DNA from: Planctomyces sp. SH-PL14
GTDB lineage: Bacteria; Planctomycetota; Planctomycetia; Planctomycetales; Planctomycetaceae
Direction: 5' to 3'
Assembly (NCBI RefSeq): GCF_001610835.1
Contig: NZ_CP011270.1
Coordinates: 558,001 to 622,000 of the forward strand
Length of the DNA stretch: 64,000 nt
The notes beneath the pieces were generated by a model. That model saw only the letters and a program-made list of their open reading frames with translations, searched no databases and had not been told where the DNA came from. Below, in pieces: positions 1 through 64,000 of the stretch (position 1 is the stretch's first letter; the number at the start of each line of letters is the position of its first letter). The translations under genes and the position numbers were made by a program.

Positions 1-2
1 AG

Positions 3-287
3 GCAGCGGTGTTCCCGCTGGTGAAGAAGGATGGGCAGCCGGAGAAGGCGCTGGAGATTTACCAGGCGCTGAAGGAAGCGGGGATTGCGGCGACGTATGA
101 CGCTCAGGCGGCGATCGGAAAGCGGTATCGCCGGATGGATGAGGCGGGGACGCCGTGGTGTATTACGGTCGATAACGACACGATCAAGGACGGGACGGTG
201 ACGGTCCGTGATCGGGACACGTTGAAGCAGGACCGGCTGCCGGCAAGTGAGCTGGTGAGCGAATTGTCGCAGCGGCTGCGGAAGTAG
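3..287 (+). CDS. glyS: Glycyl-tRNA synthetase, C-terminal fragment (partial)
   Basis: Only the last 94 residues are inside the window; the gene begins before base 1. The fragment reads as the anticodon-binding domain of a class II, glycyl-type aminoacyl-tRNA synthetase: it begins AAVFPLVKKDG, continues with a Rossmann-like stretch holding AGIAATYDAQAAIGKRYRRM, and has the TPWCITVDN strand and the closing VTVRDRDT motif typical of the HGTP_anticodon fold of single-chain GlyRS. The enzyme charges tRNA-Gly in the cytoplasm. The stop is a TAG, and repeat copy 1 starts about ten bases later. The subclass is inferred from motif resemblance only; a related class II synthetase such as ProRS is less likely. 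Confidence 0.85.
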   Translation, partial: AAVFPLVKKDGQPEKALEIYQALKEAGIAATYDAQAAIGKRYRRMDEAGTPWCITVDNDTIKDGTVTVRDRDTLKQDRLPASELVSELSQRLRK

Positions 288-297
288 TTGCGTGAAA

Positions 298-630
298 AGC
301 CGGGGGTCCAGGGGCACCCTGGTGGGGAGTGCAGAGGGGCAACGCCCCTCTGCCCGCCGGAGGCCCTCTCGTCGAGAGATGTCTGAAGGAGTGAGTGTCC
401 AAGCGCGGACGACGTGCCGGATGCCCCCTCACCAACCCACGGGGATTGCAACGCCAGCGGTGTGATGTGGGGGAGTCCTCAACGCCGGTTCCACAAAGGG
501 AACGGCCGTTGTGTCCCACGGTTCCTCATGGAAGCGCCTCCGGCGGCAAGGGGTGACCCCCTTGACCCCGGCTGCCGTCGCACGTTGGGTTTGAGCGATC
601 GAGTCGCGCCGGCAAGGACGGGTTTCGAGA
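298..630 (+). repeat. Dispersed ~310-bp structured repeat, copy 1
   Basis: Starts with GGGTCCAGGGGCACCCTGG and ends with the GTTGGGTTTGAGC tail and GCCGGCAAGGACG near 629. It contains the conserved blocks GAGAGATGTCTGAAGGAG, CGTGCCGGATGCCCCCTCAC and GCGCCTCCGGCGGCAAGGGG. It fills the gap between the glyS stop and the convergent RND gene. Short ORFs crossing it are in different frames from those in other copies, so it is treated as non-coding. Bases 631-701 hold nothing I recognise. Confidence 0.9.
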
Positions 631-701
631 CACCGCGATCGGCCGCACTCCCCGACCGATCACCATTCGGCGAATGCACTCCCGAATGCACTCCAGCCCG
701 C

Positions 702-3700
702 TCAATGGGCCGGAGACGACGAGGCCGCGAGGTCTTCGTCGGACGCCGGAAGACGCCGAGGCGCGAACCACGGGTAGATCGCCGGAACGACGAGCGACGT
801 CAGAAGCGTCGACGTGATGAGTCCCCCGATGACAACCGACGCGAGGGGCCGCTGCATCTCGGCGCCGTCGCTGGTCGACATCGCCATCGGCAGGAAGCCA
901 AGACTCGCGACGAGGGCCGTCATAAGGACCGGCCGCAGGCGCGAGAGGGCGGTCTCGTAGGTCGCGTCCTTCATCGGGATGCCGGTGCCACGGAGGTTCT
1001 CCGCGGCACTGACCCACACCAGACCGTTCAGGACCGCGACGCCGAACAGGGCGATGAATCCGACGCCGGCCGAGATGCTGAACGGCATTCCGCGGAGGGC
1101 GAGCGCGAACACGCCCCCCGAGGCGGCGATCGGGACGGCGAGGAAGATCAGGAGCGCCAGGCTGGCGCTCTGGAACGTCGTGTGAAGCAGCAGGAAGATC
1201 AGCAGGAGGACGATGGGTGTGATGAGGATCAGCCGCTGGCTGGCCGACTGAAGGTTCTCGAAGTCGCCCCCCCAACGGATCTCGTACCCGGTCGGGAGCG
1301 TGATTCCCTCGCGAATTTTTTTCTGAGCTTCCGAGACGAACGTCGCCACGTCACGGCCCCGAACGTTCGCCGAGACGAAGGTCCGGCGGCGGTTGGACTC
1401 GTGCTCGACGGAGGGGGGCGTCTCTTCAATCTTGACGTCCGCCAGATCGCCGAGCGGGACCGGCTTTCCTCCAGCGGACGAGACCGGGAGCTGTTCGATC
1501 CGGGCGACCTCGTTCCGCCAGTCCTCGGGGATGCGGACGATGATCGGGAACCGGGCTCGTCCTTCGAAGATCTGTCCGACCTCGTGACCGCCGATCGAGG
1601 CGACGACGTCCATGACCTTCTGGGCGTCGATCCCGTAACGGGCGAGAGCGTCGCGGCGTGGGACGACCGTGACGGTGGTCAGGTTCGCCTGGAAGTCTGC
1701 CTTCACGTCGACCGCGCCGGGGATCTCCTTCAGCAGCCGCTCGATCTTCTTCGCCGTCTCGCCCAGAAACGTCAGGTCGTCTCCGTAGAGCAGGACCGCG
1801 ACGTCGGCCTTAACCCCGGCCACGAGTTCGTCGACCCGCATCTCGATGGGCTGCGTGAAGCCGAAGACCGCTCCCGGGACCTTGGCAGTCAGGGCGTCGG
1901 ACATATCGCGGATGAGCTGGTCCCGCGTCATCCCTTTCCGCCAGTCGTGCTGGTCTTTGAGCATGACCCACACGTCGGTCTGGTGGACCCCCATGACGTC
2001 GTTGGCGATCTCGGGCCGGCCGGTCTTGCAGAAGACTGTCTGGACCTCGGGGAATGGCTTGAGCGTCTTCTCGATCTGCGTCGACATCCCGATCGCCCCT
2101 TCCAGCGAGGCACTCGGGAGCCGGACCGCTTCGACGAGCAGATCCCCTTCCTCAAGCTTCGGCATGAACTCGGCCCCAAGATTCAGCGCGACCGGGATGC
2201 TGACGACGAAGACCGCGAGCGAGACGAGCGTCGTCAGGACCGGGAAGCGGATCGTCCGCTCGACGAGCGGGCGGTAGAGGAACTTGATCCACCGGACGAG
2301 GAACACGTCCTTGTCTTCCAGGTTCTTCGGCAGGGCAAGCGAGGCCATCGCCGGCATGAAGGTCATCGAGAGGATCAGCGAGCCGAACAGGGCAAAGAGG
2401 ACCGTCAGGGCCATCGGCCGGAACAGTTTCCCCTCCGTCCCCTCGAGCATCAGGATCGGCAGGTAGACGATGGCGATGATCAGCTCGCCGAACATGGTCG
2501 GCTTGCGGACCTCGATCGCCGCGTCGCGGATGATGTCGACCCGCGATTTCCCGGGGGGCGCGTGCGAGAGGCGGTGGATGCAGTTCTCGACCATGATGAC
2601 CGACGAGTCGACGATCAGGCCGAAGTCGATCGCTCCGAGGCTCATCAGGCTCGCCGTGATTCCGAACGTTTGCATCAGCGTCGTGGCAAACATCATCGAC
2701 AGCGGGATCGCCAGAGCGACGATCACCCCCGCCTTGAAGCTCCCCAGCATGATGAGGAGCACGAAGACCACGAGGGCGCCCCCCTCGACCAGGTTCTTGA
2801 CGACCGTTTTCAGCGTCCGACCGATGAGGGCGGAGCGGTCGTAGATGACCTCAATCCGCACTCCCGGCGGAAGCGACGGCTGGATCTCGACGAGCCGCTG
2901 CTTGACCCGTTCGACGACCTCCCGCGAGTTCTCGCCGATCAGCATCATGGTCAGCCCGGTGACTGCTTCGCCGCGACCGTCACGGGTGACGGCCCCCTGG
3001 CGGGTCATGGGGGCTTCGGTCACGCTCGCGACATCGCGGATGAGGAGAGGGTTGCCGTCCCCTTCCCTCCGTAGCACGATCTCTTCGATGTCCCCCACGT
3101 TGCCGAGGAGGGCCTGGCCGCGGATGAACCGCTGTTCATCGTGGTGGACGACGTACCCACCGCCCGCCGAGGCGTTGTTCTCTTCGATCCGGGCGAACAG
3201 GTCATCGAGCGTCAGGCCATAGCTGGCGAGGCGGTCCGGGTTCGGGCGGATCTCGAAGGTGCGGTAGAAGCCGCCGTGCGTGTTGACCTCGGTCACCCCG
3301 CGGACTTCGCGGAGCTTCGGGACGACATCCCATTCGAGAATCGTCCGGAGCTGCATCGGCGAGTAGGCGTCCCCGCGGACCTCGAACTGAAGGATCTCCC
3401 CGAGGGCGGTCGTGAGCGGTCCCAGTTCGGGGGTGCCGTATCCCGCGGGGATCAGCGCGGAAGCCGCGGAGATCCGCTCCGCGACGAGCTGGCGGGCCTG
3501 GTAGAGGTTCGTCCCTTCCTGGAAGACGATCGTCACGACCGAGATCCCGAACTTGGAGACGCTGCGGACTTCCTCGACCTTGGGGAGGCCTCCCATCGTC
3601 GATTCGACGGGGTAGGTGACATACCGCTCGACCTCGACCGGGGAGAGCGAGCCAGCGTTCGTGATGACCGTCACTTGGACGTTGGTCATGTCCGGAACGG

Positions 3701-3812
3701 CGTCGATCGGCAGGTGGAGCGCGGCGTTGATCCCCGCCGCAGCCATGAGGAGGGTTCCCGTCAGGACGAGGAACCGGTTCTTGAGCGAAACTTCAATGAG
3801 TTGGGAGAGCAT
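702..3812 (-). CDS. czcA: Heavy-metal efflux RND transporter, CzcA/CusA family
   Basis: A 1036-residue inner-membrane RND pump, the usual length for the heavy-metal (HME) family. It opens with the classic MLSQLIEVSLKNRFLV helix, followed by a periplasmic porter domain (ITNAGSLSPVEVERYVTYPV) and a TM4 region with DFGLIVDSSVIMVEN. That DFG-x3-D pattern is the one described for pumps of divalent cations (Co, Zn, Cd, Ni), rather than the Cu/Ag pattern. It would export metal by proton antiport with an adaptor and an outer-membrane channel. The adaptor gene lies 132 bases upstream on the same strand; no outer-membrane factor gene is visible. The start ATG at 3812 matches the family N-terminus. The substrate is inferred. 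Confidence 0.93.
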   Translation of the reverse strand: MLSQLIEVSLKNRFLVLTGTLLMAAAGINAALHLPIDAVPDMTNVQVTVITNAGSLSPVEVERYVTYPVESTMGGLPKVEEVRSVSKFGISVVTIVFQEGTNLYQARQLVAERISAASALIPAGYGTPELGPLTTALGEILQFEVRGDAYSPMQLRTILEWDVVPKLREVRGVTEVNTHGGFYRTFEIRPNPDRLASYGLTLDDLFARIEENNASAGGGYVVHHDEQRFIRGQALLGNVGDIEEIVLRREGDGNPLLIRDVASVTEAPMTRQGAVTRDGRGEAVTGLTMMLIGENSREVVERVKQRLVEIQPSLPPGVRIEVIYDRSALIGRTLKTVVKNLVEGGALVVFVLLIMLGSFKAGVIVALAIPLSMMFATTLMQTFGITASLMSLGAIDFGLIVDSSVIMVENCIHRLSHAPPGKSRVDIIRDAAIEVRKPTMFGELIIAIVYLPILMLEGTEGKLFRPMALTVLFALFGSLILSMTFMPAMASLALPKNLEDKDVFLVRWIKFLYRPLVERTIRFPVLTTLVSLAVFVVSIPVALNLGAEFMPKLEEGDLLVEAVRLPSASLEGAIGMSTQIEKTLKPFPEVQTVFCKTGRPEIANDVMGVHQTDVWVMLKDQHDWRKGMTRDQLIRDMSDALTAKVPGAVFGFTQPIEMRVDELVAGVKADVAVLLYGDDLTFLGETAKKIERLLKEIPGAVDVKADFQANLTTVTVVPRRDALARYGIDAQKVMDVVASIGGHEVGQIFEGRARFPIIVRIPEDWRNEVARIEQLPVSSAGGKPVPLGDLADVKIEETPPSVEHESNRRRTFVSANVRGRDVATFVSEAQKKIREGITLPTGYEIRWGGDFENLQSASQRLILITPIVLLLIFLLLHTTFQSASLALLIFLAVPIAASGGVFALALRGMPFSISAGVGFIALFGVAVLNGLVWVSAAENLRGTGIPMKDATYETALSRLRPVLMTALVASLGFLPMAMSTSDGAEMQRPLASVVIGGLITSTLLTSLVVPAIYPWFAPRRLPASDEDLAASSSPAH

Positions 3813-3944
3813 GGGGGCGGGGTCCAGGGACTAAGGCCTGGACGGAAGGAGGGAGCGAGGGACCAAGGCCGGGGTCCATGGGCAGCCGCACGGAGGCGCG
3901 GGCCGACGGAAGAACCGAGACCAATGCGGAAGAATTCCGGAGCG

Positions 3945-5411
3945 TTACTCGTCTGCTTCGAGGAGCAGTTCCGACTTCAGAAAGAAGGTCCCGGCAGTGA
4001 CGACGGCGTCCCCCGCCTGCAGCCCCTCCGTGATCTCGATCCAGTCCCGGTCCTGAAGCCCCGGCTTGACCGGCACCTCCCGGAACGCGCGGTCCCCCTG
4101 CGACACGAATACGAAGGCCGAGCCGTCGTGCCGCGTCACCGCGGACTCCGGCACGGCGATCACGGTCCGGCTGGCGTCCACGGGAATCGTCACCCGGACG
4201 AACAGCCCCGGCCGGAGCAGCCCGTCCGTGTTGTCGATCGCTCCGATCAGCGGCACCGAGTTCGTCTCCGCCGAGACCTCCCGACCGACGTAGTGGATCT
4301 TCGCCGGGAGGATTTTCCCGGCGATGGCCGGCGTTTCGACCGAGAGCGGATCCCCTTCATGAAGCCGGACCGCGGACCAGTCCCGCTCCCGCAGGTCCGC
4401 CGCGACCCACAGCCGGCTCGTATCGGCCAGGACGAAGAGCGGCTCGCCGAGCTGCGTCCGCTCCGCCGTCGACACGAGCTTTTGCTCGATCGTCCCGGCG
4501 AACGGGGCCTGGATCTCGACCGACGACAGGTCGGACGGGGCGGACTTGGCACTCATGCTCTCCGTGTAGCCGAGCAGCGTGTTGAGATGCTGCCGGCTGA
4601 CGTCGAGACGCCGCCGGGCGGCTTCGACGCCGACTTCCGACTGCCGGTACGCCTGGCGGCTTTCGAACACCGCCTGCTCCATGGCTCCCTTGAGCCCGGC
4701 GTCGGCCGACTCAAGCTCGCTCATCCGCTCGCGGACCATCCGCTGCGGGACGGCGCCGTTGTCGAGGGCCCCCGACACACCCTGAGCCAGCGAATCCGCC
4801 AGCCGCAACCGCGAATAGGCCGTCAGCACCCCTTCGCCCCCCTTGCCCAGCGGGACGGATCGGAAGGTATTGCGGATCGCATCAAGCGGGTCCTTGCGGC
4901 CGACCGCCTCGCTCAGAGCGAAGATCCCCTCGTTCGTCTTTCCCCGCCAGGAGAGTTCTTCCTCCAGGACCCGCAGCTCCCCCTCGCGCTGGAGGACGTC
5001 CGCCCGCGCGGTCCCGACCTCGGGGCTGGAGAGAATCGCCAGAACCTGTCCGGCAACGACAGCGTCTCCCGGCTTCACGAGGACGTCGGCGAGGACTCCG
5101 GCGGTCGCGGCACGGACCGAAATGTGCCGGGTGTCGTCGTACTGGAGCCGACCTGGGACCGTGATCGACCGTCCCAGCGACCGGGCCGCGACCGGCTCGA
5201 CGGCGATGCGGGCCGCCTCCGCTTTCTCAAGTGAAAGGACAACGACAGCCGGAGCGTCCGTCGCTGTCGGGCCGGAGGGCTTGGACTCCCCGGCGGTCGG
5301 CTTCTCGGAGGCTTCGGCGGTCGACCGCTGCCAGGGACGATAGACGAGGGCGGCGCCCCCGGCGCCGGCTGCGACGAGCGCAACGACAAGAGAGACGTGA
5401 CGTCTTTTCAT
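3945..5411 (-). CDS. czcB: RND efflux periplasmic adaptor subunit (CzcB/CusB type)
   Basis: A 488-residue membrane-fusion protein. The ATG at 5411 gives MKRRHVSLVVALVAAGAGG, a signal/anchor helix; an in-frame TTG 30 bases upstream is less likely. Next come a proline-rich linker, the first half of the lipoyl domain (VLADVLVKPGDAVVAGQVLA), a helical hairpin rich in Arg/Glu/Leu, the second lipoyl half (VEIQAPFAGTIEQKLVS) and a C-terminal beta-barrel (LRPGLFVRVTIPVDASRTVI). It would link the RND pump encoded downstream to an outer-membrane channel. No N- or C-terminal heavy-metal-binding extension is obvious. It probably shares a transcript with the pump and perhaps with the His-rich protein upstream. 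Confidence 0.92.
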   Translation of the reverse strand: MKRRHVSLVVALVAAGAGGAALVYRPWQRSTAEASEKPTAGESKPSGPTATDAPAVVVLSLEKAEAARIAVEPVAARSLGRSITVPGRLQYDDTRHISVRAATAGVLADVLVKPGDAVVAGQVLAILSSPEVGTARADVLQREGELRVLEEELSWRGKTNEGIFALSEAVGRKDPLDAIRNTFRSVPLGKGGEGVLTAYSRLRLADSLAQGVSGALDNGAVPQRMVRERMSELESADAGLKGAMEQAVFESRQAYRQSEVGVEAARRRLDVSRQHLNTLLGYTESMSAKSAPSDLSSVEIQAPFAGTIEQKLVSTAERTQLGEPLFVLADTSRLWVAADLRERDWSAVRLHEGDPLSVETPAIAGKILPAKIHYVGREVSAETNSVPLIGAIDNTDGLLRPGLFVRVTIPVDASRTVIAVPESAVTRHDGSAFVFVSQGDRAFREVPVKPGLQDRDWIEITEGLQAGDAVVTAGTFFLKSELLLEADE

Positions 5412-5518
5412 GGGAATCGACTCGGAGGGGCGCAGGCGCAAGCAGGCACGCTACGCAGGAAAGAGAAGACGAGAACGCGGGACAGCATCGGGAAGCCAGC
5501 CGGCTCCCCGCCCGGATC

Positions 5519-6013
5519 TCAGCAGCGGGCCACGCACAACAGGTCGAGACGATTCACCAAGGGACCGGGGGCGTCGCTCGCGGGACGCTCGACCCGGGAT
5601 GAGTTCTCCGGCTCCGTCACGACGGCCGGTGCCGCAATGGCCCAGTCCAGCACGGCCAGCGGCAACGACATGTCCCCCGTCGGGGAGGCCTTGACCACCG
5701 AGACGCCGTAGGCCAGGGACCAGCCTGCGGGGACGGGGGCCTGGTGGTGCCGCTCGGGACAATCTTCACCGCACGGCTCGGACTGGAACTCCGTCAGCAG
5801 CAGCAGGTGAAAATGCCAGCCCTGCGGTTCCTGAGTTCGCGTGTGATGGAGCTGACGATGCTCGCTCAGCGCCGCACCGCTTCCGCCGGCTTGACCGTGG
5901 CAGTGGATCCAGGGAATCGGCCCGCACCATGAGCCGATCCCGAGCAGGAGGTAGCAGAGGATCTGCACCGTCCGCGTCGGAGAGCCGCTCAGGGGGGAAA
6001 GAAAACGAGCCAT
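5519..6013 (-). CDS. Small His/Cys-rich hypothetical protein in metal-efflux cluster
   Basis: 164 residues from the ATG at 6013 (MARFLSPLSG); the reading frame extends farther upstream, but that part has no coding look. A hydrophobic segment at about residues 17-38 (VQILCYLLLGIGSWCG) could be a signal or anchor. It is followed by clusters of possible metal ligands: HCHG, HRQLHH, WHFHLLL, a CGEDC pair and ERHH. The gene is 107 bases upstream of the adaptor gene on the same strand, so a metal-binding role alongside the efflux pump is plausible. I do not recognise a named family, and the start codon lacks a Shine-Dalgarno. Confidence 0.5.
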   Translation of the reverse strand: MARFLSPLSGSPTRTVQILCYLLLGIGSWCGPIPWIHCHGQAGGSGAALSEHRQLHHTRTQEPQGWHFHLLLLTEFQSEPCGEDCPERHHQAPVPAGWSLAYGVSVVKASPTGDMSLPLAVLDWAIAAPAVVTEPENSSRVERPASDAPGPLVNRLDLLCVARC

Positions 6014-6137
6014 CACACAATCAGCTTGCGTCGATTCGTCGTTGAAGTCAACGCCGCCTTCCCGGATTCGCAGGCGATCGTCTTCGCTTCGGGGGGCATC
6101 CCGCAGGTTGAGGCGGATGTTGCGGAGAAGGGATTCG

Positions 6138-6275
6138 CCACAGATGAACACAGATAAACACAGATTTGGAAAGGAGACGGTGTGGCGGCCTGTGCGGGGC
6201 TCACCCGCGGTCGGCCCGTGCAAAGGCGAGCGAGTCGAGTCATCGGTCCTCTCTCTGATCTGTGTTCATCTGTGG
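6138..6275. repeat. Palindromic spacer with CACAGATGAACACAGAT arms
   Basis: The left arm CCACAGATGAACACAGAT (6138-6155) is perfectly complementary to 6258-6275, an 18-bp inverted repeat around a 102-base centre. The left arm continues with another ACACAGAT unit. It sits in the 303-base gap (6014-6316) between the DUF1559 gene and the His-rich gene, both on the minus strand, and may act as a processing or termination structure. Confidence 0.8.
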
Positions 6276-6316
6276 CTTTACTTCTTCTTTTCCTCTTCTG
6301 CGAAGTCCGCGGCCAA

Positions 6317-7327
6317 TCAGAACTCGCCCACCAGTTCCTTCCCCTTCCGCGAGAGAAGTGCCGACAAGGTCTGAAGCGCGATGTTCTCCGGACAAAAGCG
6401 GACCGAGGCATCGACCATCAGGAAGTTCGCGCCCCCGGCGTGATGGCTGTGGAACTCCTGCCCAAAGTCGCACCCCAGCTTCCCGATGTTCGGGCTGTTG
6501 TTCGCAACCTGGCACGACGCGAACCTCGTCATCCCCGCGGTGCCGAACCGCCCGTTCAGCGGTGCGCTCTGATCGAAGTAGTTCTTATGCCCCGCCCACA
6601 GACCGTGGATCGCCTCGGGGGCCTCGCCGAGCAGGACCGTGTTGCTCGTGCCATCGAGAATGTCGCGGATCCCAATGCTCGTCTCCCCTGCCCCGCGGAT
6701 GACGCCGCGGCCGAAGCCGTCGGTGTCCCCCAGGTCGGCGTACGAGTTCTGGCAGTTGCTCATCGGGTAGCAGCGGAGCCCCCGCTCACCCCAGTTTCCG
6801 CCGTAGTCGCTCCGTCCCATCTTCGGATGGGTCGCGTTGTCGCCATTCGACTTCAGGTCGCCGGCGCCCGGGTTCGAGGGGCAGATAAAGACCGGCAGGA
6901 CCGTCGCGCAGAGCGCCGCGTTATCGGCGTGAAGGTAAGGCTCATTCTGGTTGTATCGGTGAAAGAGCCCCGTCTGATCGAGATGTGGCAGGATCGCGTT
7001 CCCCCAGCTCACGACGCGACCGGCGCGGGCCCCGGCGGTGACCCACAGCGCGGGGGATCCCATCCCGCCGCCATAGCCCCCCTTCGGAAACATCCCGCAC
7101 GACTCGTGGTAGTTGTTGAGTGCCAGGCCGAGCTGCTTGAGGTGATTGCGGCACTGGGTCTGCCGCGCCGATTCCCGGGCCTGCTGCACCGCCGGGAGGA
7201 GGATGGCTACGAGGACCGCAATGATGGCGATCACGACGAGCAGCTCGATGAGGGTAAACCCGCGATACCGGGAATTCCGGCGCGAGAGAGACCGGCGCGC
7301 GCAGCCACAGACAGAAGCGTAAGACAT
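6317..7327 (-). CDS. DUF1559 family pseudopilin-like protein under a cobalamin riboswitch
   Basis: 336 residues. The N-terminus carries a type II/IV prepilin methylation motif, [20 protein letters not shown] (about residues 24-43), then the planctomycete DUF1559 hallmark QQARESARQTQCRNHLKQLG. Near the C-terminus are DGTSNTVLLGE and the VDASVRF motif (usually DGSVRF) with a GG-containing loop before it. The protein would be cleaved after Gly by a prepilin peptidase and anchored in the membrane by its helix; the function of DUF1559 proteins is not established. A cobalamin riboswitch lies about 125 bases upstream on the same strand, which is unexpected. The next gene downstream is 303 bases away, across a palindrome. 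Confidence 0.92.
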   Translation of the reverse strand: MSYASVCGCARRSLSRRNSRYRGFTLIELLVVIAIIAVLVAILLPAVQQARESARQTQCRNHLKQLGLALNNYHESCGMFPKGGYGGGMGSPALWVTAGARAGRVVSWGNAILPHLDQTGLFHRYNQNEPYLHADNAALCATVLPVFICPSNPGAGDLKSNGDNATHPKMGRSDYGGNWGERGLRCYPMSNCQNSYADLGDTDGFGRGVIRGAGETSIGIRDILDGTSNTVLLGEAPEAIHGLWAGHKNYFDQSAPLNGRFGTAGMTRFASCQVANNSPNIGKLGCDFGQEFHSHHAGGANFLMVDASVRFCPENIALQTLSALLSRKGKELVGEF

Positions 7328-7424
7328 GGAGAGCCGTCCTTTCCGGGCCAGGCGGTTCGGCCGCGCGGAAAGGCACCGATGTCGACAATGACACCTGGGA
7401 CATGCCCTCCACGGATGTCTTCAG

Positions 7425-7620
7425 GCCGAAACATCGCATGGCAGTCCCGTCGGGCCGTATTCTGGCTTGCGAGTCAGACGGTCCCGGACGCCTTCCCACC
7501 GACGTGATGTCGGCAGTGGCATAGTGTCCGGGACCTCCTCGCTTACAGCGGCGGTCCCGCGCCGGATTCGCACCGGCTTCCTGTCCGATCCAGGGGATCG
7601 AACGCCCAACGGGGTTGAGT
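7425..7620 (-). promoter_or_regulatory. Cobalamin riboswitch, minus strand
   Basis: Read on the minus strand this has the B12 riboswitch core in order: GGAAGCCGGTGCGAATCCGG (about 7578-7559), CCGCCGCTGTAAGCG, a GCCACTG box (about 7523-7517), GGGAAGGCG (about 7500-7492) and the closing GCAAGCCAGAATACGGCC. Spacing between boxes is normal. It lies in the leader of the DUF1559 gene, with about 100 bases of expression platform before the ATG. No clear U-tract terminator was seen, so the mode of control is open. By analogy with known members, AdoCbl or a related cobalamin would repress the downstream gene. Confidence 0.9.
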
Positions 7621-7669
7621 GGGCGAACCATAGGAGGGGCGTGCAGTGAATTCAATCCGCCTTCAAAGC

Positions 7670-7976
7670 ACCGGGTCCAGGGGCACCCTGGTGGGGGATG
7701 CAAGGGGGCAACGCCCTCTTGCCCGCCGGAGGCCTGGCGGTCGAGAGATGTCTGAAGGAGTGAGTGTCCAAACGCGGACACCGTGCCGGATGCCCCTTCA
7801 CCAACCCGCGGAGATTGCAAAGCGAGCGGTGAGTTCTCAACGCCGGTACCACAAAGGGGACGTCCGTTGCGTGCCAAGGTTCCTCACAGGAGTGCCTCCG
7901 GCGGCAAGGGGTTGCCCCCTTGACCCCGGCTGCCGTCGCACGTTGGGTCTGAGGAAGCAAAGCCGTGCCGGCAAGA
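7670..7976 (+). repeat. Dispersed ~310-bp structured repeat, copy 2
   Basis: Full-length copy from CCGGGTCCAGGGGCACCCTGG to GCCGGCAAGATCG, with the same internal blocks as copy 1. It sits exactly between two divergent cobalamin riboswitches, so it occupies or adjoins the promoter region of both transcripts. That is unlike the other copies, most of which lie next to stop codons. Confidence 0.92.
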
Positions 7977-8077
7977 TCGCGGTGCTTGTGAACTTGAGCC
8001 TTAGGCGGCTTTGTGAATCCGCCGAAGGAGGCCGTTGACATTCCGTTAACCCACGATATCTTGCCTCGCGTTGCTGG

Positions 8078-8285
8078 TCGGGCACCATCACTTGTGGTGT
8101 CCGCGAAAGAGGGAACACCGGTGCAAAACCGGGACTGCCCCGCAGCGGTAAGCGGAAACGACCGCCGTCATGGCACTGGATCTTCAGGTCCGGGAAGCGA
8201 CGGCCAGTAGGCGCGAGCCCCCCTTCATCAGTCCGATGGAGACGGGAACTCGCACGTCCGCGAGTCCGAAGACCTGCCGGCAACG
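8078..8285 (+). promoter_or_regulatory. Cobalamin riboswitch upstream of nrdA
   Basis: All core boxes are visible on the plus strand: GGGAACACCGGTGCAAAACC (8111-8130), GCCCCGCAGCGGTAAGC (8137-8153), TGGCACTGG (8171-8179), GGGAAGCGACGGCCAGTAGG (8192-8211) and the closing GTCCGAAGACCTGCC (8264-8278). It precedes a B12-independent ribonucleotide reductase operon. Repression of such enzymes by cobalamin, so that a B12-dependent class II enzyme is used when B12 is available, is known in actinobacteria; here it is inferred from the arrangement. Confidence 0.94.
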
Positions 8286-8628
8286 GAGCGGTGTGGCGTT
8301 CACGAGGAAGGGCAGTTGTTGCTGCCAGCCCACCCCGCTGTCGAACGGAGCCTTCGTGGGAAAGGGCGGCCGAGGATGATGTCTGGCGGTATCGCTTTAC
8401 GCGCATCGAGTGTCCGGCTTGGGACACCCCCTCTGTTCTCCCGGCTCCCGCGGGGCGTTTCTAAACGCACCTCCGCACTCTGGCCGTCCCGCGACGGCTG
8501 AGCCCTCGTGAGTGTCTCTCCTCCGGACCGCTGAACCGATTCTCTTCAGCGATCTCTCGGTTCGATCCAACGCGCCCCCGTTGCGTCGGCCGTTCACCTA
8601 CTTTCCTCTCTTCGGACTGGATGGATTC
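8286..8628 (+). other. Long nrdA leader / riboswitch expression platform
   Basis: 343 bases between the riboswitch and the chosen nrdA ATG. It holds small hairpins, including GGCAG-TTGTTG-CTGCC (about 8321-8336), GCGTT-TCTA-AACGC (about 8456-8469) and GCTGAA...TTCAGC (about 8531-8551). No hairpin is followed by a clear T-run. A GTG at 8512 is in frame with nrdA and could start a 39-residue longer protein, but that stretch has no family match. Confidence 0.5.
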
Positions 8629-11471
<2,843 letters not shown>

Positions 11472-11481
<10 letters not shown>

Positions 11482-11828
11482 AACCGGACAACATGCCCGC
11501 TACCAGCCGGCTCTTTCTCGACCTCGGTTTTCAGGTGTGGCACATCCCCGGCGTCTCCCGCGCGTGGAAGCGCGAGTACGCCGACGGCAGCTTCCTCCTG
11601 ATCACCGACGCCGGCGGGTACGACCTCCCCGAGCCGGCCGGCCCGTGGAGCGGGATCTACCTCTCGCATCGGGACGAGTTCCTCGAACTCGCTCCTTTGG
11701 CCCGGCGGATGAAAGAGATCGTCCGCTGGATCCGCCACACCGAGCGGCTGTGCCTCCATCGTGCTACTGCTCTCGAGGCCTCCGATCCGCCCCGCTGCTC
11801 CAACAAGTGTCCCATGGACCGGAGTTGA
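11472..11828 (+). CDS. Hypothetical protein between nrdA and nrdB
   Basis: 118 residues if the ATG at 11472 is used, overlapping the nrdA stop by ten bases; an in-frame ATG at 11493 gives 111 residues. The frame stays open across the gap and the sequence looks coding ([58 protein letters not shown]). I do not recognise the family. Its position inside the nrd operon suggests a role linked to ribonucleotide reduction, for example assembly or cofactor delivery, but nothing in the sequence proves this. The last 15 residues include two Cys near the end. It ends 48 bases before nrdB. Confidence 0.6.
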
Positions 11829-11876
11829 AGACTCCTGCGTCGAACGTCCCCCTTCTCACCCCGTCTGCGGCAGGGA

Positions 11877-12989
11877 ATGTCGCATCACGATCCGAACGAA
11901 AGACCGCCCATGTTCCTCTCCGAGACGCTCGCTCCCTCGACGGCCTCCGCTCCCTCCTCCGCAGCCGCCGGGCTCGGCCGGATCGATGCCAGTTCGAAGC
12001 GGCTCATCAGTTGCCATCAGGTCGACGTCAACCAGCTCATGCCGCTCAAGTACAAGTGGGCGTGGGAGCACTACGTCAACGCCTGTGCGAACCACTGGAT
12101 GCCGACCGAAGTCGCGATGAACAAGGACATCGAGACGTGGCGGTCGAGCAAGCTCACGCCGGACGAGCGGCGGGTGATTCTGCGGAACCTGGGGTTCTTT
12201 GCGACCGCCGAGAGCCTTGTCGGCAACAACCTTGTCCTGGCGATCTTCCGCCATGTGACGAACGCCGAGTGCCGCCAGTACCTCCTGCGGCAGGCCTTCG
12301 AAGAAGCCGTGCACACGCATACGTTTCTGTACGTCGTGGAGAGCCTGGGCCTCAATGAGGGGGAGGTTTTCAACATGTATCACGAGGTGCCGGCGATCGC
12401 GAAGAAGGACGACTTCGAGATGGAGCTGACGACGGAGATCCTCGATCCGAGTTTCACGACTGACACTTTTGAAGGGGCTCAGGCGTTTCTGAAGAACCTG
12501 ATCGGTTATTACCTGATCATGGAGGGAATCTTCTTTTACACCGGGTTCGTGATGGTGCTGTCGTTCCACCGACGGAACCTGATGACGGGGATTGGGGAGC
12601 AGTTTCAGTACATCCTGCGGGACGAGACGATCCACTTGAACTTCGGGATCGACCTCATCAACGGGATCCGGAATGAGAATCCGCATCTTTGGACGGCCGA
12701 GTTCCAGCAGGCGATGGTAGATCGGATCCGGCAGGCGGTGGAGTTGGAGATTGAGTATGCCCGCGACTGTCTGCCGCGGGGGATTCTGGGGCTCAATGCC
12801 GAACTGTTCCGGGACTATGTTCAGTTCATTGCGGATCGTCGGCTGGAGCGGATCGGGTTGCCGACGCAGTATGGGTCGTCGAACCCGTTTCCTTGGATGA
12901 GTGAGACGATGGATCTGTCGAAGGAGAAGAATTTCTTCGAGACGCGGGTGACGGAGTATCAGAGTGCGTCGACGCTGAGCTGGGACTGA
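11877..12989 (+). CDS. nrdB: Ribonucleoside-diphosphate reductase beta subunit, class Ic-like
   Basis: 370 residues, a normal length for R2. Metal ligands can be followed: Glu78 in [10 protein letters not shown], Glu143 and His146 in [10 protein letters not shown], a Glu in the [10 protein letters not shown] helix, and Glu/His in [10 protein letters not shown]. In E. coli R2 the first ligand is Asp84 and the radical Tyr122 lies four residues after His118. Here the first ligand is Glu and the residue four after His146 is Phe150. This Glu/Phe combination marks class Ic enzymes such as that of Chlamydia trachomatis, which use a Mn(IV)/Fe(III) centre instead of a tyrosyl radical. The assignment is inferred from alignment by eye. 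The start could also be Met12. Confidence 0.95.
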
Positions 12990-12998
12990 GAACGGCGC

Positions 12999-13320
12999 CC
13001 TTGCCGGAACGGCGTCCATAGCTCAAACCCAATGTGCGACGGCAGCTTGGGGTCAAGGGGGCCACGCCCCCTTGCCGCCGGAGGCATTTTCGTTGAGGAA
13101 CCGTGGGACACAACGGACGTCCCCTTTGTGGGACCGGCGTTGAGGACTCACCGCTCGCTCCGCACGCAGCGGGTTGGTGAGGGGCATACGGCACGTTGTC
13201 CGCGCTTGGACACGCGCTCCTTCAGACATCTCTCGACGGCCAGGCCTCCGGCGGGCAAAGGGCCAAAGAAACAACACAGGCCCCTCTGCACTCCCCACCA
13301 GGGTGCCCCTGGACCCGGTG
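12999..13320 (-). repeat. Dispersed ~310-bp structured repeat, copy 3
   Basis: Full-length copy on the minus strand. Its conserved tail (CTTGCCGG read on plus at 13000) lies about ten bases after the nrdB stop, and its head, read on plus as CCCCTGGACCCGG, ends at 13320. Together with copy 2 it brackets the nrd operon in inverted orientation. Its head module contains an extra GGCCAAAGAAACAACACAGG segment, also seen in copy 4 in similar form. Confidence 0.92.
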
Positions 13321-13455
13321 AAGGGTCAGGCCGGTTACGTGAAGGGCTGCTTCGGTCGGGCTGACAAACGTGAGCAAGTCGGCGAAATAATTCCCTAAAG
13401 TGTTTCGCCCGCACATTTTGCAGATCAGCCTTCAACCGGGGAGGCATTTTGTCCG

Positions 13456-13501
13456 TTGCAAACTGCGACCGACCACGCAATTATCATGAGACTGAGTCTC
13501 A
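13456..13501 (+). promoter_or_regulatory. Possible promoter with Fur-like palindrome
   Basis: A perfect 15-bp palindrome TGAGACTGAGTCTCA occupies 13487-13501. Its 7-1-7 layout matches Fur operators (TGAGAAT-N-ATTCTCA in proteobacteria). Just upstream are TTGCAA at 13456-13461 and AATTAT at 13479-13484, 17 bases apart, a possible -35/-10 pair, which would place the palindrome across the start site. Regulation by iron or another Fur-family metal is inferred. Confidence 0.5.
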
Positions 13502-13504
13502 GTT

Positions 13505-13596
13505 TCCACTTATGGCGGAAGCACTGAGCGGGCGGCACTCCACAGCCGCCGACACCCTTTCCTCCCCGAGAGGCACCCAACTCTCGGGGAGGTTTT
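13505..13596 (+). ncRNA. Candidate small RNA or attenuated leader
   Basis: Between the palindrome and the TPR gene are a GGCGGC-ACTCCACA-GCCGCC hairpin (13531-13550) and then a strong intrinsic terminator ending at 13596. A transcript starting near 13490-13505 would be about 90-110 nt with two hairpins and a U-tail, the shape of a small regulatory RNA. It could equally be an attenuated leader of the TPR gene, which begins 30 bases later. Confidence 0.35.
13561..13596 (+). terminator. Intrinsic terminator upstream of TPR gene
   Basis: CCTCCCCGAGAG (13561-13572) pairs perfectly with CTCTCGGGGAGG (13581-13592) across the loop GCACCCAA, a 12-bp GC-rich stem followed directly by TTTT. It lies in a leader rather than after a gene, which is what makes it notable. 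Confidence 0.7.
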
Positions 13597-13625
13597 CGTC
13601 CCCCTTTGCCCGCCACCACCGCCTC

Positions 13626-14351
13626 ATGGTCTACACGCGTGAAGACATCCGATCCGCCATGGACGCCGGCGAGCTTGACCGCGCCGCACGGATCGCCCGG
13701 TGCTACCTCCACTCCCACCGCGAAGACGGCCGGGCCTGGGAACTGGCTGGGCTGATCCACTTCGAAGAAGGCCGCACGCCGCTGGCAATCTCCGCCCTGG
13801 AAAAGGCCTCCCTCCTCATCCCCCTCGGCCTTGAATCCCGGATTCGCCTCGCGATCGCCTACGGCCTGATCGGCAAGACCGACCTCGCCACCGACCTGCT
13901 CGCCCTTGAGATCTCGCACGAAGCCATTTCGCCGCAGCAGCTCCTGGCGGTCGCCCAGGCCCTCGGCCGCTTCGAACAGCCGGTCCTCGCCATGCACGCC
14001 TGCCGCGCCGCGACGCAGCAGGATCCCGAGTTCGCCCGCGCCTACTACGACATGGGGTTCTACGGTTCCCGCTGTGGCGTCCTGCCGCGGCACGTCGAGA
14101 GCCTGATCCGGAAGTCGATCGCCCTCGACCCCCGCTCGGCCCGCTATCGCGTCGGCCTCGCCACGCACCTGATGCAGCACAAGCGGATCGACGAGGCGTG
14201 CGCCGCCATCGAGTCCCTCACGCTGAATCAGATCGACACGATCACCTGCCAGTGCTGCCTCGCCCGGATCGCGACACTCTACGAACGCCTCAACGATTCG
14301 GAGCGGCTGGAGCGGTGCCGATCGAACCTGGGCGAGACCTCGCCCGAGTAG
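13626..14351 (+). CDS. Tetratricopeptide-repeat protein
   Basis: 241 residues from the ATG at 13626 (MVYTREDIRSAMDAGELDRA). The whole chain is helical with TPR-like 34-residue spacing: DAGELDRAARIARCYLHSHR, RAWELAGLIHFEEGRTPLAI, ARAYYDMGFYGSRCGVLPRH and SARYRVGLATHLMQHKRIDE. It has no signal peptide or membrane helix, so it is probably a cytoplasmic scaffold. An in-frame TTG at 13449 would add 59 low-complexity residues spanning the palindrome and terminator, so it is rejected. No partner is evident. The upstream Fur-like operator raises the possibility of metal-dependent expression if the terminator is read through. Confidence 0.75.
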   Translation: MVYTREDIRSAMDAGELDRAARIARCYLHSHREDGRAWELAGLIHFEEGRTPLAISALEKASLLIPLGLESRIRLAIAYGLIGKTDLATDLLALEISHEAISPQQLLAVAQALGRFEQPVLAMHACRAATQQDPEFARAYYDMGFYGSRCGVLPRHVESLIRKSIALDPRSARYRVGLATHLMQHKRIDEACAAIESLTLNQIDTITCQCCLARIATLYERLNDSERLERCRSNLGETSPE

Positions 14352-14567
14352 GCCTCCGTCGCCGTCGCGACGACGCCCGCCAACCGCCTCACCCCACCCG
14401 TTCCTCGGCCTCCGAAAAGCCCGCCCCCATCGGCCTGAAGAAGGCTGCCCCGCGTCCACCCGCCGCTCCTCGCTCACCCACCTTTGTCTGCTGACGTAGC
14501 CAGCCTTCAGCCTGGATCTGCCAGCCACGCAGCGTTTCCGTTTCACCCTTTGTGAAAGGTTGCTGCC

Positions 14568-15606
<1,039 letters not shown>

Positions 15607-15623
<17 letters not shown>

Positions 15624-15861
15624 AGAGCTCTCCCCGGTACGAAAGGGGTTCGTTCTGCTGATCCTGGCGGGAGGAATGATTGCGGCGTGGCGCGCCGCGT
15701 CCCGGTTGTGGCCGCCGCGGCAGGAGATGCTGTCACCGGAGGCGTACCAGGAGGCCTTTCGCGAGTCCGAACAGATCGATCGGGAGAACTGGGACAAGAT
15801 GTGGCGCAGCGCCGGTCGGAAAGCGCCTCCGCCTCCGGCCCCCGTGCCGGATCGCCAGTAG
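15607..15861 (+). CDS. Small single-pass membrane protein coupled to DUF1559 gene
   Basis: 84 residues starting at GTG 15607, preceded by AAGGAGG at 15595-15601, the best Shine-Dalgarno in this region, which decides the start. The chain begins [15 protein letters not shown], has one membrane helix ([17 protein letters not shown]), then a charged tail ([20 protein letters not shown]) and a Pro-rich end. It overlaps the DUF1559 stop by 17 bases. I know no family name; a partner or assembly factor for the preceding pseudopilin is a guess from the coupling. Confidence 0.7.
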
Positions 15862-16113
15862 CTCGGCCTCTCCGGCTGTCCGTTGATCGGAGTCGTCCCG
15901 CCGCCTGGCGGGGCGGCTCCGATTGGCTTTGCGCGGCCGCGGTCGGGCGAAGAGTTGGGACAACAGGGGCGCGATGATCCGGGGAGCCGCCCGGGATCGC
16001 CCCTCGACCGCGAGAGGCGCGGAAGGGGCTGCGCGGCTTGTTCGGGGTGGCGGCGTTTGTATCATCAACAGCTTCCCGCCTGATCCCTGGCTGACTTGAC
16101 CGGAAACCTCGAT

Positions 16114-17412
16114 ATGCCCCGCCTCCGCCGCTGTCGCCCCTTCGCCCGTCTTCTCCCAACGCTGACCGGAGCGGTGCTGGTCGCGACGCTCAGTGGATGC
16201 CCTCAGACCGAGCCCCCCAAGCAGCCGAACCCGACGCCCCCCAAGGCGGAAGCGGTCAAGGAAGTCCGCAAGGCGGACGATGCGGCGGCCATCAAGGCCC
16301 TGGAAGAGATCGGCGTCACGCTGACGAAGGACGCCGCCGGCTCCGTCGTGGCGGTCAACTGCGGGACGTCGACCCGCGAGGTCAAGGACGAGGACCTGCC
16401 GCACCTCAAGGGGTTCCCCTACCTCGCCACGCTGAGCCTCGAGAAGTCCGAAGTCTCCGACAAGGGCCTCGAGATCCTCAAGGACCTCCCGCCGATCACT
16501 CGGCTCGGCCTGCGCCGCTGCAGCAAGATGACCGACGCGGCCCTCGCCAACCTCCAGTACACCCCCAAGCTGCGGGTGCTGGAACTCCTCTACACTTTCA
16601 CGTCCGACGCCGGGCTCGATGAAGTCGCCAAGCTCAAGGAGCTCCAGGCCCTCGACCTCCGCGGCTGCAACTACATCACCGATGCCGGCCTCGCCAAGCT
16701 CGAAAACCACACGGGCCTGAAGGACATCAAGCTCCGCTCCTACGGAATCACGGATGCCGGTATCAAGTCGCTGACGACGCTCAAGAACCTGCGGATTCTG
16801 GAAGTCGAAGACGCCCAGCTCGGCGACTCGGCCATGGAATTCGTCGCCCAGATGCCGGAGCTGACGAAGCTCAACCTGATGCGGACCCTCGTCAGCTCGG
16901 ACGGCTTCAAGCAGCTCAAGGGGCTGACGAAGCTCACCGACCTCCGCGTCCGCGGGACGAACGTCACCGGCGAAGGTCTGGCGGCGGTGGAAGGAAGCGC
17001 GCCGACGCTGGCCTACCTCGATATCTCCGAGTGCCCGTTCGTCGACGCCGACATGGCAGTCCTGGCGAAGTTCACGAACCTGACGACGCTCAAGATGTTC
17101 CAGGTCCAGAACGTCAGCGACGAGTCGTTCAAGAACCTCGCCGGGCTCAAGAAGCTCAAGATGCTCGACGTCAGCAAGTGCCCGATCGGTCCGGTCGGGG
17201 CCGACGCCATCGCGTCGCTGCCGGCTCTCGAAGAGCTGAGCCTGGCCGAGTCGGACATCGACGACGCGGGGCTGGCGAAGATCGCCGGCATGAAGACGCT
17301 GAAGAAGATCAACCTTAAGACGCTCAACAAGGCGACCGAGGCGGGGCTGGCCAAGTTCAAGGCGGCTCAGCCGAACGTCACCGTCGCCTCGGGTGACGCG
17401 GCCAACGAGTAG
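16114..17412 (+). CDS. Leucine-rich-repeat lipoprotein
   Basis: 432 residues from the ATG at 16114. The N-terminus is an Arg-rich lipoprotein signal with lipobox LSGC (about residues 26-29), then a Pro/Lys linker (PPKQPNPTPPKAEAV). From about residue 70 onward there are roughly a dozen internalin-like repeats of about 24 residues, each with L-x-x-L-x-L and a T/SDAGL turn, for example TDAALANLQYTPKLRVLELL and ITDAGLAKLENHTGLKDIKL. It probably sits on the periplasmic or outer surface as a binding scaffold. A nearer-upstream TTG start (16096) would put residues before the lipoprotein signal and is disfavoured. It stands alone, 62 bases before ribD. Confidence 0.85.
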   Translation: MPRLRRCRPFARLLPTLTGAVLVATLSGCPQTEPPKQPNPTPPKAEAVKEVRKADDAAAIKALEEIGVTLTKDAAGSVVAVNCGTSTREVKDEDLPHLKGFPYLATLSLEKSEVSDKGLEILKDLPPITRLGLRRCSKMTDAALANLQYTPKLRVLELLYTFTSDAGLDEVAKLKELQALDLRGCNYITDAGLAKLENHTGLKDIKLRSYGITDAGIKSLTTLKNLRILEVEDAQLGDSAMEFVAQMPELTKLNLMRTLVSSDGFKQLKGLTKLTDLRVRGTNVTGEGLAAVEGSAPTLAYLDISECPFVDADMAVLAKFTNLTTLKMFQVQNVSDESFKNLAGLKKLKMLDVSKCPIGPVGADAIASLPALEELSLAESDIDDAGLAKIAGMKTLKKINLKTLNKATEAGLAKFKAAQPNVTVASGDAANE

Positions 17413-17474
17413 TCCCGCTGCGGCAGCTGGTCTTTTGAACCTGCCGCGAACTGTCGACCGTCCACGGATGCCCC

Positions 17475-18608
17475 TTGCCCATCACGTTCTCGTCCGACGA
17501 AGAAGCGATGCGGCGGGCGCTGGAGCTGGCCCGCCGGGGCCGGGGGCTGGTCGAACCGAACCCGATGGTCGGGGCCGTCGTGGTCTCGCCGGAGGGGGAA
17601 CTGGTCGGCGAGGGAAACCACGAGCGGTTCGGCGGGCCGCATGCCGAAGTGAATGCCCTCCGGGCGGCCGGTGATCGCGCGGGCGGGGGGACGCTTTACT
17701 GCACCCTCGAACCCTGTTCGCATTTCGGCAAGACGCCCCCGTGTGCTCCGCTGGTCGTGAGCTCGGGGATCCGGCGGGTGGTCCTCGGCACGGGCGATCC
17801 CGCGCCGCATGTCGCGGGTCGCGGAATCGCGATCCTCCGGGAGGCGGGGATCGAGGTCATCGTCGGGGTCTGCGAGGCGGAAGCGCGGCAGGTGGTGGCG
17901 CCGTTCGTCACGCTGATGACGCTCGGCCGGCCGTATGTTCATGCCAAATGGGCAATGTCGCTCGACGGGCGGATCGCCACGCGGACGGGCCATTCGCAGT
18001 GGATCTCGAACGAACGCTCGCGGGCGCGGGTTCATGAGCTGCGGGGAAGGATGGACGCGATCCTCGTCGGCCGCGGGACGGCTGTCGCGGATGATCCCCT
18101 GCTGACGGCCCGGCCCCCCGGCCCGCGGACGCCGCTGCGGATCGTCCTCGACTCGACGCTTCAGACCCCGATCGACTGCCAGCTCGTCCAGACGGCGCAG
18201 GAGTTCCCGACGCTCGTCGCCACGACCTCCGCCGCGGACGCAGTCCGTCGCGAAGCGTTTCTTGCTCGGGGTGTCGAAGTCGAGCTGTTCGACGCGGTTC
18301 CGAGCGCTGCGGCTGACGGCTCCGCCTCGCCGCGGGTCTCCATTCCCGCGCTGCTGTCGAGGCTCGGACAGCGGAAGCTCACGAACCTTCTCGTGGAAGG
18401 GGGCGGGGATGTTCTCGGCGCGTTCCACGATGCCGGACTGCTCGACGAGTACCACGTCTTTGTCGCCCCCAAGATCATCGGCGGGGCATCGGCAAAGTCG
18501 CCGCTCGGCGGGTTCGGAACCGAGCAGGTGATGGCGTCCGGTCTCTCCGTCGTGGCAACGGAATCGCTCGATGGAGACGTCTACATCAACGCGGTGCAGC
18601 CACGATGA
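17475..18608 (+). CDS. ribD: Bifunctional riboflavin biosynthesis deaminase/reductase RibD
   Basis: 377 residues starting at TTG 17475; Met12 (17508) is the only nearby ATG and would cut into the conserved first helix. The deaminase half shows the zinc site His56-Ala-Glu58 (PHAEVNAL) and Cys81/Cys90 (EPCSHFGKTPPC). The reductase half starts near residue 150 with PYVHAKWAMSLDGRIATRTG, then SQWISNERSR, LVEGGGDVLGAF and FVAPKIIGG. It deaminates the pyrimidine released by GTP cyclohydrolase II and reduces the ribosyl side chain, steps 2 and 3 of riboflavin synthesis. No other rib gene and no FMN riboswitch is visible here. Confidence 0.95.
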   Translation: MPITFSSDEEAMRRALELARRGRGLVEPNPMVGAVVVSPEGELVGEGNHERFGGPHAEVNALRAAGDRAGGGTLYCTLEPCSHFGKTPPCAPLVVSSGIRRVVLGTGDPAPHVAGRGIAILREAGIEVIVGVCEAEARQVVAPFVTLMTLGRPYVHAKWAMSLDGRIATRTGHSQWISNERSRARVHELRGRMDAILVGRGTAVADDPLLTARPPGPRTPLRIVLDSTLQTPIDCQLVQTAQEFPTLVATTSAADAVRREAFLARGVEVELFDAVPSAAADGSASPRVSIPALLSRLGQRKLTNLLVEGGGDVLGAFHDAGLLDEYHVFVAPKIIGGASAKSPLGGFGTEQVMASGLSVVATESLDGDVYINAVQPR

Positions 18609-18779
18609 TCGCTAGGGCGGAATGACGCCCCGCTTCATCAGTTCTTGAAGCTGTTGCGATTCATCAATTCTTCCGCATCGGTTCCTTGTGAGCCCGTTTC
18701 GGGCATGAGTAGGATCGGCGCGTCCGCCGATGCGTGCCCGGGAGGCCCGCAGTCATCCACTCATTGCAAGGGGATTCTC

Positions 18780-19889
18780 ATGTCGCGATCCAAGTCATTC
18801 TTTCGCCGGACTGTGGCGGCCCTGTGCCTGGCGGCGGGGGCGGCCGGGACGGCTCAGGCGGCCGACATCTACGGACTGACCGAGGGGACGCCCGAGCTGA
18901 AGTCGGCGGGCTCCCTCGCCTTCGGACCAGAAGGGGTCCTGTTTATCGGCGACACCAAGGGGGCGACGATCTTCGCCATCCAGACCGGTGACAAGGGGGG
19001 CGAGAAGGCAGCGGATCGGACCATCGAAGGACTTGGGAGCGCGCTCTCCGAGCTGCTCAAAACCGACGCCAAGAACATCACCGTCAATGACCTGGCGGTG
19101 AACCCGAAGACCGGCAACGTGTTCCTGTCGGTCCACGCCGATGGCAAGCCGGCGATCGTCAAGGTCGATGGAGCGGGCAAGCTGAGCCGGCTCTCGCTCG
19201 AGAAGGTCGCCTTCTCCAAGAATGAGCTGTCGAACGCTCCCGAAGACAAGGAGCAGGTCGACGGCCGGGGTCGTAAGGCCAATCCCCGTGGCGATTCGAT
19301 CACCGACCTGGCGTTTGTCGAAGGACAGGTGATCGTCTCGGGTCTCTCGAAGGAGGGGTCGGCGGTCCGTTCGTTCCTGTTCCCGTTTGGCCCCAAGGAC
19401 CAGGAAGTCAACCTGGAGATCTATCACGGGGCTCATGGCCGCGTGGAGAGCATGTCTCCGATCCGGACGTTCGTTCCGTTCGTGATTGATGGTCAGCCGC
19501 ACGTCCTGGCCGGGTTCGTCTGCACGCCGCTGGTCAAATTCCCGGTAACCGCCGTCGGCAAGGGAGAGAAGGTGAAGGGGACGACCGTCGCCGAGCTGGG
19601 CAATCGCAATCGTCCGCTCGACATGATCGCCTACAAGAAGGACGGCAAGGATTTTCTCCTCCTGACCAACAGTGCCCGGGGTGTGATGAAGGTCAGCACC
19701 GATGACCTGGAGCGGGAAGAGGGGATCACCGAGCACGTCGTTGACGGCAATGTGGCCGGGCAGAAGTACGACACCGTGGCCGAGCTGAAGGGGGTTGTGC
19801 AGCTCGACAAGGTGAACGATGCGACGGCGGTGGTCATTGTTCAGGGTGAAGATGGGAAGATGGATCTGAAGACGATCCAGTTGCCGTAG
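18780..19889 (+). CDS. Exported hypothetical protein, propeller-like
   Basis: 369 residues from the ATG at 18780, preceded by AAGGGG eight bases upstream. Residues 1-27 are a clear signal peptide (FFRRTVAALCLAAGAAGTAQA) ending at ADIYGL. The mature part has strand-rich segments with GSLAFGPEGVLFIGDTKGAT, NDLAVNPKTGNVFLSVHADG and DLAFVEGQVIVSGLS, which resemble NHL/SMP-30-type propeller blades. I cannot name the family. It probably acts in the periplasm. A strong terminator follows at 19916-19950, so it is likely the last or only gene of its transcript. Confidence 0.75.
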   Translation: MSRSKSFFRRTVAALCLAAGAAGTAQAADIYGLTEGTPELKSAGSLAFGPEGVLFIGDTKGATIFAIQTGDKGGEKAADRTIEGLGSALSELLKTDAKNITVNDLAVNPKTGNVFLSVHADGKPAIVKVDGAGKLSRLSLEKVAFSKNELSNAPEDKEQVDGRGRKANPRGDSITDLAFVEGQVIVSGLSKEGSAVRSFLFPFGPKDQEVNLEIYHGAHGRVESMSPIRTFVPFVIDGQPHVLAGFVCTPLVKFPVTAVGKGEKVKGTTVAELGNRNRPLDMIAYKKDGKDFLLLTNSARGVMKVSTDDLEREEGITEHVVDGNVAGQKYDTVAELKGVVQLDKVNDATAVVIVQGEDGKMDLKTIQLP

Positions 19890-19915
19890 TCGAATGGGTT
19901 TGTCGTGGAATCGGA

Positions 19916-19950
19916 CGCGGAAACGGGAGAACCGTTTCCGCGTTTTTTTT
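19916..19950 (+). terminator. Rho-independent terminator
   Basis: CGCGGAAACGG (19916-19926) pairs perfectly with CCGTTTCCGCG (19932-19942) over a GAGAA loop, followed by eight T residues. It terminates the exported-protein gene. Confidence 0.9.
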
Positions 19951-19983
19951 GTCGACTCTCTGCGAGCGAAGCGAGTGGAGAGG

Positions 19984-20258
19984 CCGGGTCCAGGGGGAAC
20001 CCCTGGCCGCCGGAGGCGCTCCGGTGAGGAACCGTGGTCAACGACGGACGACCGCTTTGGGCCATCGGCGTTGAGAACTCGCCGTTCGCATTGCATTCCC
20101 CGCGGGTTGGTGAGGGGGCATCCGGCACGTTGTCCGCGTTTGGACACGGACTCCTTCAGACATCTCTCGACGGCCAGGCCTCCGGCGGGCAAGGGGCCAA
20201 AAAACAACACAGGCCCCCTTGCATCCCCCACCAGGGGTGCCCCCCCTGGACCCCGGCT
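19984..20258 (-). repeat. Dispersed repeat, copy 4 (shortened)
   Basis: A minus-strand copy about 275 bp long. The conserved tail (TGCCGTCGCACGTTGGG and beyond) is missing: the element ends in GGCCGCCGGAGGC on the plus strand next to a GGGTCCAGGGGGAACCCCTGG palindrome, so both ends here look like head modules. It carries the GGCCAAAAAACAACACAGG insertion shared with copy 3. Confidence 0.85.
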
Positions 20259-20334
20259 CAGGCCAGCGAAGTGCTGGCTCGTTCACGCTCCGCCGGTCGG
20301 ATACACTTCCGGTTTTCTGACACGAGCGACCGTC

Positions 20335-20568
20335 ATGCCCATCTTCGAATACCGCTGCGAGTCCTGCGAAAACGAGTTCGAACAGCTCGTCCGCACCGGC
20401 GAATCCGTGACCTGTCCCCACTGCCAGGGAAAGCGTCTCGAAAAACTCCTCAGCGCTCCGGCCGCCGCCCACATGGGCCGCGGCGATCTGCCGGTCATGG
20501 GCTCGTCCTGTCCGCCCACCTCCGCTCCCCCCTGCAGCCCGTCCTGCTGCCGGCTCCCGATGAACTGA
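20335..20568 (+). CDS. FmdB-family zinc-ribbon protein
   Basis: 77 residues. It opens with MPIFEYRCESCENEFEQL and TCPHCQG, the two CxxC pairs that define the FmdB/CxxC zinc-ribbon family of small regulatory proteins. A Cys/Pro/Ser-rich tail (SSCPPTSAPPCSPSCC) adds further Cys. The length is typical. The start ATG is the only sensible one. It sits in the 380-base stretch between repeat copy 4 and aroB; function beyond zinc binding is unknown. Confidence 0.88.
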   Translation: MPIFEYRCESCENEFEQLVRTGESVTCPHCQGKRLEKLLSAPAAAHMGRGDLPVMGSSCPPTSAPPCSPSCCRLPMN

Positions 20569-20641
20569 GCCCACCCCGGCTCGTTCCCGCCAGCCACGCC
20601 GTTCCCACCAACTCCCCCGCCGCTCCTTCCCTACCGCCGCC

Positions 20642-21766
20642 GTGTCTCAAGCCGCCTCGACCACCGTTTCCGTCAACCTCGGTGAGCGGAGCTACGACAT
20701 CCTGATCGCCGACGGCCTGCTCCCCGCTGCCGCCGGCCATGTCGCGCCGTGGGTCGACCGGCTCGGCCGCAAAGGAAAGCGGCAGGCGATCGTCATCACC
20801 GACCGGAACGTGGCGGCCCACGCCGATGGCGTCCGGAAAAGTCTCGACTCAGCCGGCTGGGAGACCGCAAGCGTCGTCGTCGAAGCAGGCGAAAACACGA
20901 AGCGGCTGGAAGTCGTCAGCCACTGTTACGACCGGCTCGTCGAACTGCGGGCGGACCGGCGGGCTGTCGTCTTCGCCGTCGGCGGCGGCGTCGTCGGAGA
21001 CCTCGCCGGATTCGTCGCCGCGACCTACAACCGCGGACTGCCGTTCATCCAGTGCCCGACGACGCTGCTCGCCGACGTCGACAGTTCCGTCGGCGGCAAG
21101 ACGGGGGTTAACCATCCCCAGGCGAAGAACCTCATCGGCGCGTTTCACCAACCGCTCGGCGTGCTGATCGACACGGCGGTCTTGGGAACGCTGCCGGATC
21201 GTGAGTACCGGGCGGGGCTGGCGGAAGTCGTGAAGTACGGCGTCATTCTCGACGCGGAGTTCTTCGACTGGCTCGAGGGTCACATCGCCGAGCTCAACGC
21301 CCGGGAGCCGGCGGCGCTCCGGTACGCCATCGCCCGGAGCTGCCGGCTCAAGGCGGATGTCGTCGAGCAGGACGAATACGAGCGGACCGGCCTGCGGGCG
21401 GTCCTGAACTACGGCCACACCTTTGCCCACGCCTTCGAGGCGATCGCGGGCTACGGCGAGCTGCTGCACGGCGAGGCGGTGTCGATCGGGATGCTCTACG
21501 CCAGCCGGCTGGCCGAGCGGCTGGGGCGGATCGACGCGGCGGCGACCGCGCGGCAGCTCTCCTTGCTGAGCGGGCTGCGGCTTCCGGTCTCGCTTCCGGC
21601 CGGGACGTGGCCCGCCGAGGAACTGATCGCCCGGATGCGGCTCGACAAGAAGTCCGAGTCGGGGCGGCTGCGGTTCGTCCTTCCGACGCGGATCGGTCAC
21701 GTCGAACTCGTCGATGGGGTGGAAGAGCCGCTGGTCCACGAACTTCTGACGAATTCCCTGGCCTGA
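20642..21766 (+). CDS. aroB: 3-dehydroquinate synthase
   Basis: 374 residues from GTG 20642. The NAD-binding and active-site motifs are all present: GGGVVGDLAGFVAATYNRG (residues 114-132), PTTLLADVDSSVGGKTGVN with the catalytic Lys, AEVVKYGVI with a metal-ligand Glu, NYGHTFAHAFE and LLHGEAVSIGM with the two zinc-ligand His. It converts DAHP to 3-dehydroquinate, step 2 of the shikimate pathway, in the cytoplasm. It begins 73 bases after the zinc-ribbon gene; an aroE-like gene lies 6 kb downstream on the other strand. Confidence 0.97.
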   Translation: MSQAASTTVSVNLGERSYDILIADGLLPAAAGHVAPWVDRLGRKGKRQAIVITDRNVAAHADGVRKSLDSAGWETASVVVEAGENTKRLEVVSHCYDRLVELRADRRAVVFAVGGGVVGDLAGFVAATYNRGLPFIQCPTTLLADVDSSVGGKTGVNHPQAKNLIGAFHQPLGVLIDTAVLGTLPDREYRAGLAEVVKYGVILDAEFFDWLEGHIAELNAREPAALRYAIARSCRLKADVVEQDEYERTGLRAVLNYGHTFAHAFEAIAGYGELLHGEAVSIGMLYASRLAERLGRIDAAATARQLSLLSGLRLPVSLPAGTWPAEELIARMRLDKKSESGRLRFVLPTRIGHVELVDGVEEPLVHELLTNSLA

Positions 21767-22093
21767 AGCGGCCCGGGAACGGCGAAGTCCGGCAGAATGT
21801 GCCGCCCGGGGCTCCAAAAGGCGAATTGGGTTTGCTGGCGGGAGACTGGTCTCTCCGGCGGGAATCCGTCGGCCTATACTCTTGGGGTCCGGAATTTCCG
21901 GTCGGAACCGGCTTCGGCGGCCGTTCCCCCGACGTCTCCGCCTCAGGAGAGGCGCTATGCTCCCACCGTCTGCCTGCGGCATCGCGACTGAGCGCGATCT
22001 CGGCTGCGTGTGGTGCTGCGCCGTCCGGACGGATTTCGGACGGACGGAACCGGTCCACCCGATCGGCCCGGAAGCCCCCGCTGCGAGGCCCGC
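21767..22093 (+). other. Gene-free stretch before the squalene-cyclase-like gene
   Basis: 327 bases with no convincing gene. A TATACT hexamer at about 21875-21880 could be a -10 box, but no good -35 partner is 16-18 bases upstream. Small ORFs here are GC-bias shadows. Confidence 0.4.
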
Positions 22094-24385
22094 ATGATCC
22101 TGGCGGCCCTCGATCTCACCGCGCAGCGGTGGCATGTCGTTGAGCTCGGGGTCGCAATCCTGCAGCCGGCGCTGGTGTTGTCGCTCTGCCTGGGGTTCGT
22201 CCTCGCTTCGGCCCACCTGATCACGATGCTCGGGACCCGCTGGGGAGACCGCGGGACCTCCTCGAAGGCCCTGTTCTTCTCGCTGGCCGTCCACGTTTCG
22301 TTCGCGTGCGGAATCATTGCCCTGATTCCGGAGTACCGGCAGCGGATCTTTTTCGCTGCCTCCCGCGACGCGGAGCATTTCGCCAAGGTCATTCCCCAGC
22401 CCGAGGGGCCGGCGGCAGCCGCCTCGAGCGGCCGCGGGACCGCCCAGCCGATCTGGGACCGCGTTCCGACGAAATCGCTCTCCAGCACCGCCCGGACGGC
22501 GATCGACGTCGACCGTCCGGCTGCGGAAGCGGCTCCCGACCGGATGGAATCGGCGCAGGCCTCCATCGCGCCGCAGCAGGCCATGTCGGTCCCGCTCCCG
22601 GACGCCGTGGAGCCGATCGTCAAACCGATGCCTCTGGAAGCGCCGACGGCGGCCCGCCCTGCCGACGCGAATCCGCTCGCCACCGAGGAGATTCAGGCCG
22701 AGGCCCGGAACGACGCCAAGCCTCGCAGCACGCCGTTCCGTCCGTCGCCGACCTTCGCCGATGCTCCCGCCGCGGAAATGCAGCGGCCCGATTCGGCAGC
22801 CGCCTCACGGCCCCAGGCGGACATCTCCGGCGTCGACAGCCTGGCTTCGCTCGACACGCCGGGACGTAATCAGCTTCCGCAGGCGACTCCGACGCCGAAT
22901 CTGTCCGAAGCCGCACCGACCGGCGGCCGCATGTCGCCGGCTCCCCCGACGCTCCTGGAAACCTCCGAAAACGGGATCGCGATCCCCCAGCCGGGCCCCG
23001 CATCGAATCGTCCCGGCGTCTCTTCGAGTATTGCCCGCCTCGGGACGGGGATGGGACCGGGCCGCGGGATGACGGAAAGCGGCGCCCCCGAGCGGTTCCG
23101 TCCTTCGGAATCCGGCGCCGGCGGAGCGGCGGAACCGGGCACGGGAACCGGACGAAACGTCGAAGGGAACCTCGCCCGGATCGACGGGCTGCCGCAGCTC
23201 ACCCCGTCGCTGCCGACGATGCTCCGCGATCCGCTCGCTCCGGTCTCGCCCGGAAGCGGCAAGACCCCGGCCGCGTATCAACTGCGGGCCAAAGAACAGC
23301 GTGACCGGGCGGTCGTCGAGTTCGGCGGCTCCGATGCCACCGAGGCGGCGGTCGACTTGAGCCTCAACTATCTCACGTCGGTCCAGCGGCCCGAGGGCTA
23401 CTGGGATGCCCAAGCCCACGGGGCGGGACGGGTCCGGATCGACTCCGAGGGGGTCGACCGGCACAACGTCGGCCGGGAGTCGGACGTCGGCGTGACGGCG
23501 CTCGCGGTCCTCGCGTACCTGGGGAAGATGAACACGACCGAGGAGGGACCGCATTCGCAAGCGGTGACGAAGGCGCTCCGCTGGCTCGCCGAAGGGCAGC
23601 GGGCCGACGGGTTCCTGGGCCGCAATGCCTCCGAATACAGCGCCATGTATTGCCACGGGATCGCGACCTTTGCGCTGGCGGAAGCGTACGCCCTGTCGCA
23701 GGACAAGGTGGCGAACGCCTGGCTTCGCGGGCCGCTCAGCAACGCCGTGAAGTACACACTCTCGTGCCAGCTCCAGGACGGCGGGTGGCGGTATCTCCGC
23801 GGTCAGCCGGATGGCGACATGAGCATGTTCGGCTGGCAGCTGATGTCCCTCCGCAGCGCCGAGGCGGCGGGGGTGGAGGTTCCGTCAGACGCCAAGGCAA
23901 AGATGATCCAGTTCCTGCAGAACAGGAGCACGGGGAGAAGCGGCGGGCTGGCGGCGTATCGTGCCGGGGAGCAGGTCACCCCCGTCATGACCGCAGAGGC
24001 CCTCTTCTGCAAGCAGATGCTGGGGATGCGGCGGACAAATCCGTCGAGCGAGGAGGCGGTGACCTACCTCCAGCAGGCTCTCCCCAACCGCGAGAAGTAC
24101 AACCTGTACTACTGGTACTACGGCACGCTGGCGATGTTCCAGCACGGCGGAGAGCCGTGGGGATCCTGGAACGGCTCGATGCGGGACCTTCTCGTCTCCG
24201 AGCAGATCAAAACCGGCCGCAACGCCGGGAGCTGGGATCCAATTGACCGCTGGGGAGGATCGGGAGGCCGGATCTATTCGACCGCGATGGCGACGATGTG
24301 CCTCGAGGTCTACTACCGCTACCTGCCGCTCTATCGGGGCGTTGCCACGGAAGCCCCGCGACGCGGGCCCGCTCCCGTCGAGTGA
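22094..24385 (+). CDS. Membrane-anchored squalene-cyclase/prenyltransferase-like repeat protein
   Basis: 763 residues from the ATG at 22094. One or two membrane helices lie near the N-terminus (LQPALVLSLCLGFVLASAHL and FFSLAVHVSFACGIIALI), then about 270 residues of Pro/Ala-rich, disordered-looking sequence. From about residue 420 onward there is an alpha/alpha-barrel-like region with squalene-oxidase repeats: LNYLTSVQRPEGYWDAQAHG, TALAVLAYLG, ALRWLAEGQRADGFLG and LSCQLQDGGWRYLRGQPDG. Such repeats also occur in alpha-macroglobulins and cobalamin-binding proteins. The cyclase catalytic DxDD motif was not seen, so a binding or structural role is more likely than catalysis. The gene ends just before a terminator shared with the convergent gene. 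Confidence 0.8.
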   Translation: MILAALDLTAQRWHVVELGVAILQPALVLSLCLGFVLASAHLITMLGTRWGDRGTSSKALFFSLAVHVSFACGIIALIPEYRQRIFFAASRDAEHFAKVIPQPEGPAAAASSGRGTAQPIWDRVPTKSLSSTARTAIDVDRPAAEAAPDRMESAQASIAPQQAMSVPLPDAVEPIVKPMPLEAPTAARPADANPLATEEIQAEARNDAKPRSTPFRPSPTFADAPAAEMQRPDSAAASRPQADISGVDSLASLDTPGRNQLPQATPTPNLSEAAPTGGRMSPAPPTLLETSENGIAIPQPGPASNRPGVSSSIARLGTGMGPGRGMTESGAPERFRPSESGAGGAAEPGTGTGRNVEGNLARIDGLPQLTPSLPTMLRDPLAPVSPGSGKTPAAYQLRAKEQRDRAVVEFGGSDATEAAVDLSLNYLTSVQRPEGYWDAQAHGAGRVRIDSEGVDRHNVGRESDVGVTALAVLAYLGKMNTTEEGPHSQAVTKALRWLAEGQRADGFLGRNASEYSAMYCHGIATFALAEAYALSQDKVANAWLRGPLSNAVKYTLSCQLQDGGWRYLRGQPDGDMSMFGWQLMSLRSAEAAGVEVPSDAKAKMIQFLQNRSTGRSGGLAAYRAGEQVTPVMTAEALFCKQMLGMRRTNPSSEEAVTYLQQALPNREKYNLYYWYYGTLAMFQHGGEPWGSWNGSMRDLLVSEQIKTGRNAGSWDPIDRWGGSGGRIYSTAMATMCLEVYYRYLPLYRGVATEAPRRGPAPVE

Positions 24386-24407
24386 GCCGGCTGGGGCGCA
24401 GAGCCTC

Positions 24408-24439
24408 AAAAAGAGCGAGGCAGCCGCGTGCTGCCTCGC
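24408..24439 (-). terminator. Rho-independent terminator (minus strand)
   Basis: On the minus strand GCGAGGCAG pairs with CTGCCTCGC across a 7-base loop (24415-24439) and is followed by CTCTTTTTG. It terminates the 24464-24949 gene; read from the plus strand the stem could also stop the convergent gene. Confidence 0.88.
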
Positions 24440-24463
24440 CGTTCGTCGGAATTCCCGCCTGGG

Positions 24464-24949
24464 TCACGCCCCCTGCATCAGCTGCCACTGGCCGTAGAGG
24501 CCCAGCGCGATCGCCGCCACGACCGCGAGCATGAAGAAGACCAGGAGCGTGTAGATCAGAGCGTACATGCTGTTGAGCGAGCCGAGGCCGTTCATCAGGT
24601 GGCTGATGTCGTTGTTCTCGGTCGCGGAGATCTTCCGGAAGGACGCCCCGGCGCCCCGCGTCCATCCGCCGAGGCAAAGGTACAGCAGGCTCGAAATGCC
24701 GGCGTTCGCCGCGAAGCCCCACAGATGGTGCTGCGGAGGAAGCGTTTCCAGCTTGGCTTTCACCTCCGCCGGGACATTTGCCATGACGTCCGGGGGAAGG
24801 TTGTTGCGGTAGATCGCAGCAATGATCAGGGCCGTCACGAGCAGGTGAAGGATGCCGACGATGATGAAGAACGCTCCGACCCCCTTCATTTTGGAGCCCA
24901 GGGCACCAATCAGCGAGTTCTGGTCGGCTGTGAATTCGTACTGCGGCAT
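24464..24949 (-). CDS. Hypothetical multi-pass membrane protein
   Basis: 161 residues, beginning MPQYEFTADQNSLIGALG with AAAGG about nine bases upstream of the ATG. There are three probable helices: GVGAFFIIVGILHLLVTALIIAAI, a weaker WGFAANAGISSLLYLCLGG and ALIYTLLVFFMLAVVAAIALG. The loop FRKISATENNDISHLMNGLG is polar. The fold and length resemble small planctomycete membrane proteins without a known role. It is transcribed alone, with an intrinsic terminator after it. Confidence 0.75.
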   Translation of the reverse strand: MPQYEFTADQNSLIGALGSKMKGVGAFFIIVGILHLLVTALIIAAIYRNNLPPDVMANVPAEVKAKLETLPPQHHLWGFAANAGISSLLYLCLGGWTRGAGASFRKISATENNDISHLMNGLGSLNSMYALIYTLLVFFMLAVVAAIALGLYGQWQLMQGA

Positions 24950-25142
24950 GGGAGCGACCTTTCGAAGGGACTGGGGGCCGGACAGCGATTCGGAGGTTCA
25001 GACACCGCCGGCTCGCGCAGGAGCAACGAAGCAAATTCGTTGCCGGATCATTTTCCGTCAGTGAGTTTGGCCGTCGGCGAAGAGGCGATGAATTCGCGGG
25101 AGACGATTCGGGAGGCCGGCTACGGCCAATGGCTTGAAGCGT

Positions 25143-25460
25143 CCTTGCCGGACGGACTGTCATAGCTCAAACCCAACGTGCGACGGCAGCCGGGGTCAAG
25201 GGGGCACCCCCTTGCCGCCGGAGGCACTTCGATGAGGAACCGTGGTACGCAACGGATGTCCGGTTTGTGGTACCGGCGTTGAGGACTCCCTCAAAATACA
25301 CCGCTGGCGTCGCAATCCCCGCGGGTTGGTGAGGGGGCATACGGCACGCTGTCCGCGATTGGACACGTGCTCCTTCAGACATCTCTCGACGAGAGGGCCT
25401 CCGGCGGGCAAGGAGGCGTTGCCCCCTTGCATCCCCCACCAGGGTGCCCCTGGACCCGGT
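25143..25460 (-). repeat. Dispersed ~310-bp structured repeat, copy 5
   Basis: Full-length minus-strand copy. The tail module (GCGTCCTTGCCGGACGG on plus) begins at about 25141 and the head ends GGACCCGGT at 25460, 33 bases from the photolyase stop. The rest of the gap 24950-25142 shows nothing I recognise. Confidence 0.93.
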
Positions 25461-25493
25461 TCTTGGGCCGGAGAGGCTGGGGGACACTAAAAC

Positions 25494-26954
25494 TCAGTCG
25501 CGGGCTTCCTTCGTCTTCGCCAGAGCCTCGAGAGCCTCCACCCGCGCGGCGGCGTGGTCGACCATCGGCTGGGGGTAAGTTTCTCCCAGGACGACACCCG
25601 CCCCGCTCAGGACTTCGGGGGCAGCCGTCCATGGCTCGTGAATCACGTCCGCGGGGAGCTTGGCCAACTCCGGCACCCACTGGCGAATGTAGCTCCCCTC
25701 CGGATCGTACCTTCTCCCCTGCATGATGGGGTTAAAGATGCGGAAGTAGGGTGAGGCGTCCGCTCCACAACCCGAAATCCACTGCCAGCCGAGCGTGTTG
25801 TTGGCGAGATCCGCGTCGACGAGCGTGTCCCAGAACCATTCCGCTCCCGCCTGCCAGGACTGAAGCAGGTCCTTCGTCAGGAACGAGCCGACAATCATCC
25901 GCACGCGGTTGTGCATCCAACCGGTCCGCCAGAGCTGCCGCATTCCGGCATCGACGATCGGGTAGCCGGTCAGGCCCCGCTGCCACGTCCTGAGCGGCCG
26001 CTGGGCGTACTTCCAGGGAAATGCTTCGAACTTGGACTTCAGCGGAGCCCGGTCGGTCTGGGGGAAGTGATAAAGGACGGCGTGGGCGAACTCGCGCCAA
26101 CCGATTTCGGCCAGGAAAACCCGCGGCCCCTCCGGCAACCGGGACCATTCCTGCGGTGTGACTCCGAACTCGTCGAGAACAGCCTGGGCGATCTGCCGCG
26201 GGGTGATCTCGCCGAAATGAAGATGCGGCGAGAGAGCAGAGGTGCCGTCGAGGTCGGGTCGGTTCCGAAGGTCGTGGTACTGAGCCGCGATCCCCAGGAG
26301 ATGCCGGAGCCGCTTGTGGGCTCCCTCCTCCCCCGGCTTCCAGGTGGGCCCGAACTCCGCATCCCAGGGGATCTTGGGGAGCAGCCCAAGGTCGGCGACC
26401 TCCTGCGAACGGACCCGCCGCGGCGGGGGCGTGAGGTGCCGCGGGGTGGGGATCGCCTGGGGCAACCCCGACTCCTCGATCCGGGCGACGCAGGACCTCC
26501 AGAACGGCGTAAAGACCTGGAACGGCTCGTGGCTCTTGTTGAGGAGCGTCGAAGGATCGAAGAGCGTCCGGCCGGGAAAGATCCGAACCTTGAGCCCGCG
26601 CTTCTGGAGATCTTTTCGCAGATCGCTCTGCAGCGCCGCTGTGTGGGGCTCGTAGCGGGCGGACCAGTAGACCGATTCGGCGCCGGTTTCCTTCGCGATC
26701 GCTTGAACGGTCTCGGACACGTCTCCCGAGCGGATCACGAGCGGTGCTCCCCGGCCGGCGAGACGCTCCTGCAGAGCCAGGAGGGAATGGTGCAGCCACC
26801 ACCGCGACGCGGCGCCGGGAGCCCAGGGCTTCTCGTCGGCGGGAGACCAGACGAACAGCGGACAGACCCAGTCCGCCTCGGTTCGCGCCGCGTGGAGGGC
26901 CGGGTGGTCCTCGATCCGCAGGTCGTTCTGAAACAGGAGGAGAGAACCCGCCAT
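25494..26954 (-). CDS. phrB: Deoxyribodipyrimidine photolyase
   Basis: 486 residues from the ATG at 26954 (MAGSLLLFQNDLRIEDHPAL); an upstream TTG would add 47 residues with no match. The N-terminal alpha/beta antenna domain is followed by the FAD domain with RPDLDGTSALSPHLHFGEIT, WRTGWMHNRVRMIVGSFLTK, WQAGAEWFWDTLVDADLANN and WISGCGADASPYFRIFNP, the signature of class I CPD photolyases. It repairs cyclobutane pyrimidine dimers using blue light. A cryptochrome role cannot be excluded from sequence alone. The ubiA-like gene lies 82 bases upstream on the same strand, so the two may be cotranscribed. Confidence 0.95.
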   Translation of the reverse strand: MAGSLLLFQNDLRIEDHPALHAARTEADWVCPLFVWSPADEKPWAPGAASRWWLHHSLLALQERLAGRGAPLVIRSGDVSETVQAIAKETGAESVYWSARYEPHTAALQSDLRKDLQKRGLKVRIFPGRTLFDPSTLLNKSHEPFQVFTPFWRSCVARIEESGLPQAIPTPRHLTPPPRRVRSQEVADLGLLPKIPWDAEFGPTWKPGEEGAHKRLRHLLGIAAQYHDLRNRPDLDGTSALSPHLHFGEITPRQIAQAVLDEFGVTPQEWSRLPEGPRVFLAEIGWREFAHAVLYHFPQTDRAPLKSKFEAFPWKYAQRPLRTWQRGLTGYPIVDAGMRQLWRTGWMHNRVRMIVGSFLTKDLLQSWQAGAEWFWDTLVDADLANNTLGWQWISGCGADASPYFRIFNPIMQGRRYDPEGSYIRQWVPELAKLPADVIHEPWTAAPEVLSGAGVVLGETYPQPMVDHAAARVEALEALAKTKEARD

Positions 26955-27036
26955 GAAAGCCTGTCTTGCAGAAGCTCCAACCGTAGGTCGACTGACTGTG
27001 CGCCGCCCCCTTGGCGTCACGCCCAAGAACGGGGCT

Positions 27037-27915
27037 TCAAGTTCCGCCGCGGCTGGCCAGGACGTCGATCGCCCCCAGCAGCAGGATGCCGACACTGATA
27101 ACGGCGTTGACCTGGAAGAACGCCACGTTGACGCGGGCCAGATTGTCCGGCCGGACGAGGGAGTGCTCGTAAACGAGGAGCAGTGAAAAGACGATCACTC
27201 CTCCCAGGAAGATCGGTCCCAGTCCCGCAGCCCACCAGAGGCCGAAGAGGCACAGGCTCGTCAGGACATGGCTCAACGCTGCGAGCCGCAGGGCCCGCGC
27301 CACTCCGAACCGGGCCGGGATGCTGAACAGCTTTCGTTCGCGATCAAAGTCCGCGTCCTGCGTCGCGTAGAGGATGTCGAAGCCTCCGACCCAGAAGAAG
27401 ATCACCGCCGCCATCAGGACGGCAGGCCACTCGACCGTCCCGCGGATCGCGATCCAGGTGGCGATCGGCGAGAGCATCAGGGCGGCGCTGAGCCAGTAGT
27501 GGCACCACGCGGTCCACCGTTTGGCGTAGGAGTACCCGAGTAGAAACAGCAGTACGGGGACCGAGAGGATCAGCGGCCAGCGGTTCGGCAGGAAGAGGAG
27601 CGTCGCGGCAATGAACGCCGCGCTGTTGACGACGGTGAAGGCCGCCACCGACCGGGCGGTGAGGAGCCCGGCCGGAATGTGCCGGCGGGCGGTCCGCGGG
27701 TTGTCCTGGTCGATGTCCCTGTCGACGAGGCGGTTGAACGCCATCGCGGCCGAACGGGCGGTCACCATGCAGATCAGGATCCCGATCAGCTCCTGCCAGC
27801 GGAACGGATGATTCCGCCACGCCAGGATCGCCGCAAAGAGGGCGAACGGGAGGGCGAAGACCGTATGGCTGAAACGGATCAGCTCGAGAATATGCCGGAC
27901 AGTCTGAAACATCAC
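27037..27915 (-). CDS. mqnP: UbiA-family prenyltransferase (menaquinone-type)
   Basis: 292 residues, multi-pass membrane enzyme. The first Asp-rich motif is N61-x3-D65-x3-D69 in AFNRLVDRDIDQDNPRTARR and the second is in DILYATQDADFDRE. The N-terminus ELIRFSHTVFALPFALFA is typical of the 4-hydroxybenzoate/futalosine-pathway prenyltransferase group. It would attach a polyprenyl chain to an aromatic quinone precursor. Planctomycetes often make menaquinone by the futalosine route, which is why MqnP is preferred over UbiA, but no other mqn or ubi gene is in the window to confirm it. The start may be Met1 or Met2. Confidence 0.85.
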   Translation of the reverse strand: MMFQTVRHILELIRFSHTVFALPFALFAAILAWRNHPFRWQELIGILICMVTARSAAMAFNRLVDRDIDQDNPRTARRHIPAGLLTARSVAAFTVVNSAAFIAATLLFLPNRWPLILSVPVLLFLLGYSYAKRWTAWCHYWLSAALMLSPIATWIAIRGTVEWPAVLMAAVIFFWVGGFDILYATQDADFDRERKLFSIPARFGVARALRLAALSHVLTSLCLFGLWWAAGLGPIFLGGVIVFSLLLVYEHSLVRPDNLARVNVAFFQVNAVISVGILLLGAIDVLASRGGT

Positions 27916-28021
27916 TCGGTATCAGGTAGGGAGCAAACGACGGCTCGGACGAACGGACCGTCGCCGCTCACGCTCCCGACCGCAAACGGCTGCCGCATTC
28001 AACTGGTTTCTGGCCTTGTTT

Positions 28022-28106
28022 GGAAACTGACCGTGCTAGACCGAAGCGCGAGCGAAGGAATTCGCGGCTCGTCGCTCGCTTGCGCGTCGGGCTAGTGTGA
28101 GTTTCC
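28022..28106. repeat. Palindromic spacer with GGAAACT arms
   Basis: GGAAACTGACCGTGCTAGAC on the left is matched, with small bulges, by the reverse complement of GGGCTAGTGTGAGTTTCC on the right (ending 28106). The inner arms (GAAGCGCGAGCGA and TCGCTCGCTTGCGCG) also pair. The CTAGCCCGACGCG-type arm resembles palindromic spacers I associate with planctomycete genomes. It lies between aroE and the ubiA-like gene, both on the minus strand. Confidence 0.75.
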
Positions 28107-28115
28107 AGGCAGTGT

Positions 28116-28973
<858 letters not shown>

Positions 28974-29062
28974 GGAGTTTTCAGAGGGTTGGGGACGCGG
29001 CGCTGTCGAAACCGGCTGCGATTCTGGAAGCAAAGTGGCGAGAGGTCAAATCCGTCTCATCT

Positions 29063-29371
29063 ACCGGGTCCAGGGGCACCCTGGTGGGGGATGCAAGGGG
29101 GCAACGCCCCTTTGCCCGCCGGAGGCCTGGCCGTCGAGAGATGTCTGAAGGAGATCGTATCCAGACGCGGACGACGTGCCGGATGCCCCCTCACCAACAC
29201 GCTGGGATTCCAGAGCGAGCGGTGAGCCCTCAACGCCGGTTCCCAAAAGCGTACGTCCGTTGTGTACTACGGTTCCTCGTGGAAGCGCCTCCGGCGGCAA
29301 AGGGGTGAGACCCCCTTGACCCCAGTGGCCGTCGCACGATGGGTTTGAGCGTGCAGAGCCGTGCCGGCAAG
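29063..29371 (+). repeat. Dispersed ~310-bp structured repeat, copy 6
   Basis: Full-length plus-strand copy from CCGGGTCCAGGGGCACCCTGG to GCCGGCAAGTACG. It lies between the divergent aroE and holB genes, within 90 bases of the aroE start and 120 of the holB start, so it is in a promoter region. Bases 29372-29492 hold no recognisable feature. Confidence 0.92.
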
Positions 29372-29492
29372 TACGCCGTTCGAGCAATCGGCAAATGCCT
29401 TGCTGGCGACATTCCGAATGGCCTCGCTGACGTCCGCTCCCATTCCCCGCTACGCTCCAGAGTTCCGAGACACACAAAAGCACATCGCCACC

Positions 29493-30491
29493 ATGGTTTG
29501 GGACGACTTCCGGGGACACCGGGAACAGATCGAAATGTTTCGCCGAGCGGTCGACCGCGGCCGGACCGCCCACGCGTTCCTCCTCATCGGTCCGGCCGGG
29601 ATCGGAAAGCGACTCTTCGCCCGCAACATCGCACAGTGCCTGTTCTGCACCCGGACCGCAAACGCCGACCTCGACGCCTGTGGCACCTGCCCCGCCTGCC
29701 AGCAGGTTCAAGCGGAAACGCATCCCGACCTGCTTCAGATCGGCTGCCCCGAAGGAAAGAGCGAGCTCCCCATCGAACTCCTCGTCGGGACGCCAGACCG
29801 CCGCGGCCGCGAAGGACTCTGCCATGACCTCTCGCTGCGGCCAATGTCGGCCGATCGGAAAGTCGCGATCCTCGACGACGCCGACCTGATGAACGAGGCG
29901 AGCGCCAACGCCCTCCTCAAAACGCTGGAAGAGCCCCCCGCCGGTTCCATCCTGTTCCTGATCACGCCGGCCGTCGAACCGATCCTCCCCACGATCCGCT
30001 CCCGCTGCCAGCCCATCCGGTTCCATCCGCTGGCGGAATCCGAAGTGGCCGACCTGCTGGTGGCGCACGGAGACGAAACCGATCCGCAGGCCGCCGCGAT
30101 CATCGCCCGCATGAGCGAAGGAAGCCTGGCAGTCGCCGCGCAGCTCCTCGACGAAGGGGTCCGCGGCCTGCGGTCGCGGCTGGAAGAGGTTCTTCGAGGG
30201 ACCGGCACGGACGCGATGGCGGCGGCCAAGAGCGTCACCGAGGCGGTCGAGGAGCTTGCCAAGGACCTCCCGACGCAGCGCCGCCACGCGGGCTGGCTCA
30301 TCCGCTTTGCCGTCCAGTTCTATACCTCGCAGCTCGAATCGGCCTCGGACGAGACGGCGGACCGCCTGGTCCGGCAGATGGAACGGTGCCTGGAAGCCCA
30401 GGAGCACATCGACGGAGCGATGCCGATTCCCCTCTGCCTTGAGGGCCTCTGCGTCGACCTGGCGCGACTGGGACGCGGGGCTGTCTTGTAG
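29493..30491 (+). CDS. holB: DNA polymerase III delta-prime subunit
   Basis: 332 residues from the ATG at 29493. It opens MVWDDFRGHREQIEMFRRAV, has a P-loop-like GPAGIGKR (residues 33-40) and a zinc-binding cluster with Cys52, Cys63, Cys66 and Cys69 (FCTRTANADLDACGTCPACQ). It continues with ILDDADLMNEASANALLKTL and EEPPAGSILFLIT, followed by the SRCQPIRF sensor region. Together with delta and tau/gamma this AAA+ subunit loads the sliding clamp at replication forks. Arg40 replaces the usual Thr/Ser of the P-loop, so it probably does not hydrolyse ATP, as in other delta-prime subunits. An extended start at 29361 is not supported. Confidence 0.93.
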   Translation: MVWDDFRGHREQIEMFRRAVDRGRTAHAFLLIGPAGIGKRLFARNIAQCLFCTRTANADLDACGTCPACQQVQAETHPDLLQIGCPEGKSELPIELLVGTPDRRGREGLCHDLSLRPMSADRKVAILDDADLMNEASANALLKTLEEPPAGSILFLITPAVEPILPTIRSRCQPIRFHPLAESEVADLLVAHGDETDPQAAAIIARMSEGSLAVAAQLLDEGVRGLRSRLEEVLRGTGTDAMAAAKSVTEAVEELAKDLPTQRRHAGWLIRFAVQFYTSQLESASDETADRLVRQMERCLEAQEHIDGAMPIPLCLEGLCVDLARLGRGAVL

Positions 30492-30523
30492 CTGTGTACG
30501 CAACTCGCGACGGGCGAGTGACT

Positions 30524-30624
30524 TTAAACACAAAGACACCAAGGAGGCACGAAGGGGACAAAGGCCTGACCTCACCTTGTGCGCCTTGGTGCACTTCGTG
30601 AGATCTTTGTGTCTTGGTGTTTAA
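30524..30624. repeat. Palindromic spacer with TTAAACAC arms
   Basis: TTAAACACAAAGACACCAAG (30524 on) is mirrored by CTTTGTGTCTTGGTGTTTAA (to 30624) as an imperfect inverted repeat of about 35 bases per arm, with CACGAAG and CTTCGTG inner arms. It follows holB and could form a long hairpin or cruciform. Confidence 0.8.
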
Positions 30625-30692
30625 CTCTTCATCCTCACCAAATCAGACGGTGACAATGCCGCAAGCCGCTGCCGTTTGATATCGTTTTCCCC

Positions 30693-31544
30693 ATGATGAG
30701 CTGGCTGAAAACACTCGACCGGCGGTGGATCTTCCTGATGATGGCGGCGGCCGTCGCCATCCCGATCCTGTGGGACATCCAGTTCCGCGAACAGCCGGGG
30801 CAGTTCTCCCAGGACGTGTTCGACGCCATCGAGAACCTTGAGCCCGGCGATCCCGTCCTCATGGCCTGGGACTACGATCCCTCGACCGAGGGGGAGCTGG
30901 GGCCGATGGCGACCGCTTTCGCCATGCACTGCAGCGAGAAGAAGACCAAGCTCTACTTCATTACGCTGCTGCCGGTCGGCCCGCAGATGATCGAGCAGTC
31001 GATCGACAAGGTGATCCGCGCCGACTATCCCGACATGGTCTACGGCGTCGACTACGTCAACCTGGGCTTCAAGTCCGGGTACGAAGGGGTCATCAAGGTC
31101 ATCGTCACCAGCCTGCGGGGGCTGTACACGACCGACGCCCGTGGAACGAACATTGACCAGATCCCCATGTGCCGGGACATCGACAACATCCAGAAGATGA
31201 AGCTGATCGTGAACGTCAGCGGCGCCTATCCCGGCATGAAGGAGTGGGTGCAGTACGCGGTGACGCCGTACCAGGGGAAGCTCAAGCTGGTCGGCGGGAG
31301 CACGGGGGTCCAGGCCCCGCAGTTCTTTCCCTACATTCCCGGCCAGATGGCGGGGATGCTGACCGGGATCAAGGGGGCGGCCGAGTACGAGCAGCTGGTC
31401 GTCAGCAAATACCGCCCGACGAATCCCGACGCAAAGTACCTGCAGGGACGCCGCCGGATGGGCCCCCAGGCGATGGGACATATCCTGATGGTCGGCCTGA
31501 TCATCCTGGGGAACGTCGTCTACTTCGCCGGCAGCCGCGGGTGA
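30693..31544 (+). CDS. Conserved membrane protein of unknown function
   Basis: 283 residues from the ATG at 30693 (MMSWLKTLDRRWIFLMMAA). A helix at residues 9-26 and a C-terminal helix (GHILMVGLIILGNVVYFAG) bracket a soluble domain with EPGDPVLMAWDYDPSTEGEL, KKTKLYFITLLPVGPQMIEQ, LGFKSGYEGVIKVIVTSL and YPGMKEWVQYAV. The domain has alternating strands and helices, like a Rossmann-type fold, and probably lies outside the membrane. I recall similar proteins in planctomycetes without a known role. No operon partner is close: the cupin gene starts 103 bases later. Confidence 0.7.
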   Translation: MMSWLKTLDRRWIFLMMAAAVAIPILWDIQFREQPGQFSQDVFDAIENLEPGDPVLMAWDYDPSTEGELGPMATAFAMHCSEKKTKLYFITLLPVGPQMIEQSIDKVIRADYPDMVYGVDYVNLGFKSGYEGVIKVIVTSLRGLYTTDARGTNIDQIPMCRDIDNIQKMKLIVNVSGAYPGMKEWVQYAVTPYQGKLKLVGGSTGVQAPQFFPYIPGQMAGMLTGIKGAAEYEQLVVSKYRPTNPDAKYLQGRRRMGPQAMGHILMVGLIILGNVVYFAGSRG

Positions 31545-31647
31545 TCCGGCGGCTTCAGCGGGAGCCGGAGACGCGCGGCGACTAGAGAGATATCGTATCG
31601 CGATCAAAAGACCGCCTTCGGGCACGCGGAAGGAAAGACAGAGCGGT

Positions 31648-31998
31648 ATGCCAGCCGGATACGAAATCGCCGACTTCTCCCAGATCCCCCCGGTTCACTG
31701 TCCCTGCGGCCAGGCCCGGCGGGCGTATGCCGACGTGCCGGACCTGCCGGCGACCGTCCACATGACGGAGATCTCGGAGACGGCCCGGGTCCACTATCAC
31801 AAGCGGCTGACGGAAACCTACGTCTTTCTCGAGTGCCAGCCGGATGCCCAGATGGAGCTGGATGGCGAGCGGATCCCGGTCAAGCCGGGGATGTCGGTCA
31901 TGATTCGCCCCGGAACGCGGCACCGGGCGGTGGGCCACATGAAGGTGATGATCGTCGCGATCCCCAAGTTTGACCCGTCGGACGAGTGGTTCGACTGA
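31648..31998 (+). CDS. Cupin-domain protein
   Basis: 116 residues. A single cupin fold is seen: VHYHKRLTETYVFLECQPDA with the His-x-His metal pair and Glu, then ERIPVKPGMSVMIRPGTRHR with the PG-x5-PxG-x2-H second motif. An N-terminal stretch has PVHCPCGQARRAYADVPDLP, with a CPC pair near residue 20. It is a small cytoplasmic beta-barrel that probably binds a metal; the substrate cannot be named. It could have enzymatic or binding function. The 373-base gap that follows precedes the BBP7 gene. Confidence 0.85.
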   Translation: MPAGYEIADFSQIPPVHCPCGQARRAYADVPDLPATVHMTEISETARVHYHKRLTETYVFLECQPDAQMELDGERIPVKPGMSVMIRPGTRHRAVGHMKVMIVAIPKFDPSDEWFD

Positions 31999-32371
31999 CG
32001 GTCCCGTTGCCCGCTGCCGTGCCTGGTATCGGCCCTCAAGGGCCGACCCTCCCTCGCTCCGCCGCTGCTGTGCGGCGAAGGAAATCGCTCTCCATCGGCA
32101 GGACCTGCGTCTGCCTGGCCGTCCCGCTCTCACAACGGCCCGACGAGCGGAATCTTCGGCACAACCGCTCCTCTCGTCGCGCCCCGAAAAACCGGCATTG
32201 CCGGAACAACCGTTACAGTTTCACAGAATGGGGGGCCGATAAGTACCGCAGGTCCGTCCATCTGCGCCGGGTTTTCCTGCCGGGCCGGATGTGACGGTAA
32301 TCCGCTCCGGAGCGTACGGAGCGGACCGTCCGTTTAGCCGCCGCAATGCGGTCTCAGTTAAGGACGTAGGG
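31999..32371 (+). other. Intergenic region before BBP7 barrel gene
   Basis: 373 bases without a gene. A short TCGGCCC-TCAA-GGGCCGA hairpin occurs at 32029-32046 (no T-run), a CCGGCATTGCCGG palindrome near 32190, and a TTGCCG / TACAGT pair near 32196-32220 that could be a weak promoter. The last bases, AAGGACGTAGGG, are a good ribosome site for the next gene. Confidence 0.4.
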
Positions 32372-33988
32372 ATGCGGATCCACAACTGGTTCAGGACGAT
32401 CGCCGGAGCCCTGGCACTCACCGCCTCAGCCGAAACCGGCTTCGGGCAGGAGTTCTACGGAGCCCCGGGACAGGGGATGGCCGCCCCCGGAATGGGACCG
32501 GCCAATCCTGCCGTGATGTACCCGCAAGGGGTGCCGGACGGATTCAACCCCTGGCCGCAGATGAGCCCCTACGGCGTCGGCAACATGGACCAGGAGCAGC
32601 TCTTCAACCGGAAGGGCCTCTGGTTCTACGAAATGCTGACGAAGCAGCGCACGTTCTACGGCCGCGTCGACGCGATCTGGGGCTTCTCCGAAGCCGAAGC
32701 CCAAAAGACCGTGGGGAATACGCCCGCCTTCCGTCAGCCGCTGAACTACAACCTGGGGGGCTCGCCGACGTACTTTGCTCCGGCCAATGGCAACCAGCTG
32801 CCGATCCCTGGTCCGTTCGAGGTGGTTCCGGGGGCCGACCCCTACCCCTTCATGCGGCCGGCCGGGCAGGTGACCGCCGTCCAGATCATCGACAACGACA
32901 TCTTTCCCATTCGAACCAACGATGTCCTCCCAACCAACGGCAATGCCGGCGTTCAGGTCAACTGGGGATTCGACGACGCTGACGGCGTCGGCCTGTTGAT
33001 CAGCGGCTTCTACATGGGCGAGAACAGCGAGGTGTTCGAGTCGGGCAACGAATTCATCAACGGCCTCCCGGTGACGCCGGCCATGGTCGATGCGACCCTC
33101 GGCCAAGTGCTGAACACCCGAAACGGCGCGATCGCCTACGACACCGGTCTCCCGGCGCCGCTGGGATCCGGCCTTGGTTTTCTTGGAGCGGCTCAGAAGT
33201 ATGACATCCTGTTCCGGTTGGAGCACCGGACCGAGGTTGCCGGAGCCAATCTGTCGTACTACATGGCGCCGGTCTTCAAGACCTCGGCCGTTATGGTTCG
33301 CCCCTTCCTGGCCGGCCGCTACATGTACCTGAACGAGACGTTTGGATTCCGCGGCATCGACAGCGGATGGCACTATGACGTCGACCAGATCCCCTATAGC
33401 ACGGGGACGACAACCACCACGACCCCCTCGACTTACCGTCCGGATCCGGGCACATGGGCTACCCGCGCCATTCAGCAGTATCCTCAGTTTGAGGCCCGGC
33501 TGAACTCGAACGTCCAGACCCATCTGGCCGGCCCGGAAATCGGTCTGCGTTACGACTTGGGTGAGGGGGATGGTTTCAAAGTCTGGGGAGCGACGACCGT
33601 GGGCCTCATGGCCAACCAGTCGAACCTCTCCCTCGACGGAAACAACATCGGCGAAGAGTTCGCTACATCGGGCTTCAACGGGATCAGCATGCTCTCGAAC
33701 GATGCCCGATTCAGCTCCGAGGCATCACACGGTCGAGTTTCTCCGCTGTTTGAGCAGACCCTCGCCGTCGACTCCCGGGTGTTTGAGGCGGTTCCCTTTG
33801 TGAACGAGATCCCGGTTTTGAATCAGGCGATCCTCCACCTCGGCTACACCTTCACCGCGATCGGCCAGGTCAACCGGCCGGCGGATACCATCAACTGGGC
33901 GGGATTCCCGATCTTCCCCTCACTCAATAACAACACCCAGACCTTTGTGCTGCATCGCTTCAACTTCGGTCTCGAGTGGAAGTACTGA
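32372..33988 (+). CDS. BBP7 family outer-membrane beta-barrel protein
   Basis: 538 residues from the ATG at 32372, preceded by AAGGACGTAGGG. Residues 1-25 are a signal peptide (WFRTIAGALALTASAETGFGQ). The mature N-terminus is Gly/Met/Pro-rich (GMAAPGMGPANP), followed by alternating strands ending in aromatic residues, e.g. TFYGRVDAIWGFSEAEAQ and AVMVRPFLAGRYMYLNETFG, and the closing HRFNFGLEWKY, typical of barrels inserted by BAM. This matches the BBP7 family, which is expanded in planctomycetes. It is probably a structural pore or surface protein; no substrate is known. Confidence 0.85.
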   Translation: MRIHNWFRTIAGALALTASAETGFGQEFYGAPGQGMAAPGMGPANPAVMYPQGVPDGFNPWPQMSPYGVGNMDQEQLFNRKGLWFYEMLTKQRTFYGRVDAIWGFSEAEAQKTVGNTPAFRQPLNYNLGGSPTYFAPANGNQLPIPGPFEVVPGADPYPFMRPAGQVTAVQIIDNDIFPIRTNDVLPTNGNAGVQVNWGFDDADGVGLLISGFYMGENSEVFESGNEFINGLPVTPAMVDATLGQVLNTRNGAIAYDTGLPAPLGSGLGFLGAAQKYDILFRLEHRTEVAGANLSYYMAPVFKTSAVMVRPFLAGRYMYLNETFGFRGIDSGWHYDVDQIPYSTGTTTTTTPSTYRPDPGTWATRAIQQYPQFEARLNSNVQTHLAGPEIGLRYDLGEGDGFKVWGATTVGLMANQSNLSLDGNNIGEEFATSGFNGISMLSNDARFSSEASHGRVSPLFEQTLAVDSRVFEAVPFVNEIPVLNQAILHLGYTFTAIGQVNRPADTINWAGFPIFPSLNNNTQTFVLHRFNFGLEWKY

Positions 33989-34214
33989 GAACTGGAAGCA
34001 GAAACGCCGAGCCTCGGGAGTGTTGCCGGTCGTCGGCTTCGTTCCCGAGGCTCGTTGCGTTTGGTCCCTCCCGCTTCAAACGCCATCTCACAGGACGTTT
34101 TTCGGGACACCAGCAGTGGGCGGCACTGCGGCGCAAGGCTGACGATCCCCTCCCGGATCCCTATAACACGTCGTCACAGGACAGGTGCATAGGGGCTCGG
34201 CCCGGGGAGAGACG

Positions 34215-35093
34215 ATGTTATTGAGCATGACCGGCTTCGGAGACGGCCGGGCCGAGAATGAGCGGCTGGGGGTCCTGGCGGAAATTCGCTGCGTGAACAA
34301 TCGCCACCTCAAGGTGACGATCCGGTCGCCGGAGAACTGCGGGGGGTTCGATACCGAGATCGAGCGGATCGTGCGGCAGGGGATCGTGCGGGGGACCGTC
34401 ACGGTCACGATCCGGACCTCGTCCCGCGGCGCAAATCAGCTGGGGACGCTCAACACCGAGGTGCTGACGGAATACTGGAAGCAGCTCCACCAGTGGAGCA
34501 AGGAGATGCTGGCCCCGATCGCCGATGCGTCGCATCTCCTGGCTCTGCCGGGGGTGGTCGCCGGAAACGCGCTGCTGGAAGTCTCCGAAGAGGACTGGTC
34601 GACCTTCGAAACCGCGCTCAACGCCGCTTTGACGAAAGTGCAGAGCTTCCGCGCGACCGAGGGGAAGGCGATGCGGGACGAGATGGCCCGGCACTGCGAC
34701 CTGATCGAAGAGTGCCTGGGGCACATCATCACCCGCGCCCCGCTGGTCGTTATCGCCTACCGGGACAAGATCAAGCAGCGGGTGAATGATCTCCTCAAGG
34801 ACAGCGGGGTCACGGTAAGCGACGTCGACTTCCTGCGGGAGGTCAACATCTTCGCCGACCGCTGCGACATCACCGAGGAGATTGCCCGGCTGAAGTCCCA
34901 CATCGACCAGTTCCGGCACTCGCTCGACGCCCATCCCTCGGCCGGTCGGAAGCTCGAGTTCCTCTGCCAGGAGATCTTCCGGGAGATCAACACGATCGGC
35001 TCAAAGGCGAACGATGTGACGATCGCGCACCACGCGGTCGACGCCAAGACGAGCGTCGAGAAGATCCGGGAGATCGTGCAGAACGTCGAGTGA
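34215..35093 (+). CDS. yicC: YicC/YloC-family endoribonuclease
   Basis: 292 residues from the ATG at 34215 with GGGGAGAG just upstream; an upstream ATG at 34185 is less likely. The N-terminus MLLSMTGFGDGRAENERLGV and IRCVNNRHLKV are hallmarks, and the C-terminus shows LREVNIFADRCDITEEIARL, FLCQEIFREINTIGSKANDV and KIREIVQNVE. Members of the family are RNases that in E. coli and B. subtilis take part in RNA turnover. Length is normal. In many bacteria it sits beside gmk; here the next gene is on the opposite strand. Confidence 0.93.
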   Translation: MLLSMTGFGDGRAENERLGVLAEIRCVNNRHLKVTIRSPENCGGFDTEIERIVRQGIVRGTVTVTIRTSSRGANQLGTLNTEVLTEYWKQLHQWSKEMLAPIADASHLLALPGVVAGNALLEVSEEDWSTFETALNAALTKVQSFRATEGKAMRDEMARHCDLIEECLGHIITRAPLVVIAYRDKIKQRVNDLLKDSGVTVSDVDFLREVNIFADRCDITEEIARLKSHIDQFRHSLDAHPSAGRKLEFLCQEIFREINTIGSKANDVTIAHHAVDAKTSVEKIREIVQNVE

Positions 35094-35122
35094 TGCAGCG
35101 GTCCTGACCGGGCGCGGAACAA

Positions 35123-35160
35123 CGGAGTCACTGGGCGAGACGACCCGGTGACTCCGTCTT
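35123..35160. terminator. Hairpin between convergent genes, possible bidirectional terminator
   Basis: CGGAGTCAC (35123-35131) pairs with GTGACTCCG (35148-35156), and the GGG/CCC just inside extends the stem. T-rich bases flank both ends weakly (TCTTG on plus, TTGTTCC on minus). It sits between the convergent yicC-like and 35169-35909 genes. Confidence 0.5.
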
Positions 35161-35168
35161 GATGGCGA

Positions 35169-35909
35169 TCAGAGTGGGATGACGCCAACGACCACCTTGT
35201 GGTGGATCTTGCCAAACGGGCCGGCAAGGTTGACCGCGAACAGCGACTCCTTGGCAAAGACGGCAGACGTGACGGACTCTCCCTCGCCGATCGGTGGAGC
35301 ATCCGGAGCCTTCTCGAGGACAGTCCGGTCGACGATCGGCAGGTCGTATTGCGTGCCGTGGTAGGTGAACCGGACGCGGCGATGGACCTGGATCGCCCCC
35401 GGCTCGCTGCCGGAGTCGGACCAGACGTGCAGCTCGGGATCGGTCGGGCGGATCAGGAGCAGCGTCTGGGGATGCTCCATCTTCTCCACGTCGGCGATGC
35501 TGATGAAATTGGGATTCCGCTTGCGGGCGTGCCAGAGCGTCGCGGGACTCTGCTCCAGCATGCCGAGATAGGCTGTCGACAGCCGGCCGGCGTGCCCCCA
35601 GCGGAATTCGGGGGCGACGACGCGGTCTTCCGGCTGGTGCTTGAGCCGATGCACGTACTCCAGCGGGACATCGATGATGTCGCACAGGTTGGGGAGCGCG
35701 CCGTCCTCCATCCGGACGTCTGCCTGCGTCAGCGAGCCCCGTTCACGGACGAGCCGCACCCAGGGACCGGCGCTCCGCAGGGCCGCCCCCTCCCACTGGA
35801 TCTCCCGCCCCGCGACGCACTGGTATCCGGAACGCTGGGAGGAATTGGCCAGCAGGACGATCCGTTTCGTCACCGGAGCAAAGAGGCGGCTCGGAGGAGT
35901 GGAGCTCAT
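35169..35909 (-). CDS. Hypothetical protein resembling dual-OB-domain proteins
   Basis: 246 residues from the ATG at 35909 (MSSTPPSRLFAPVTKRIVLL). The N-terminal LLANSSQRSGYQCVAGREI, with GPWVRLVRERGSLTQADVRM and NLCDIIDVPLEYVHRLKHQP, resembles the dual-OB domain described from conflict- and stress-linked bacterial genes, usually near nucleic-acid processing genes. The later part contains HPQTLLLIRPTDPELHVWSD and a C-terminal strand-rich region (GTQYDLPIVDRTVLEKAP). It is divergent from dprA, 173 bases away. Family assignment is from memory of a pattern and is tentative. Confidence 0.5.
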   Translation of the reverse strand: MSSTPPSRLFAPVTKRIVLLANSSQRSGYQCVAGREIQWEGAALRSAGPWVRLVRERGSLTQADVRMEDGALPNLCDIIDVPLEYVHRLKHQPEDRVVAPEFRWGHAGRLSTAYLGMLEQSPATLWHARKRNPNFISIADVEKMEHPQTLLLIRPTDPELHVWSDSGSEPGAIQVHRRVRFTYHGTQYDLPIVDRTVLEKAPDAPPIGEGESVTSAVFAKESLFAVNLAGPFGKIHHKVVVGVIPL

Positions 35910-36082
35910 GGGTGCGGGAAGCGTTTCACGCCTCCTGCTGTTCGTCAAGCGGGCCGTTGAGGGCGCGAACTGATTCGCCGAACGCTGACGGCGCTCTCGA
36001 CGTGCGGAATCGCTTTGCCTGGAGGACCTTCGCCGGTAAGTTCAGGCCTGCCGGGTGACTCGGGCCGGCGAAGGGGCCAACT

Positions 36083-37189
36083 ATGACGGACGACGAACTA
36101 CTGGATCTGTTGCGGCTGCACCTCATTTCCGGGGTCGGACCGCGGATCAGCACGCTCCTCTTGGACCGATTCGGGTCGGCCGGCGAAGTCCTGCGGGCGT
36201 CGGGACCGGACCTCCTCAGCGTCGACGGCGTCGGCCCGAAGCTCTCCGTGGCGATCACCCGCGCGAGGCAGGATCCGGCCGCTGAGCGGGAGCTGGAGCG
36301 GTGCCGCGCCGAGGGAATCCGCCTCCTGATCCGCGGGACGCCGGACTATCCGCGGGAGCTGGCCGAGATTGCCGATCCGCCCGCGGTCCTGTATTGCCGC
36401 GGCACGTATGAGCCCCGCGACTCGCTGGCGATCGCGATCGTGGGGACGCGGAAGCATTCGACTTACGGAAAGCAGACGGCGGAGCGGCTGGGAGCCGCGC
36501 TGGCCCGGGCCGGATTGACGATCGTCAGCGGCCTGGCGCGAGGAATCGACGCCGCGGCGCATCGCGGAGCGCTCCAGGCGGGCGGCCGGACGATCGCCGT
36601 CGCCGCGACCGGGCTCAAGAACGTCTACCCGCCGGAGCATGCCGATCTGGCCGTCGAGATTGCACGGCAGGGATGTCTGCTCACGGAGGCACCGCTCGAT
36701 CGGGGCCCCGCGGCCGGGTTCTTCCCGCAGCGGAACCGGATCATCTCCGGCGTGTCGCTCGGCGTGATCGTGGTCGAGGCGGACCGGAACAGCGGCTCTC
36801 TGTCGACCGCTGCCCATGGACGGGAGCAGGGGCGCGAGATTTTCGCGGTGCCGGGGCAGATCGACAACCTGCGTAGTCGCGGCTGCCACGACCTGATCCG
36901 CGACGGGGCGACGCTTCTCCGCGGCCCGGACGATGTGCTGGAGGCTCTCGGCCCGCTGATGGGACCGGTGCAGACCGCCTCGGACGAGGTGGTGCATTCA
37001 CCGCGGGAGCTGACGCTCAATGAGCCCGAGCGGCTCGTGCTCAACGCCGTGACTCAGGCACCTTTGCTCGTCGACGAGGTCCTGAGAGCGGTCGAGATGG
37101 AGACGTCGAGAGTCCTGTCGACGCTGACGGTGCTCGAGATGAAGCGGCTGATCCGGCGGCATCCCGGCGGGTATGTGTCGCGACCGTAG
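36083..37189 (+). CDS. dprA: DNA-processing protein DprA
   Basis: 368 residues. A helix-hairpin-helix region at the N-terminus (LISGVGPRISTLLLDRFGSA, LSVDGVGPKLSVAITRAR) precedes the Rossmann-like core: AIVGTRKHSTYGKQTAERLG, VSGLARGIDAAAHRGALQAG, FFPQRNRIISGVSLGVIVVE and SGSLSTAAHGREQGREIFAV. A C-terminal winged helix ends with MKRLIRRHPGGYVSRP. DprA loads RecA onto incoming single-stranded DNA during natural transformation, and also occurs in bacteria not known to be competent. No com genes are seen nearby. Repeat copy 7 starts about 33 bases after the stop. Confidence 0.95.
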   Translation: MTDDELLDLLRLHLISGVGPRISTLLLDRFGSAGEVLRASGPDLLSVDGVGPKLSVAITRARQDPAAERELERCRAEGIRLLIRGTPDYPRELAEIADPPAVLYCRGTYEPRDSLAIAIVGTRKHSTYGKQTAERLGAALARAGLTIVSGLARGIDAAAHRGALQAGGRTIAVAATGLKNVYPPEHADLAVEIARQGCLLTEAPLDRGPAAGFFPQRNRIISGVSLGVIVVEADRNSGSLSTAAHGREQGREIFAVPGQIDNLRSRGCHDLIRDGATLLRGPDDVLEALGPLMGPVQTASDEVVHSPRELTLNEPERLVLNAVTQAPLLVDEVLRAVEMETSRVLSTLTVLEMKRLIRRHPGGYVSRP

Positions 37190-37221
37190 TGACCGCCCTG
37201 TGGCGCTTGCTCGTACGGTGT

Positions 37222-37553
37222 ACTTGCCAGCAAGGCTATGCCCACTCAGACCTATCGCGCGACGGCACCCGGGGCTAAGGGGCGAAGAACACAACACAGC
37301 CCCTCTTGCCGCCGGAGGCAGTTTTATAGAGCAGTGATAAACAACGGATGTCCCCTTTGTGGCACAAGCGTTGAGGACTCCTCTACAACACGCCGCTCGC
37401 TTTGCAATCCCCGCGGATTGGCGAGGGCGCATCCGGCACGTTGTCCGCGCTTGGACACTCTCTCCTTCAGACAGCTCTCGACGGCCAGGCCTCCGGCGGG
37501 CAAAGGGGCGTTGCCCCCTTGCATCCCCCACCAGGATCCCCCTGGACCCGGTG
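37222..37553 (-). repeat. Dispersed repeat, copy 7 (degenerate tail)
   Basis: Minus-strand copy. The head (CCCCTGGACCCGGTG on plus, ending 37553) and middle match well. The tail is diverged: GGGCTAAGGGGCGAAGAACA replaces the usual hairpin, and TTGCCAGCAAGG replaces CTTGCCGGC at the far end. Bases 37554-37719 before the ABC operon show nothing clear. Confidence 0.88.
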
Positions 37554-37719
37554 AGGCTGGCGACGTTGAGTTGCGCGTTAGGTACCGATCGGCCGGGGGC
37601 GATGTTCAAGCATTCCCAATAGTCGTCTCTTTCCAAAGCGGTTCGACGAAACCACAATCCAAATCTCGCGGAGTCATCCTCATCGAGCCCCTTCTAACGA
37701 CCCGTCCCCGGAGCCGCGT

Positions 37720-38733
37720 GTGATCTCCCCGTCCGACCCGCAGGCTGGGCCCGTGGTGGAACTGCACGACGTCTCCCAGTTCTACGGCAAGTTTCAGGCC
37801 CTGCGGAACGTCTCCTTCCAGGTCCAGCCCGGAGCGATCGGCCTCGTCGGCCAGAACGGGGCCGGAAAGTCGACCCTGCTCAAGCTCCTGCTCGGACTCA
37901 TCCGCCCCAGCAGCGGCCGCGGAACAGTCCTCGGCTACGACCTCGTCCGTGAGCGGAGCCGGCTGCGGGGACTGATGGGGTTCATGCCGGAGGCGGAGTC
38001 GCTCATTCCCGGCGTACGAGGGGTCGACCTCGTGGCGCTCGCCGGCGAACTCTGCGGCATGCCCCGGCGGCAGGCACTTCGCCGCGCACACGAAGTCCTC
38101 TCGTACCTCGATCTCGACGAAGCCCGCTACCGGCGGTGCGAAGACTATTCCGTCGGCATGAAGCAGCGGCTGAAGCTCGCCGCCGCGCTCGTCCACGATC
38201 CGCCCCTCCTGCTCCTCGACGAGCCGACCGCCGGACTCGATCCCAACGGCCGCGACGGCATGCTGCGGCTGCTGCACGCCATCGCCAGCCGGCATGGAAA
38301 ATCGCTGATTCTCTCCACGCACCTCCTGGGAGACATCGACCGGATCTGCGAGCAGGTCATCATCGTCGACAAGGGGGCGATCCTGGGGGTCGGCAAGATC
38401 GGCGAGCTCCGCCGCCACTGGCGGAACCGATTCCTCATGCGATGGCGGGGCGACGGCGAGCGACTCCTGAGTGCGCTCCAGGCGGGGGGCGTCACCGTCC
38501 CTTCGCGGCCCCGCGCGGACGAGGCGTTCATCGAGATTCCCGAGGACTGGTCGCCCCGAACAGTTTTCGAACTCTCGTTGCAGCACGAGACGACGGTCTC
38601 CGACCTCATCCCGGACAACGAAGACCTGTCGCAGCTCTATCACCGCCTCGTCGGAACGGCGGCGACGGCACGGCCGACGGGGGCGGCGGCTGCGGCAAAG
38701 GATGGAACCAGTACGAACGGGAGGCCGCAATGA
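37720..38733 (+). CDS. ABC transporter ATP-binding protein (first)
   Basis: 337 residues from GTG 37720. It has Walker A GQNGAGKST (residues 44-52), a signature YSVGMKQRLKLAAAL in place of LSGGQ, Walker B LLLLDEPTAGLDPNGRDG and the switch STHLLGDIDRICEQVIIVDK. The last 80 residues are an extra domain (LRRHWRNRFLMRWRGDGERL) and an Ala-rich tail. It powers an exporter-type ABC system with the permease whose start overlaps its stop by four bases. Substrate unknown; such ATPase/permease pairs in this group resemble NatA/B or YhaQ-type exporters. It starts a six-gene operon. Confidence 0.93.
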   Translation: MISPSDPQAGPVVELHDVSQFYGKFQALRNVSFQVQPGAIGLVGQNGAGKSTLLKLLLGLIRPSSGRGTVLGYDLVRERSRLRGLMGFMPEAESLIPGVRGVDLVALAGELCGMPRRQALRRAHEVLSYLDLDEARYRRCEDYSVGMKQRLKLAAALVHDPPLLLLDEPTAGLDPNGRDGMLRLLHAIASRHGKSLILSTHLLGDIDRICEQVIIVDKGAILGVGKIGELRRHWRNRFLMRWRGDGERLLSALQAGGVTVPSRPRADEAFIEIPEDWSPRTVFELSLQHETTVSDLIPDNEDLSQLYHRLVGTAATARPTGAAAAAKDGTSTNGRPQ

Positions 38734-39635
38734 CGTCCGGTCCAAGCGAAAGCGGCCCCGCCATGGCGCTCAGCCAGGCGGGCTACCGCACCTGGGACGG
38801 AGAGCGCCGTTCCGCGTGGTGGAGCTGCCTGTCGCTCGTCCGCGTCGGGCTCTCGCTCATGTTCCGGCGGTGGATCTTCTGGATCCTGATCGCCCTGGGG
38901 CTGATGAACTTCCTGTTCCACTTCACGTTCATCTACCTCAAGGCGACGCTGACGGTCCAGAACGGCGACTTCGGACGCTTCCTCGACAACTTCAAGGTGA
39001 CGGGGACCGGCGACGCCTATGCGGACTTCATGTTCGCACAGGCGACGATCTGCGCGCTGCTCCTCGCCTTCGCGGGCTCCACGCTCATCGGCAGCGACTA
39101 TCGCCAGGGAGGGATGATCTTCTACCTGTCGCGGGGAATCGGCCGCTGGCACTACATCTTCGGGAAGCTGCTGACGATCGCGGCGGTCGTCACCCTCGTC
39201 ACCACGCTCCCGGCGCTCGTCCTCTACATCGAGTACGGGACGTTCAGCAACTCGCTCGACTACTTCTTCGAGAACCCGCGGATCGCGGGGGGCATCCTGG
39301 GGTATGGAGCGGTGCTGGCCATCGTGCAGAGCCTGATGGTCTTCGCCATCGCGGCCTGGGTGCCGCGGACCGTTCCGCTGGTGATGACCTGGTTGGGAGT
39401 CTTCGTACTGCTCAAGGGGCTGGCCGAGGCAATGCGGTCGATCGATGGCAACCGGATGTGGCTCCTGCTCGGATTCTGGGACGACATGCATCGTGTCGGC
39501 CGCTGGTGTTTCGGATCGCTCAAGGAGTCGCGGCCGCCGACGCTGGTGCAGTGCCTCGTGGTCCTTGGCTCGCTCTGCGTCGTCTCGCTGTTCCTGATCC
39601 TGCGGCGCGTCCGGGCCGTCGAGGTGGTGTCATGA
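38730..39635 (+). CDS. ABC transporter permease (first)
   Basis: 301 residues, starting at ATG 38730 and overlapping the ATPase stop (ATGA). About six helices are visible: WIFWILIALGLMNFLFHFTF, TICALLLAFAGSTLIG, LLTIAAVVTLVTTLPALVLY, GILGYGAVLAIVQSLMVFAI, PLVMTWLGVFVLLKGLAEAM and LVVLGSLCVVSLFLILRRVR. The loop LIGSDYRQGGMIFYLSRGIG is typical of ABC-2 type permeases. It is coupled by overlap to the second ATPase gene. Substrate unknown. Confidence 0.88.
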   Translation: MTSGPSESGPAMALSQAGYRTWDGERRSAWWSCLSLVRVGLSLMFRRWIFWILIALGLMNFLFHFTFIYLKATLTVQNGDFGRFLDNFKVTGTGDAYADFMFAQATICALLLAFAGSTLIGSDYRQGGMIFYLSRGIGRWHYIFGKLLTIAAVVTLVTTLPALVLYIEYGTFSNSLDYFFENPRIAGGILGYGAVLAIVQSLMVFAIAAWVPRTVPLVMTWLGVFVLLKGLAEAMRSIDGNRMWLLLGFWDDMHRVGRWCFGSLKESRPPTLVQCLVVLGSLCVVSLFLILRRVRAVEVVS

Positions 39636-40600
39636 CGGCCCCCGCATCGGAGTCAAACTCCGCGCAATCCTCGCCGCTCGTCGAGTTTCGCTCAGCGACG
39701 AAGTGGTACGGCGACGTCATCGGGATCAACGATGTGACCCTGACGCTGGGCCCCGGGATCACCGGCCTGCTCGGTCCCAACGGCGCGGGGAAGACGACGC
39801 TCATCAAGCTCCTCACGGGCCAGCTCAAGCCAAGCCTGGGGGAAGTGCTGGTCCGCGGGAAGTCCGCCCGGACCGCCGCGGCCCGGCGGCACTTCGGCTA
39901 TTGCCCCGAAGGAGACAACTTCTACGAAGAGATGTCAGGGCGGCAGTTCGTCCGGACGATGGCTCGCCTCCACGGCTTGCCGCCGCGCGCGGCGCGGGAG
40001 CGGACGGAGGAGACTCTCGCCGAGGTCGGCATGTCCGACCGGGCCAGCCGTGGTCTCAGCGGGTATTCCAAAGGGATGCGGCAGCGGATCAAGCTCGCCC
40101 AGGCCCTCGTGCACCGCCCGGAAGTCCTCGTCGTCGACGAACCGCTCAACGGGATCGACCCCGTCGGACGGAAGGAATTGATGGAGCTGTTCCGCCGTCT
40201 GGCGGACCGCGGGCAGGCGGTGCTGGTGTCGAGCCATATCCTGGAAGAGATGGACCAGATGGCGGACCGCGTCGTCTTCATGGGACGGGGCCGGGTCCTC
40301 GCGGTCGGCACGCTCCCGGAGCTGCGGGCCATGCTGGCGGAACAGCCGCTGCGGATTCGCGTCGCCTGCCGCCAGCAGCGGGAGCTCGCCGCGCGGCTTG
40401 TGTTGTGGGATCTCGTGCTCGGGATCGAACTGTCGGGAGACGAGGAGATCCACCTGCAGGTCTCACGGCCGCGGGAGTTCTACGAGCGGTTCGCGCGGCT
40501 GGTCGTCGAGCAGTCGTTCGACGTAGGCCGGCTGGAGACGACGGACGCCACGACGGAGGCGACGTTCAAGTATGTCATGGCGGCCGCCACGCGGTTCTGA
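39632..40600 (+). CDS. ABC transporter ATP-binding protein (second)
   Basis: 322 residues from the ATG at 39632, overlapping the permease stop by four bases. Walker A GPNGAGKTT (residues 48-56), Q-loop region GYCPEGDNFYEEMSGRQFVR, signature LSGYSKGMRQRIKLAQALVH, Walker B VLVVDEPLNGIDPVGRKELM and switch SSHILEEMDQMADRVVFMG are all present. The C-terminal 90 residues form an extra domain. It is a paralogue of the first ATPase and shares the LSGYSKGMRQRI type of signature. It would pair with the following permease. Confidence 0.93.
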   Translation: MTAPASESNSAQSSPLVEFRSATKWYGDVIGINDVTLTLGPGITGLLGPNGAGKTTLIKLLTGQLKPSLGEVLVRGKSARTAAARRHFGYCPEGDNFYEEMSGRQFVRTMARLHGLPPRAARERTEETLAEVGMSDRASRGLSGYSKGMRQRIKLAQALVHRPEVLVVDEPLNGIDPVGRKELMELFRRLADRGQAVLVSSHILEEMDQMADRVVFMGRGRVLAVGTLPELRAMLAEQPLRIRVACRQQRELAARLVLWDLVLGIELSGDEEIHLQVSRPREFYERFARLVVEQSFDVGRLETTDATTEATFKYVMAAATRF

Positions 40601-40614
40601 TTCCGGGAGTCCCT

Positions 40615-41382
40615 GTGAACGAGTCACGCTCGACGTTCTTTGCCTGCCTGGCGCTCTTCTGGCTGACGCTCCGTCGCCAGCTCCGCTCCCGGCAGACGCT
40701 GATCTGCCTGGCGCTGGCGGTCGTCGTGGGGCTGATCGTCTATGCCGCGACGTGGCGCCCCTCCGTGCGGCCCGCGCGACTCGCGAACAACGTCTTCATC
40801 CCGACCTTCGTCGCCTTCCTGATGCCGATCTTTGCGGTCTGCTACGGAGCCTCCGGGTTCGGCAGCGAGCGGGAGGACCGGACGCTCGTCTACCTTCTGA
40901 TCTCCTCTCTCCCACGTCCGCTCGCCTATCTGGTGAAAGGGCTGGCTTGTCAGCTCCTCGTGGCGGCGTGGACGGTCGGAACCCTGTGGGCTTACTGCCG
41001 GATCGCCGGTGCGCCGGGAACGGAACTCCTTCCGGTCTTTCTCCGGGCGAGCCTTCTGGGGAGTCTGGCGTACGCCTCGCTGTTCCTGCTCGTCGGAGCG
41101 GTGTTCCGGCACGGCACGATCATTTCGCTCGTCTACTGGTTCTTCCTGGAGGTGCTCCTCGGCAACCTGCCGGGGATCGTGAAGCGGGTGTCGATCGCCT
41201 ACTACGTCCGGTGCGTCATCTACGGATTCGGTGAGGATCTGAAGATCAAAGCGATCAACGAGGACATGTGGGTCGGCATCTCGGGCCCGGCGGCGACGAC
41301 GGCGCTCGTCGCTCTGGTGGCCGGGCTGACCCTTGCCGGCGTCGGCGCGTTCAGCCGGCGGGAATACGCCGATGTCGGATGA
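40615..41382 (+). CDS. ABC transporter permease (second)
   Basis: 255 residues from GTG 40615, preceded by GGGAG. It begins VNESRSTFFACLALFWLTLR and shows about six helices, e.g. TLICLALAVVVGLIVYAATW, IPTFVAFLMPIFAVCYGASG and IISLVYWFFLEVLLGNLPGI. The loop GSEREDRTLVYLLISSLPRP is the mark of ABC-2 type permeases. It closes the second ATPase/permease pair; the following amino acid permease starts inside its last codons. Confidence 0.87.
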   Translation: MNESRSTFFACLALFWLTLRRQLRSRQTLICLALAVVVGLIVYAATWRPSVRPARLANNVFIPTFVAFLMPIFAVCYGASGFGSEREDRTLVYLLISSLPRPLAYLVKGLACQLLVAAWTVGTLWAYCRIAGAPGTELLPVFLRASLLGSLAYASLFLLVGAVFRHGTIISLVYWFFLEVLLGNLPGIVKRVSIAYYVRCVIYGFGEDLKIKAINEDMWVGISGPAATTALVALVAGLTLAGVGAFSRREYADVG

Positions 41383-42787
41383 CCTCGTGCCGCCGGGTGC
41401 GCCGGGGGGAGAACTTGCGCCGCAAGGGATACCGGAATCGGCCGAAATTCTTCCTTCCGGGCCCTCCCATGTCCCCCTGAAGCGCGTCGTCGGGGTCGGC
41501 GGCGCAACGATGATGGGGCTGGGATCGATCGTCGGCACCGGGATCTTCGTGAGCCTGGGATTGGCGGCGGGGAGCGCGGGTCCGGCCGTGCTGCTGGCGA
41601 TCGCCGTGGCTTCGCTGGTCGCGGTCTGCAATGGACTGAGCAGCGCGCAGCTGGCGGCGGCCCATCCGGTCAGCGGAGGGACGTATGAGTACGGACACCG
41701 GTGGCTGCATCCGCTCCTCGGGTTTGTTGCGGGCTGGATGTTTCTGTGCGCGAAGGCCGCTTCGGCGGCCACGGCGGCTCTCGGGATCGCCGGCCACGTT
41801 GCCCAGGCGCCATCGATCGGCCCCGATGCGACGGTCGGCATTGCGCTCGCCCTGGTCGCCGGGCTGACCGGGATTGTGACGGCCGGTCTTCGGATCAGCA
41901 GTGCGGCGAACACCGTCTTCGTCTCGGTGACGCTCGCGGCGCTGGCCCTCTTCATTGGCGCCGGACTCTTCTCGGGCGGCGGACCGGAGCCGGAGCGGTT
42001 TCGTCCGTTCTTCGCGCCGATCTCATCCGACGCGACACCTCTGGGCGGCTTTCTCCAGGCGTGCGCCCTGATGTTCGTCGCCTTCACCGGGTACGGGCGC
42101 GTCGCGACTCTCGGCGAGGAGATCGTCGACCCCGCCCGGAGCATCCCGCGGGCGGTCGTATCGACCTTGGCGGTCTCGGCCGCGCTCTACGTCGGTGTGG
42201 CGTTCGTGGCTCTCGGCACCGCCTCGGCCGCCGAGCTGGAGCAGGCAGCCCGCCGCACCGGAACCCCTCTGGAGCTTGTTGCGGATCGGCTGCATGTCCT
42301 CGGTCTCACCCCGCTGGTCCAGGTTGGCGCCGTGACCGCCATGCTGGGAGTCATGCTCAACCTGCTTCTGGGACTCTCGCGGGTCGTCCTGGCGATGGGG
42401 CGGCGCCGGGATCTTCCGGGCCTGTTCTCGATTCTGGACGGCCGATCGGCTTCCCCGGTTGCCGCGATCCTGCTTGTCGGGGGCCTCATCGGTGGGCTGG
42501 TCCTTGTCGGCGACGTGAAGACGACCTGGTCGTTCAGCGCCTTCACGGTCCTGATCTACTACTCGCTGACGAACCTCTGCGTCCTGCGGATGCCTCCCGC
42601 GGAGCGGCGATACTCCGGGGCCCTGGCTGCATTCGGGCTGGCGGCCTGCCTGTTTCTTGCCTTCTGGATTGACCGCCGCGTGTGGCTCGTCGGTCTGGGG
42701 TTCATCGCCGCGGGAGCGGCGTGGTGGTGGGTCGCGGAACAGGTGCGCCGCAGGAGAGGTGGCGAGGCTCCGCTCCGGTCATCATGA
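41372..42787 (+). CDS. APC-family amino acid permease
   Basis: 471 residues from the ATG at 41372, overlapping the previous stop by eleven bases. Twelve helices are expected; the first half shows VGVGGATMMGLGSIVGTGIF, the unwound-helix G-rich motif of the APC superfamily, then VAVCNGLSSAQLAAAHPVSG and MFVAFTGYGRVATLGEEIVD. It would import amino acids or related amines by cation symport or exchange. Its presence after two ABC export pairs may mean that amines or peptides are the common substrate, but this is a guess. Confidence 0.92.
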   Translation: MSDDLVPPGAPGGELAPQGIPESAEILPSGPSHVPLKRVVGVGGATMMGLGSIVGTGIFVSLGLAAGSAGPAVLLAIAVASLVAVCNGLSSAQLAAAHPVSGGTYEYGHRWLHPLLGFVAGWMFLCAKAASAATAALGIAGHVAQAPSIGPDATVGIALALVAGLTGIVTAGLRISSAANTVFVSVTLAALALFIGAGLFSGGGPEPERFRPFFAPISSDATPLGGFLQACALMFVAFTGYGRVATLGEEIVDPARSIPRAVVSTLAVSAALYVGVAFVALGTASAAELEQAARRTGTPLELVADRLHVLGLTPLVQVGAVTAMLGVMLNLLLGLSRVVLAMGRRRDLPGLFSILDGRSASPVAAILLVGGLIGGLVLVGDVKTTWSFSAFTVLIYYSLTNLCVLRMPPAERRYSGALAAFGLAACLFLAFWIDRRVWLVGLGFIAAGAAWWWVAEQVRRRRGGEAPLRSS

Positions 42788-42794
42788 TGGCCGC

Positions 42795-43949
42795 ATGACA
42801 CGTTTCCTGCTCATCCCGGTTCTCTCCACGCTCGTCCTCATCGGCACATCCCGGGGGGATGACCCGCCGCGGCGGCTGTATCTCGACGAGTTCCGTCCGC
42901 AGGCCGAACTGCAGGCGCCGGAGCAGATCCTCCAGAAGGCCAAGTTCCCGTGCGTGAACGTCCACACGCATCCGTTCAAGCTGACGGACGAGGAGCTGGC
43001 CGAGATGGTCCAGGCGATGGATGTCTCGAACATCGCCTGCAGCGTGAGCCTCGACGGGCAGGCGGGGCCGAACTTTCCGCAGCATTACAGCCGGCTGACG
43101 TCGAAGTATCCGAACCGCTTCGTCGTCTTCGCTCGGATGGATTACCAGGGGCTGGCGCCGAAAGACGATCCCAAGGCGTGGGACGTCAACCAGCCGGGCT
43201 TCGGTCTGGCGATGGCGGACAAGCTTTCGGCGGCGGTCCGGGAAGGGGCGAGCGGGCTGAAGCTGCTGAAGGACCTGGGGCTGCTAGTCCGGGATGCCGA
43301 GGGGAAGCTGATTGCGCCGGACGATCCGCGGTTTGATCCGGTGTGGCAGCGGGCGGGAGAGCTGGGGGTGCCGGTGCTGTGGCACTGTTCCGATCCGATC
43401 GCGTTCTTCAAGCCGACGAATGAGAAGAACGAGCGGTGGGAGGAGCTGTACCGGCATCCGGAGTGGAGCTTTTACGGCAAGGACTTTCCGTCGCACCAGT
43501 CGCTGATCGATGCCCGGAACCGGGTGATTGCGCGGCATCCGAAGACGAAGTTCATTTGTGCGCACATGGCGGATATCCCTGAGGACCTGGCGAAGCTGTC
43601 GGGGTATCTCGACGCGATGCCGAATATGAATGTCGAGATTGCGGCGCGGGTGTCGGAGCTGGGGCGTCAACCGTATACGGCGCGGAAGTTCTTTTTGAAG
43701 TATTCGGACCGGATCCTGTTTGGGACGGATGGTGTGCCGCCGGTTTCGGAGCTGATTCCGCACTGGCGTTTTCTGGAGACGTGGGACGAGTATTTTCCTT
43801 ACGAGGACAATCCGTTTCCGCCGCAGGGGTTCTGGAACATTTACGGGCTGGGGTTGCCGGATGAGGTGTTGCGGCGCGTTTATCATGAGAACGCGGAGCG
43901 GTTGATTCCGGGGGTCGCCAAGGCGGTCAAAGCGTGGAAGGCGAAGTAG
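42795..43949 (+). CDS. Exported amidohydrolase
   Basis: 384 residues from the ATG at 42795, seven bases after the permease stop. A signal peptide (FLLIPVLSTLVLIGTSRG) leads to an amidohydrolase TIM barrel with His57-x-His59 (NVHTHPF), WHCSDP with a third His, CAHMADIPED, and FGTDGVPP with the catalytic Asp. The family (amidohydrolase 2, PF04909-type) acts on many C-N and C-C bonds; the substrate cannot be told. The signal places it in the periplasm. It ends a run of six overlapping or near-touching genes, and repeat copy 8 starts right after its stop. Confidence 0.88.
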   Translation: MTRFLLIPVLSTLVLIGTSRGDDPPRRLYLDEFRPQAELQAPEQILQKAKFPCVNVHTHPFKLTDEELAEMVQAMDVSNIACSVSLDGQAGPNFPQHYSRLTSKYPNRFVVFARMDYQGLAPKDDPKAWDVNQPGFGLAMADKLSAAVREGASGLKLLKDLGLLVRDAEGKLIAPDDPRFDPVWQRAGELGVPVLWHCSDPIAFFKPTNEKNERWEELYRHPEWSFYGKDFPSHQSLIDARNRVIARHPKTKFICAHMADIPEDLAKLSGYLDAMPNMNVEIAARVSELGRQPYTARKFFLKYSDRILFGTDGVPPVSELIPHWRFLETWDEYFPYEDNPFPPQGFWNIYGLGLPDEVLRRVYHENAERLIPGVAKAVKAWKAK

Positions 43950-43951
43950 CG

Positions 43952-44264
43952 TCCTTGCCGGCGCGGCTCCCATAGCTCAAGCCCAATTTGCGACGGCAGC
44001 CGGGGTCAAGGGGGTCTCACCCCCTTGCCGCCGGAGGCACTCCTGTGAGGAACCGTGGCAAACAACCGACGTCCGCTTCGTGGAACCGGCGTTGAGGACT
44101 CCCCGCTCGCTTCGCATTCCCGCGGGTTGGCGAGTGGGCATACGACACGGTGTCCGCGTTTGGACACGATCTCCTTCAGACATCTCCCGACGGCCAGGCC
44201 TCCGGCGGGCAAGGGGGGATTCTCCCCCCCTGCACTCCCCCACCAGGGTGCCCCTGGACCCGGT
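43952..44264 (-). repeat. Dispersed ~310-bp structured repeat, copy 8
   Basis: Full-length minus-strand copy that fills the space between two convergent genes: its tail (CTTGCCGGC on plus, 43954) begins within three to five bases of one stop codon and its head (GGACCCGGT, 44264) ends about ten bases from the other. The tail holds a good GGGGTCAAGGGGGTCTCACC hairpin strand. Confidence 0.94.
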
Positions 44265-44273
44265 AGATAGGCC

Positions 44274-45962
44274 CTACTTCGATTTGGGTCCGACTGGACG
44301 GCCGGGCTGGCAGAAACACGACGACGTGATCTCCACGTCCGCGTCCTTCCAGCACTCCGCGAACCGCTTCCTCGCTGTGCCGGCTTCGTCCGCCTTCCCC
44401 TGCAACTCCAGACTGCGCGCCAACCCAAACAACGCCCAACCGTTGTTCGGCATCTTCCTGAGATCCTCCCGATACACCGCTTCCGCCTCCGCGGCCCGGC
44501 CAGCCGTCAGCAACGTCGCCCCCAGCGCATGCCGCACAGGATGAATCCAGTCGGGCGGCTCCGAGTACCGCAGCCGATCCTCCCGCCGCACCGCCTCCCG
44601 AAGCTGCTCAATCCCCTCGTCGACCTTTCCGTCCCGCACATCGATCTCCCCCGCCAGCAGACACTCAGCCACCCCCAGCACGTCCGCCGCCGTGTTGTTC
44701 CCGACGATCCCCTCCTTGGGGACCAGGGAGCGAGCGGCGAGGAAAGCCTTCTGCTCCGCGCGAGCCTTCGCAACATCGAGCTTGGCGGCATACGCGATCC
44801 CGCGGGCGCAGTGCCGCATCGCCCGCGTGAACGGCAGATACTCCGGACCTTCCGAAGCCGCGAGAACATCGTCCCAGCGCCCAAACCGGATCAGAACCTC
44901 CAGCGGCATCGCCAGAAAGCCATCGGCAAACAGGGCGTTGTCATGAACCCAGTCGGCCGGCATTGCCTCCGTCATCTCCTGGATCGCCCGGACCGCCAGC
45001 CCGCTCTGCCCCCGCATCATGGCGGCATAGGCGAGCATGTGATGGTTATGGGCCATGTAGATCCGGTAGAAGCCCTGCTTCGGCGACTGCTTCCGATACG
45101 CCTGATCCGCCTCGATCGCCAACGTGTTCGACGCGATCGCCTCCGCCCAGCGTCCCGTCCGGACATCGATGTGCGACGGCATATGAACCAGATGCCCGAG
45201 CCCTGGCTGAAGCGTCAGCAGCCGCTTCGCCGGCGCGATCGCCTTCTGCGGCTGCGGCGAGGCTTCGACCGCGTGGATGTAAAGGTGCAGCGCGAGCGGA
45301 TGCTCCGGCACCTGCGTCAGGGCCGCTTCGAGGGTCCGGACGACCTCGTCCGTTCCGGGCCGGGCAACCCCCTCGGCCGTCCACAGGTCCCACGGCCGCA
45401 GGTCCATGAGCGACTCGGCGAAGAGAGCCCCGATGTCGGCATCGTCGGGATGCCGCTGCCAGACCTCCCGCATCGCCCTGGCGTAGGCCTCATCGAGCGG
45501 CTTGCGATCGTCGGGCTGCGGGTCCGCGTAGCGATGCGCGAGGGCGGCGATGAGTTCCTGCTCGGTCTCCGACGCGCCGGCCGCGACCTCGCGTGCGGTG
45601 GCGAGCGCCTGCCAGGCGGCTTTGGCCTGCTCCGGCGGGACGACGGGGTTGTTGATGTGCGGGCCGTGGGCGATCGCGACGCCCCACCACGCCATCGCGC
45701 ACTTGGGGTCGCAGTCGGCCGCCTTGCGGAAGGAGCGGATCGCCTCGTCGTGATTGAACGCGTACAGCAGGCAAAGTCCCTGATTGAAGTACCGCTGCGC
45801 CTCGAAGGACTCCGTCGTCACCTTGCGGCCGAAGTTCCCCAACCCCTGAAAGAGCGGCACGATCGCTGCCGGAGCTGCTTCTTGACCCCGGCCCACCGAA
45901 GAGATTCCCGTCGCCGTAAGGGCCCCCGCCAGGAGCCCGATGCCGATGTGCACGCGTCTCAT
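44274..45962 (-). CDS. Exported TPR protein
   Basis: 562 residues. The N-terminus (MRRVHIGIGLLAGALTATGI) is a signal peptide. The mature chain is helical with TPR motifs, e.g. AQRYFNQGLCLLYAFNHDEA, CAMAWWGVAIAHGPHINNP and HPLALHLYIHAVEASPQPQK, plus the invariant HMPSHIDVRTGRWAEAIASN and YMAHNHHMLAYAAMMRGQSG. I recognise it as a conserved bacterial family of secreted TPR proteins without an assigned reaction. The C-terminus has a short Cys-rich stretch (SSCFCQPG). It is probably transcribed alone on the minus strand. Confidence 0.82.
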   Translation of the reverse strand: MRRVHIGIGLLAGALTATGISSVGRGQEAAPAAIVPLFQGLGNFGRKVTTESFEAQRYFNQGLCLLYAFNHDEAIRSFRKAADCDPKCAMAWWGVAIAHGPHINNPVVPPEQAKAAWQALATAREVAAGASETEQELIAALAHRYADPQPDDRKPLDEAYARAMREVWQRHPDDADIGALFAESLMDLRPWDLWTAEGVARPGTDEVVRTLEAALTQVPEHPLALHLYIHAVEASPQPQKAIAPAKRLLTLQPGLGHLVHMPSHIDVRTGRWAEAIASNTLAIEADQAYRKQSPKQGFYRIYMAHNHHMLAYAAMMRGQSGLAVRAIQEMTEAMPADWVHDNALFADGFLAMPLEVLIRFGRWDDVLAASEGPEYLPFTRAMRHCARGIAYAAKLDVAKARAEQKAFLAARSLVPKEGIVGNNTAADVLGVAECLLAGEIDVRDGKVDEGIEQLREAVRREDRLRYSEPPDWIHPVRHALGATLLTAGRAAEAEAVYREDLRKMPNNGWALFGLARSLELQGKADEAGTARKRFAECWKDADVEITSSCFCQPGRPVGPKSK

Positions 45963-46288
45963 AGTGTTCCTGTTTCGATCCGTCGCAGTTGCCCGAGTTC
46001 AGAAGGCGCAGCGCTCACCGAGACGTCATGATCCTGAGAAGGCAGGATGAAAGCCGCTCGCACTCAGCACCCGGTCCGGTCGATGCCTGCACGGCATGGT
46101 CGCCGGAATCCGATGTGAATCGGTAATGGCAAATGCAGTGCCGTGTCGACCACGGAATCGTCTGGTCCTCGCCGGCCCCGCCCTCGTTCTCGTGATTCCG
46201 TTCAGTTCCAGCCGAGTCCGCCAATCGGGCCCGGTTCCGAATTCCTCGCAGGACAGCAGCGGCCCAGTTCGGTTCGCCGCACTTTGAA
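45963..46288. other. Gene-free stretch upstream of TPR gene
   Basis: 326 bases with no convincing gene or repeat. Only weak dyads such as CCGATGTGAATCGG (about 46102-46115) occur. It presumably holds the promoter of the minus-strand TPR gene and the 3' end of the STN-like gene. Confidence 0.4.
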
Positions 46289-46975
46289 TCACTTCGCTTC
46301 CGGCGGCTCTGCGGCGGAATTCCGCACCAGCCGGTTGAGCGTTTCGAGCGTGGCCTGATGGACGTACTTATTGTGCGAGACGATGACGTGGCTGCCGAGC
46401 GCGGTCGCCTTGCGGCTCCCTTCGGGAAGAACCAGTTCGGTGACGACCCGGGCCACGTCCTCGGCCGTGACCCCGGGACCGAGAAGCGGCTTCACGTTGT
46501 AGACCCGCAGGGAGTGACGCTTCTCGATCTCCGTCCGCGGACCGATGAACAGGGCCTCCTGGTCGATCACGAAATCGAGTGCCTGGCCGTCGACGTCCTG
46601 TAGAAGGATTCCAAGCGCCGACCGCAGCCGGATTCCTTCCAGTGTCACCGACACGCGCGCTTTGATCAGTTCCTCCTCCGAGACGCCCGGCAACAGGACG
46701 ATGTTGATCCCGTGCCGGTCGGCCAGCATCCGCAGGGCCTGGGAGAGCGTGTGGTCCGGCGCCTTCAGCGCGGTCTCTGCGGAGAGGGTCCGGGCGATAC
46801 GGACCTCCGCGGAGCTCGTCCGGGTGACTTCGCGGATCTCCTCGCTCTGCGAGTCGTCAGCCACCGCATCGTCCGCGCGAAGCGGCTCGCCCCCGCACAG
46901 CAGGCCCAACACCAGAAGAGCGGTCGGTGCGCAGGACCGGAACGCGACGAAGCAGCAACGCTGTGCGAAGGTCAT
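46289..46975 (-). CDS. STN-like exported protein (paralogue A)
   Basis: 228 residues from the ATG at 46975; the frame runs open farther upstream, but that part reads as a shadow. The signal peptide (APTALLVLGLLCGGEPLRA) leads to a domain with TLSQALRMLADRHGINIVLL, RLRSALGILLQDVDGQALDF and SLRVYNVKPLLGPGVTAEDV, which is the pattern of secretin/TonB short N-terminal (STN) domains. It is clearly paralogous to the next gene. It would be a small periplasmic protein; no secretin or TonB protein adjoins it. Confidence 0.8.
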   Translation of the reverse strand: MTFAQRCCFVAFRSCAPTALLVLGLLCGGEPLRADDAVADDSQSEEIREVTRTSSAEVRIARTLSAETALKAPDHTLSQALRMLADRHGINIVLLPGVSEEELIKARVSVTLEGIRLRSALGILLQDVDGQALDFVIDQEALFIGPRTEIEKRHSLRVYNVKPLLGPGVTAEDVARVVTELVLPEGSRKATALGSHVIVSHNKYVHQATLETLNRLVRNSAAEPPEAK

Positions 46976-47156
46976 GATGTTTTCACCAATCGAGAAGCGG
47001 ACGAATGATCCCAATCGCAGTGAGACTCTCCGGCAATCTCCGAGCGGAGAGTCGGGGCCAGGGCTCACGCGGGTGGACCGGCCCCTGGTTGCCGGAGGCA
47101 CCGGATCGCGGCATTGAATCCATTGAACCGCGGCGTTCGACACCGGAGAAGACGGA

Positions 47157-47849
47157 TTACGGACGGAACGGCCCCTGTGTGGCCCGGAAGACCAGAACGT
47201 CCTCGGCATCAGTCGAACGGAGTCGACGGAGGACCGACTCATGGACGTGGCGGTTCCCCACCACGGCCACCAGGCCGCCGATCGGCTGGGCCTTGGGGGA
47301 ATTCTTGAGCAGCCGTCCCGAGTTGAGCAGATCAGCAACGTCCTGGCCCGTCGCACCGTCCTTCAGAAGGGGCTGAACGTCGTAGACGCGGATCTCCAGC
47401 CGGGCGCGGACGTTGTCGCGGTCGGTGATGCGGAGCTGCTCGCCGTCGATGTGGTAGTCGATGAACCGGCCGTCGAACAGCAACTGCAGGGCCTTCCGAA
47501 GCGGGACATCGCTCGCGTCGATCGAGAAGGGCCGCTTGGCCCCCTCGCCGAGGTTCGCGATCGCTTTGTGGTCCATCACGATATTGATTCCGTGGGCGTC
47601 GGAGATGGCCCCCAGCGCCTGTGACAGCGTGCGATCCTTGAACTTGAGCTGCGCCGGCCGGTCGAGGCAATCGTAGATCCGTTGCGAAGCCCGGGCGCGG
47701 GTCGTGATGTCCCGCACGACGAGATCCGTAGACTCGTCGGAAACTTGCCTTGGCGACACCGTCTCGTCGGCGCGAACCAGCCGGCCCGGCGACAACGACG
47801 ATCCGACAACGACGATCAGTACGGCAGCGCCGATCCGGCAGATTCCCAT
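47157..47849 (-). CDS. STN-like exported protein (paralogue B)
   Basis: 230 residues from the ATG at 47849, with GGGAGG about eight bases upstream. After the signal peptide ([20 protein letters not shown]) come [40 protein letters not shown] and [20 protein letters not shown], matching paralogue A block by block. The C-terminus differs ([18 protein letters not shown]). The two genes lie 181 bases apart on the same strand, an evident tandem duplication. Function unknown; STN domains in other proteins contact partner proteins or signals. Confidence 0.8.
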
Positions 47850-47981
47850 TCTTTGTCCTCCCTGCTGAGTGGCCCAGAGTCCGGCTTCGTGGGCGCATAC
47901 AATAGGAGCGGAACCTGCCGCCGGTCCATGCCGGGCGGTCCGTCCGCGATCGCCGTCCGCCTTTTCCTCTTGACACCTCCG

Positions 47982-48851
47982 ATGCCCGAGCTTCCTGAAG
48001 TCGAAACGATGGTCCGCGGAATTCGCGACGCCGTGGAGGGGACCCGGATCGTCCGCATCCGGAGATGCCCGTCGCCGTGCCGTCCCCTGCAGATCACGCC
48101 GGGCCTCCGCCAAATGGCCCGCCGCGCGGAGGGCCGGACGATCGTCGCCGTCCAGCGGCGGGCGAAGCGGATCGTCCTGAAACTCGACGACGAAGCGGCC
48201 GCGGACCGCAGTGACGGGAGTGGAGGGGGCGGGTTCGTGATCGAGCCCCGTATGACCGGCCTGATGCTCCTCTCCGATCCACCGAACACGAAACACCTCC
48301 GCCTGGAATGGCAGCTCCTCAAAGGGAACGAGGAACGGCGGCTGTGGTTCTGGGACCAGCGGGGGCTGGGGACGATCTCGCTGCTCGACGCCGAGGGCCT
48401 TTCGCAACTGCTCGACGGAGGACGGCTCGGCAAGGACGCTCTCGACATGGCTCCCCCCGACTGGACCGCGATCTGCCGGGCGACGTCGCGGCCCATCAAG
48501 GTCCTGCTCCTGGACCAGTCGAAGGTGGCGGGAATCGGAAACCTCTATGCCAGCGAGATCCTGCACCTGGCGCGGATTCATCCCGAGACTCCCGCGGACC
48601 GGCTGACCCGTCCGCAGATCCAGCGGATGGGGGCGGCAACGCTGGAGATCCTCCATGCGGCGATCCGCCACGAAGGCTCGACCTTGAGCGACGGGACCTA
48701 CCGCAACGCCCTGAACCAGGACGGCGGCTACCAGAACTCCCACCGCGTCTACGACCGGGCTGAGGAGCGCTGTCCCACCTGTACCAAAGGGGTCATCGTG
48801 CGGATCGTCCAGGCCCAGCGATCGACGTTCTACTGCCCCCGCTGCCAGTGA
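47982..48851 (+). CDS. mutM: Formamidopyrimidine-DNA glycosylase
   Basis: 289 residues from [10 protein letters not shown]. Pro2 and Glu3 are the catalytic N-terminal pair; the beta-strand Lys62 is in [11 protein letters not shown] helix-two-turn-helix follows ([20 protein letters not shown]), with the zinc finger CPTCTKG ... FYCPRC at the C-terminus and [18 protein letters not shown] before it. It removes 8-oxoguanine and other oxidised purines from DNA and nicks the abasic site. It is divergent from the STN-like gene on its left, and 132 bases separate the two starts. Confidence 0.96.
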
Positions 48852-49092
48852 TTCGTGTCCCCCTCCAGCCGCAGCCCGAGAGACTTCGGAAAAGTGCCCG
48901 GTGCGGCAAAACGGATCGGGTAGAAACCATTGCAATCATCGGGACGGTCCACTTGAATATGGGGAACTTGTCGGATCTGCGGAAGATGCGTACTGATGAC
49001 TCCCGACACACGTGAGTCACTGGCCGCAGGGGACCTGTGACGGTCTCCCTTCTGTACCGACGCCATTCAGAGACTTGGTCAGGAGGAAAGCC

Positions 49093-50421
49093 GTGCCTCA
49101 GAAGACGCTCGTTCATCACGTCCTCGTGGCCCTGCAGGTGGCAACGGTTCTTTGTCTTCCCCTCAAGGTGGAGGCCCAGGACGAGTTCGATGCACCGCGG
49201 CCCGTCCCGTCGACGGTCCCCGGTCCCACCCCGGCTCTCGCCCCGGCCCCTGTTCCCGCTCCGACCCCGACCCCCGCTGCTGCCGGCGAAGAACTCATTC
49301 CGCTGGCGGCTGAAGAGCGTCCCCAGGGACTGCGGCTCTCCAGCCAAGGCGCGCTCTCCGGCCGCTTCATGGTTGCGGACGGGATCACCGGAAAGAAAGT
49401 TCCGGCCCGCAAGCTCTCGATCCGCGTCCTGAAGGACGGCCAGGTCGTTTCCCGCACGCGGCCGGGGGCCGGCGGAGTGTTCCAGGTCAAGAAGCTCGGC
49501 ATCGGCGCCTACTCGATCGTCGCCGAAGGGCCGGACGGGTATTTCTCGAGCAAGTTCCGCGTTCTGCCCGCCGCGGCCGGAACGGTCTCGGAGGCCGATC
49601 AGGCCCTGCAGATCGACGCCGCCGTGGTCCATCCGATCAATGCCGCCGTCGCCAAGTCGATCATCCGGAACCGGTTCCTGCCGGTCGACCGGAACCTGAC
49701 CCGCGCCATGGCGGAGACCTTCCGCGGCGATCCGCGGGACGGCGAAACGGTCCCCCTCGTGACTCCCTTGCTGACGCTGTCCCGGACCGGCGAACTCAAG
49801 GTCCGGCTCAGCGGCCTGACCCCCGGAAAGACCGAGCAGATCCGCAGCGTGCGGAGCGACGGATACCTCCTCCAGGGGGGTAAGGTCGTCGGACAGGTGA
49901 CTTCGGACGCCACCGGGGTGATGCAGTTCGAGGGAATCCGCCCGGGCGCCTACTCGTTCGTCGTCCTGAACGTCGTCGACAAGGCTGTGGCCCCCGGTGC
50001 CTGGTCGAATCAGCCCCGCGCCGGCTTCGTGGCGATGGGCGTTCAGGTGGTCGGAGGACCGACCGCCGCCGCGATGTCGATGAAGCTGCCGGAAGGCCAG
50101 CAGTTCGTGCAGGCGGACGGCTCGGATGTCAACGAGATCGAAGGGGTCGACAGCACCGAGGGTGAAGGGGCGATGGACGATTCTGCCGTCCCGCCTGACG
50201 AACTGCCACCGCCCGGCCCGGGAGGCGGAATGGTTGCGGGCGGCGGCGGAGGCCCTGTCGGCGGCGGCGGAGGGGGTGGAGGAGGCGGCCTCGGACTGGG
50301 GCTGGCAGGTCTCGCCGCCGGTGCCGGAATCGCCGCAGCCCTGGCAGCCAACGACGACAACAACGGCGGCTCGGCGGCTCCCGCCAGCCCGGCCGCGAAT
50401 GCCCAGAACGTGAACCCGTAG
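49093..50421 (+). CDS. Exported Gly-rich protein with C-terminal membrane segment
   Basis: 442 residues from GTG 49093, preceded by AGGAGGAAAG, which decides the start. A signal peptide (LVALQVATVLCLPLKVEAQ) leads to a Pro/Ala/Thr stretch and strand-rich domains with GRFMVADGITGKKVPARKLS and GEGAMDDSAVPPDELPPPGP. A poly-Gly tract (GGGGGPVGGGGGGGGG) precedes a hydrophobic LGLGLAGLAAGAGIAAALAA and a short acidic DDNNGG end. The last part could anchor the protein or act as a sorting tail. It lies at the left border of the exopolysaccharide genes, so a link to the cell surface is likely. Confidence 0.7.
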   Translation: MPQKTLVHHVLVALQVATVLCLPLKVEAQDEFDAPRPVPSTVPGPTPALAPAPVPAPTPTPAAAGEELIPLAAEERPQGLRLSSQGALSGRFMVADGITGKKVPARKLSIRVLKDGQVVSRTRPGAGGVFQVKKLGIGAYSIVAEGPDGYFSSKFRVLPAAAGTVSEADQALQIDAAVVHPINAAVAKSIIRNRFLPVDRNLTRAMAETFRGDPRDGETVPLVTPLLTLSRTGELKVRLSGLTPGKTEQIRSVRSDGYLLQGGKVVGQVTSDATGVMQFEGIRPGAYSFVVLNVVDKAVAPGAWSNQPRAGFVAMGVQVVGGPTAAAMSMKLPEGQQFVQADGSDVNEIEGVDSTEGEGAMDDSAVPPDELPPPGPGGGMVAGGGGGPVGGGGGGGGGGLGLGLAGLAAGAGIAAALAANDDNNGGSAAPASPAANAQNVNP

Positions 50422-50422
50422 A

Positions 50423-50442
50423 GACTCGCCAGGGGAGCGAGT
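50423..50442 (+). terminator. Hairpin after Gly-rich protein gene
   Basis: GACTCGC-CAGGGG-AGCGAGTC starts one base after the stop codon. The stem is 7-8 bp with no T-run, so it may be a processing or weak termination signal. Confidence 0.3.
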
Positions 50443-50644
50443 CGTCTCGCCGCGGCCGAGGCCTCCTGGCCGTGAGCCAGAGGGTGGTTGTCTCCGTGAG
50501 ACTCATCCTCCTATCGCGTGATTCGTCGGCACGGAGCGGGCTCCCGACGGGAGCCCGCGCGGCCCATCCGGCCGTCCGCCGCGAGCGAAGTCGAATTCGC
50601 TTCGTCACTCAGGACCACTGGGCCCTTTGCGTTTCGCTCCCGGG

Positions 50645-53284
50645 ATGTCCCGCTTTCTTTCGTTTCTCGGCGGCGGAATTCTCCTGCTGGCGGTCCTGAT
50701 CGCCCCCTGGTGGATCGCAGGCGTCAGCGCTCAAGCCCAGTTCTGGCTCTTTGCTGCGGTCGGAATCGCCGGCGCGGCGTGGTTGCTGTCGCTGCCAGGG
50801 AACAATCGCCCCGCGGCCGGCCGCCCGTTCGTCATCCCGCTCCTCCTGTGGCCGATGGCCGCCTACGTCGGGCTGGGACTCTTCCAGCTTTGGCCGGTCG
50901 CGACCAGCCCCATTGCCACTCCTCCCTCGGCGTCCCTCCACAGACTCCCCTGGGAACGGCCCAACGTCCCGGAGCCATCACAGAGCGCGGCCGCGAGCGA
51001 GTCTTCTCCCCGGGACGTCCTGGGGGCCTTCAACCGGGCATCGACTCTCTCCCCCGCTTCGACGCGGTTCGTGATAGCGCGGCTGGCCTTCGCCTCCCTC
51101 GCCATGTTTCTCAGCGCCCAGGTCTTCGGCGATCCTCGCTGGACGCCGTGGCTGTGGCGGGGGCTGGCGCTCAACGGCGTCGCCCTGGCGTTCTTCGGCC
51201 TTGTCCAGATGCTCACCTGGAACGGGAAACTGTTCTGGACGATCCCCCTGGAGCTGGGTGGGCAGCCGTTTTCGACCTTCGTCAACCGGAACAACGCGGC
51301 CGGGTATCTCAACATCTGCCTGGCGGGAGGAATCGCCCTGCTGGCGGCTCCCTCCATCGATCCGACATCGTCCGACACGGATTGGGACCGGCCCAGCTGG
51401 GCACCGACCATCGATCCGCGAACGGCCTCCATCGCGTCCGGGCTGGCGATCGCCCTGATTGCGACCGGCATCCTGGCGTCCGCCTCGCGGGGAGGGGCGC
51501 TGGGGCTGATCGGCGGACTGGCGGCCGCGGGACTGCTCGCCGTCCGGCGGGGGGGAGGGATGAAACTGCTGGCCGCCCTGGCAGCGCTGGTCGCGGTCAC
51601 GGTGGGGCTCGCGGCCTGGACCGGCGCGGCGAATCGGCTGTGGAGCCGTCTCGACTCCCCCGCCGCCGAGGCGATCCGCGACAACGGACGATGGGCCCAC
51701 TGGAAGGACGCCCTGTCGGTCGTGGCGGATTTTCCGCTGACCGGGACCGGACTCGGAACGTACCGCTTCGCCTCCCTGCCGTACCAGACGCACGCCTCGG
51801 ACATGCGGTTCGTCAACGCGGACAACCAGTACGTCGAAACCCTCGTGGAAGCGGGAGCCTTCGGGCTCGCCAGCGGGCTGGCGGGGCTCGCCCTGCTGGC
51901 CATCCTGGTCTACCGCATGAGCCGGACCGGAACCGATCCGCCGCTGTGGGGGCCTGCGCTCGCCGGAGCGGCGGTTGTCGTCAGCCAGGGAGTGTGCGCC
52001 TTCTTCGACTTCGGTCCGGTCGTGACCGCGAACATGCTGCTTCTGGCAGTGGTGAGCGGCGCCCTGTGCGGCCAGTGGTCCCGGAGTGTCCCGACATCGC
52101 CGGGCCGTTCCGAAGGCCGATCTTTGTCCGCCCGCTCGATCGGCCGCATCACCCTCGTCGTGCTCCTCTTCTCGGCCGGAGGCTGGGGGCTGCGGGAAGT
52201 CCACGGAGTCGCCCGCCTCGAGGAGATCCGTGAGCGGGTTCCCGCCCTGGAGGGACCGGATGCGATCGACGACGCCGCACTGCAGCGGGTCCTCGCGGAG
52301 CTCGACGGAATCCCGACGGACAACCCCGAGGTCCACCAGTTCGCCGCCGATCTGTGGGCCCACCGGTTCCGGCTCGCGGTCTTCGCGCAGGCCCGGCGGG
52401 ACGAGCCGCAGCGGGCCGTCACGGACCTCTGGGCCTCCACGCAGCTGCCGCTCCTTCATCGGCAGGCCAACGAGTGGGCCGCGGATGGGCAGGAAGAGCG
52501 CCTCGCCATCCTCGAGCAGGATCCGGACGTCCGCGCGCTTCTCGTCCCCTGCGTGGAGCGGCTGCGGCGGGCGGTCGCCTGCTGTCCTTTCTATCCGCGG
52601 AGCGACCTGATGCAGGCGGCGCTCGCCTTCGTCCGTTCGCCCCGGGCGCCCGCCGGGCTCGATGAGATCCATCGCGGACTGTGGATCGCGCCGACGCTCG
52701 AGCAGCCGCTCCTGACGGCGGCGGAACTGTTCGACTCGTGCGGCGAAACAGAGCTCGCCCGGGCCTGCTGGAAACGATGCCTGAGCTTCTATCCCCTGGC
52801 GATCCCGAATGTCCATCGGCGCGTCGCCGGTGCCATAAAATTCGACGACGAGCTGTCGCAGATTCTTCCTGATTCCCCTCGACTTCTGCTCACATTTGCC
52901 CGGGAGACTTTCGCCGACGAATCCCACTCGTCCGAGCGTAACGCGGTGGGACGGAAGGTTCTCGAACTTCTGGCGCAAAGCGGAGTTTCCGAGACGTTTC
53001 CCGAAGCGGAACAACACCGCCTAAGGGGGGAGGCCTGGGAGTTGCGGGGGGACTGGGACGAGAGTATTCTCTCGCTCCAACAAGCCATCTCTCTTGCTCC
53101 CTTGGAAGCGGATACTCGTCTGGAGCTCGCTCGAGTTCTCCGGAAAATGGGGAGGCATTCCGAGGCCCGAAAGCAGGCGTCGATCGCGGTGTCGCTACGG
53201 CCGCGAGACGTCGATGCACGGAGGTTGTTCGATGAGCTGCAGAAACTTGAGAACCGCGCTCCGTCTTCGGAGCCAGTTCCCTGA
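50645..53284 (+). CDS. O-antigen ligase family protein with C-terminal TPR region
   Basis: 879 residues from the ATG at 50645. About a dozen membrane helices fill residues 1-520, with the Wzy_C/O-antigen ligase region around FSTFVNRNNAAGYLNICLAG, GSASRGGALG-like IGGLAAAGLLAVRRGG, and HWKDALSVVADFPLTGTGLG. The remaining 350 residues are helical and TPR-like (LRGEAWELRGDWDESILSLQ, DTRLELARVLRKMGRHSEAR). It would join or polymerise a lipid-linked glycan at the outer face of the inner membrane, the TPR part perhaps recruiting partners. A second polymerase-like gene is found at 58604, so one may be a ligase and the other Wzy. Confidence 0.83.
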   Translation: MSRFLSFLGGGILLLAVLIAPWWIAGVSAQAQFWLFAAVGIAGAAWLLSLPGNNRPAAGRPFVIPLLLWPMAAYVGLGLFQLWPVATSPIATPPSASLHRLPWERPNVPEPSQSAAASESSPRDVLGAFNRASTLSPASTRFVIARLAFASLAMFLSAQVFGDPRWTPWLWRGLALNGVALAFFGLVQMLTWNGKLFWTIPLELGGQPFSTFVNRNNAAGYLNICLAGGIALLAAPSIDPTSSDTDWDRPSWAPTIDPRTASIASGLAIALIATGILASASRGGALGLIGGLAAAGLLAVRRGGGMKLLAALAALVAVTVGLAAWTGAANRLWSRLDSPAAEAIRDNGRWAHWKDALSVVADFPLTGTGLGTYRFASLPYQTHASDMRFVNADNQYVETLVEAGAFGLASGLAGLALLAILVYRMSRTGTDPPLWGPALAGAAVVVSQGVCAFFDFGPVVTANMLLLAVVSGALCGQWSRSVPTSPGRSEGRSLSARSIGRITLVVLLFSAGGWGLREVHGVARLEEIRERVPALEGPDAIDDAALQRVLAELDGIPTDNPEVHQFAADLWAHRFRLAVFAQARRDEPQRAVTDLWASTQLPLLHRQANEWAADGQEERLAILEQDPDVRALLVPCVERLRRAVACCPFYPRSDLMQAALAFVRSPRAPAGLDEIHRGLWIAPTLEQPLLTAAELFDSCGETELARACWKRCLSFYPLAIPNVHRRVAGAIKFDDELSQILPDSPRLLLTFARETFADESHSSERNAVGRKVLELLAQSGVSETFPEAEQHRLRGEAWELRGDWDESILSLQQAISLAPLEADTRLELARVLRKMGRHSEARKQASIAVSLRPRDVDARRLFDELQKLENRAPSSEPVP

Positions 53285-53564
53285 TTGCCAGCCGGACGCG
53301 ACTTCAGGCACGTTGCCTGAGCGCAAGGAATCTCCAATGTGATTTGCCAGGCGCAGGAATGAGCGCCTCTCGTGCGACGGAGTCGTGGCCGAGAAAGTCC
53401 GGTTGCTTCGCAATCGCTTTCCCGGCGTCCTGACGCGAGTCTCCCTGGGAGTTCAAAGCGTTCCCCACCGCCTGCCGCGGAGGGAGCCGCACCGCCGACG
53501 GGTCGTCCCCGAGGCGGACGGCCACGCGAGCTCTCCCGGACGTATGGACGGAACTGGAGCGGTA

Positions 53565-55085
53565 ATGTTTCCATTCATGATCGTTGGCGCGGCCGCGGTG
53601 TGCGGCATCGTGCTGACGCCGATGGCGCGGGAATTGGCCCGCATGCTGAACATCGTCGACCGCCCCGACGGTCGGCGAAAGCTGCATGCCGAGCCGACAC
53701 CGCTCGGCGGCGGGATGGCGATCTTCGCCGCGATGGCGCTGACCGCGGTCGTGGCGATGGCGCTCTCCCCCGAAGTCCGCGCCCTGATCGCCCGGGAGTC
53801 CCGTTTCCTGTGGGGACTCCTGGCCGCCGGGATCGCCATCGTGACGGTCGGCCTGCTCGACGACCGGCTGCAGCTAAGGGGGCGGCAGAAGCTCCTCGGA
53901 CAGGTCATGGCCGCGGCGCTCCTGGCTTCGTCCGGACTCTACGTGCGGCGGATCGTCCTCTTTGACTTCCCGATCGACCTGGGAGTGATGGCGGTCCCGT
54001 TCACCATCTTCTGGATCGTCGGAGCGATCAACGCCCTGAACCTGATCGACGGCATGGACGGCCTGGCGGGGAGCGTCGGAGTCGTCCTGAGCCTGGCGAT
54101 CGCCGTCATGGCGTGGATGACCGGGCACGCCGCCGACGCGCTCGTGGCGCTCACGCTCGCCGGAGCGATCGGAGGTTTCCTCCTCTACAACCTCCCCCCC
54201 GCGTCAGTCTTTCTCGGGGACAGCGGGAGCATGCTCATCGGGCTGGTCCTGGGGGCTCTCGCAATCCACAGCTCGATCAAGGGAGCGGCGACCGTCGCCC
54301 TGGCGGCCCCGACCGTGATCTGGGCCATTCCGATCCTCGACGTCAGCATGGCGATCGTCCGCCGCAAGCTGACCGGCCGCAGCATCTACGAAACCGACCG
54401 CGGCCATCTCCACCATTGCCTGCAGCGATCCGGTCACAGCGGACCGAGGACGGTGCTGCTCGTCGCCGCGCTCTGCACGGCGACCTGCATCGGGGCCCTG
54501 ATCGGCGTGGCCCAGAACAGTGAGTGGCTGGCGCTGCTGACGGTCCTGGTGGTCGTCGCGGTGCTGGTGGTGTGCCGGGTCTTCGGCACCGCCGAGTTCC
54601 TGCTGATGTGGACCCGCGCCAAGTCGATCACCCGCTCGATGATGAAGCTCCCCCGCCAGGACGAGAGCACCCCCCGGCTTCCGGAGCGGGCCCGGCTCAC
54701 CGGGACGCGCGACTGGGACGACCTGTGGGAGACCCTGACGGTCTACGCGGAGCGCTTCGACCTGAGCATGGTTCAGCTGAACGTCAACCTCCCTGCCCTG
54801 AACGAAGAGTATCACGTCCACTGGCACCGCCGCCGCGGAGGCCCCGAGCACCTGGAGTGGACGACCGACATCCCGCTCCTGGCGGGGGACGTGACCGTGG
54901 GGCGGCTGAGGATCCGCGGGCAGCCGTCGGAAGGATCGGTCTGCACCTGGATCGGGGAGCTCGTCTCCGGCCTGCGGCCTTTCGAGGCCCAGATGGTGAG
55001 TCTGGTCCTCGAGCAGTTCGAGGACTCCACGCGGCTGGAGACCGCCGCGGTTCCCCTGGTGGCGAACCCGGAGGCGGCCGTCTAG
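53565..55085 (+). CDS. WecA/MraY-family glycosyl-1-phosphate transferase with C-terminal extension
   Basis: 506 residues from the ATG at 53565, with GGAG just upstream. Motifs of the undecaprenyl-phosphate sugar-1-phosphate transferases are present: VGLLDDRLQLRGRQKLLGQ (Asp99-Asp100), NLIDGMDGLAG (residues 159-169), FLGDSGSMLIGLVLG and the His motif RGHLHHCLQ (about 279-287). About eleven helices are predicted up to residue 345. An extra 150-residue soluble part (MMKLPRQDESTPRL to the end, with YHVHWHRRRGGPEHLEWTTD) has no equivalent in WecA. The enzyme starts the lipid-linked repeat unit of the polysaccharide. It follows 280 bases without a gene. Confidence 0.9.
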   Translation: MFPFMIVGAAAVCGIVLTPMARELARMLNIVDRPDGRRKLHAEPTPLGGGMAIFAAMALTAVVAMALSPEVRALIARESRFLWGLLAAGIAIVTVGLLDDRLQLRGRQKLLGQVMAAALLASSGLYVRRIVLFDFPIDLGVMAVPFTIFWIVGAINALNLIDGMDGLAGSVGVVLSLAIAVMAWMTGHAADALVALTLAGAIGGFLLYNLPPASVFLGDSGSMLIGLVLGALAIHSSIKGAATVALAAPTVIWAIPILDVSMAIVRRKLTGRSIYETDRGHLHHCLQRSGHSGPRTVLLVAALCTATCIGALIGVAQNSEWLALLTVLVVVAVLVVCRVFGTAEFLLMWTRAKSITRSMMKLPRQDESTPRLPERARLTGTRDWDDLWETLTVYAERFDLSMVQLNVNLPALNEEYHVHWHRRRGGPEHLEWTTDIPLLAGDVTVGRLRIRGQPSEGSVCTWIGELVSGLRPFEAQMVSLVLEQFEDSTRLETAAVPLVANPEAAV

Positions 55086-55461
55086 GGGAATTCCGGTGAG
55101 CACGGGGCGCCCCGGAACGGGAGTCTCGTCACGCAAGTGGTTTCCTCGGCGGAGCACGATCGAGCAGGACGCACTCGGGTCCAGGGCGGAAGCCGGATCC
55201 TCCGCCGCGGACAGGAAAAGCCGAACCGCAGAAAGCGGACGAAGGAACCGGCACGGAGAATCAGGAATGGCAGTCTGCGGACTGCCGGTTCATAGCGCGC
55301 TACGTCATGATACGAAGCGCCTGGATGGGCTCGGGAGGATTTCCTCCCGACGCGCGAACGGAGTCGCGGTTGGATGACACGCATTGGCAACGACGTTCTT
55401 CTGTGGGGTGCTGGTCACCCAAGGGAACGGAGTGCGCGCAGCGGGCGCCCCAGAGAGACGA
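55086..55461 (+). other. Leader of the NusG-like gene
   Basis: 376 bases without a gene. Two hairpins stand out: GGCAGTC-TGCG-GACTGCC (55269-55286) and CGGGAGG-ATTT-CCTCCCG (55332-55349). They could be targets for the antiterminator encoded just downstream or pause sites. No ops-type GGCGGTAG element was noticed. Confidence 0.45.
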
Positions 55462-56049
55462 ATGCCGATCCTCGACCGCGAACCGGACATCTTTCCCGCC
55501 GACCTCTTCACCCGCTTCCCGGGTGAGACGGCCGGTTCCGCCGAGGCCAACCTCGATGACGCGGGAAGCTGGTGGGCCGTCTACACGCGGTCCCGCCAGG
55601 AAAAGGAGCTGATGCGGAAGCTCCGGGCGATGGAGATCTCTTTCTATTCGCCGCTCGTCCCGCACCGCTCCCGTTCCCCCCAGGGGCGGATTCGGACCTC
55701 GTATCTGCCGCTCTTTTCGAACTACGTCTTCCTGTACGGCGACGCCGAGGCCCGGACGCGGGCCCTGACGACGAACACAATCTCGCGGACGATCGAGGTC
55801 GAGAATCCCGCGGTTCTGGTCCGCGACCTCCGCCAGATCCACGACCTCATCGCCCGTGGCTCCCCGGTCACCCCGGAAGCAAAGCTGCAGCCGGGGGCGC
55901 CGGTCCGCATCCGCTCCGGAAGCATGAAGGGGATCGAGGGGACCGTCATACAGCGGCACGGCGAGATGCACCTCATCGTAGTCGTGAACTTCCTCCAGCA
56001 GGGGGCGTCGGTCAAGCTGCAGGACTTCGAAGTGGAGAGCCTCGGATGA
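55462..56049 (+). CDS. NusG/UpxY-like transcription antiterminator
   Basis: 195 residues from the ATG at 55462, with AGAGAGACG upstream; a TTG-started extension at 55384 is disfavoured. The N-terminal NGN fold is seen in SWWAVYTRSRQEKELMRKLR, SFYSPLVPHRSRSPQGRIRT and LFSNYVFLYG, and the KOW motif in GAPVRIRSGSMKGIEGTVIQ (about residue 143). NusG paralogues of the RfaH/UpxY type let RNA polymerase read through long surface-polysaccharide operons. It is embedded in the locus it would be expected to control, ahead of the chain-length kinase gene. Confidence 0.9.
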   Translation: MPILDREPDIFPADLFTRFPGETAGSAEANLDDAGSWWAVYTRSRQEKELMRKLRAMEISFYSPLVPHRSRSPQGRIRTSYLPLFSNYVFLYGDAEARTRALTTNTISRTIEVENPAVLVRDLRQIHDLIARGSPVTPEAKLQPGAPVRIRSGSMKGIEGTVIQRHGEMHLIVVVNFLQQGASVKLQDFEVESLG

Positions 56050-56177
56050 GGCCGATCGCAGCATGTCCGTCCGATCAAGGGCTTTGCAGCAACCCGGAGG
56101 GCCTGCTGCGGGCGAATTGTCCGGATGGGGATTTGAAACTGCTCGCCGGAACTGGCACGATGCCCGGTTCGGCGGGA

Positions 56178-56202
56178 CCGGCGCCGTTGGAAGCGGCGCC
56201 GG
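56178..56202 (+). other. Strong hairpin in leader of BY-kinase gene
   Basis: CCGGCGCCG (56178-56186) and CGGCGCCGG (56194-56202) form a perfect 9-bp stem with the loop TTGGAAG, about 50 bases upstream of the gene start. No T-run follows. Confidence 0.6.
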
Positions 56203-56253
56203 GGGCAGATGCTCCCGGTTGCCTCACCGGATTGTGAAAACGGAATTGCGGAC

Positions 56254-58512
56254 ATGGGAATTCGAGGGGATTTTGAAGACGAGCTCTCCGAGAAGTCGGA
56301 CGAGCGGACCGTCAACTTCCTGGCTCTCACGTGGCGGTATCTCTGGCTGCTCATCCTGTTCGGGGGAGTCGGGACCGGTGCGGCCTACCTGCATTTCCTG
56401 AAGCAGCCGCCGATCTACCAGTCCTCCAGCACGGTCCTGGTCACGGGCGACCGGCAGCAGCAGGCCAACCCGCTCGGGACCGAATCGGGATTCGCCCAGG
56501 GGATCACGCAGACGATGCCCCACCAGATGCTGATCGGAAGCCCGCTGGTGGTCCGCAAGGCGGTCGAGACGCACGACCTCCGCAAGCATCCCGCCTTCGC
56601 GGGGGAGAGCGACCCGGCCTCCCGGATCGTGCGGGGGCTCAACGTCCTGGCTGACTCGAAGACGCCGGACGTCATCCGGATGTCGTTCCGCGACAGCGAC
56701 CCGGAGGTCTGCCAGGTGGCGCTCGAGGCGGTCCTCGATGGCTACCGCTCCTATCTGGGTGAGACCCACCAGACCACGAGCAAGGACGTGGCCGAACTGA
56801 TCAAAGAGGCCAAGGACGTCCTCCTCAAGCAGCTGGAGACCAAGGAGGACGAGTACCACAAGTTCCGGCAGGATGCCCCCCTGCTGTTCGCCAAGGAGGA
56901 AGGGGCGAAGAACATCCACCAGGAGCGGTTGGCCGGGATCGAACAGGCGCGGTCCGCGCTGCTGATCGCCCTGCACGAAAAGACCGCCGAGCTCGACTCC
57001 CTCAAGAACGCCATGGCGCGGGGAGGGAACCGCGAGGCACTGGCGCTGATCATCAACGCCAACAAGGAGTCCAGGGAGAACGGCCTCCCTCAGGAAAAGT
57101 CTCCCGTGACCGAGCTCTTTCCGCTCCTGCTGGACGAGCAGATGCTGCTGGAGACGCTTGGTCCGGACCACCCGAAGGTGACCGCCGTCCAGAAGCGGAT
57201 CGAGATCACGCGGAAGTACCTGACCGAGAGCCTGGCGGAGGAACGAAAGAACGCCGGCGAAAACCCGATGCTGAAGGGGGGAAAGCGGCCGGATCTGGTC
57301 TCCCTGTACCTCGAGTCCCTCCAGCACGAGGTCGACGTCATCCAGACGAAGCAGAAGGAGATGAACCTTCTGTTCGACCAGGAGAAGGAGGCGGCCAAGT
57401 CGCTCGTCGCCTATGAGGTCCGGGACGAGAGCCTGCGGAACGAGATCGCCCGGACGTCGAAGCTCTTCGAAGGGGTGGTCAAGCGGCTCGATGAAATCAG
57501 CCTCGTCAAGGGCTACGGCGGCTACGAGATGTCGGTCCTTTCCCCCCCCACGGAAGGATTTCTGACGGGACCGGTGATGGCCCGCTATCTCGCCCTGGGG
57601 GCGGTCGCGGGGATCGCGGTCGGCTACCTCCTGGCCTACCTCCTCGAACTGAACGACCGCAGCTTCCGCGATCCGGAAGAGGTCCAGACGTCGCTCGGCC
57701 TGCCGGTCGTCGGCCACATCCCGGTCATCGAGCTCGCGCGGGCCGACCGGCGGTCCAACGACGCGGTCCATCCCTCGCTCGTGACGTTCCACCGCCCGAA
57801 GTCGCGGCTGGCCGAAGCGTACCGGGCGGTCCGCACCTCCCTGTACTTCCGGACCCGCGGCGAGCCGCTCAAGGTGATCCAGGTCACGAGCCCCAATCCC
57901 GGGGACGGCAAGTCGACGCTCAGCGGCAACTTGGCGATTTCCATCGCGCAGACCGGTAAGCGGGTCTTGCTGATGGACGCCGACTTCCGCCGGCCGCGGA
58001 TCCACAAGCTGATCGGACAGAACACGTCGCTCGGCGTGTCGTCGGTCATCGCCGGAACGGCGGAGTTGGTGGACGCGATCCAGGACACCCCCGTCGAAAA
58101 CCTCGCCGTGCTCGGGTGCGGCCCCCGTCCCGACAATCCGGCGGAGCTCCTGACCGGCAAGCGGTTCGACGAGCTGCTCGGCGTCCTGCGGGAACAGTAT
58201 GACTTTGTCATCATCGACACCCCGCCGCTCCTGGCGGTGACCGATCCGAGCGCCGTGGCGCCCCGCGTCGACGCCGTGATCGTCACGCTCCGCATCGCTA
58301 AGCGGACCCGCTCGGAAGCCCGGCGGGCGATGGAGGTCCTGGGGAGCGTGGGGGCGAACGTCCTGGGGGTCGTGGTCAACGGAATCAGCAGCCGGAAGGG
58401 CTACGGCTACTCCGGCTCCGGCAATCGCGGATACGCCTACGGAGAGGGGAAGGCCGGGGTCTACTACTCCGAAGAAGAGCATCCCGCCTCGTCCCTGACC
58501 TCCCAGTCCTGA
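56254..58512 (+). CDS. Polysaccharide co-polymerase / BY-kinase (Wzz-Wzc type)
   Basis: 752 residues from the ATG at 56254. A membrane helix (LWLLILFGGVGTGAAYLHFL) starts the Wzz domain, the middle is a long coiled coil (EVCQVALEAVLDGYRSYLGE onward), and the second helix is YLALGAVAGIAVGYLLAYLL (about 445-465). The kinase domain has Walker A NPGDGKST (about 549), Walker A' VLLMDADFRRPR (about 571) and Walker B VIIDTPPL (about 651). The end is a Tyr/Gly cluster (GYGYSGSGNRGYAYGEGKAG), the usual site of autophosphorylation. It controls the length and export of the polysaccharide. Both halves are in one chain, as in proteobacterial Wzc. Confidence 0.95.
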   Translation: MGIRGDFEDELSEKSDERTVNFLALTWRYLWLLILFGGVGTGAAYLHFLKQPPIYQSSSTVLVTGDRQQQANPLGTESGFAQGITQTMPHQMLIGSPLVVRKAVETHDLRKHPAFAGESDPASRIVRGLNVLADSKTPDVIRMSFRDSDPEVCQVALEAVLDGYRSYLGETHQTTSKDVAELIKEAKDVLLKQLETKEDEYHKFRQDAPLLFAKEEGAKNIHQERLAGIEQARSALLIALHEKTAELDSLKNAMARGGNREALALIINANKESRENGLPQEKSPVTELFPLLLDEQMLLETLGPDHPKVTAVQKRIEITRKYLTESLAEERKNAGENPMLKGGKRPDLVSLYLESLQHEVDVIQTKQKEMNLLFDQEKEAAKSLVAYEVRDESLRNEIARTSKLFEGVVKRLDEISLVKGYGGYEMSVLSPPTEGFLTGPVMARYLALGAVAGIAVGYLLAYLLELNDRSFRDPEEVQTSLGLPVVGHIPVIELARADRRSNDAVHPSLVTFHRPKSRLAEAYRAVRTSLYFRTRGEPLKVIQVTSPNPGDGKSTLSGNLAISIAQTGKRVLLMDADFRRPRIHKLIGQNTSLGVSSVIAGTAELVDAIQDTPVENLAVLGCGPRPDNPAELLTGKRFDELLGVLREQYDFVIIDTPPLLAVTDPSAVAPRVDAVIVTLRIAKRTRSEARRAMEVLGSVGANVLGVVVNGISSRKGYGYSGSGNRGYAYGEGKAGVYYSEEEHPASSLTSQS

Positions 58513-58603
58513 TCGTTTTCCGGCCTCGTTCCTCCTGTTTCGCGAACGGCCCCAACGCGGGCCTGCGACCCCGGGTGGATCAGGTCCGCCGCTTTCCGAA
58601 GAA

Positions 58604-59962
58604 ATGTCCGAGCTCCTGGTCCTCGCCGCCGGCCTGATCGTCTGCCTTTCGGCGGGCCGCGCGTTCCTGCGATCGCGCGATCCGCTGTGCCCGGCGGTGA
58701 TCTTCGCCCCGATGCTCGTCTACATCTATTCGTATCATCCGCTGACGATGATCAGCAGCGGCAGCCTGGCGCAGTTCTTTCCGGACCCCGGCCGGGTCGA
58801 CTACGTCCTGATGATCAATCTCCTGTCGCTCCTCGCGTTCTGCGCCGGGCTGCAGGCCCACCAGGCGCCGGTCGCCCGCGGCGGGGGACGGCTGGACGAG
58901 CTGATGCTCTCGGGATCCTCCCGGCGGCGGATGATCCGGATGGGGTTCGCCATCGGGACGGTCGCCGTCGGCGTCTTCGTCAGCATGGTGTGGGCGACGG
59001 GTCCGGGACTGTGGCGGATGGCCAAGCCCTTTCTGAGCTCCCCGATCGACAGCGGGTACTACCGCGAGCTGCCGAATCTGGCGTTCCCCGCGGCGTTCCT
59101 CGTCGCCCTCGGCTGGGGAGGGACGCGGCTGACGCCGGGCAAATTCCTCACGCTGCTCTACGTCCTCTCCCCGATGATCGCCTGGTCGATCATCGGCGGC
59201 CGGCGGGGGCCGATGTTCCTTTCGGCCGCCACGCTCGCCGGCGGCGTCGTCATCATCCGCCGCAAGATCCCGAACATCGCCAGCGTCCTGGCCGGACTCG
59301 GGCTGGCCGGCGTCCTGATGCTGCTGCTCGTCGACAACCGCAGCCTGCTTCGCCCCTGGACCGGCGACGTCCAGACCGACTCCTTCGTCGACACGCTGAC
59401 CGGGGACGCCATCTCGGAAGGGGACGAGTTCGTCGTCGCCATGGCGACAATCCTCGCCTCCGATCAGCTTGAGAGGAACTACTGGGGGGCGCGGTACTTC
59501 GTCCAGTTTTTCATCCGGCCCATCCCGCAGGAGCTGTGGCCCACGAAGTACCGCGACTGCGACATGGAATGGATGCAGACCGCCGCCGGCTCCTCCGGAA
59601 TCGGGACGGGGGAATGGATGAGCGAAGTCGGCTTCGTCCCCTACAAGGGGTCCTCCATGGGCTTCATCGCCGACCTGTTCCTCGAGTTCCACGCCGGCTG
59701 CATCGCCGCGGTTTATCTGATCGGCCACCTCTACAGCCTCGCCTGGCAGCGGTCGCGCGTCCGCCGGGGACTGTGGACGATCCTCTATTTCGAGATGCTG
59801 ATCCTCTCCATCTACCTGCCGACGCAGAGCATCGGAGCGTGGCTCTATCGCCTGCTGATCCTCGCCGTCCCGACGCTGCTCCTGATGGGGTATCTCGCTC
59901 CCCGGCTCGCGTCCCGTCGGCGGGCTCCGGCCATTCGCACCTGGATTCCGTCTCCCGCCTGA
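58604..59962 (+). CDS. Oligosaccharide repeat-unit polymerase (Wzy-like)
   Basis: 452 residues from ATG 58604. About ten to twelve helices are seen, e.g. VYIYSYHPLTMISSGSLAQF, LMINLLSLLAFCAGLQAHQA, MGFAIGTVAVGVFVSMVWAT and WTILYFEMLILSIYLPTQSI. A large loop holds EWMQTAAGSSGIGTGEWMSE and YKGSSMGFIADLFLEFHAGC, as in the O-antigen polymerase class. It would polymerise repeat units at the periplasmic face. It lies between the BY-kinase and the glycosyltransferases. The family is diverse, so the assignment rests on topology and context. Confidence 0.75.
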   Translation: MSELLVLAAGLIVCLSAGRAFLRSRDPLCPAVIFAPMLVYIYSYHPLTMISSGSLAQFFPDPGRVDYVLMINLLSLLAFCAGLQAHQAPVARGGGRLDELMLSGSSRRRMIRMGFAIGTVAVGVFVSMVWATGPGLWRMAKPFLSSPIDSGYYRELPNLAFPAAFLVALGWGGTRLTPGKFLTLLYVLSPMIAWSIIGGRRGPMFLSAATLAGGVVIIRRKIPNIASVLAGLGLAGVLMLLLVDNRSLLRPWTGDVQTDSFVDTLTGDAISEGDEFVVAMATILASDQLERNYWGARYFVQFFIRPIPQELWPTKYRDCDMEWMQTAAGSSGIGTGEWMSEVGFVPYKGSSMGFIADLFLEFHAGCIAAVYLIGHLYSLAWQRSRVRRGLWTILYFEMLILSIYLPTQSIGAWLYRLLILAVPTLLLMGYLAPRLASRRRAPAIRTWIPSPA

Positions 59963-60035
59963 CGCTCCCCATCGCCCTCACCGGGCGGAAGTCGGTCTCC
60001 CCATCGGGCCGCCCCGCCGTCTTGCCCATCCGCAC

Positions 60036-61358
60036 ATGAGTGATCCGAGCGTGCTCCACGCTCCTGTTGCCGAAAGTCTCACGGTGCCGGTCTCGCCCGC
60101 CGCGCGCGAGACCCGGGACGACGGCGCGGGACCGCACACCGCCGCCGCTCCGACCGCGTCCCCCCCTCTCCGGATCTGGCTTCTGACGAATGTCCCGAGC
60201 CCCTATCAGGTGGAGTTGCTCGCGGCCGTCGCGGCCCGGCCGGAAATCGATCTCGACGTTCAGCTGATGCGGGCTCAGAGCACCGCCGGAAGTTCCACGG
60301 CGACCGGGTTCCCCGGCCGAGTCCTGTGGGGGCTCGCGCCCCGTTCCTGGCGGGACGAAGTGCGGCTCCACCCGCAAGCGGTCTGGGCGTGCCTCATCGG
60401 CCGGTACGACGGCTTTGTCCTCTCGGGATTGATGAACAGCGTCACGTTCTTCGCCTGCATGACCGCTCTGCGTCTCCGCCGCGCCCCGTGGGCCGTCTGG
60501 CTTGAGCGTCCGCGGTCCGCCGGCTCGGCCTGGCGGAGGCGATGGCTCACCCGCGGCCCGGTCCGCTGGCTGAGGAACTGGCATGTGCGGCGGGTCCTCG
60601 CGAGCGCCCGGCGGGTGATCGGCATCGGCCGCGCCGCGGCGGATGAGTACGCCCTCCAGGGGGTCCCGGCCGAGCGCCTCGGCGTCCTTCCCTACTGCTG
60701 CGACATCGGACGGTTCGCGCCCGCCTCCCCACTTGTTCGCGAGGAGATCCGGCAACGGCTGGGAGTCGCCGGGCAGGTCGTGTTCCTCTATTCCGGTCAG
60801 CTGATCGAGCGCAAAGGGGTCGACACCCTGCTCAGGGCGTTCCACCAGATCGCCGCCGACCACCCCAACTGGACGCTGCTGCTGCTCGGCGATGGCCCGA
60901 TGCGGCAGACGCTTCAGTCCCTGGTCCCGCCGGCGCTGGCGGGGCGGGTCCAGTTCCTGGGACACGTCCCGCAGGGAGATCTGCCCGACGCCTTCCGGGC
61001 CGCCGACGCTTTCGTTTTCCCGTCGCGGCACGACGGCTGGGGAGTCGTCCTCAACGAGGCGTGCGGCGCCGGGCTGCCGATCATCGCCACGCGGCAAACC
61101 GGCGCGGCCCGCGAGCTCGTCGTTAACGGGGTCAACGGATTCCAGGTCGAGTGCGACGACGTCGAGGCCCTGGCGGCGCGGATGAGTGAACTCGGGAGCG
61201 ATCCCGACCTCCGCCGGACCTGCGGCGCCGAATCCCGGCGGCTCGTCGAGGGGCTGAGCGTCGCCAGCGGCTCCCAGATGTTTCTAAGCGAGATGCAGGC
61301 GCTCCTGGGGGCGGAGACTGGTCGGCGGCCCGCCGCGGAAGGAGCCGCCCCGCGATGA
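60036..61358 (+). CDS. Glycosyltransferase family 4 (first)
   Basis: 440 residues. After a variable 45-residue N-terminus the GT-B fold begins with LRIWLLTNVPSPYQVELLAA. The C-terminal half shows VFLYSGQLIERKGVDTLLRA, NWTLLLLGDGPMRQTLQSLV, VQFLGHVPQGDLPDAFRAAD, FVFPSRHDGWGVVLNEACGA and LPIIATRQTGAARELVVNGV, with the E-x7-E pair that holds the donor nucleotide. It transfers a sugar from an NDP or GDP donor to the growing lipid-linked unit. Its stop overlaps the next gene by four bases. Confidence 0.93.
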   Translation: MSDPSVLHAPVAESLTVPVSPAARETRDDGAGPHTAAAPTASPPLRIWLLTNVPSPYQVELLAAVAARPEIDLDVQLMRAQSTAGSSTATGFPGRVLWGLAPRSWRDEVRLHPQAVWACLIGRYDGFVLSGLMNSVTFFACMTALRLRRAPWAVWLERPRSAGSAWRRRWLTRGPVRWLRNWHVRRVLASARRVIGIGRAAADEYALQGVPAERLGVLPYCCDIGRFAPASPLVREEIRQRLGVAGQVVFLYSGQLIERKGVDTLLRAFHQIAADHPNWTLLLLGDGPMRQTLQSLVPPALAGRVQFLGHVPQGDLPDAFRAADAFVFPSRHDGWGVVLNEACGAGLPIIATRQTGAARELVVNGVNGFQVECDDVEALAARMSELGSDPDLRRTCGAESRRLVEGLSVASGSQMFLSEMQALLGAETGRRPAAEGAAPR

Positions 61359-62554
61359 ACATCCTTCAGGTCATCAACTCCGCCAGCCCGCTCGGAGGGG
61401 GACCGATCGAATCGATCCTTCAGGCCGCGCGGGCGGTCGCGGAGCACGGCCACACGATGGAGATCGTCAGCGTCGACGATCCCTCGGCCCCGTGGCTTGA
61501 GTCGATGCCCGTTCGCGTGCACGCCCTCGGTCCGGCCCGGACGCCGTATCGGTACTCGGGGCAGCTCGTCCCGTGGCTCCGGGAGCATGCCGACGACTAC
61601 GACTGCGCCGTCGTCAACGGCATCTGGCTCTATCCGAGCTATGCCGTCTGGCGCGTGCTGGCCCGTCGCCGGATCCCGTACTTCGTCTATGCCCACGGAC
61701 TCCTCGATCCCTCGCATCACCGGACCTTCCCGGTCCGGCGGCTGAAGAAGATGGTCTCCTGGGTGGCGACGGAGCGCCGTGTCCTGGACGACGCGGCGGC
61801 GGTCCTGTTCACCTGCGAGGAGGAGCGCCGCGGAGCGGAGCAGGCGTTCTGGCCCCCGCGAGCCCGGGACAACGGCGCGATCCTCCCCTATTGCATCGGG
61901 GCTCCCCCCAGCGACATCACCCGGCAGACGGAGGCGTTCCTCGCGCGGTATCCGGAGCTGCGCGACCGGCGGCGTCTCCTGTTCCTCAGCCGCGTCCATC
62001 CCAAGAAGGGGCTCGACCTCCTGATCCGCGCCTTCGCGGCCCAGGCCGATCGGGACGAGACGCTGCACCTCGTGGTGGCGGGGACCGGCGACCCCGCGTA
62101 CGTCGCCAGTCTCCAGGCCCTGTCGCAGTCGCTCGGGATCGAGCGGCGAATGACCTGGACCGGGATGCTGACGGGGGACCTCAAGTGGGGCGCGTTCCGG
62201 ACCGCCGAGGCGTTCCTCCTCCCCTCGCATCATGAGAACTACGGGATCGCGGTCGTCGAGGCGCTCGCCTGCGGAACGCCGGTCGTGATCTCCTCCGCCA
62301 TCAACATCTGGCCGGAGATCGAAGCGGACGAAGCGGGGCTGATCTGCGACGACAACGCCGCCTCGGCCGCTACCGCCCTTGGGCGCTGGCTGGACCTCGA
62401 TCCCGCCGCGCGGCTGGGGATGCGGGACCGCGCTGCGGCGTGTTTCGCAACCCGTTTTTCCGCGGAGCAGGCCTGCCGGCAGTTCCTGGACCTGCTGCGC
62501 GCGAGCGGCGTCGGCGACCGGCCGCGGCCCTCGCGGACGATCGCCGCCACCTGA
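61355..62554 (+). CDS. Glycosyltransferase family 4 (second)
   Basis: 399 residues from ATG 61355 (ATGA overlap with the previous gene). The N-terminus LQVINSASPLGGGPIESILQ is typical of GT4. It continues with PYFVYAHGLLDPSHHRTFPV, LLFLSRVHPKKGLDLLIRAF, TWTGMLTGDLKWGAFRTAEA and LLPSHHENYGIAVVEALACG, containing the donor-binding E-x7-E. It is probably a second repeat-unit glycosyltransferase. The sugars cannot be told from sequence. Confidence 0.93.
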   Translation: MNILQVINSASPLGGGPIESILQAARAVAEHGHTMEIVSVDDPSAPWLESMPVRVHALGPARTPYRYSGQLVPWLREHADDYDCAVVNGIWLYPSYAVWRVLARRRIPYFVYAHGLLDPSHHRTFPVRRLKKMVSWVATERRVLDDAAAVLFTCEEERRGAEQAFWPPRARDNGAILPYCIGAPPSDITRQTEAFLARYPELRDRRRLLFLSRVHPKKGLDLLIRAFAAQADRDETLHLVVAGTGDPAYVASLQALSQSLGIERRMTWTGMLTGDLKWGAFRTAEAFLLPSHHENYGIAVVEALACGTPVVISSAINIWPEIEADEAGLICDDNAASAATALGRWLDLDPAARLGMRDRAAACFATRFSAEQACRQFLDLLRASGVGDRPRPSRTIAAT

Positions 62555-62557
62555 TCT

Positions 62558-63523
62558 ATGCGTAAGGATTCCCGCTCGATGAGCGGAACAAAATGTCCGT
62601 TGTCGGTGATCATCCTCACCGGCAACGAGGAACGGAACATCGCCGAGTGCGTCGCCGACCTTGACTGGGCGGACGACGTGATCGTCGTCGATTCCTACAG
62701 CACCGATGCGACCCTGGAGGAAGCGCGGCGGGCCCGGCCCGACGTGCGGATTTTTCAGAACCCGTTCGAGGACTTCGGACAGCAGCGGAACTGGGCCCTC
62801 GACAAGACCGGGCCGCGGCACGGGTGGATCCTGTTCCTGGACGCGGACGAGCGGTGCCCGCCAGCCTTCGCCGAAGCGATCCGGCGGACGGTGGCCGACC
62901 CGGGCGAGAAGGTCGGATTCTTCCTCTGCTATCGGAACATGTTTCTCGGCCAGTGGATCAAGCGGTCGACGTTCTTCCCCTCGTGGCAGCTGCGGCTGTT
63001 GAAGCAGGGGGAGGTCCGATATCGGAAGGAAGGTCACGGGCAGCGGGAACTGACCGACGGCCCGCTCGGGTTCATTCAGGAGCCGTACGACCACTACGGC
63101 TTCAGCAAGGGGGTGGCGGACTGGATTGCCCGCCACAACCAGTATTCGACCGACGAAGTTGAGTTGATCCTGCGGCTGGCGGCCGAGCCGCTGCAGCTAA
63201 CGGACCTGCTGCGGCGGGACCCGGTGGTCCGCCGCCGATGTCTCAAGCGGATCGCGGCGAGAATCCCGCTGCGTCCCATGACGCGGTTTCTGTATTCGTA
63301 TATTGTTCGCGGAGGGTTTCTGGACGGGTTGGCTGGCTGGCACTACTGCCTGCTTCGGGCGTCGCACGAGATTCACGTGCAGGCCAAGCTCGTGGAGTGC
63401 GCCAGGCAACAGGAGTCCCAGCGGACCGCCGGGGCGGCGGATCGCTTCAAGGATGCGGGTGTCGATCGACTGCGGGAGTCTCAGGCGTCTCCGCTGGGCG
63501 AGTCCTCGAAATCGCCGCCGTGA
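62558..63523 (+). CDS. Glycosyltransferase family 2
   Basis: 321 residues from ATG 62558; Met8 at 62579 is an equal candidate. The GT-A fold shows LSVIILTGNEERNIAECVAD, DDVIVVDSYSTDATLEEARR and ILFLDADERCPP, where the DAD motif coordinates the metal and nucleotide sugar. The later part, WIKRSTFFPSWQLRLLKQGE and GHGQRELTDGPLGFIQEP, resembles the KdtX/WaaE branch that adds glucose or heptose-like sugars. It ends 35 bases before the asnB-like gene. Confidence 0.92.
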   Translation: MRKDSRSMSGTKCPLSVIILTGNEERNIAECVADLDWADDVIVVDSYSTDATLEEARRARPDVRIFQNPFEDFGQQRNWALDKTGPRHGWILFLDADERCPPAFAEAIRRTVADPGEKVGFFLCYRNMFLGQWIKRSTFFPSWQLRLLKQGEVRYRKEGHGQRELTDGPLGFIQEPYDHYGFSKGVADWIARHNQYSTDEVELILRLAAEPLQLTDLLRRDPVVRRRCLKRIAARIPLRPMTRFLYSYIVRGGFLDGLAGWHYCLLRASHEIHVQAKLVECARQQESQRTAGAADRFKDAGVDRLRESQASPLGESSKSPP

Positions 63524-63557
63524 GATGACATGACTCACCCCTCAAAGGGTCGGGAGC

Positions 63558-64000
63558 ATGTGCGGGTTTGCGGGCGTTGTGAATGCCGGGAGTCGCCATC
63601 TCCTGAGCCGGATGCTCGCGGTGCAGCAGCACCGCGGCCCCGATGACGAGGGATGCGACTGGATCGAATCCCGATCGGGAGACGTCGTCGGACTGGGGAG
63701 CCGCCGACTTTCGATCCTGGACCTTTCGGCGGCGGGCCACATGCCGATGTGGAACGCCGACCGGTCAATCGGCCTGGCCTACAACGGCGAGGTCTACAAC
63801 CATCAGGAGCTCCGCCGCGAACTCGAGCAGGCAGGCCACACGTTCCGCACCCGGACCGACACGGAAGTGGTCCTGGCCCTGTACGAGCGGGAGGGGGTGG
63901 CGGGCTTCCGCCGGCTGCGTGGGATGTTCGCCTGCTGCCTGTGGGACGACCGGAGGAACGAGCTGGTCCTGGCTCGCGACCCGTTCGGCATCAAGCCTCT
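63558..64000 (+). CDS. asnB: Asparagine synthase (glutamine-hydrolysing), N-terminal part
   Basis: 147 residues are visible; the gene runs past base 64000. It begins MCGFAGVVNAG, so Cys2 becomes the N-terminal nucleophile of the class II glutaminase domain. It continues with HRGPDDEGCDW, LGSRRLSILDLSAAGHMPM, YNGEVYNHQELRRELEQAGH and TDTEVVLALYEREG, all typical. The ATP-binding synthase domain lies outside the window. Genes of this type in polysaccharide loci often amidate sugars or other acceptors rather than aspartate, so the true substrate is open. Confidence 0.94.
   Translation, partial: MCGFAGVVNAGSRHLLSRMLAVQQHRGPDDEGCDWIESRSGDVVGLGSRRLSILDLSAAGHMPMWNADRSIGLAYNGEVYNHQELRRELEQAGHTFRTRTDTEVVLALYEREGVAGFRRLRGMFACCLWDDRRNELVLARDPFGIKP

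Follow-up and report, generated by a model that had tools for sequence, protein, structure and literature searches.

The class Ia ribonucleotide reductase (RNR) operon nrdABS of Streptomyces, which is controlled by an adenosylcobalamin riboswitch (Borovok 2006, as cited in PMC4991794), is the closest described counterpart of the right half of the locus analysed here. For the left half the nearest precedents are the DUF4465 and BtuJ proteins: according to PMC13398666, those DUF4465 proteins that have been tested bind B12, among them Pan from Mucisphaera calidilacus, and the terms planctomycet, DUF1559 and pilin are all absent from the main text of that paper. DUF1559 itself (PF07596, SBP_bac_10) has been called a family of unknown function and is the largest group of paralogues in Planctopirus limnophila, with 68 paralogues (PMC10632474); elsewhere it is described as a solute-binding family (PMC2754498). 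We found no report of DUF1559 as a target of a B12 riboswitch, nor of a planctomycete pilin or pseudopilin with such a riboswitch, in the open PMC literature, to which our search was confined (subscription papers lie outside its scope).

In the window, by which we mean the whole 64-kb stretch of DNA that was analysed, a cmscan search of both strands at gathering thresholds returned exactly two matches to the Cobalamin family (RF00174, gathering cut-off 31.5 bits). The left aptamer occupies positions 7436-7624 of the minus strand (87.9 bits, E = 2.5e-20) and the right aptamer positions 8058-8295 of the plus strand (99.6 bits, E = 1.1e-23); both are full-length (model positions 1-189) and well above the cut-off, the aptamers themselves show no visible deviation from the family, and with these E-values a chance origin of the matches is excluded. 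A first-pass annotation of this DNA had placed two divergent cobalamin riboswitches at 7425-7620 (minus) and 8078-8285 (plus), with a repeat copy between them, one before an RNR gene and the other before a DUF1559 gene. The Infernal comparison with RF00174 by which it proposed to verify the pair bears out both elements and their orientation, with coordinates correct to within about 20 nt; the repeat copy is real (7665-7953), and the gene annotation agrees with the two targets. The aptamers are separated by 433 nt. Three cobalamin riboswitches were found in the whole genome (8.44 Mb), and the scan of the window gave no tRNA and no further Rfam family above its cut-off. RF00174 matches are present in 135 of the 170 genomes of the host's family, and among the matches listed a pair on opposite strands less than 1 kb apart could be recognized by eye only here and in one other genome (G161), where the divergent genes are a DUF1559 gene of the same subfamily as ours (DUF1559B, defined below) and a DUF4465 gene.

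What the right side has in common with the Streptomyces operon, as far as the cited account of the latter extends, is that class I nrdAB is preceded by a cobalamin riboswitch and that a B12-dependent class II enzyme is encoded in the same genome. The gene for the class I large chain, nrdA (ATP-cone and barrel; PRK07207, 1392 bits versus a cut-off of 965), runs from 8629 to 11481 on the plus strand, and is followed on the same strand by nrdB for the small chain (11877-12989; PRK07209, 620 bits versus 309); the list of open reading frames puts the start of nrdA at 8512, and the ATG at 8629 agrees with relatives. The class II enzyme, NrdJ, is encoded outside the window (C1:552339-555413; PRK06556, 1419 bits versus 859), about 11 kb from nrdA, and is the sole other match to an RNR large chain in the genome. 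The locus differs from the same account of Streptomyces in its host, whose kin are planctomycetes rather than actinobacteria, in having a DUF1559 gene as neighbour, and in a conserved CCUUC..GGGAAAGG..AUG element with a possible upstream open reading frame. CbiC is required for de novo synthesis of cobalamin. A search of the genome of the window gave no CbiC (0 of 1; the control was positive in 7 of 14), which makes de novo synthesis unlikely; as far as a single enzyme can tell, the organism probably needs an external cobamide.

The leader of nrdA begins with a good sigma-70-like promoter (TTGACA-16-TATCTT, 8035-8062, plus strand, 10 of 12 matches) directly before the right aptamer (1 found by the promoter scan against 0.1 expected); a similar TTGAC...ATAT pair can be seen by eye at the same place in five of the six other nrdA leaders, and none is visible in G134. 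Beyond the aptamer lies the conserved element, CCUUCNNGGGAAAGG ... AUG (8351-8378, plus strand), in which a sequence resembling a ribosome-binding site sits in a small hairpin, with a short reading frame beginning behind it. This arrangement is present in all seven nrdA riboswitch leaders (the leader alignments of the element cover six of them), with its GGGAAAGG located 59-63 nt past the aptamer match. A looser pattern of the same type occurs in 11 of 91 leaders, namely the 7 of nrdA, 3 of DUF1559B (that of the window included) and 1 other, versus 14 of 6570 control stretches from which the true sites were not removed. The DUF1559B leader of G134 also holds an element like CCUUCNNGGGAAAGG..AUG. 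In the six leaders compared (G142 was left out as near-identical to G140), 5 of the 7 pairs in the hairpin that follows the nrdA aptamer show changes in both partners, the structure having been drawn from those same leaders. The reading frame opened by the AUG would encode 41 amino acids in the window (8376-8501, plus strand) and from 20 to 81 across the seven leaders; its amino-acid sequence is unconserved among the more distant leaders, and it overlaps nrdA in five of the seven, though not in the window. Folding of the right leader gives no clear extra stability over shuffled sequences (z = 0.1 and 0.7), and no intrinsic terminator with a U-tract was found between 7200 and 8700, as compared to 1.2 in shuffles.

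The first gene behind the left riboswitch is a DUF1559 gene of 336 codons on the minus strand (6317-7327), the product of which matches PF07596 (159.5 bits versus 23.3) and the prepilin N-methylation motif PF07963 (37.1 bits versus 21.2), and no other Pfam family, DUF4465 included. Its candidate promoter (TTGAAT, 17 nt, TATGGT; 7627-7655, minus strand) is weak, with 8 of 12 matches; it was recognized by eye and falls below the 9 of 12 that the scanner needs for a report. Together with the stronger promoter of the other side it supports the earlier proposal that the two transcripts start a few hundred bases apart. Comparison of leaders identifies a hairpin directly 3' of the left aptamer (7414-7435, minus strand), the loop of which contains CGG in every one of the 14 DUF1559B leaders compared, extended to CGGCC in 12; we take its position to be that of P13/L13. 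Folding of the leader identifies a further hairpin, CCUUUCCG...CGGAAAGG (7338-7373, minus strand), which covers the DUF1559 ribosome-binding site, with no clear extra stability of the fold over shuffles (z = -1.4 and -1.1). An AlphaFold model of the protein built with 7 sequences has a mean pLDDT of 36.4, and a sequence search of the PDB recovered pilin N-termini only (22 sequences at E of 1 or less).

With 124 matches to PF07596 in the host genome, a DUF1559 gene by itself is a common object. The protein encoded here shares with the other planctomycete members of the family the PF07596 match and the prepilin motif, but belongs to a subfamily, B, which is set apart by a clade, conserved residues and a riboswitch of its own. 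When compared with 18 further DUF1559 proteins of this genome (from 20 background loci, two of which have no prepilin motif), subfamily B forms a single clade with support 100/99, and residues H247, K248, N249, D252, Q253, C272, C286, Q290, H293 and others are conserved in B and present in 0-1 of those 18. Members of B were located by protein similarity alone. The search of the 170 family genomes (E of 1e-60 or better) gave 15 places in 14 genomes. In a search of the class (397 genomes) B was located at 34 places, spread over 33 genomes, and 21 of these places lie outside the family. A same-strand RF00174 match lies upstream of B at 34 of the 36 places (14 of 15 in the family and 20 of 21 in the class only), with the proviso that here, as in all our counts of B places, riboswitches and neighbours, the genomes share descent and the events are not independent. 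The exception in the family (G005) has its riboswitch on the opposite strand, pointing to a DUF4465 gene, and in the class-level exception (G232) the spot where a riboswitch is expected holds a match that stays below the threshold (20.9 bits). The same-strand riboswitch is about 1.5 kb upstream of B in G340, and about 1.2 kb upstream in G193, with a DUF4465 gene between. Six relatives of B on contigs of named genomes, kept out of the 34 of 36 because they overlap in part with the other genomes searched, all have a riboswitch on the strand of the gene, in one case (L094) about 1.3 kb upstream; the named records of DUF1559 relatives are from Planctomycetaceae, Rhodopirellula, Aquisphaera and Stieleria. 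Judged from these comparisons of sequence, the main point, which the first-pass annotation missed, is that subfamily B is itself a conserved target of B12 riboswitches. Riboswitch control and the control of RNR are of a known kind; for the link to DUF1559, and so for the target of the left RF00174 riboswitch, the open PMC papers searched gave no precedent.

Subfamily B is also found near the proven B12-binding family. DUF4465 (PF14717) is present in 7 of the 170 family genomes, 6 of which also hold B, and in 99 of the 397 class genomes. A DUF4465 gene lies at most 3 kb from B at 15 of the 34 class-level places, with none that near at the remaining 19; 25 of the 33 genomes with B have DUF4465 somewhere and 8 do not (Fisher p = 1.6e-10, a value that ignores descent), and at this cut-off B was missing from 74 of the 99 class genomes that hold DUF4465. 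No DUF4465 match was obtained in the genome of the window. Mucisphaera calidilacus, the source of Pan, is itself a planctomycete. DUF1559B and the DUF4465/BtuJ proteins, as the latter are described in the source cited above, have in common that they are extracytoplasmic proteins linked to B12 riboswitches, and B often adjoins DUF4465; unlike them, DUF1559B is pilin-like, has no DUF4465 match, and its binding of B12 is a prediction. Both riboswitches of the window stand in the 5' leaders of genes that can be called B12-related, which applies to nrdAB on the right and, solely by virtue of its riboswitch links, to DUF1559B on the left.

Pilin-like genes behind riboswitches are not confined to subfamily B. 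A prepilin motif can be recognized on the same strand, in the interval from 60 nt before to 700 nt after the end of the aptamer, at 73 of the 92 family riboswitch sites examined. Among 1614 equally long control stretches taken from these loci, 13 contain the motif. The 92 sites, a part of all family sites, comprise high scorers, sites from better assemblies and genomes with several riboswitches; the controls come from loci of at least 9 kb, with two-site loci counted twice and the true sites kept in. Many of these genes fall by BLAST clustering into a second group, of which 8 members form one clade; for the single member compared with Pfam, the match is confined to the first 32 positions of DUF1559. 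The third riboswitch of the host genome precedes a gene of this group. Neighbourhoods of the second group (L052 and other loci) contain in part a small family-less protein, DUF71, DUF6580 and Peripla_BP_2, as judged from one member of each run against Pfam; DUF71 has earlier been linked to B12 salvage, according to PMC3541065. A cobalt ECF transporter, which we had considered as the downstream operon of the second group, was rejected, as Pfam gives Diphthami_syn_2 (DUF71), DUF6580 and Peripla_BP_2.

On the reading that we favour, and to which we assign a probability of about two in three, the locus would hold two separate B12-sensing OFF switches back to back. One would govern the B12-independent RNR and the other DUF1559B, a pseudopilin with a presumed role in B12 acquisition. 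With adenosylcobalamin or another cobamide plentiful, the right switch would lower the expression of class I NrdAB, leaving the synthesis of DNA precursors to B12-dependent NrdJ, and the left switch would lower DUF1559B, a pilin-like envelope protein which may serve B12 acquisition by capturing cobamides, either within the periplasm or along a fibre resembling a pilus; in B12 shortage NrdAB and DUF1559B would come on together. The OFF direction is predicted from established cobalamin riboswitches, and control would presumably act on the initiation of translation, by way of a hairpin that covers the ribosome-binding site. Because the conserved start codon behind the hairpin of the right leader belongs to the short upstream reading frame, the control of nrdA itself may be indirect, with Rho or shielding by ribosomes as conceivable means, which we offer as a conjecture. 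For DUF1559B, a role related to B12, including its binding, is likewise predicted from sequence, and the riboswitch link, together with the frequent B12-binding neighbours, suggests that the subfamily is an unrecognised family of B12-acquisition proteins. Several observations speak against the favoured reading: DUF4465, the most telling neighbour, has no match in this very genome; many B places have no DUF4465 nearby and many DUF4465 genomes have no B; the leader folds are not clearly more stable than shuffles; two B places have no same-strand riboswitch above the cut-off; and the DUF1559B aptamers do not form one clade. A wider proposal, which we put forward tentatively and regard as having somewhat less than an even chance, is that DUF1559B represents a new class of B12-binding, pilin-like proteins, such that planctomycetes would capture cobamides through a riboswitch-controlled pseudopilin, alone or with DUF4465, by a route other than import of the TonB type across the outer membrane, and other riboswitch-linked pilin-like genes would follow the same strategy. 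A subfamily tied to riboswitches and found near a proven B12-binding family would provide the first testable function for the very large DUF1559 family, and it raises the question of a role for pilin-like proteins in the uptake of small nutrients by planctomycetes. The divergent pair could also be used as a compact natural reporter, in which B12 shortage should turn on B12 capture and B12-independent RNR from one spot.

The pair might have arisen when a riboswitch was duplicated locally and inverted, bringing two genes under one control, as its spacing of 433 nt and inverted orientation would lead one to suspect; the ancestry of the aptamers makes this very improbable. In a tree of 44 aptamers (7 of nrdA, 4 of DUF4465, 23 of DUF1559B and 10 others; the DUF1559B aptamers of G161, shorter than 150 nt, and of G093, L144, L145, L152, L154, L157 and L158 are left out), the left aptamer falls within a clade of 10 DUF1559B riboswitches (support 100/100), while the right one falls within a clade of 7 nrdA riboswitches and 1 DUF1559B riboswitch (100/99). 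Identity between the left and the right aptamer is 67%, lower than the 82% and 80% that they share with their respective best-matching relatives. We made no use of the joining of a DUF4465-containing group with the nrdA clade, for which the tree warns of long-branch attraction. With such different kin, the pair can be understood as the juxtaposition of two lineages rather than as a local duplication. The single DUF1559B member of the nrdA clade, which does lend the duplication some support, is the riboswitch of G134, a genome in which nrdAB and DUF1559B are arranged in tandem, each with its own riboswitch (L045, G134:C20:2104797-2119567); there the position of the DUF1559B riboswitch in the tree suggests that a neighbouring switch was copied. 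The DUF1559B aptamers as a whole do not form one clade, with 5 label changes and several positions in the tree. Two ordinary riboswitches could also be neighbours by chance, with DUF1559 as a general envelope pilin whose control by B12 has nothing to do with uptake. This agrees with the abundance of DUF1559 genes in the host (the 124 matches given above) and with the rarity of the arrangement, as just 2 of the 14 family genomes with DUF1559B have nrdAB adjoining it (here and in G134, with flanks of 1.5 to 5 kb examined); we nevertheless consider it unlikely, because a general envelope pilin accounts poorly for the same-strand riboswitch at 34 of 36 B places, for the clade and conserved residues peculiar to B, for the DUF4465 neighbours at 15 of 34 places, and for the excess of prepilin motifs behind family riboswitches over controls.

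A different role for the left riboswitch would be to control, through the DUF1559 gene, the CusA/CzcA-type RND pump and adaptor (MFP) genes at 702-5441, and so to act on the traffic of cobalt rather than B12. These genes are downstream of DUF1559B on the same strand, B12 riboswitches before cobalt uptake operons have been reported (according to PMC2667541), and in G108 a 78% identical relative of the RND protein ends about 120 nt upstream of a second-group riboswitch (L028, 1-1381). However, no relative of the RND or MFP proteins of the window scoring above 150 bits lies beside DUF1559B in the other loci examined, and the DUF1559 stop (6317) and the next likely start (6013, a chosen start) are about 300 nt apart, with an inverted repeat (6138-6275) in the gap. 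As no conservation of the pump beside DUF1559B was seen in these loci, its inclusion in the unit is disfavoured, and we regard cobalt traffic as a rather improbable function.

According to the first-pass annotation, the two transcripts, which share this intergenic space, may respond to the same ligand. That the space or the repeat in it makes the two genes a unit finds no support: the aptamers group with different relatives, the adjacency of nrdAB and DUF1559B is rare, and the repeat is dispersed. The copy at 7665-7953 (plus strand) lies between the two promoters and outside the riboswitches, and is one of 8 copies of a repeat of about 310 bp that occur in the window in both orientations, the others being at 296-616, 12989-13320, 19986-20253, 25144-25464, 29063-29379, 37223-37553 and 43954-44264. 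At this density of about one copy per 8 kb of the window, we rejected the repeat as a shared control element. Genome-wide it has at least 40 long matches (40 scored of 1177 candidates), and probably more. The inverted repeat that follows the DUF1559 gene, ahead of its downstream neighbour, is a perfect one of 18 bp, CCACAGATGAACACAGAT / ATCTGTGTTCATCTGTGG.
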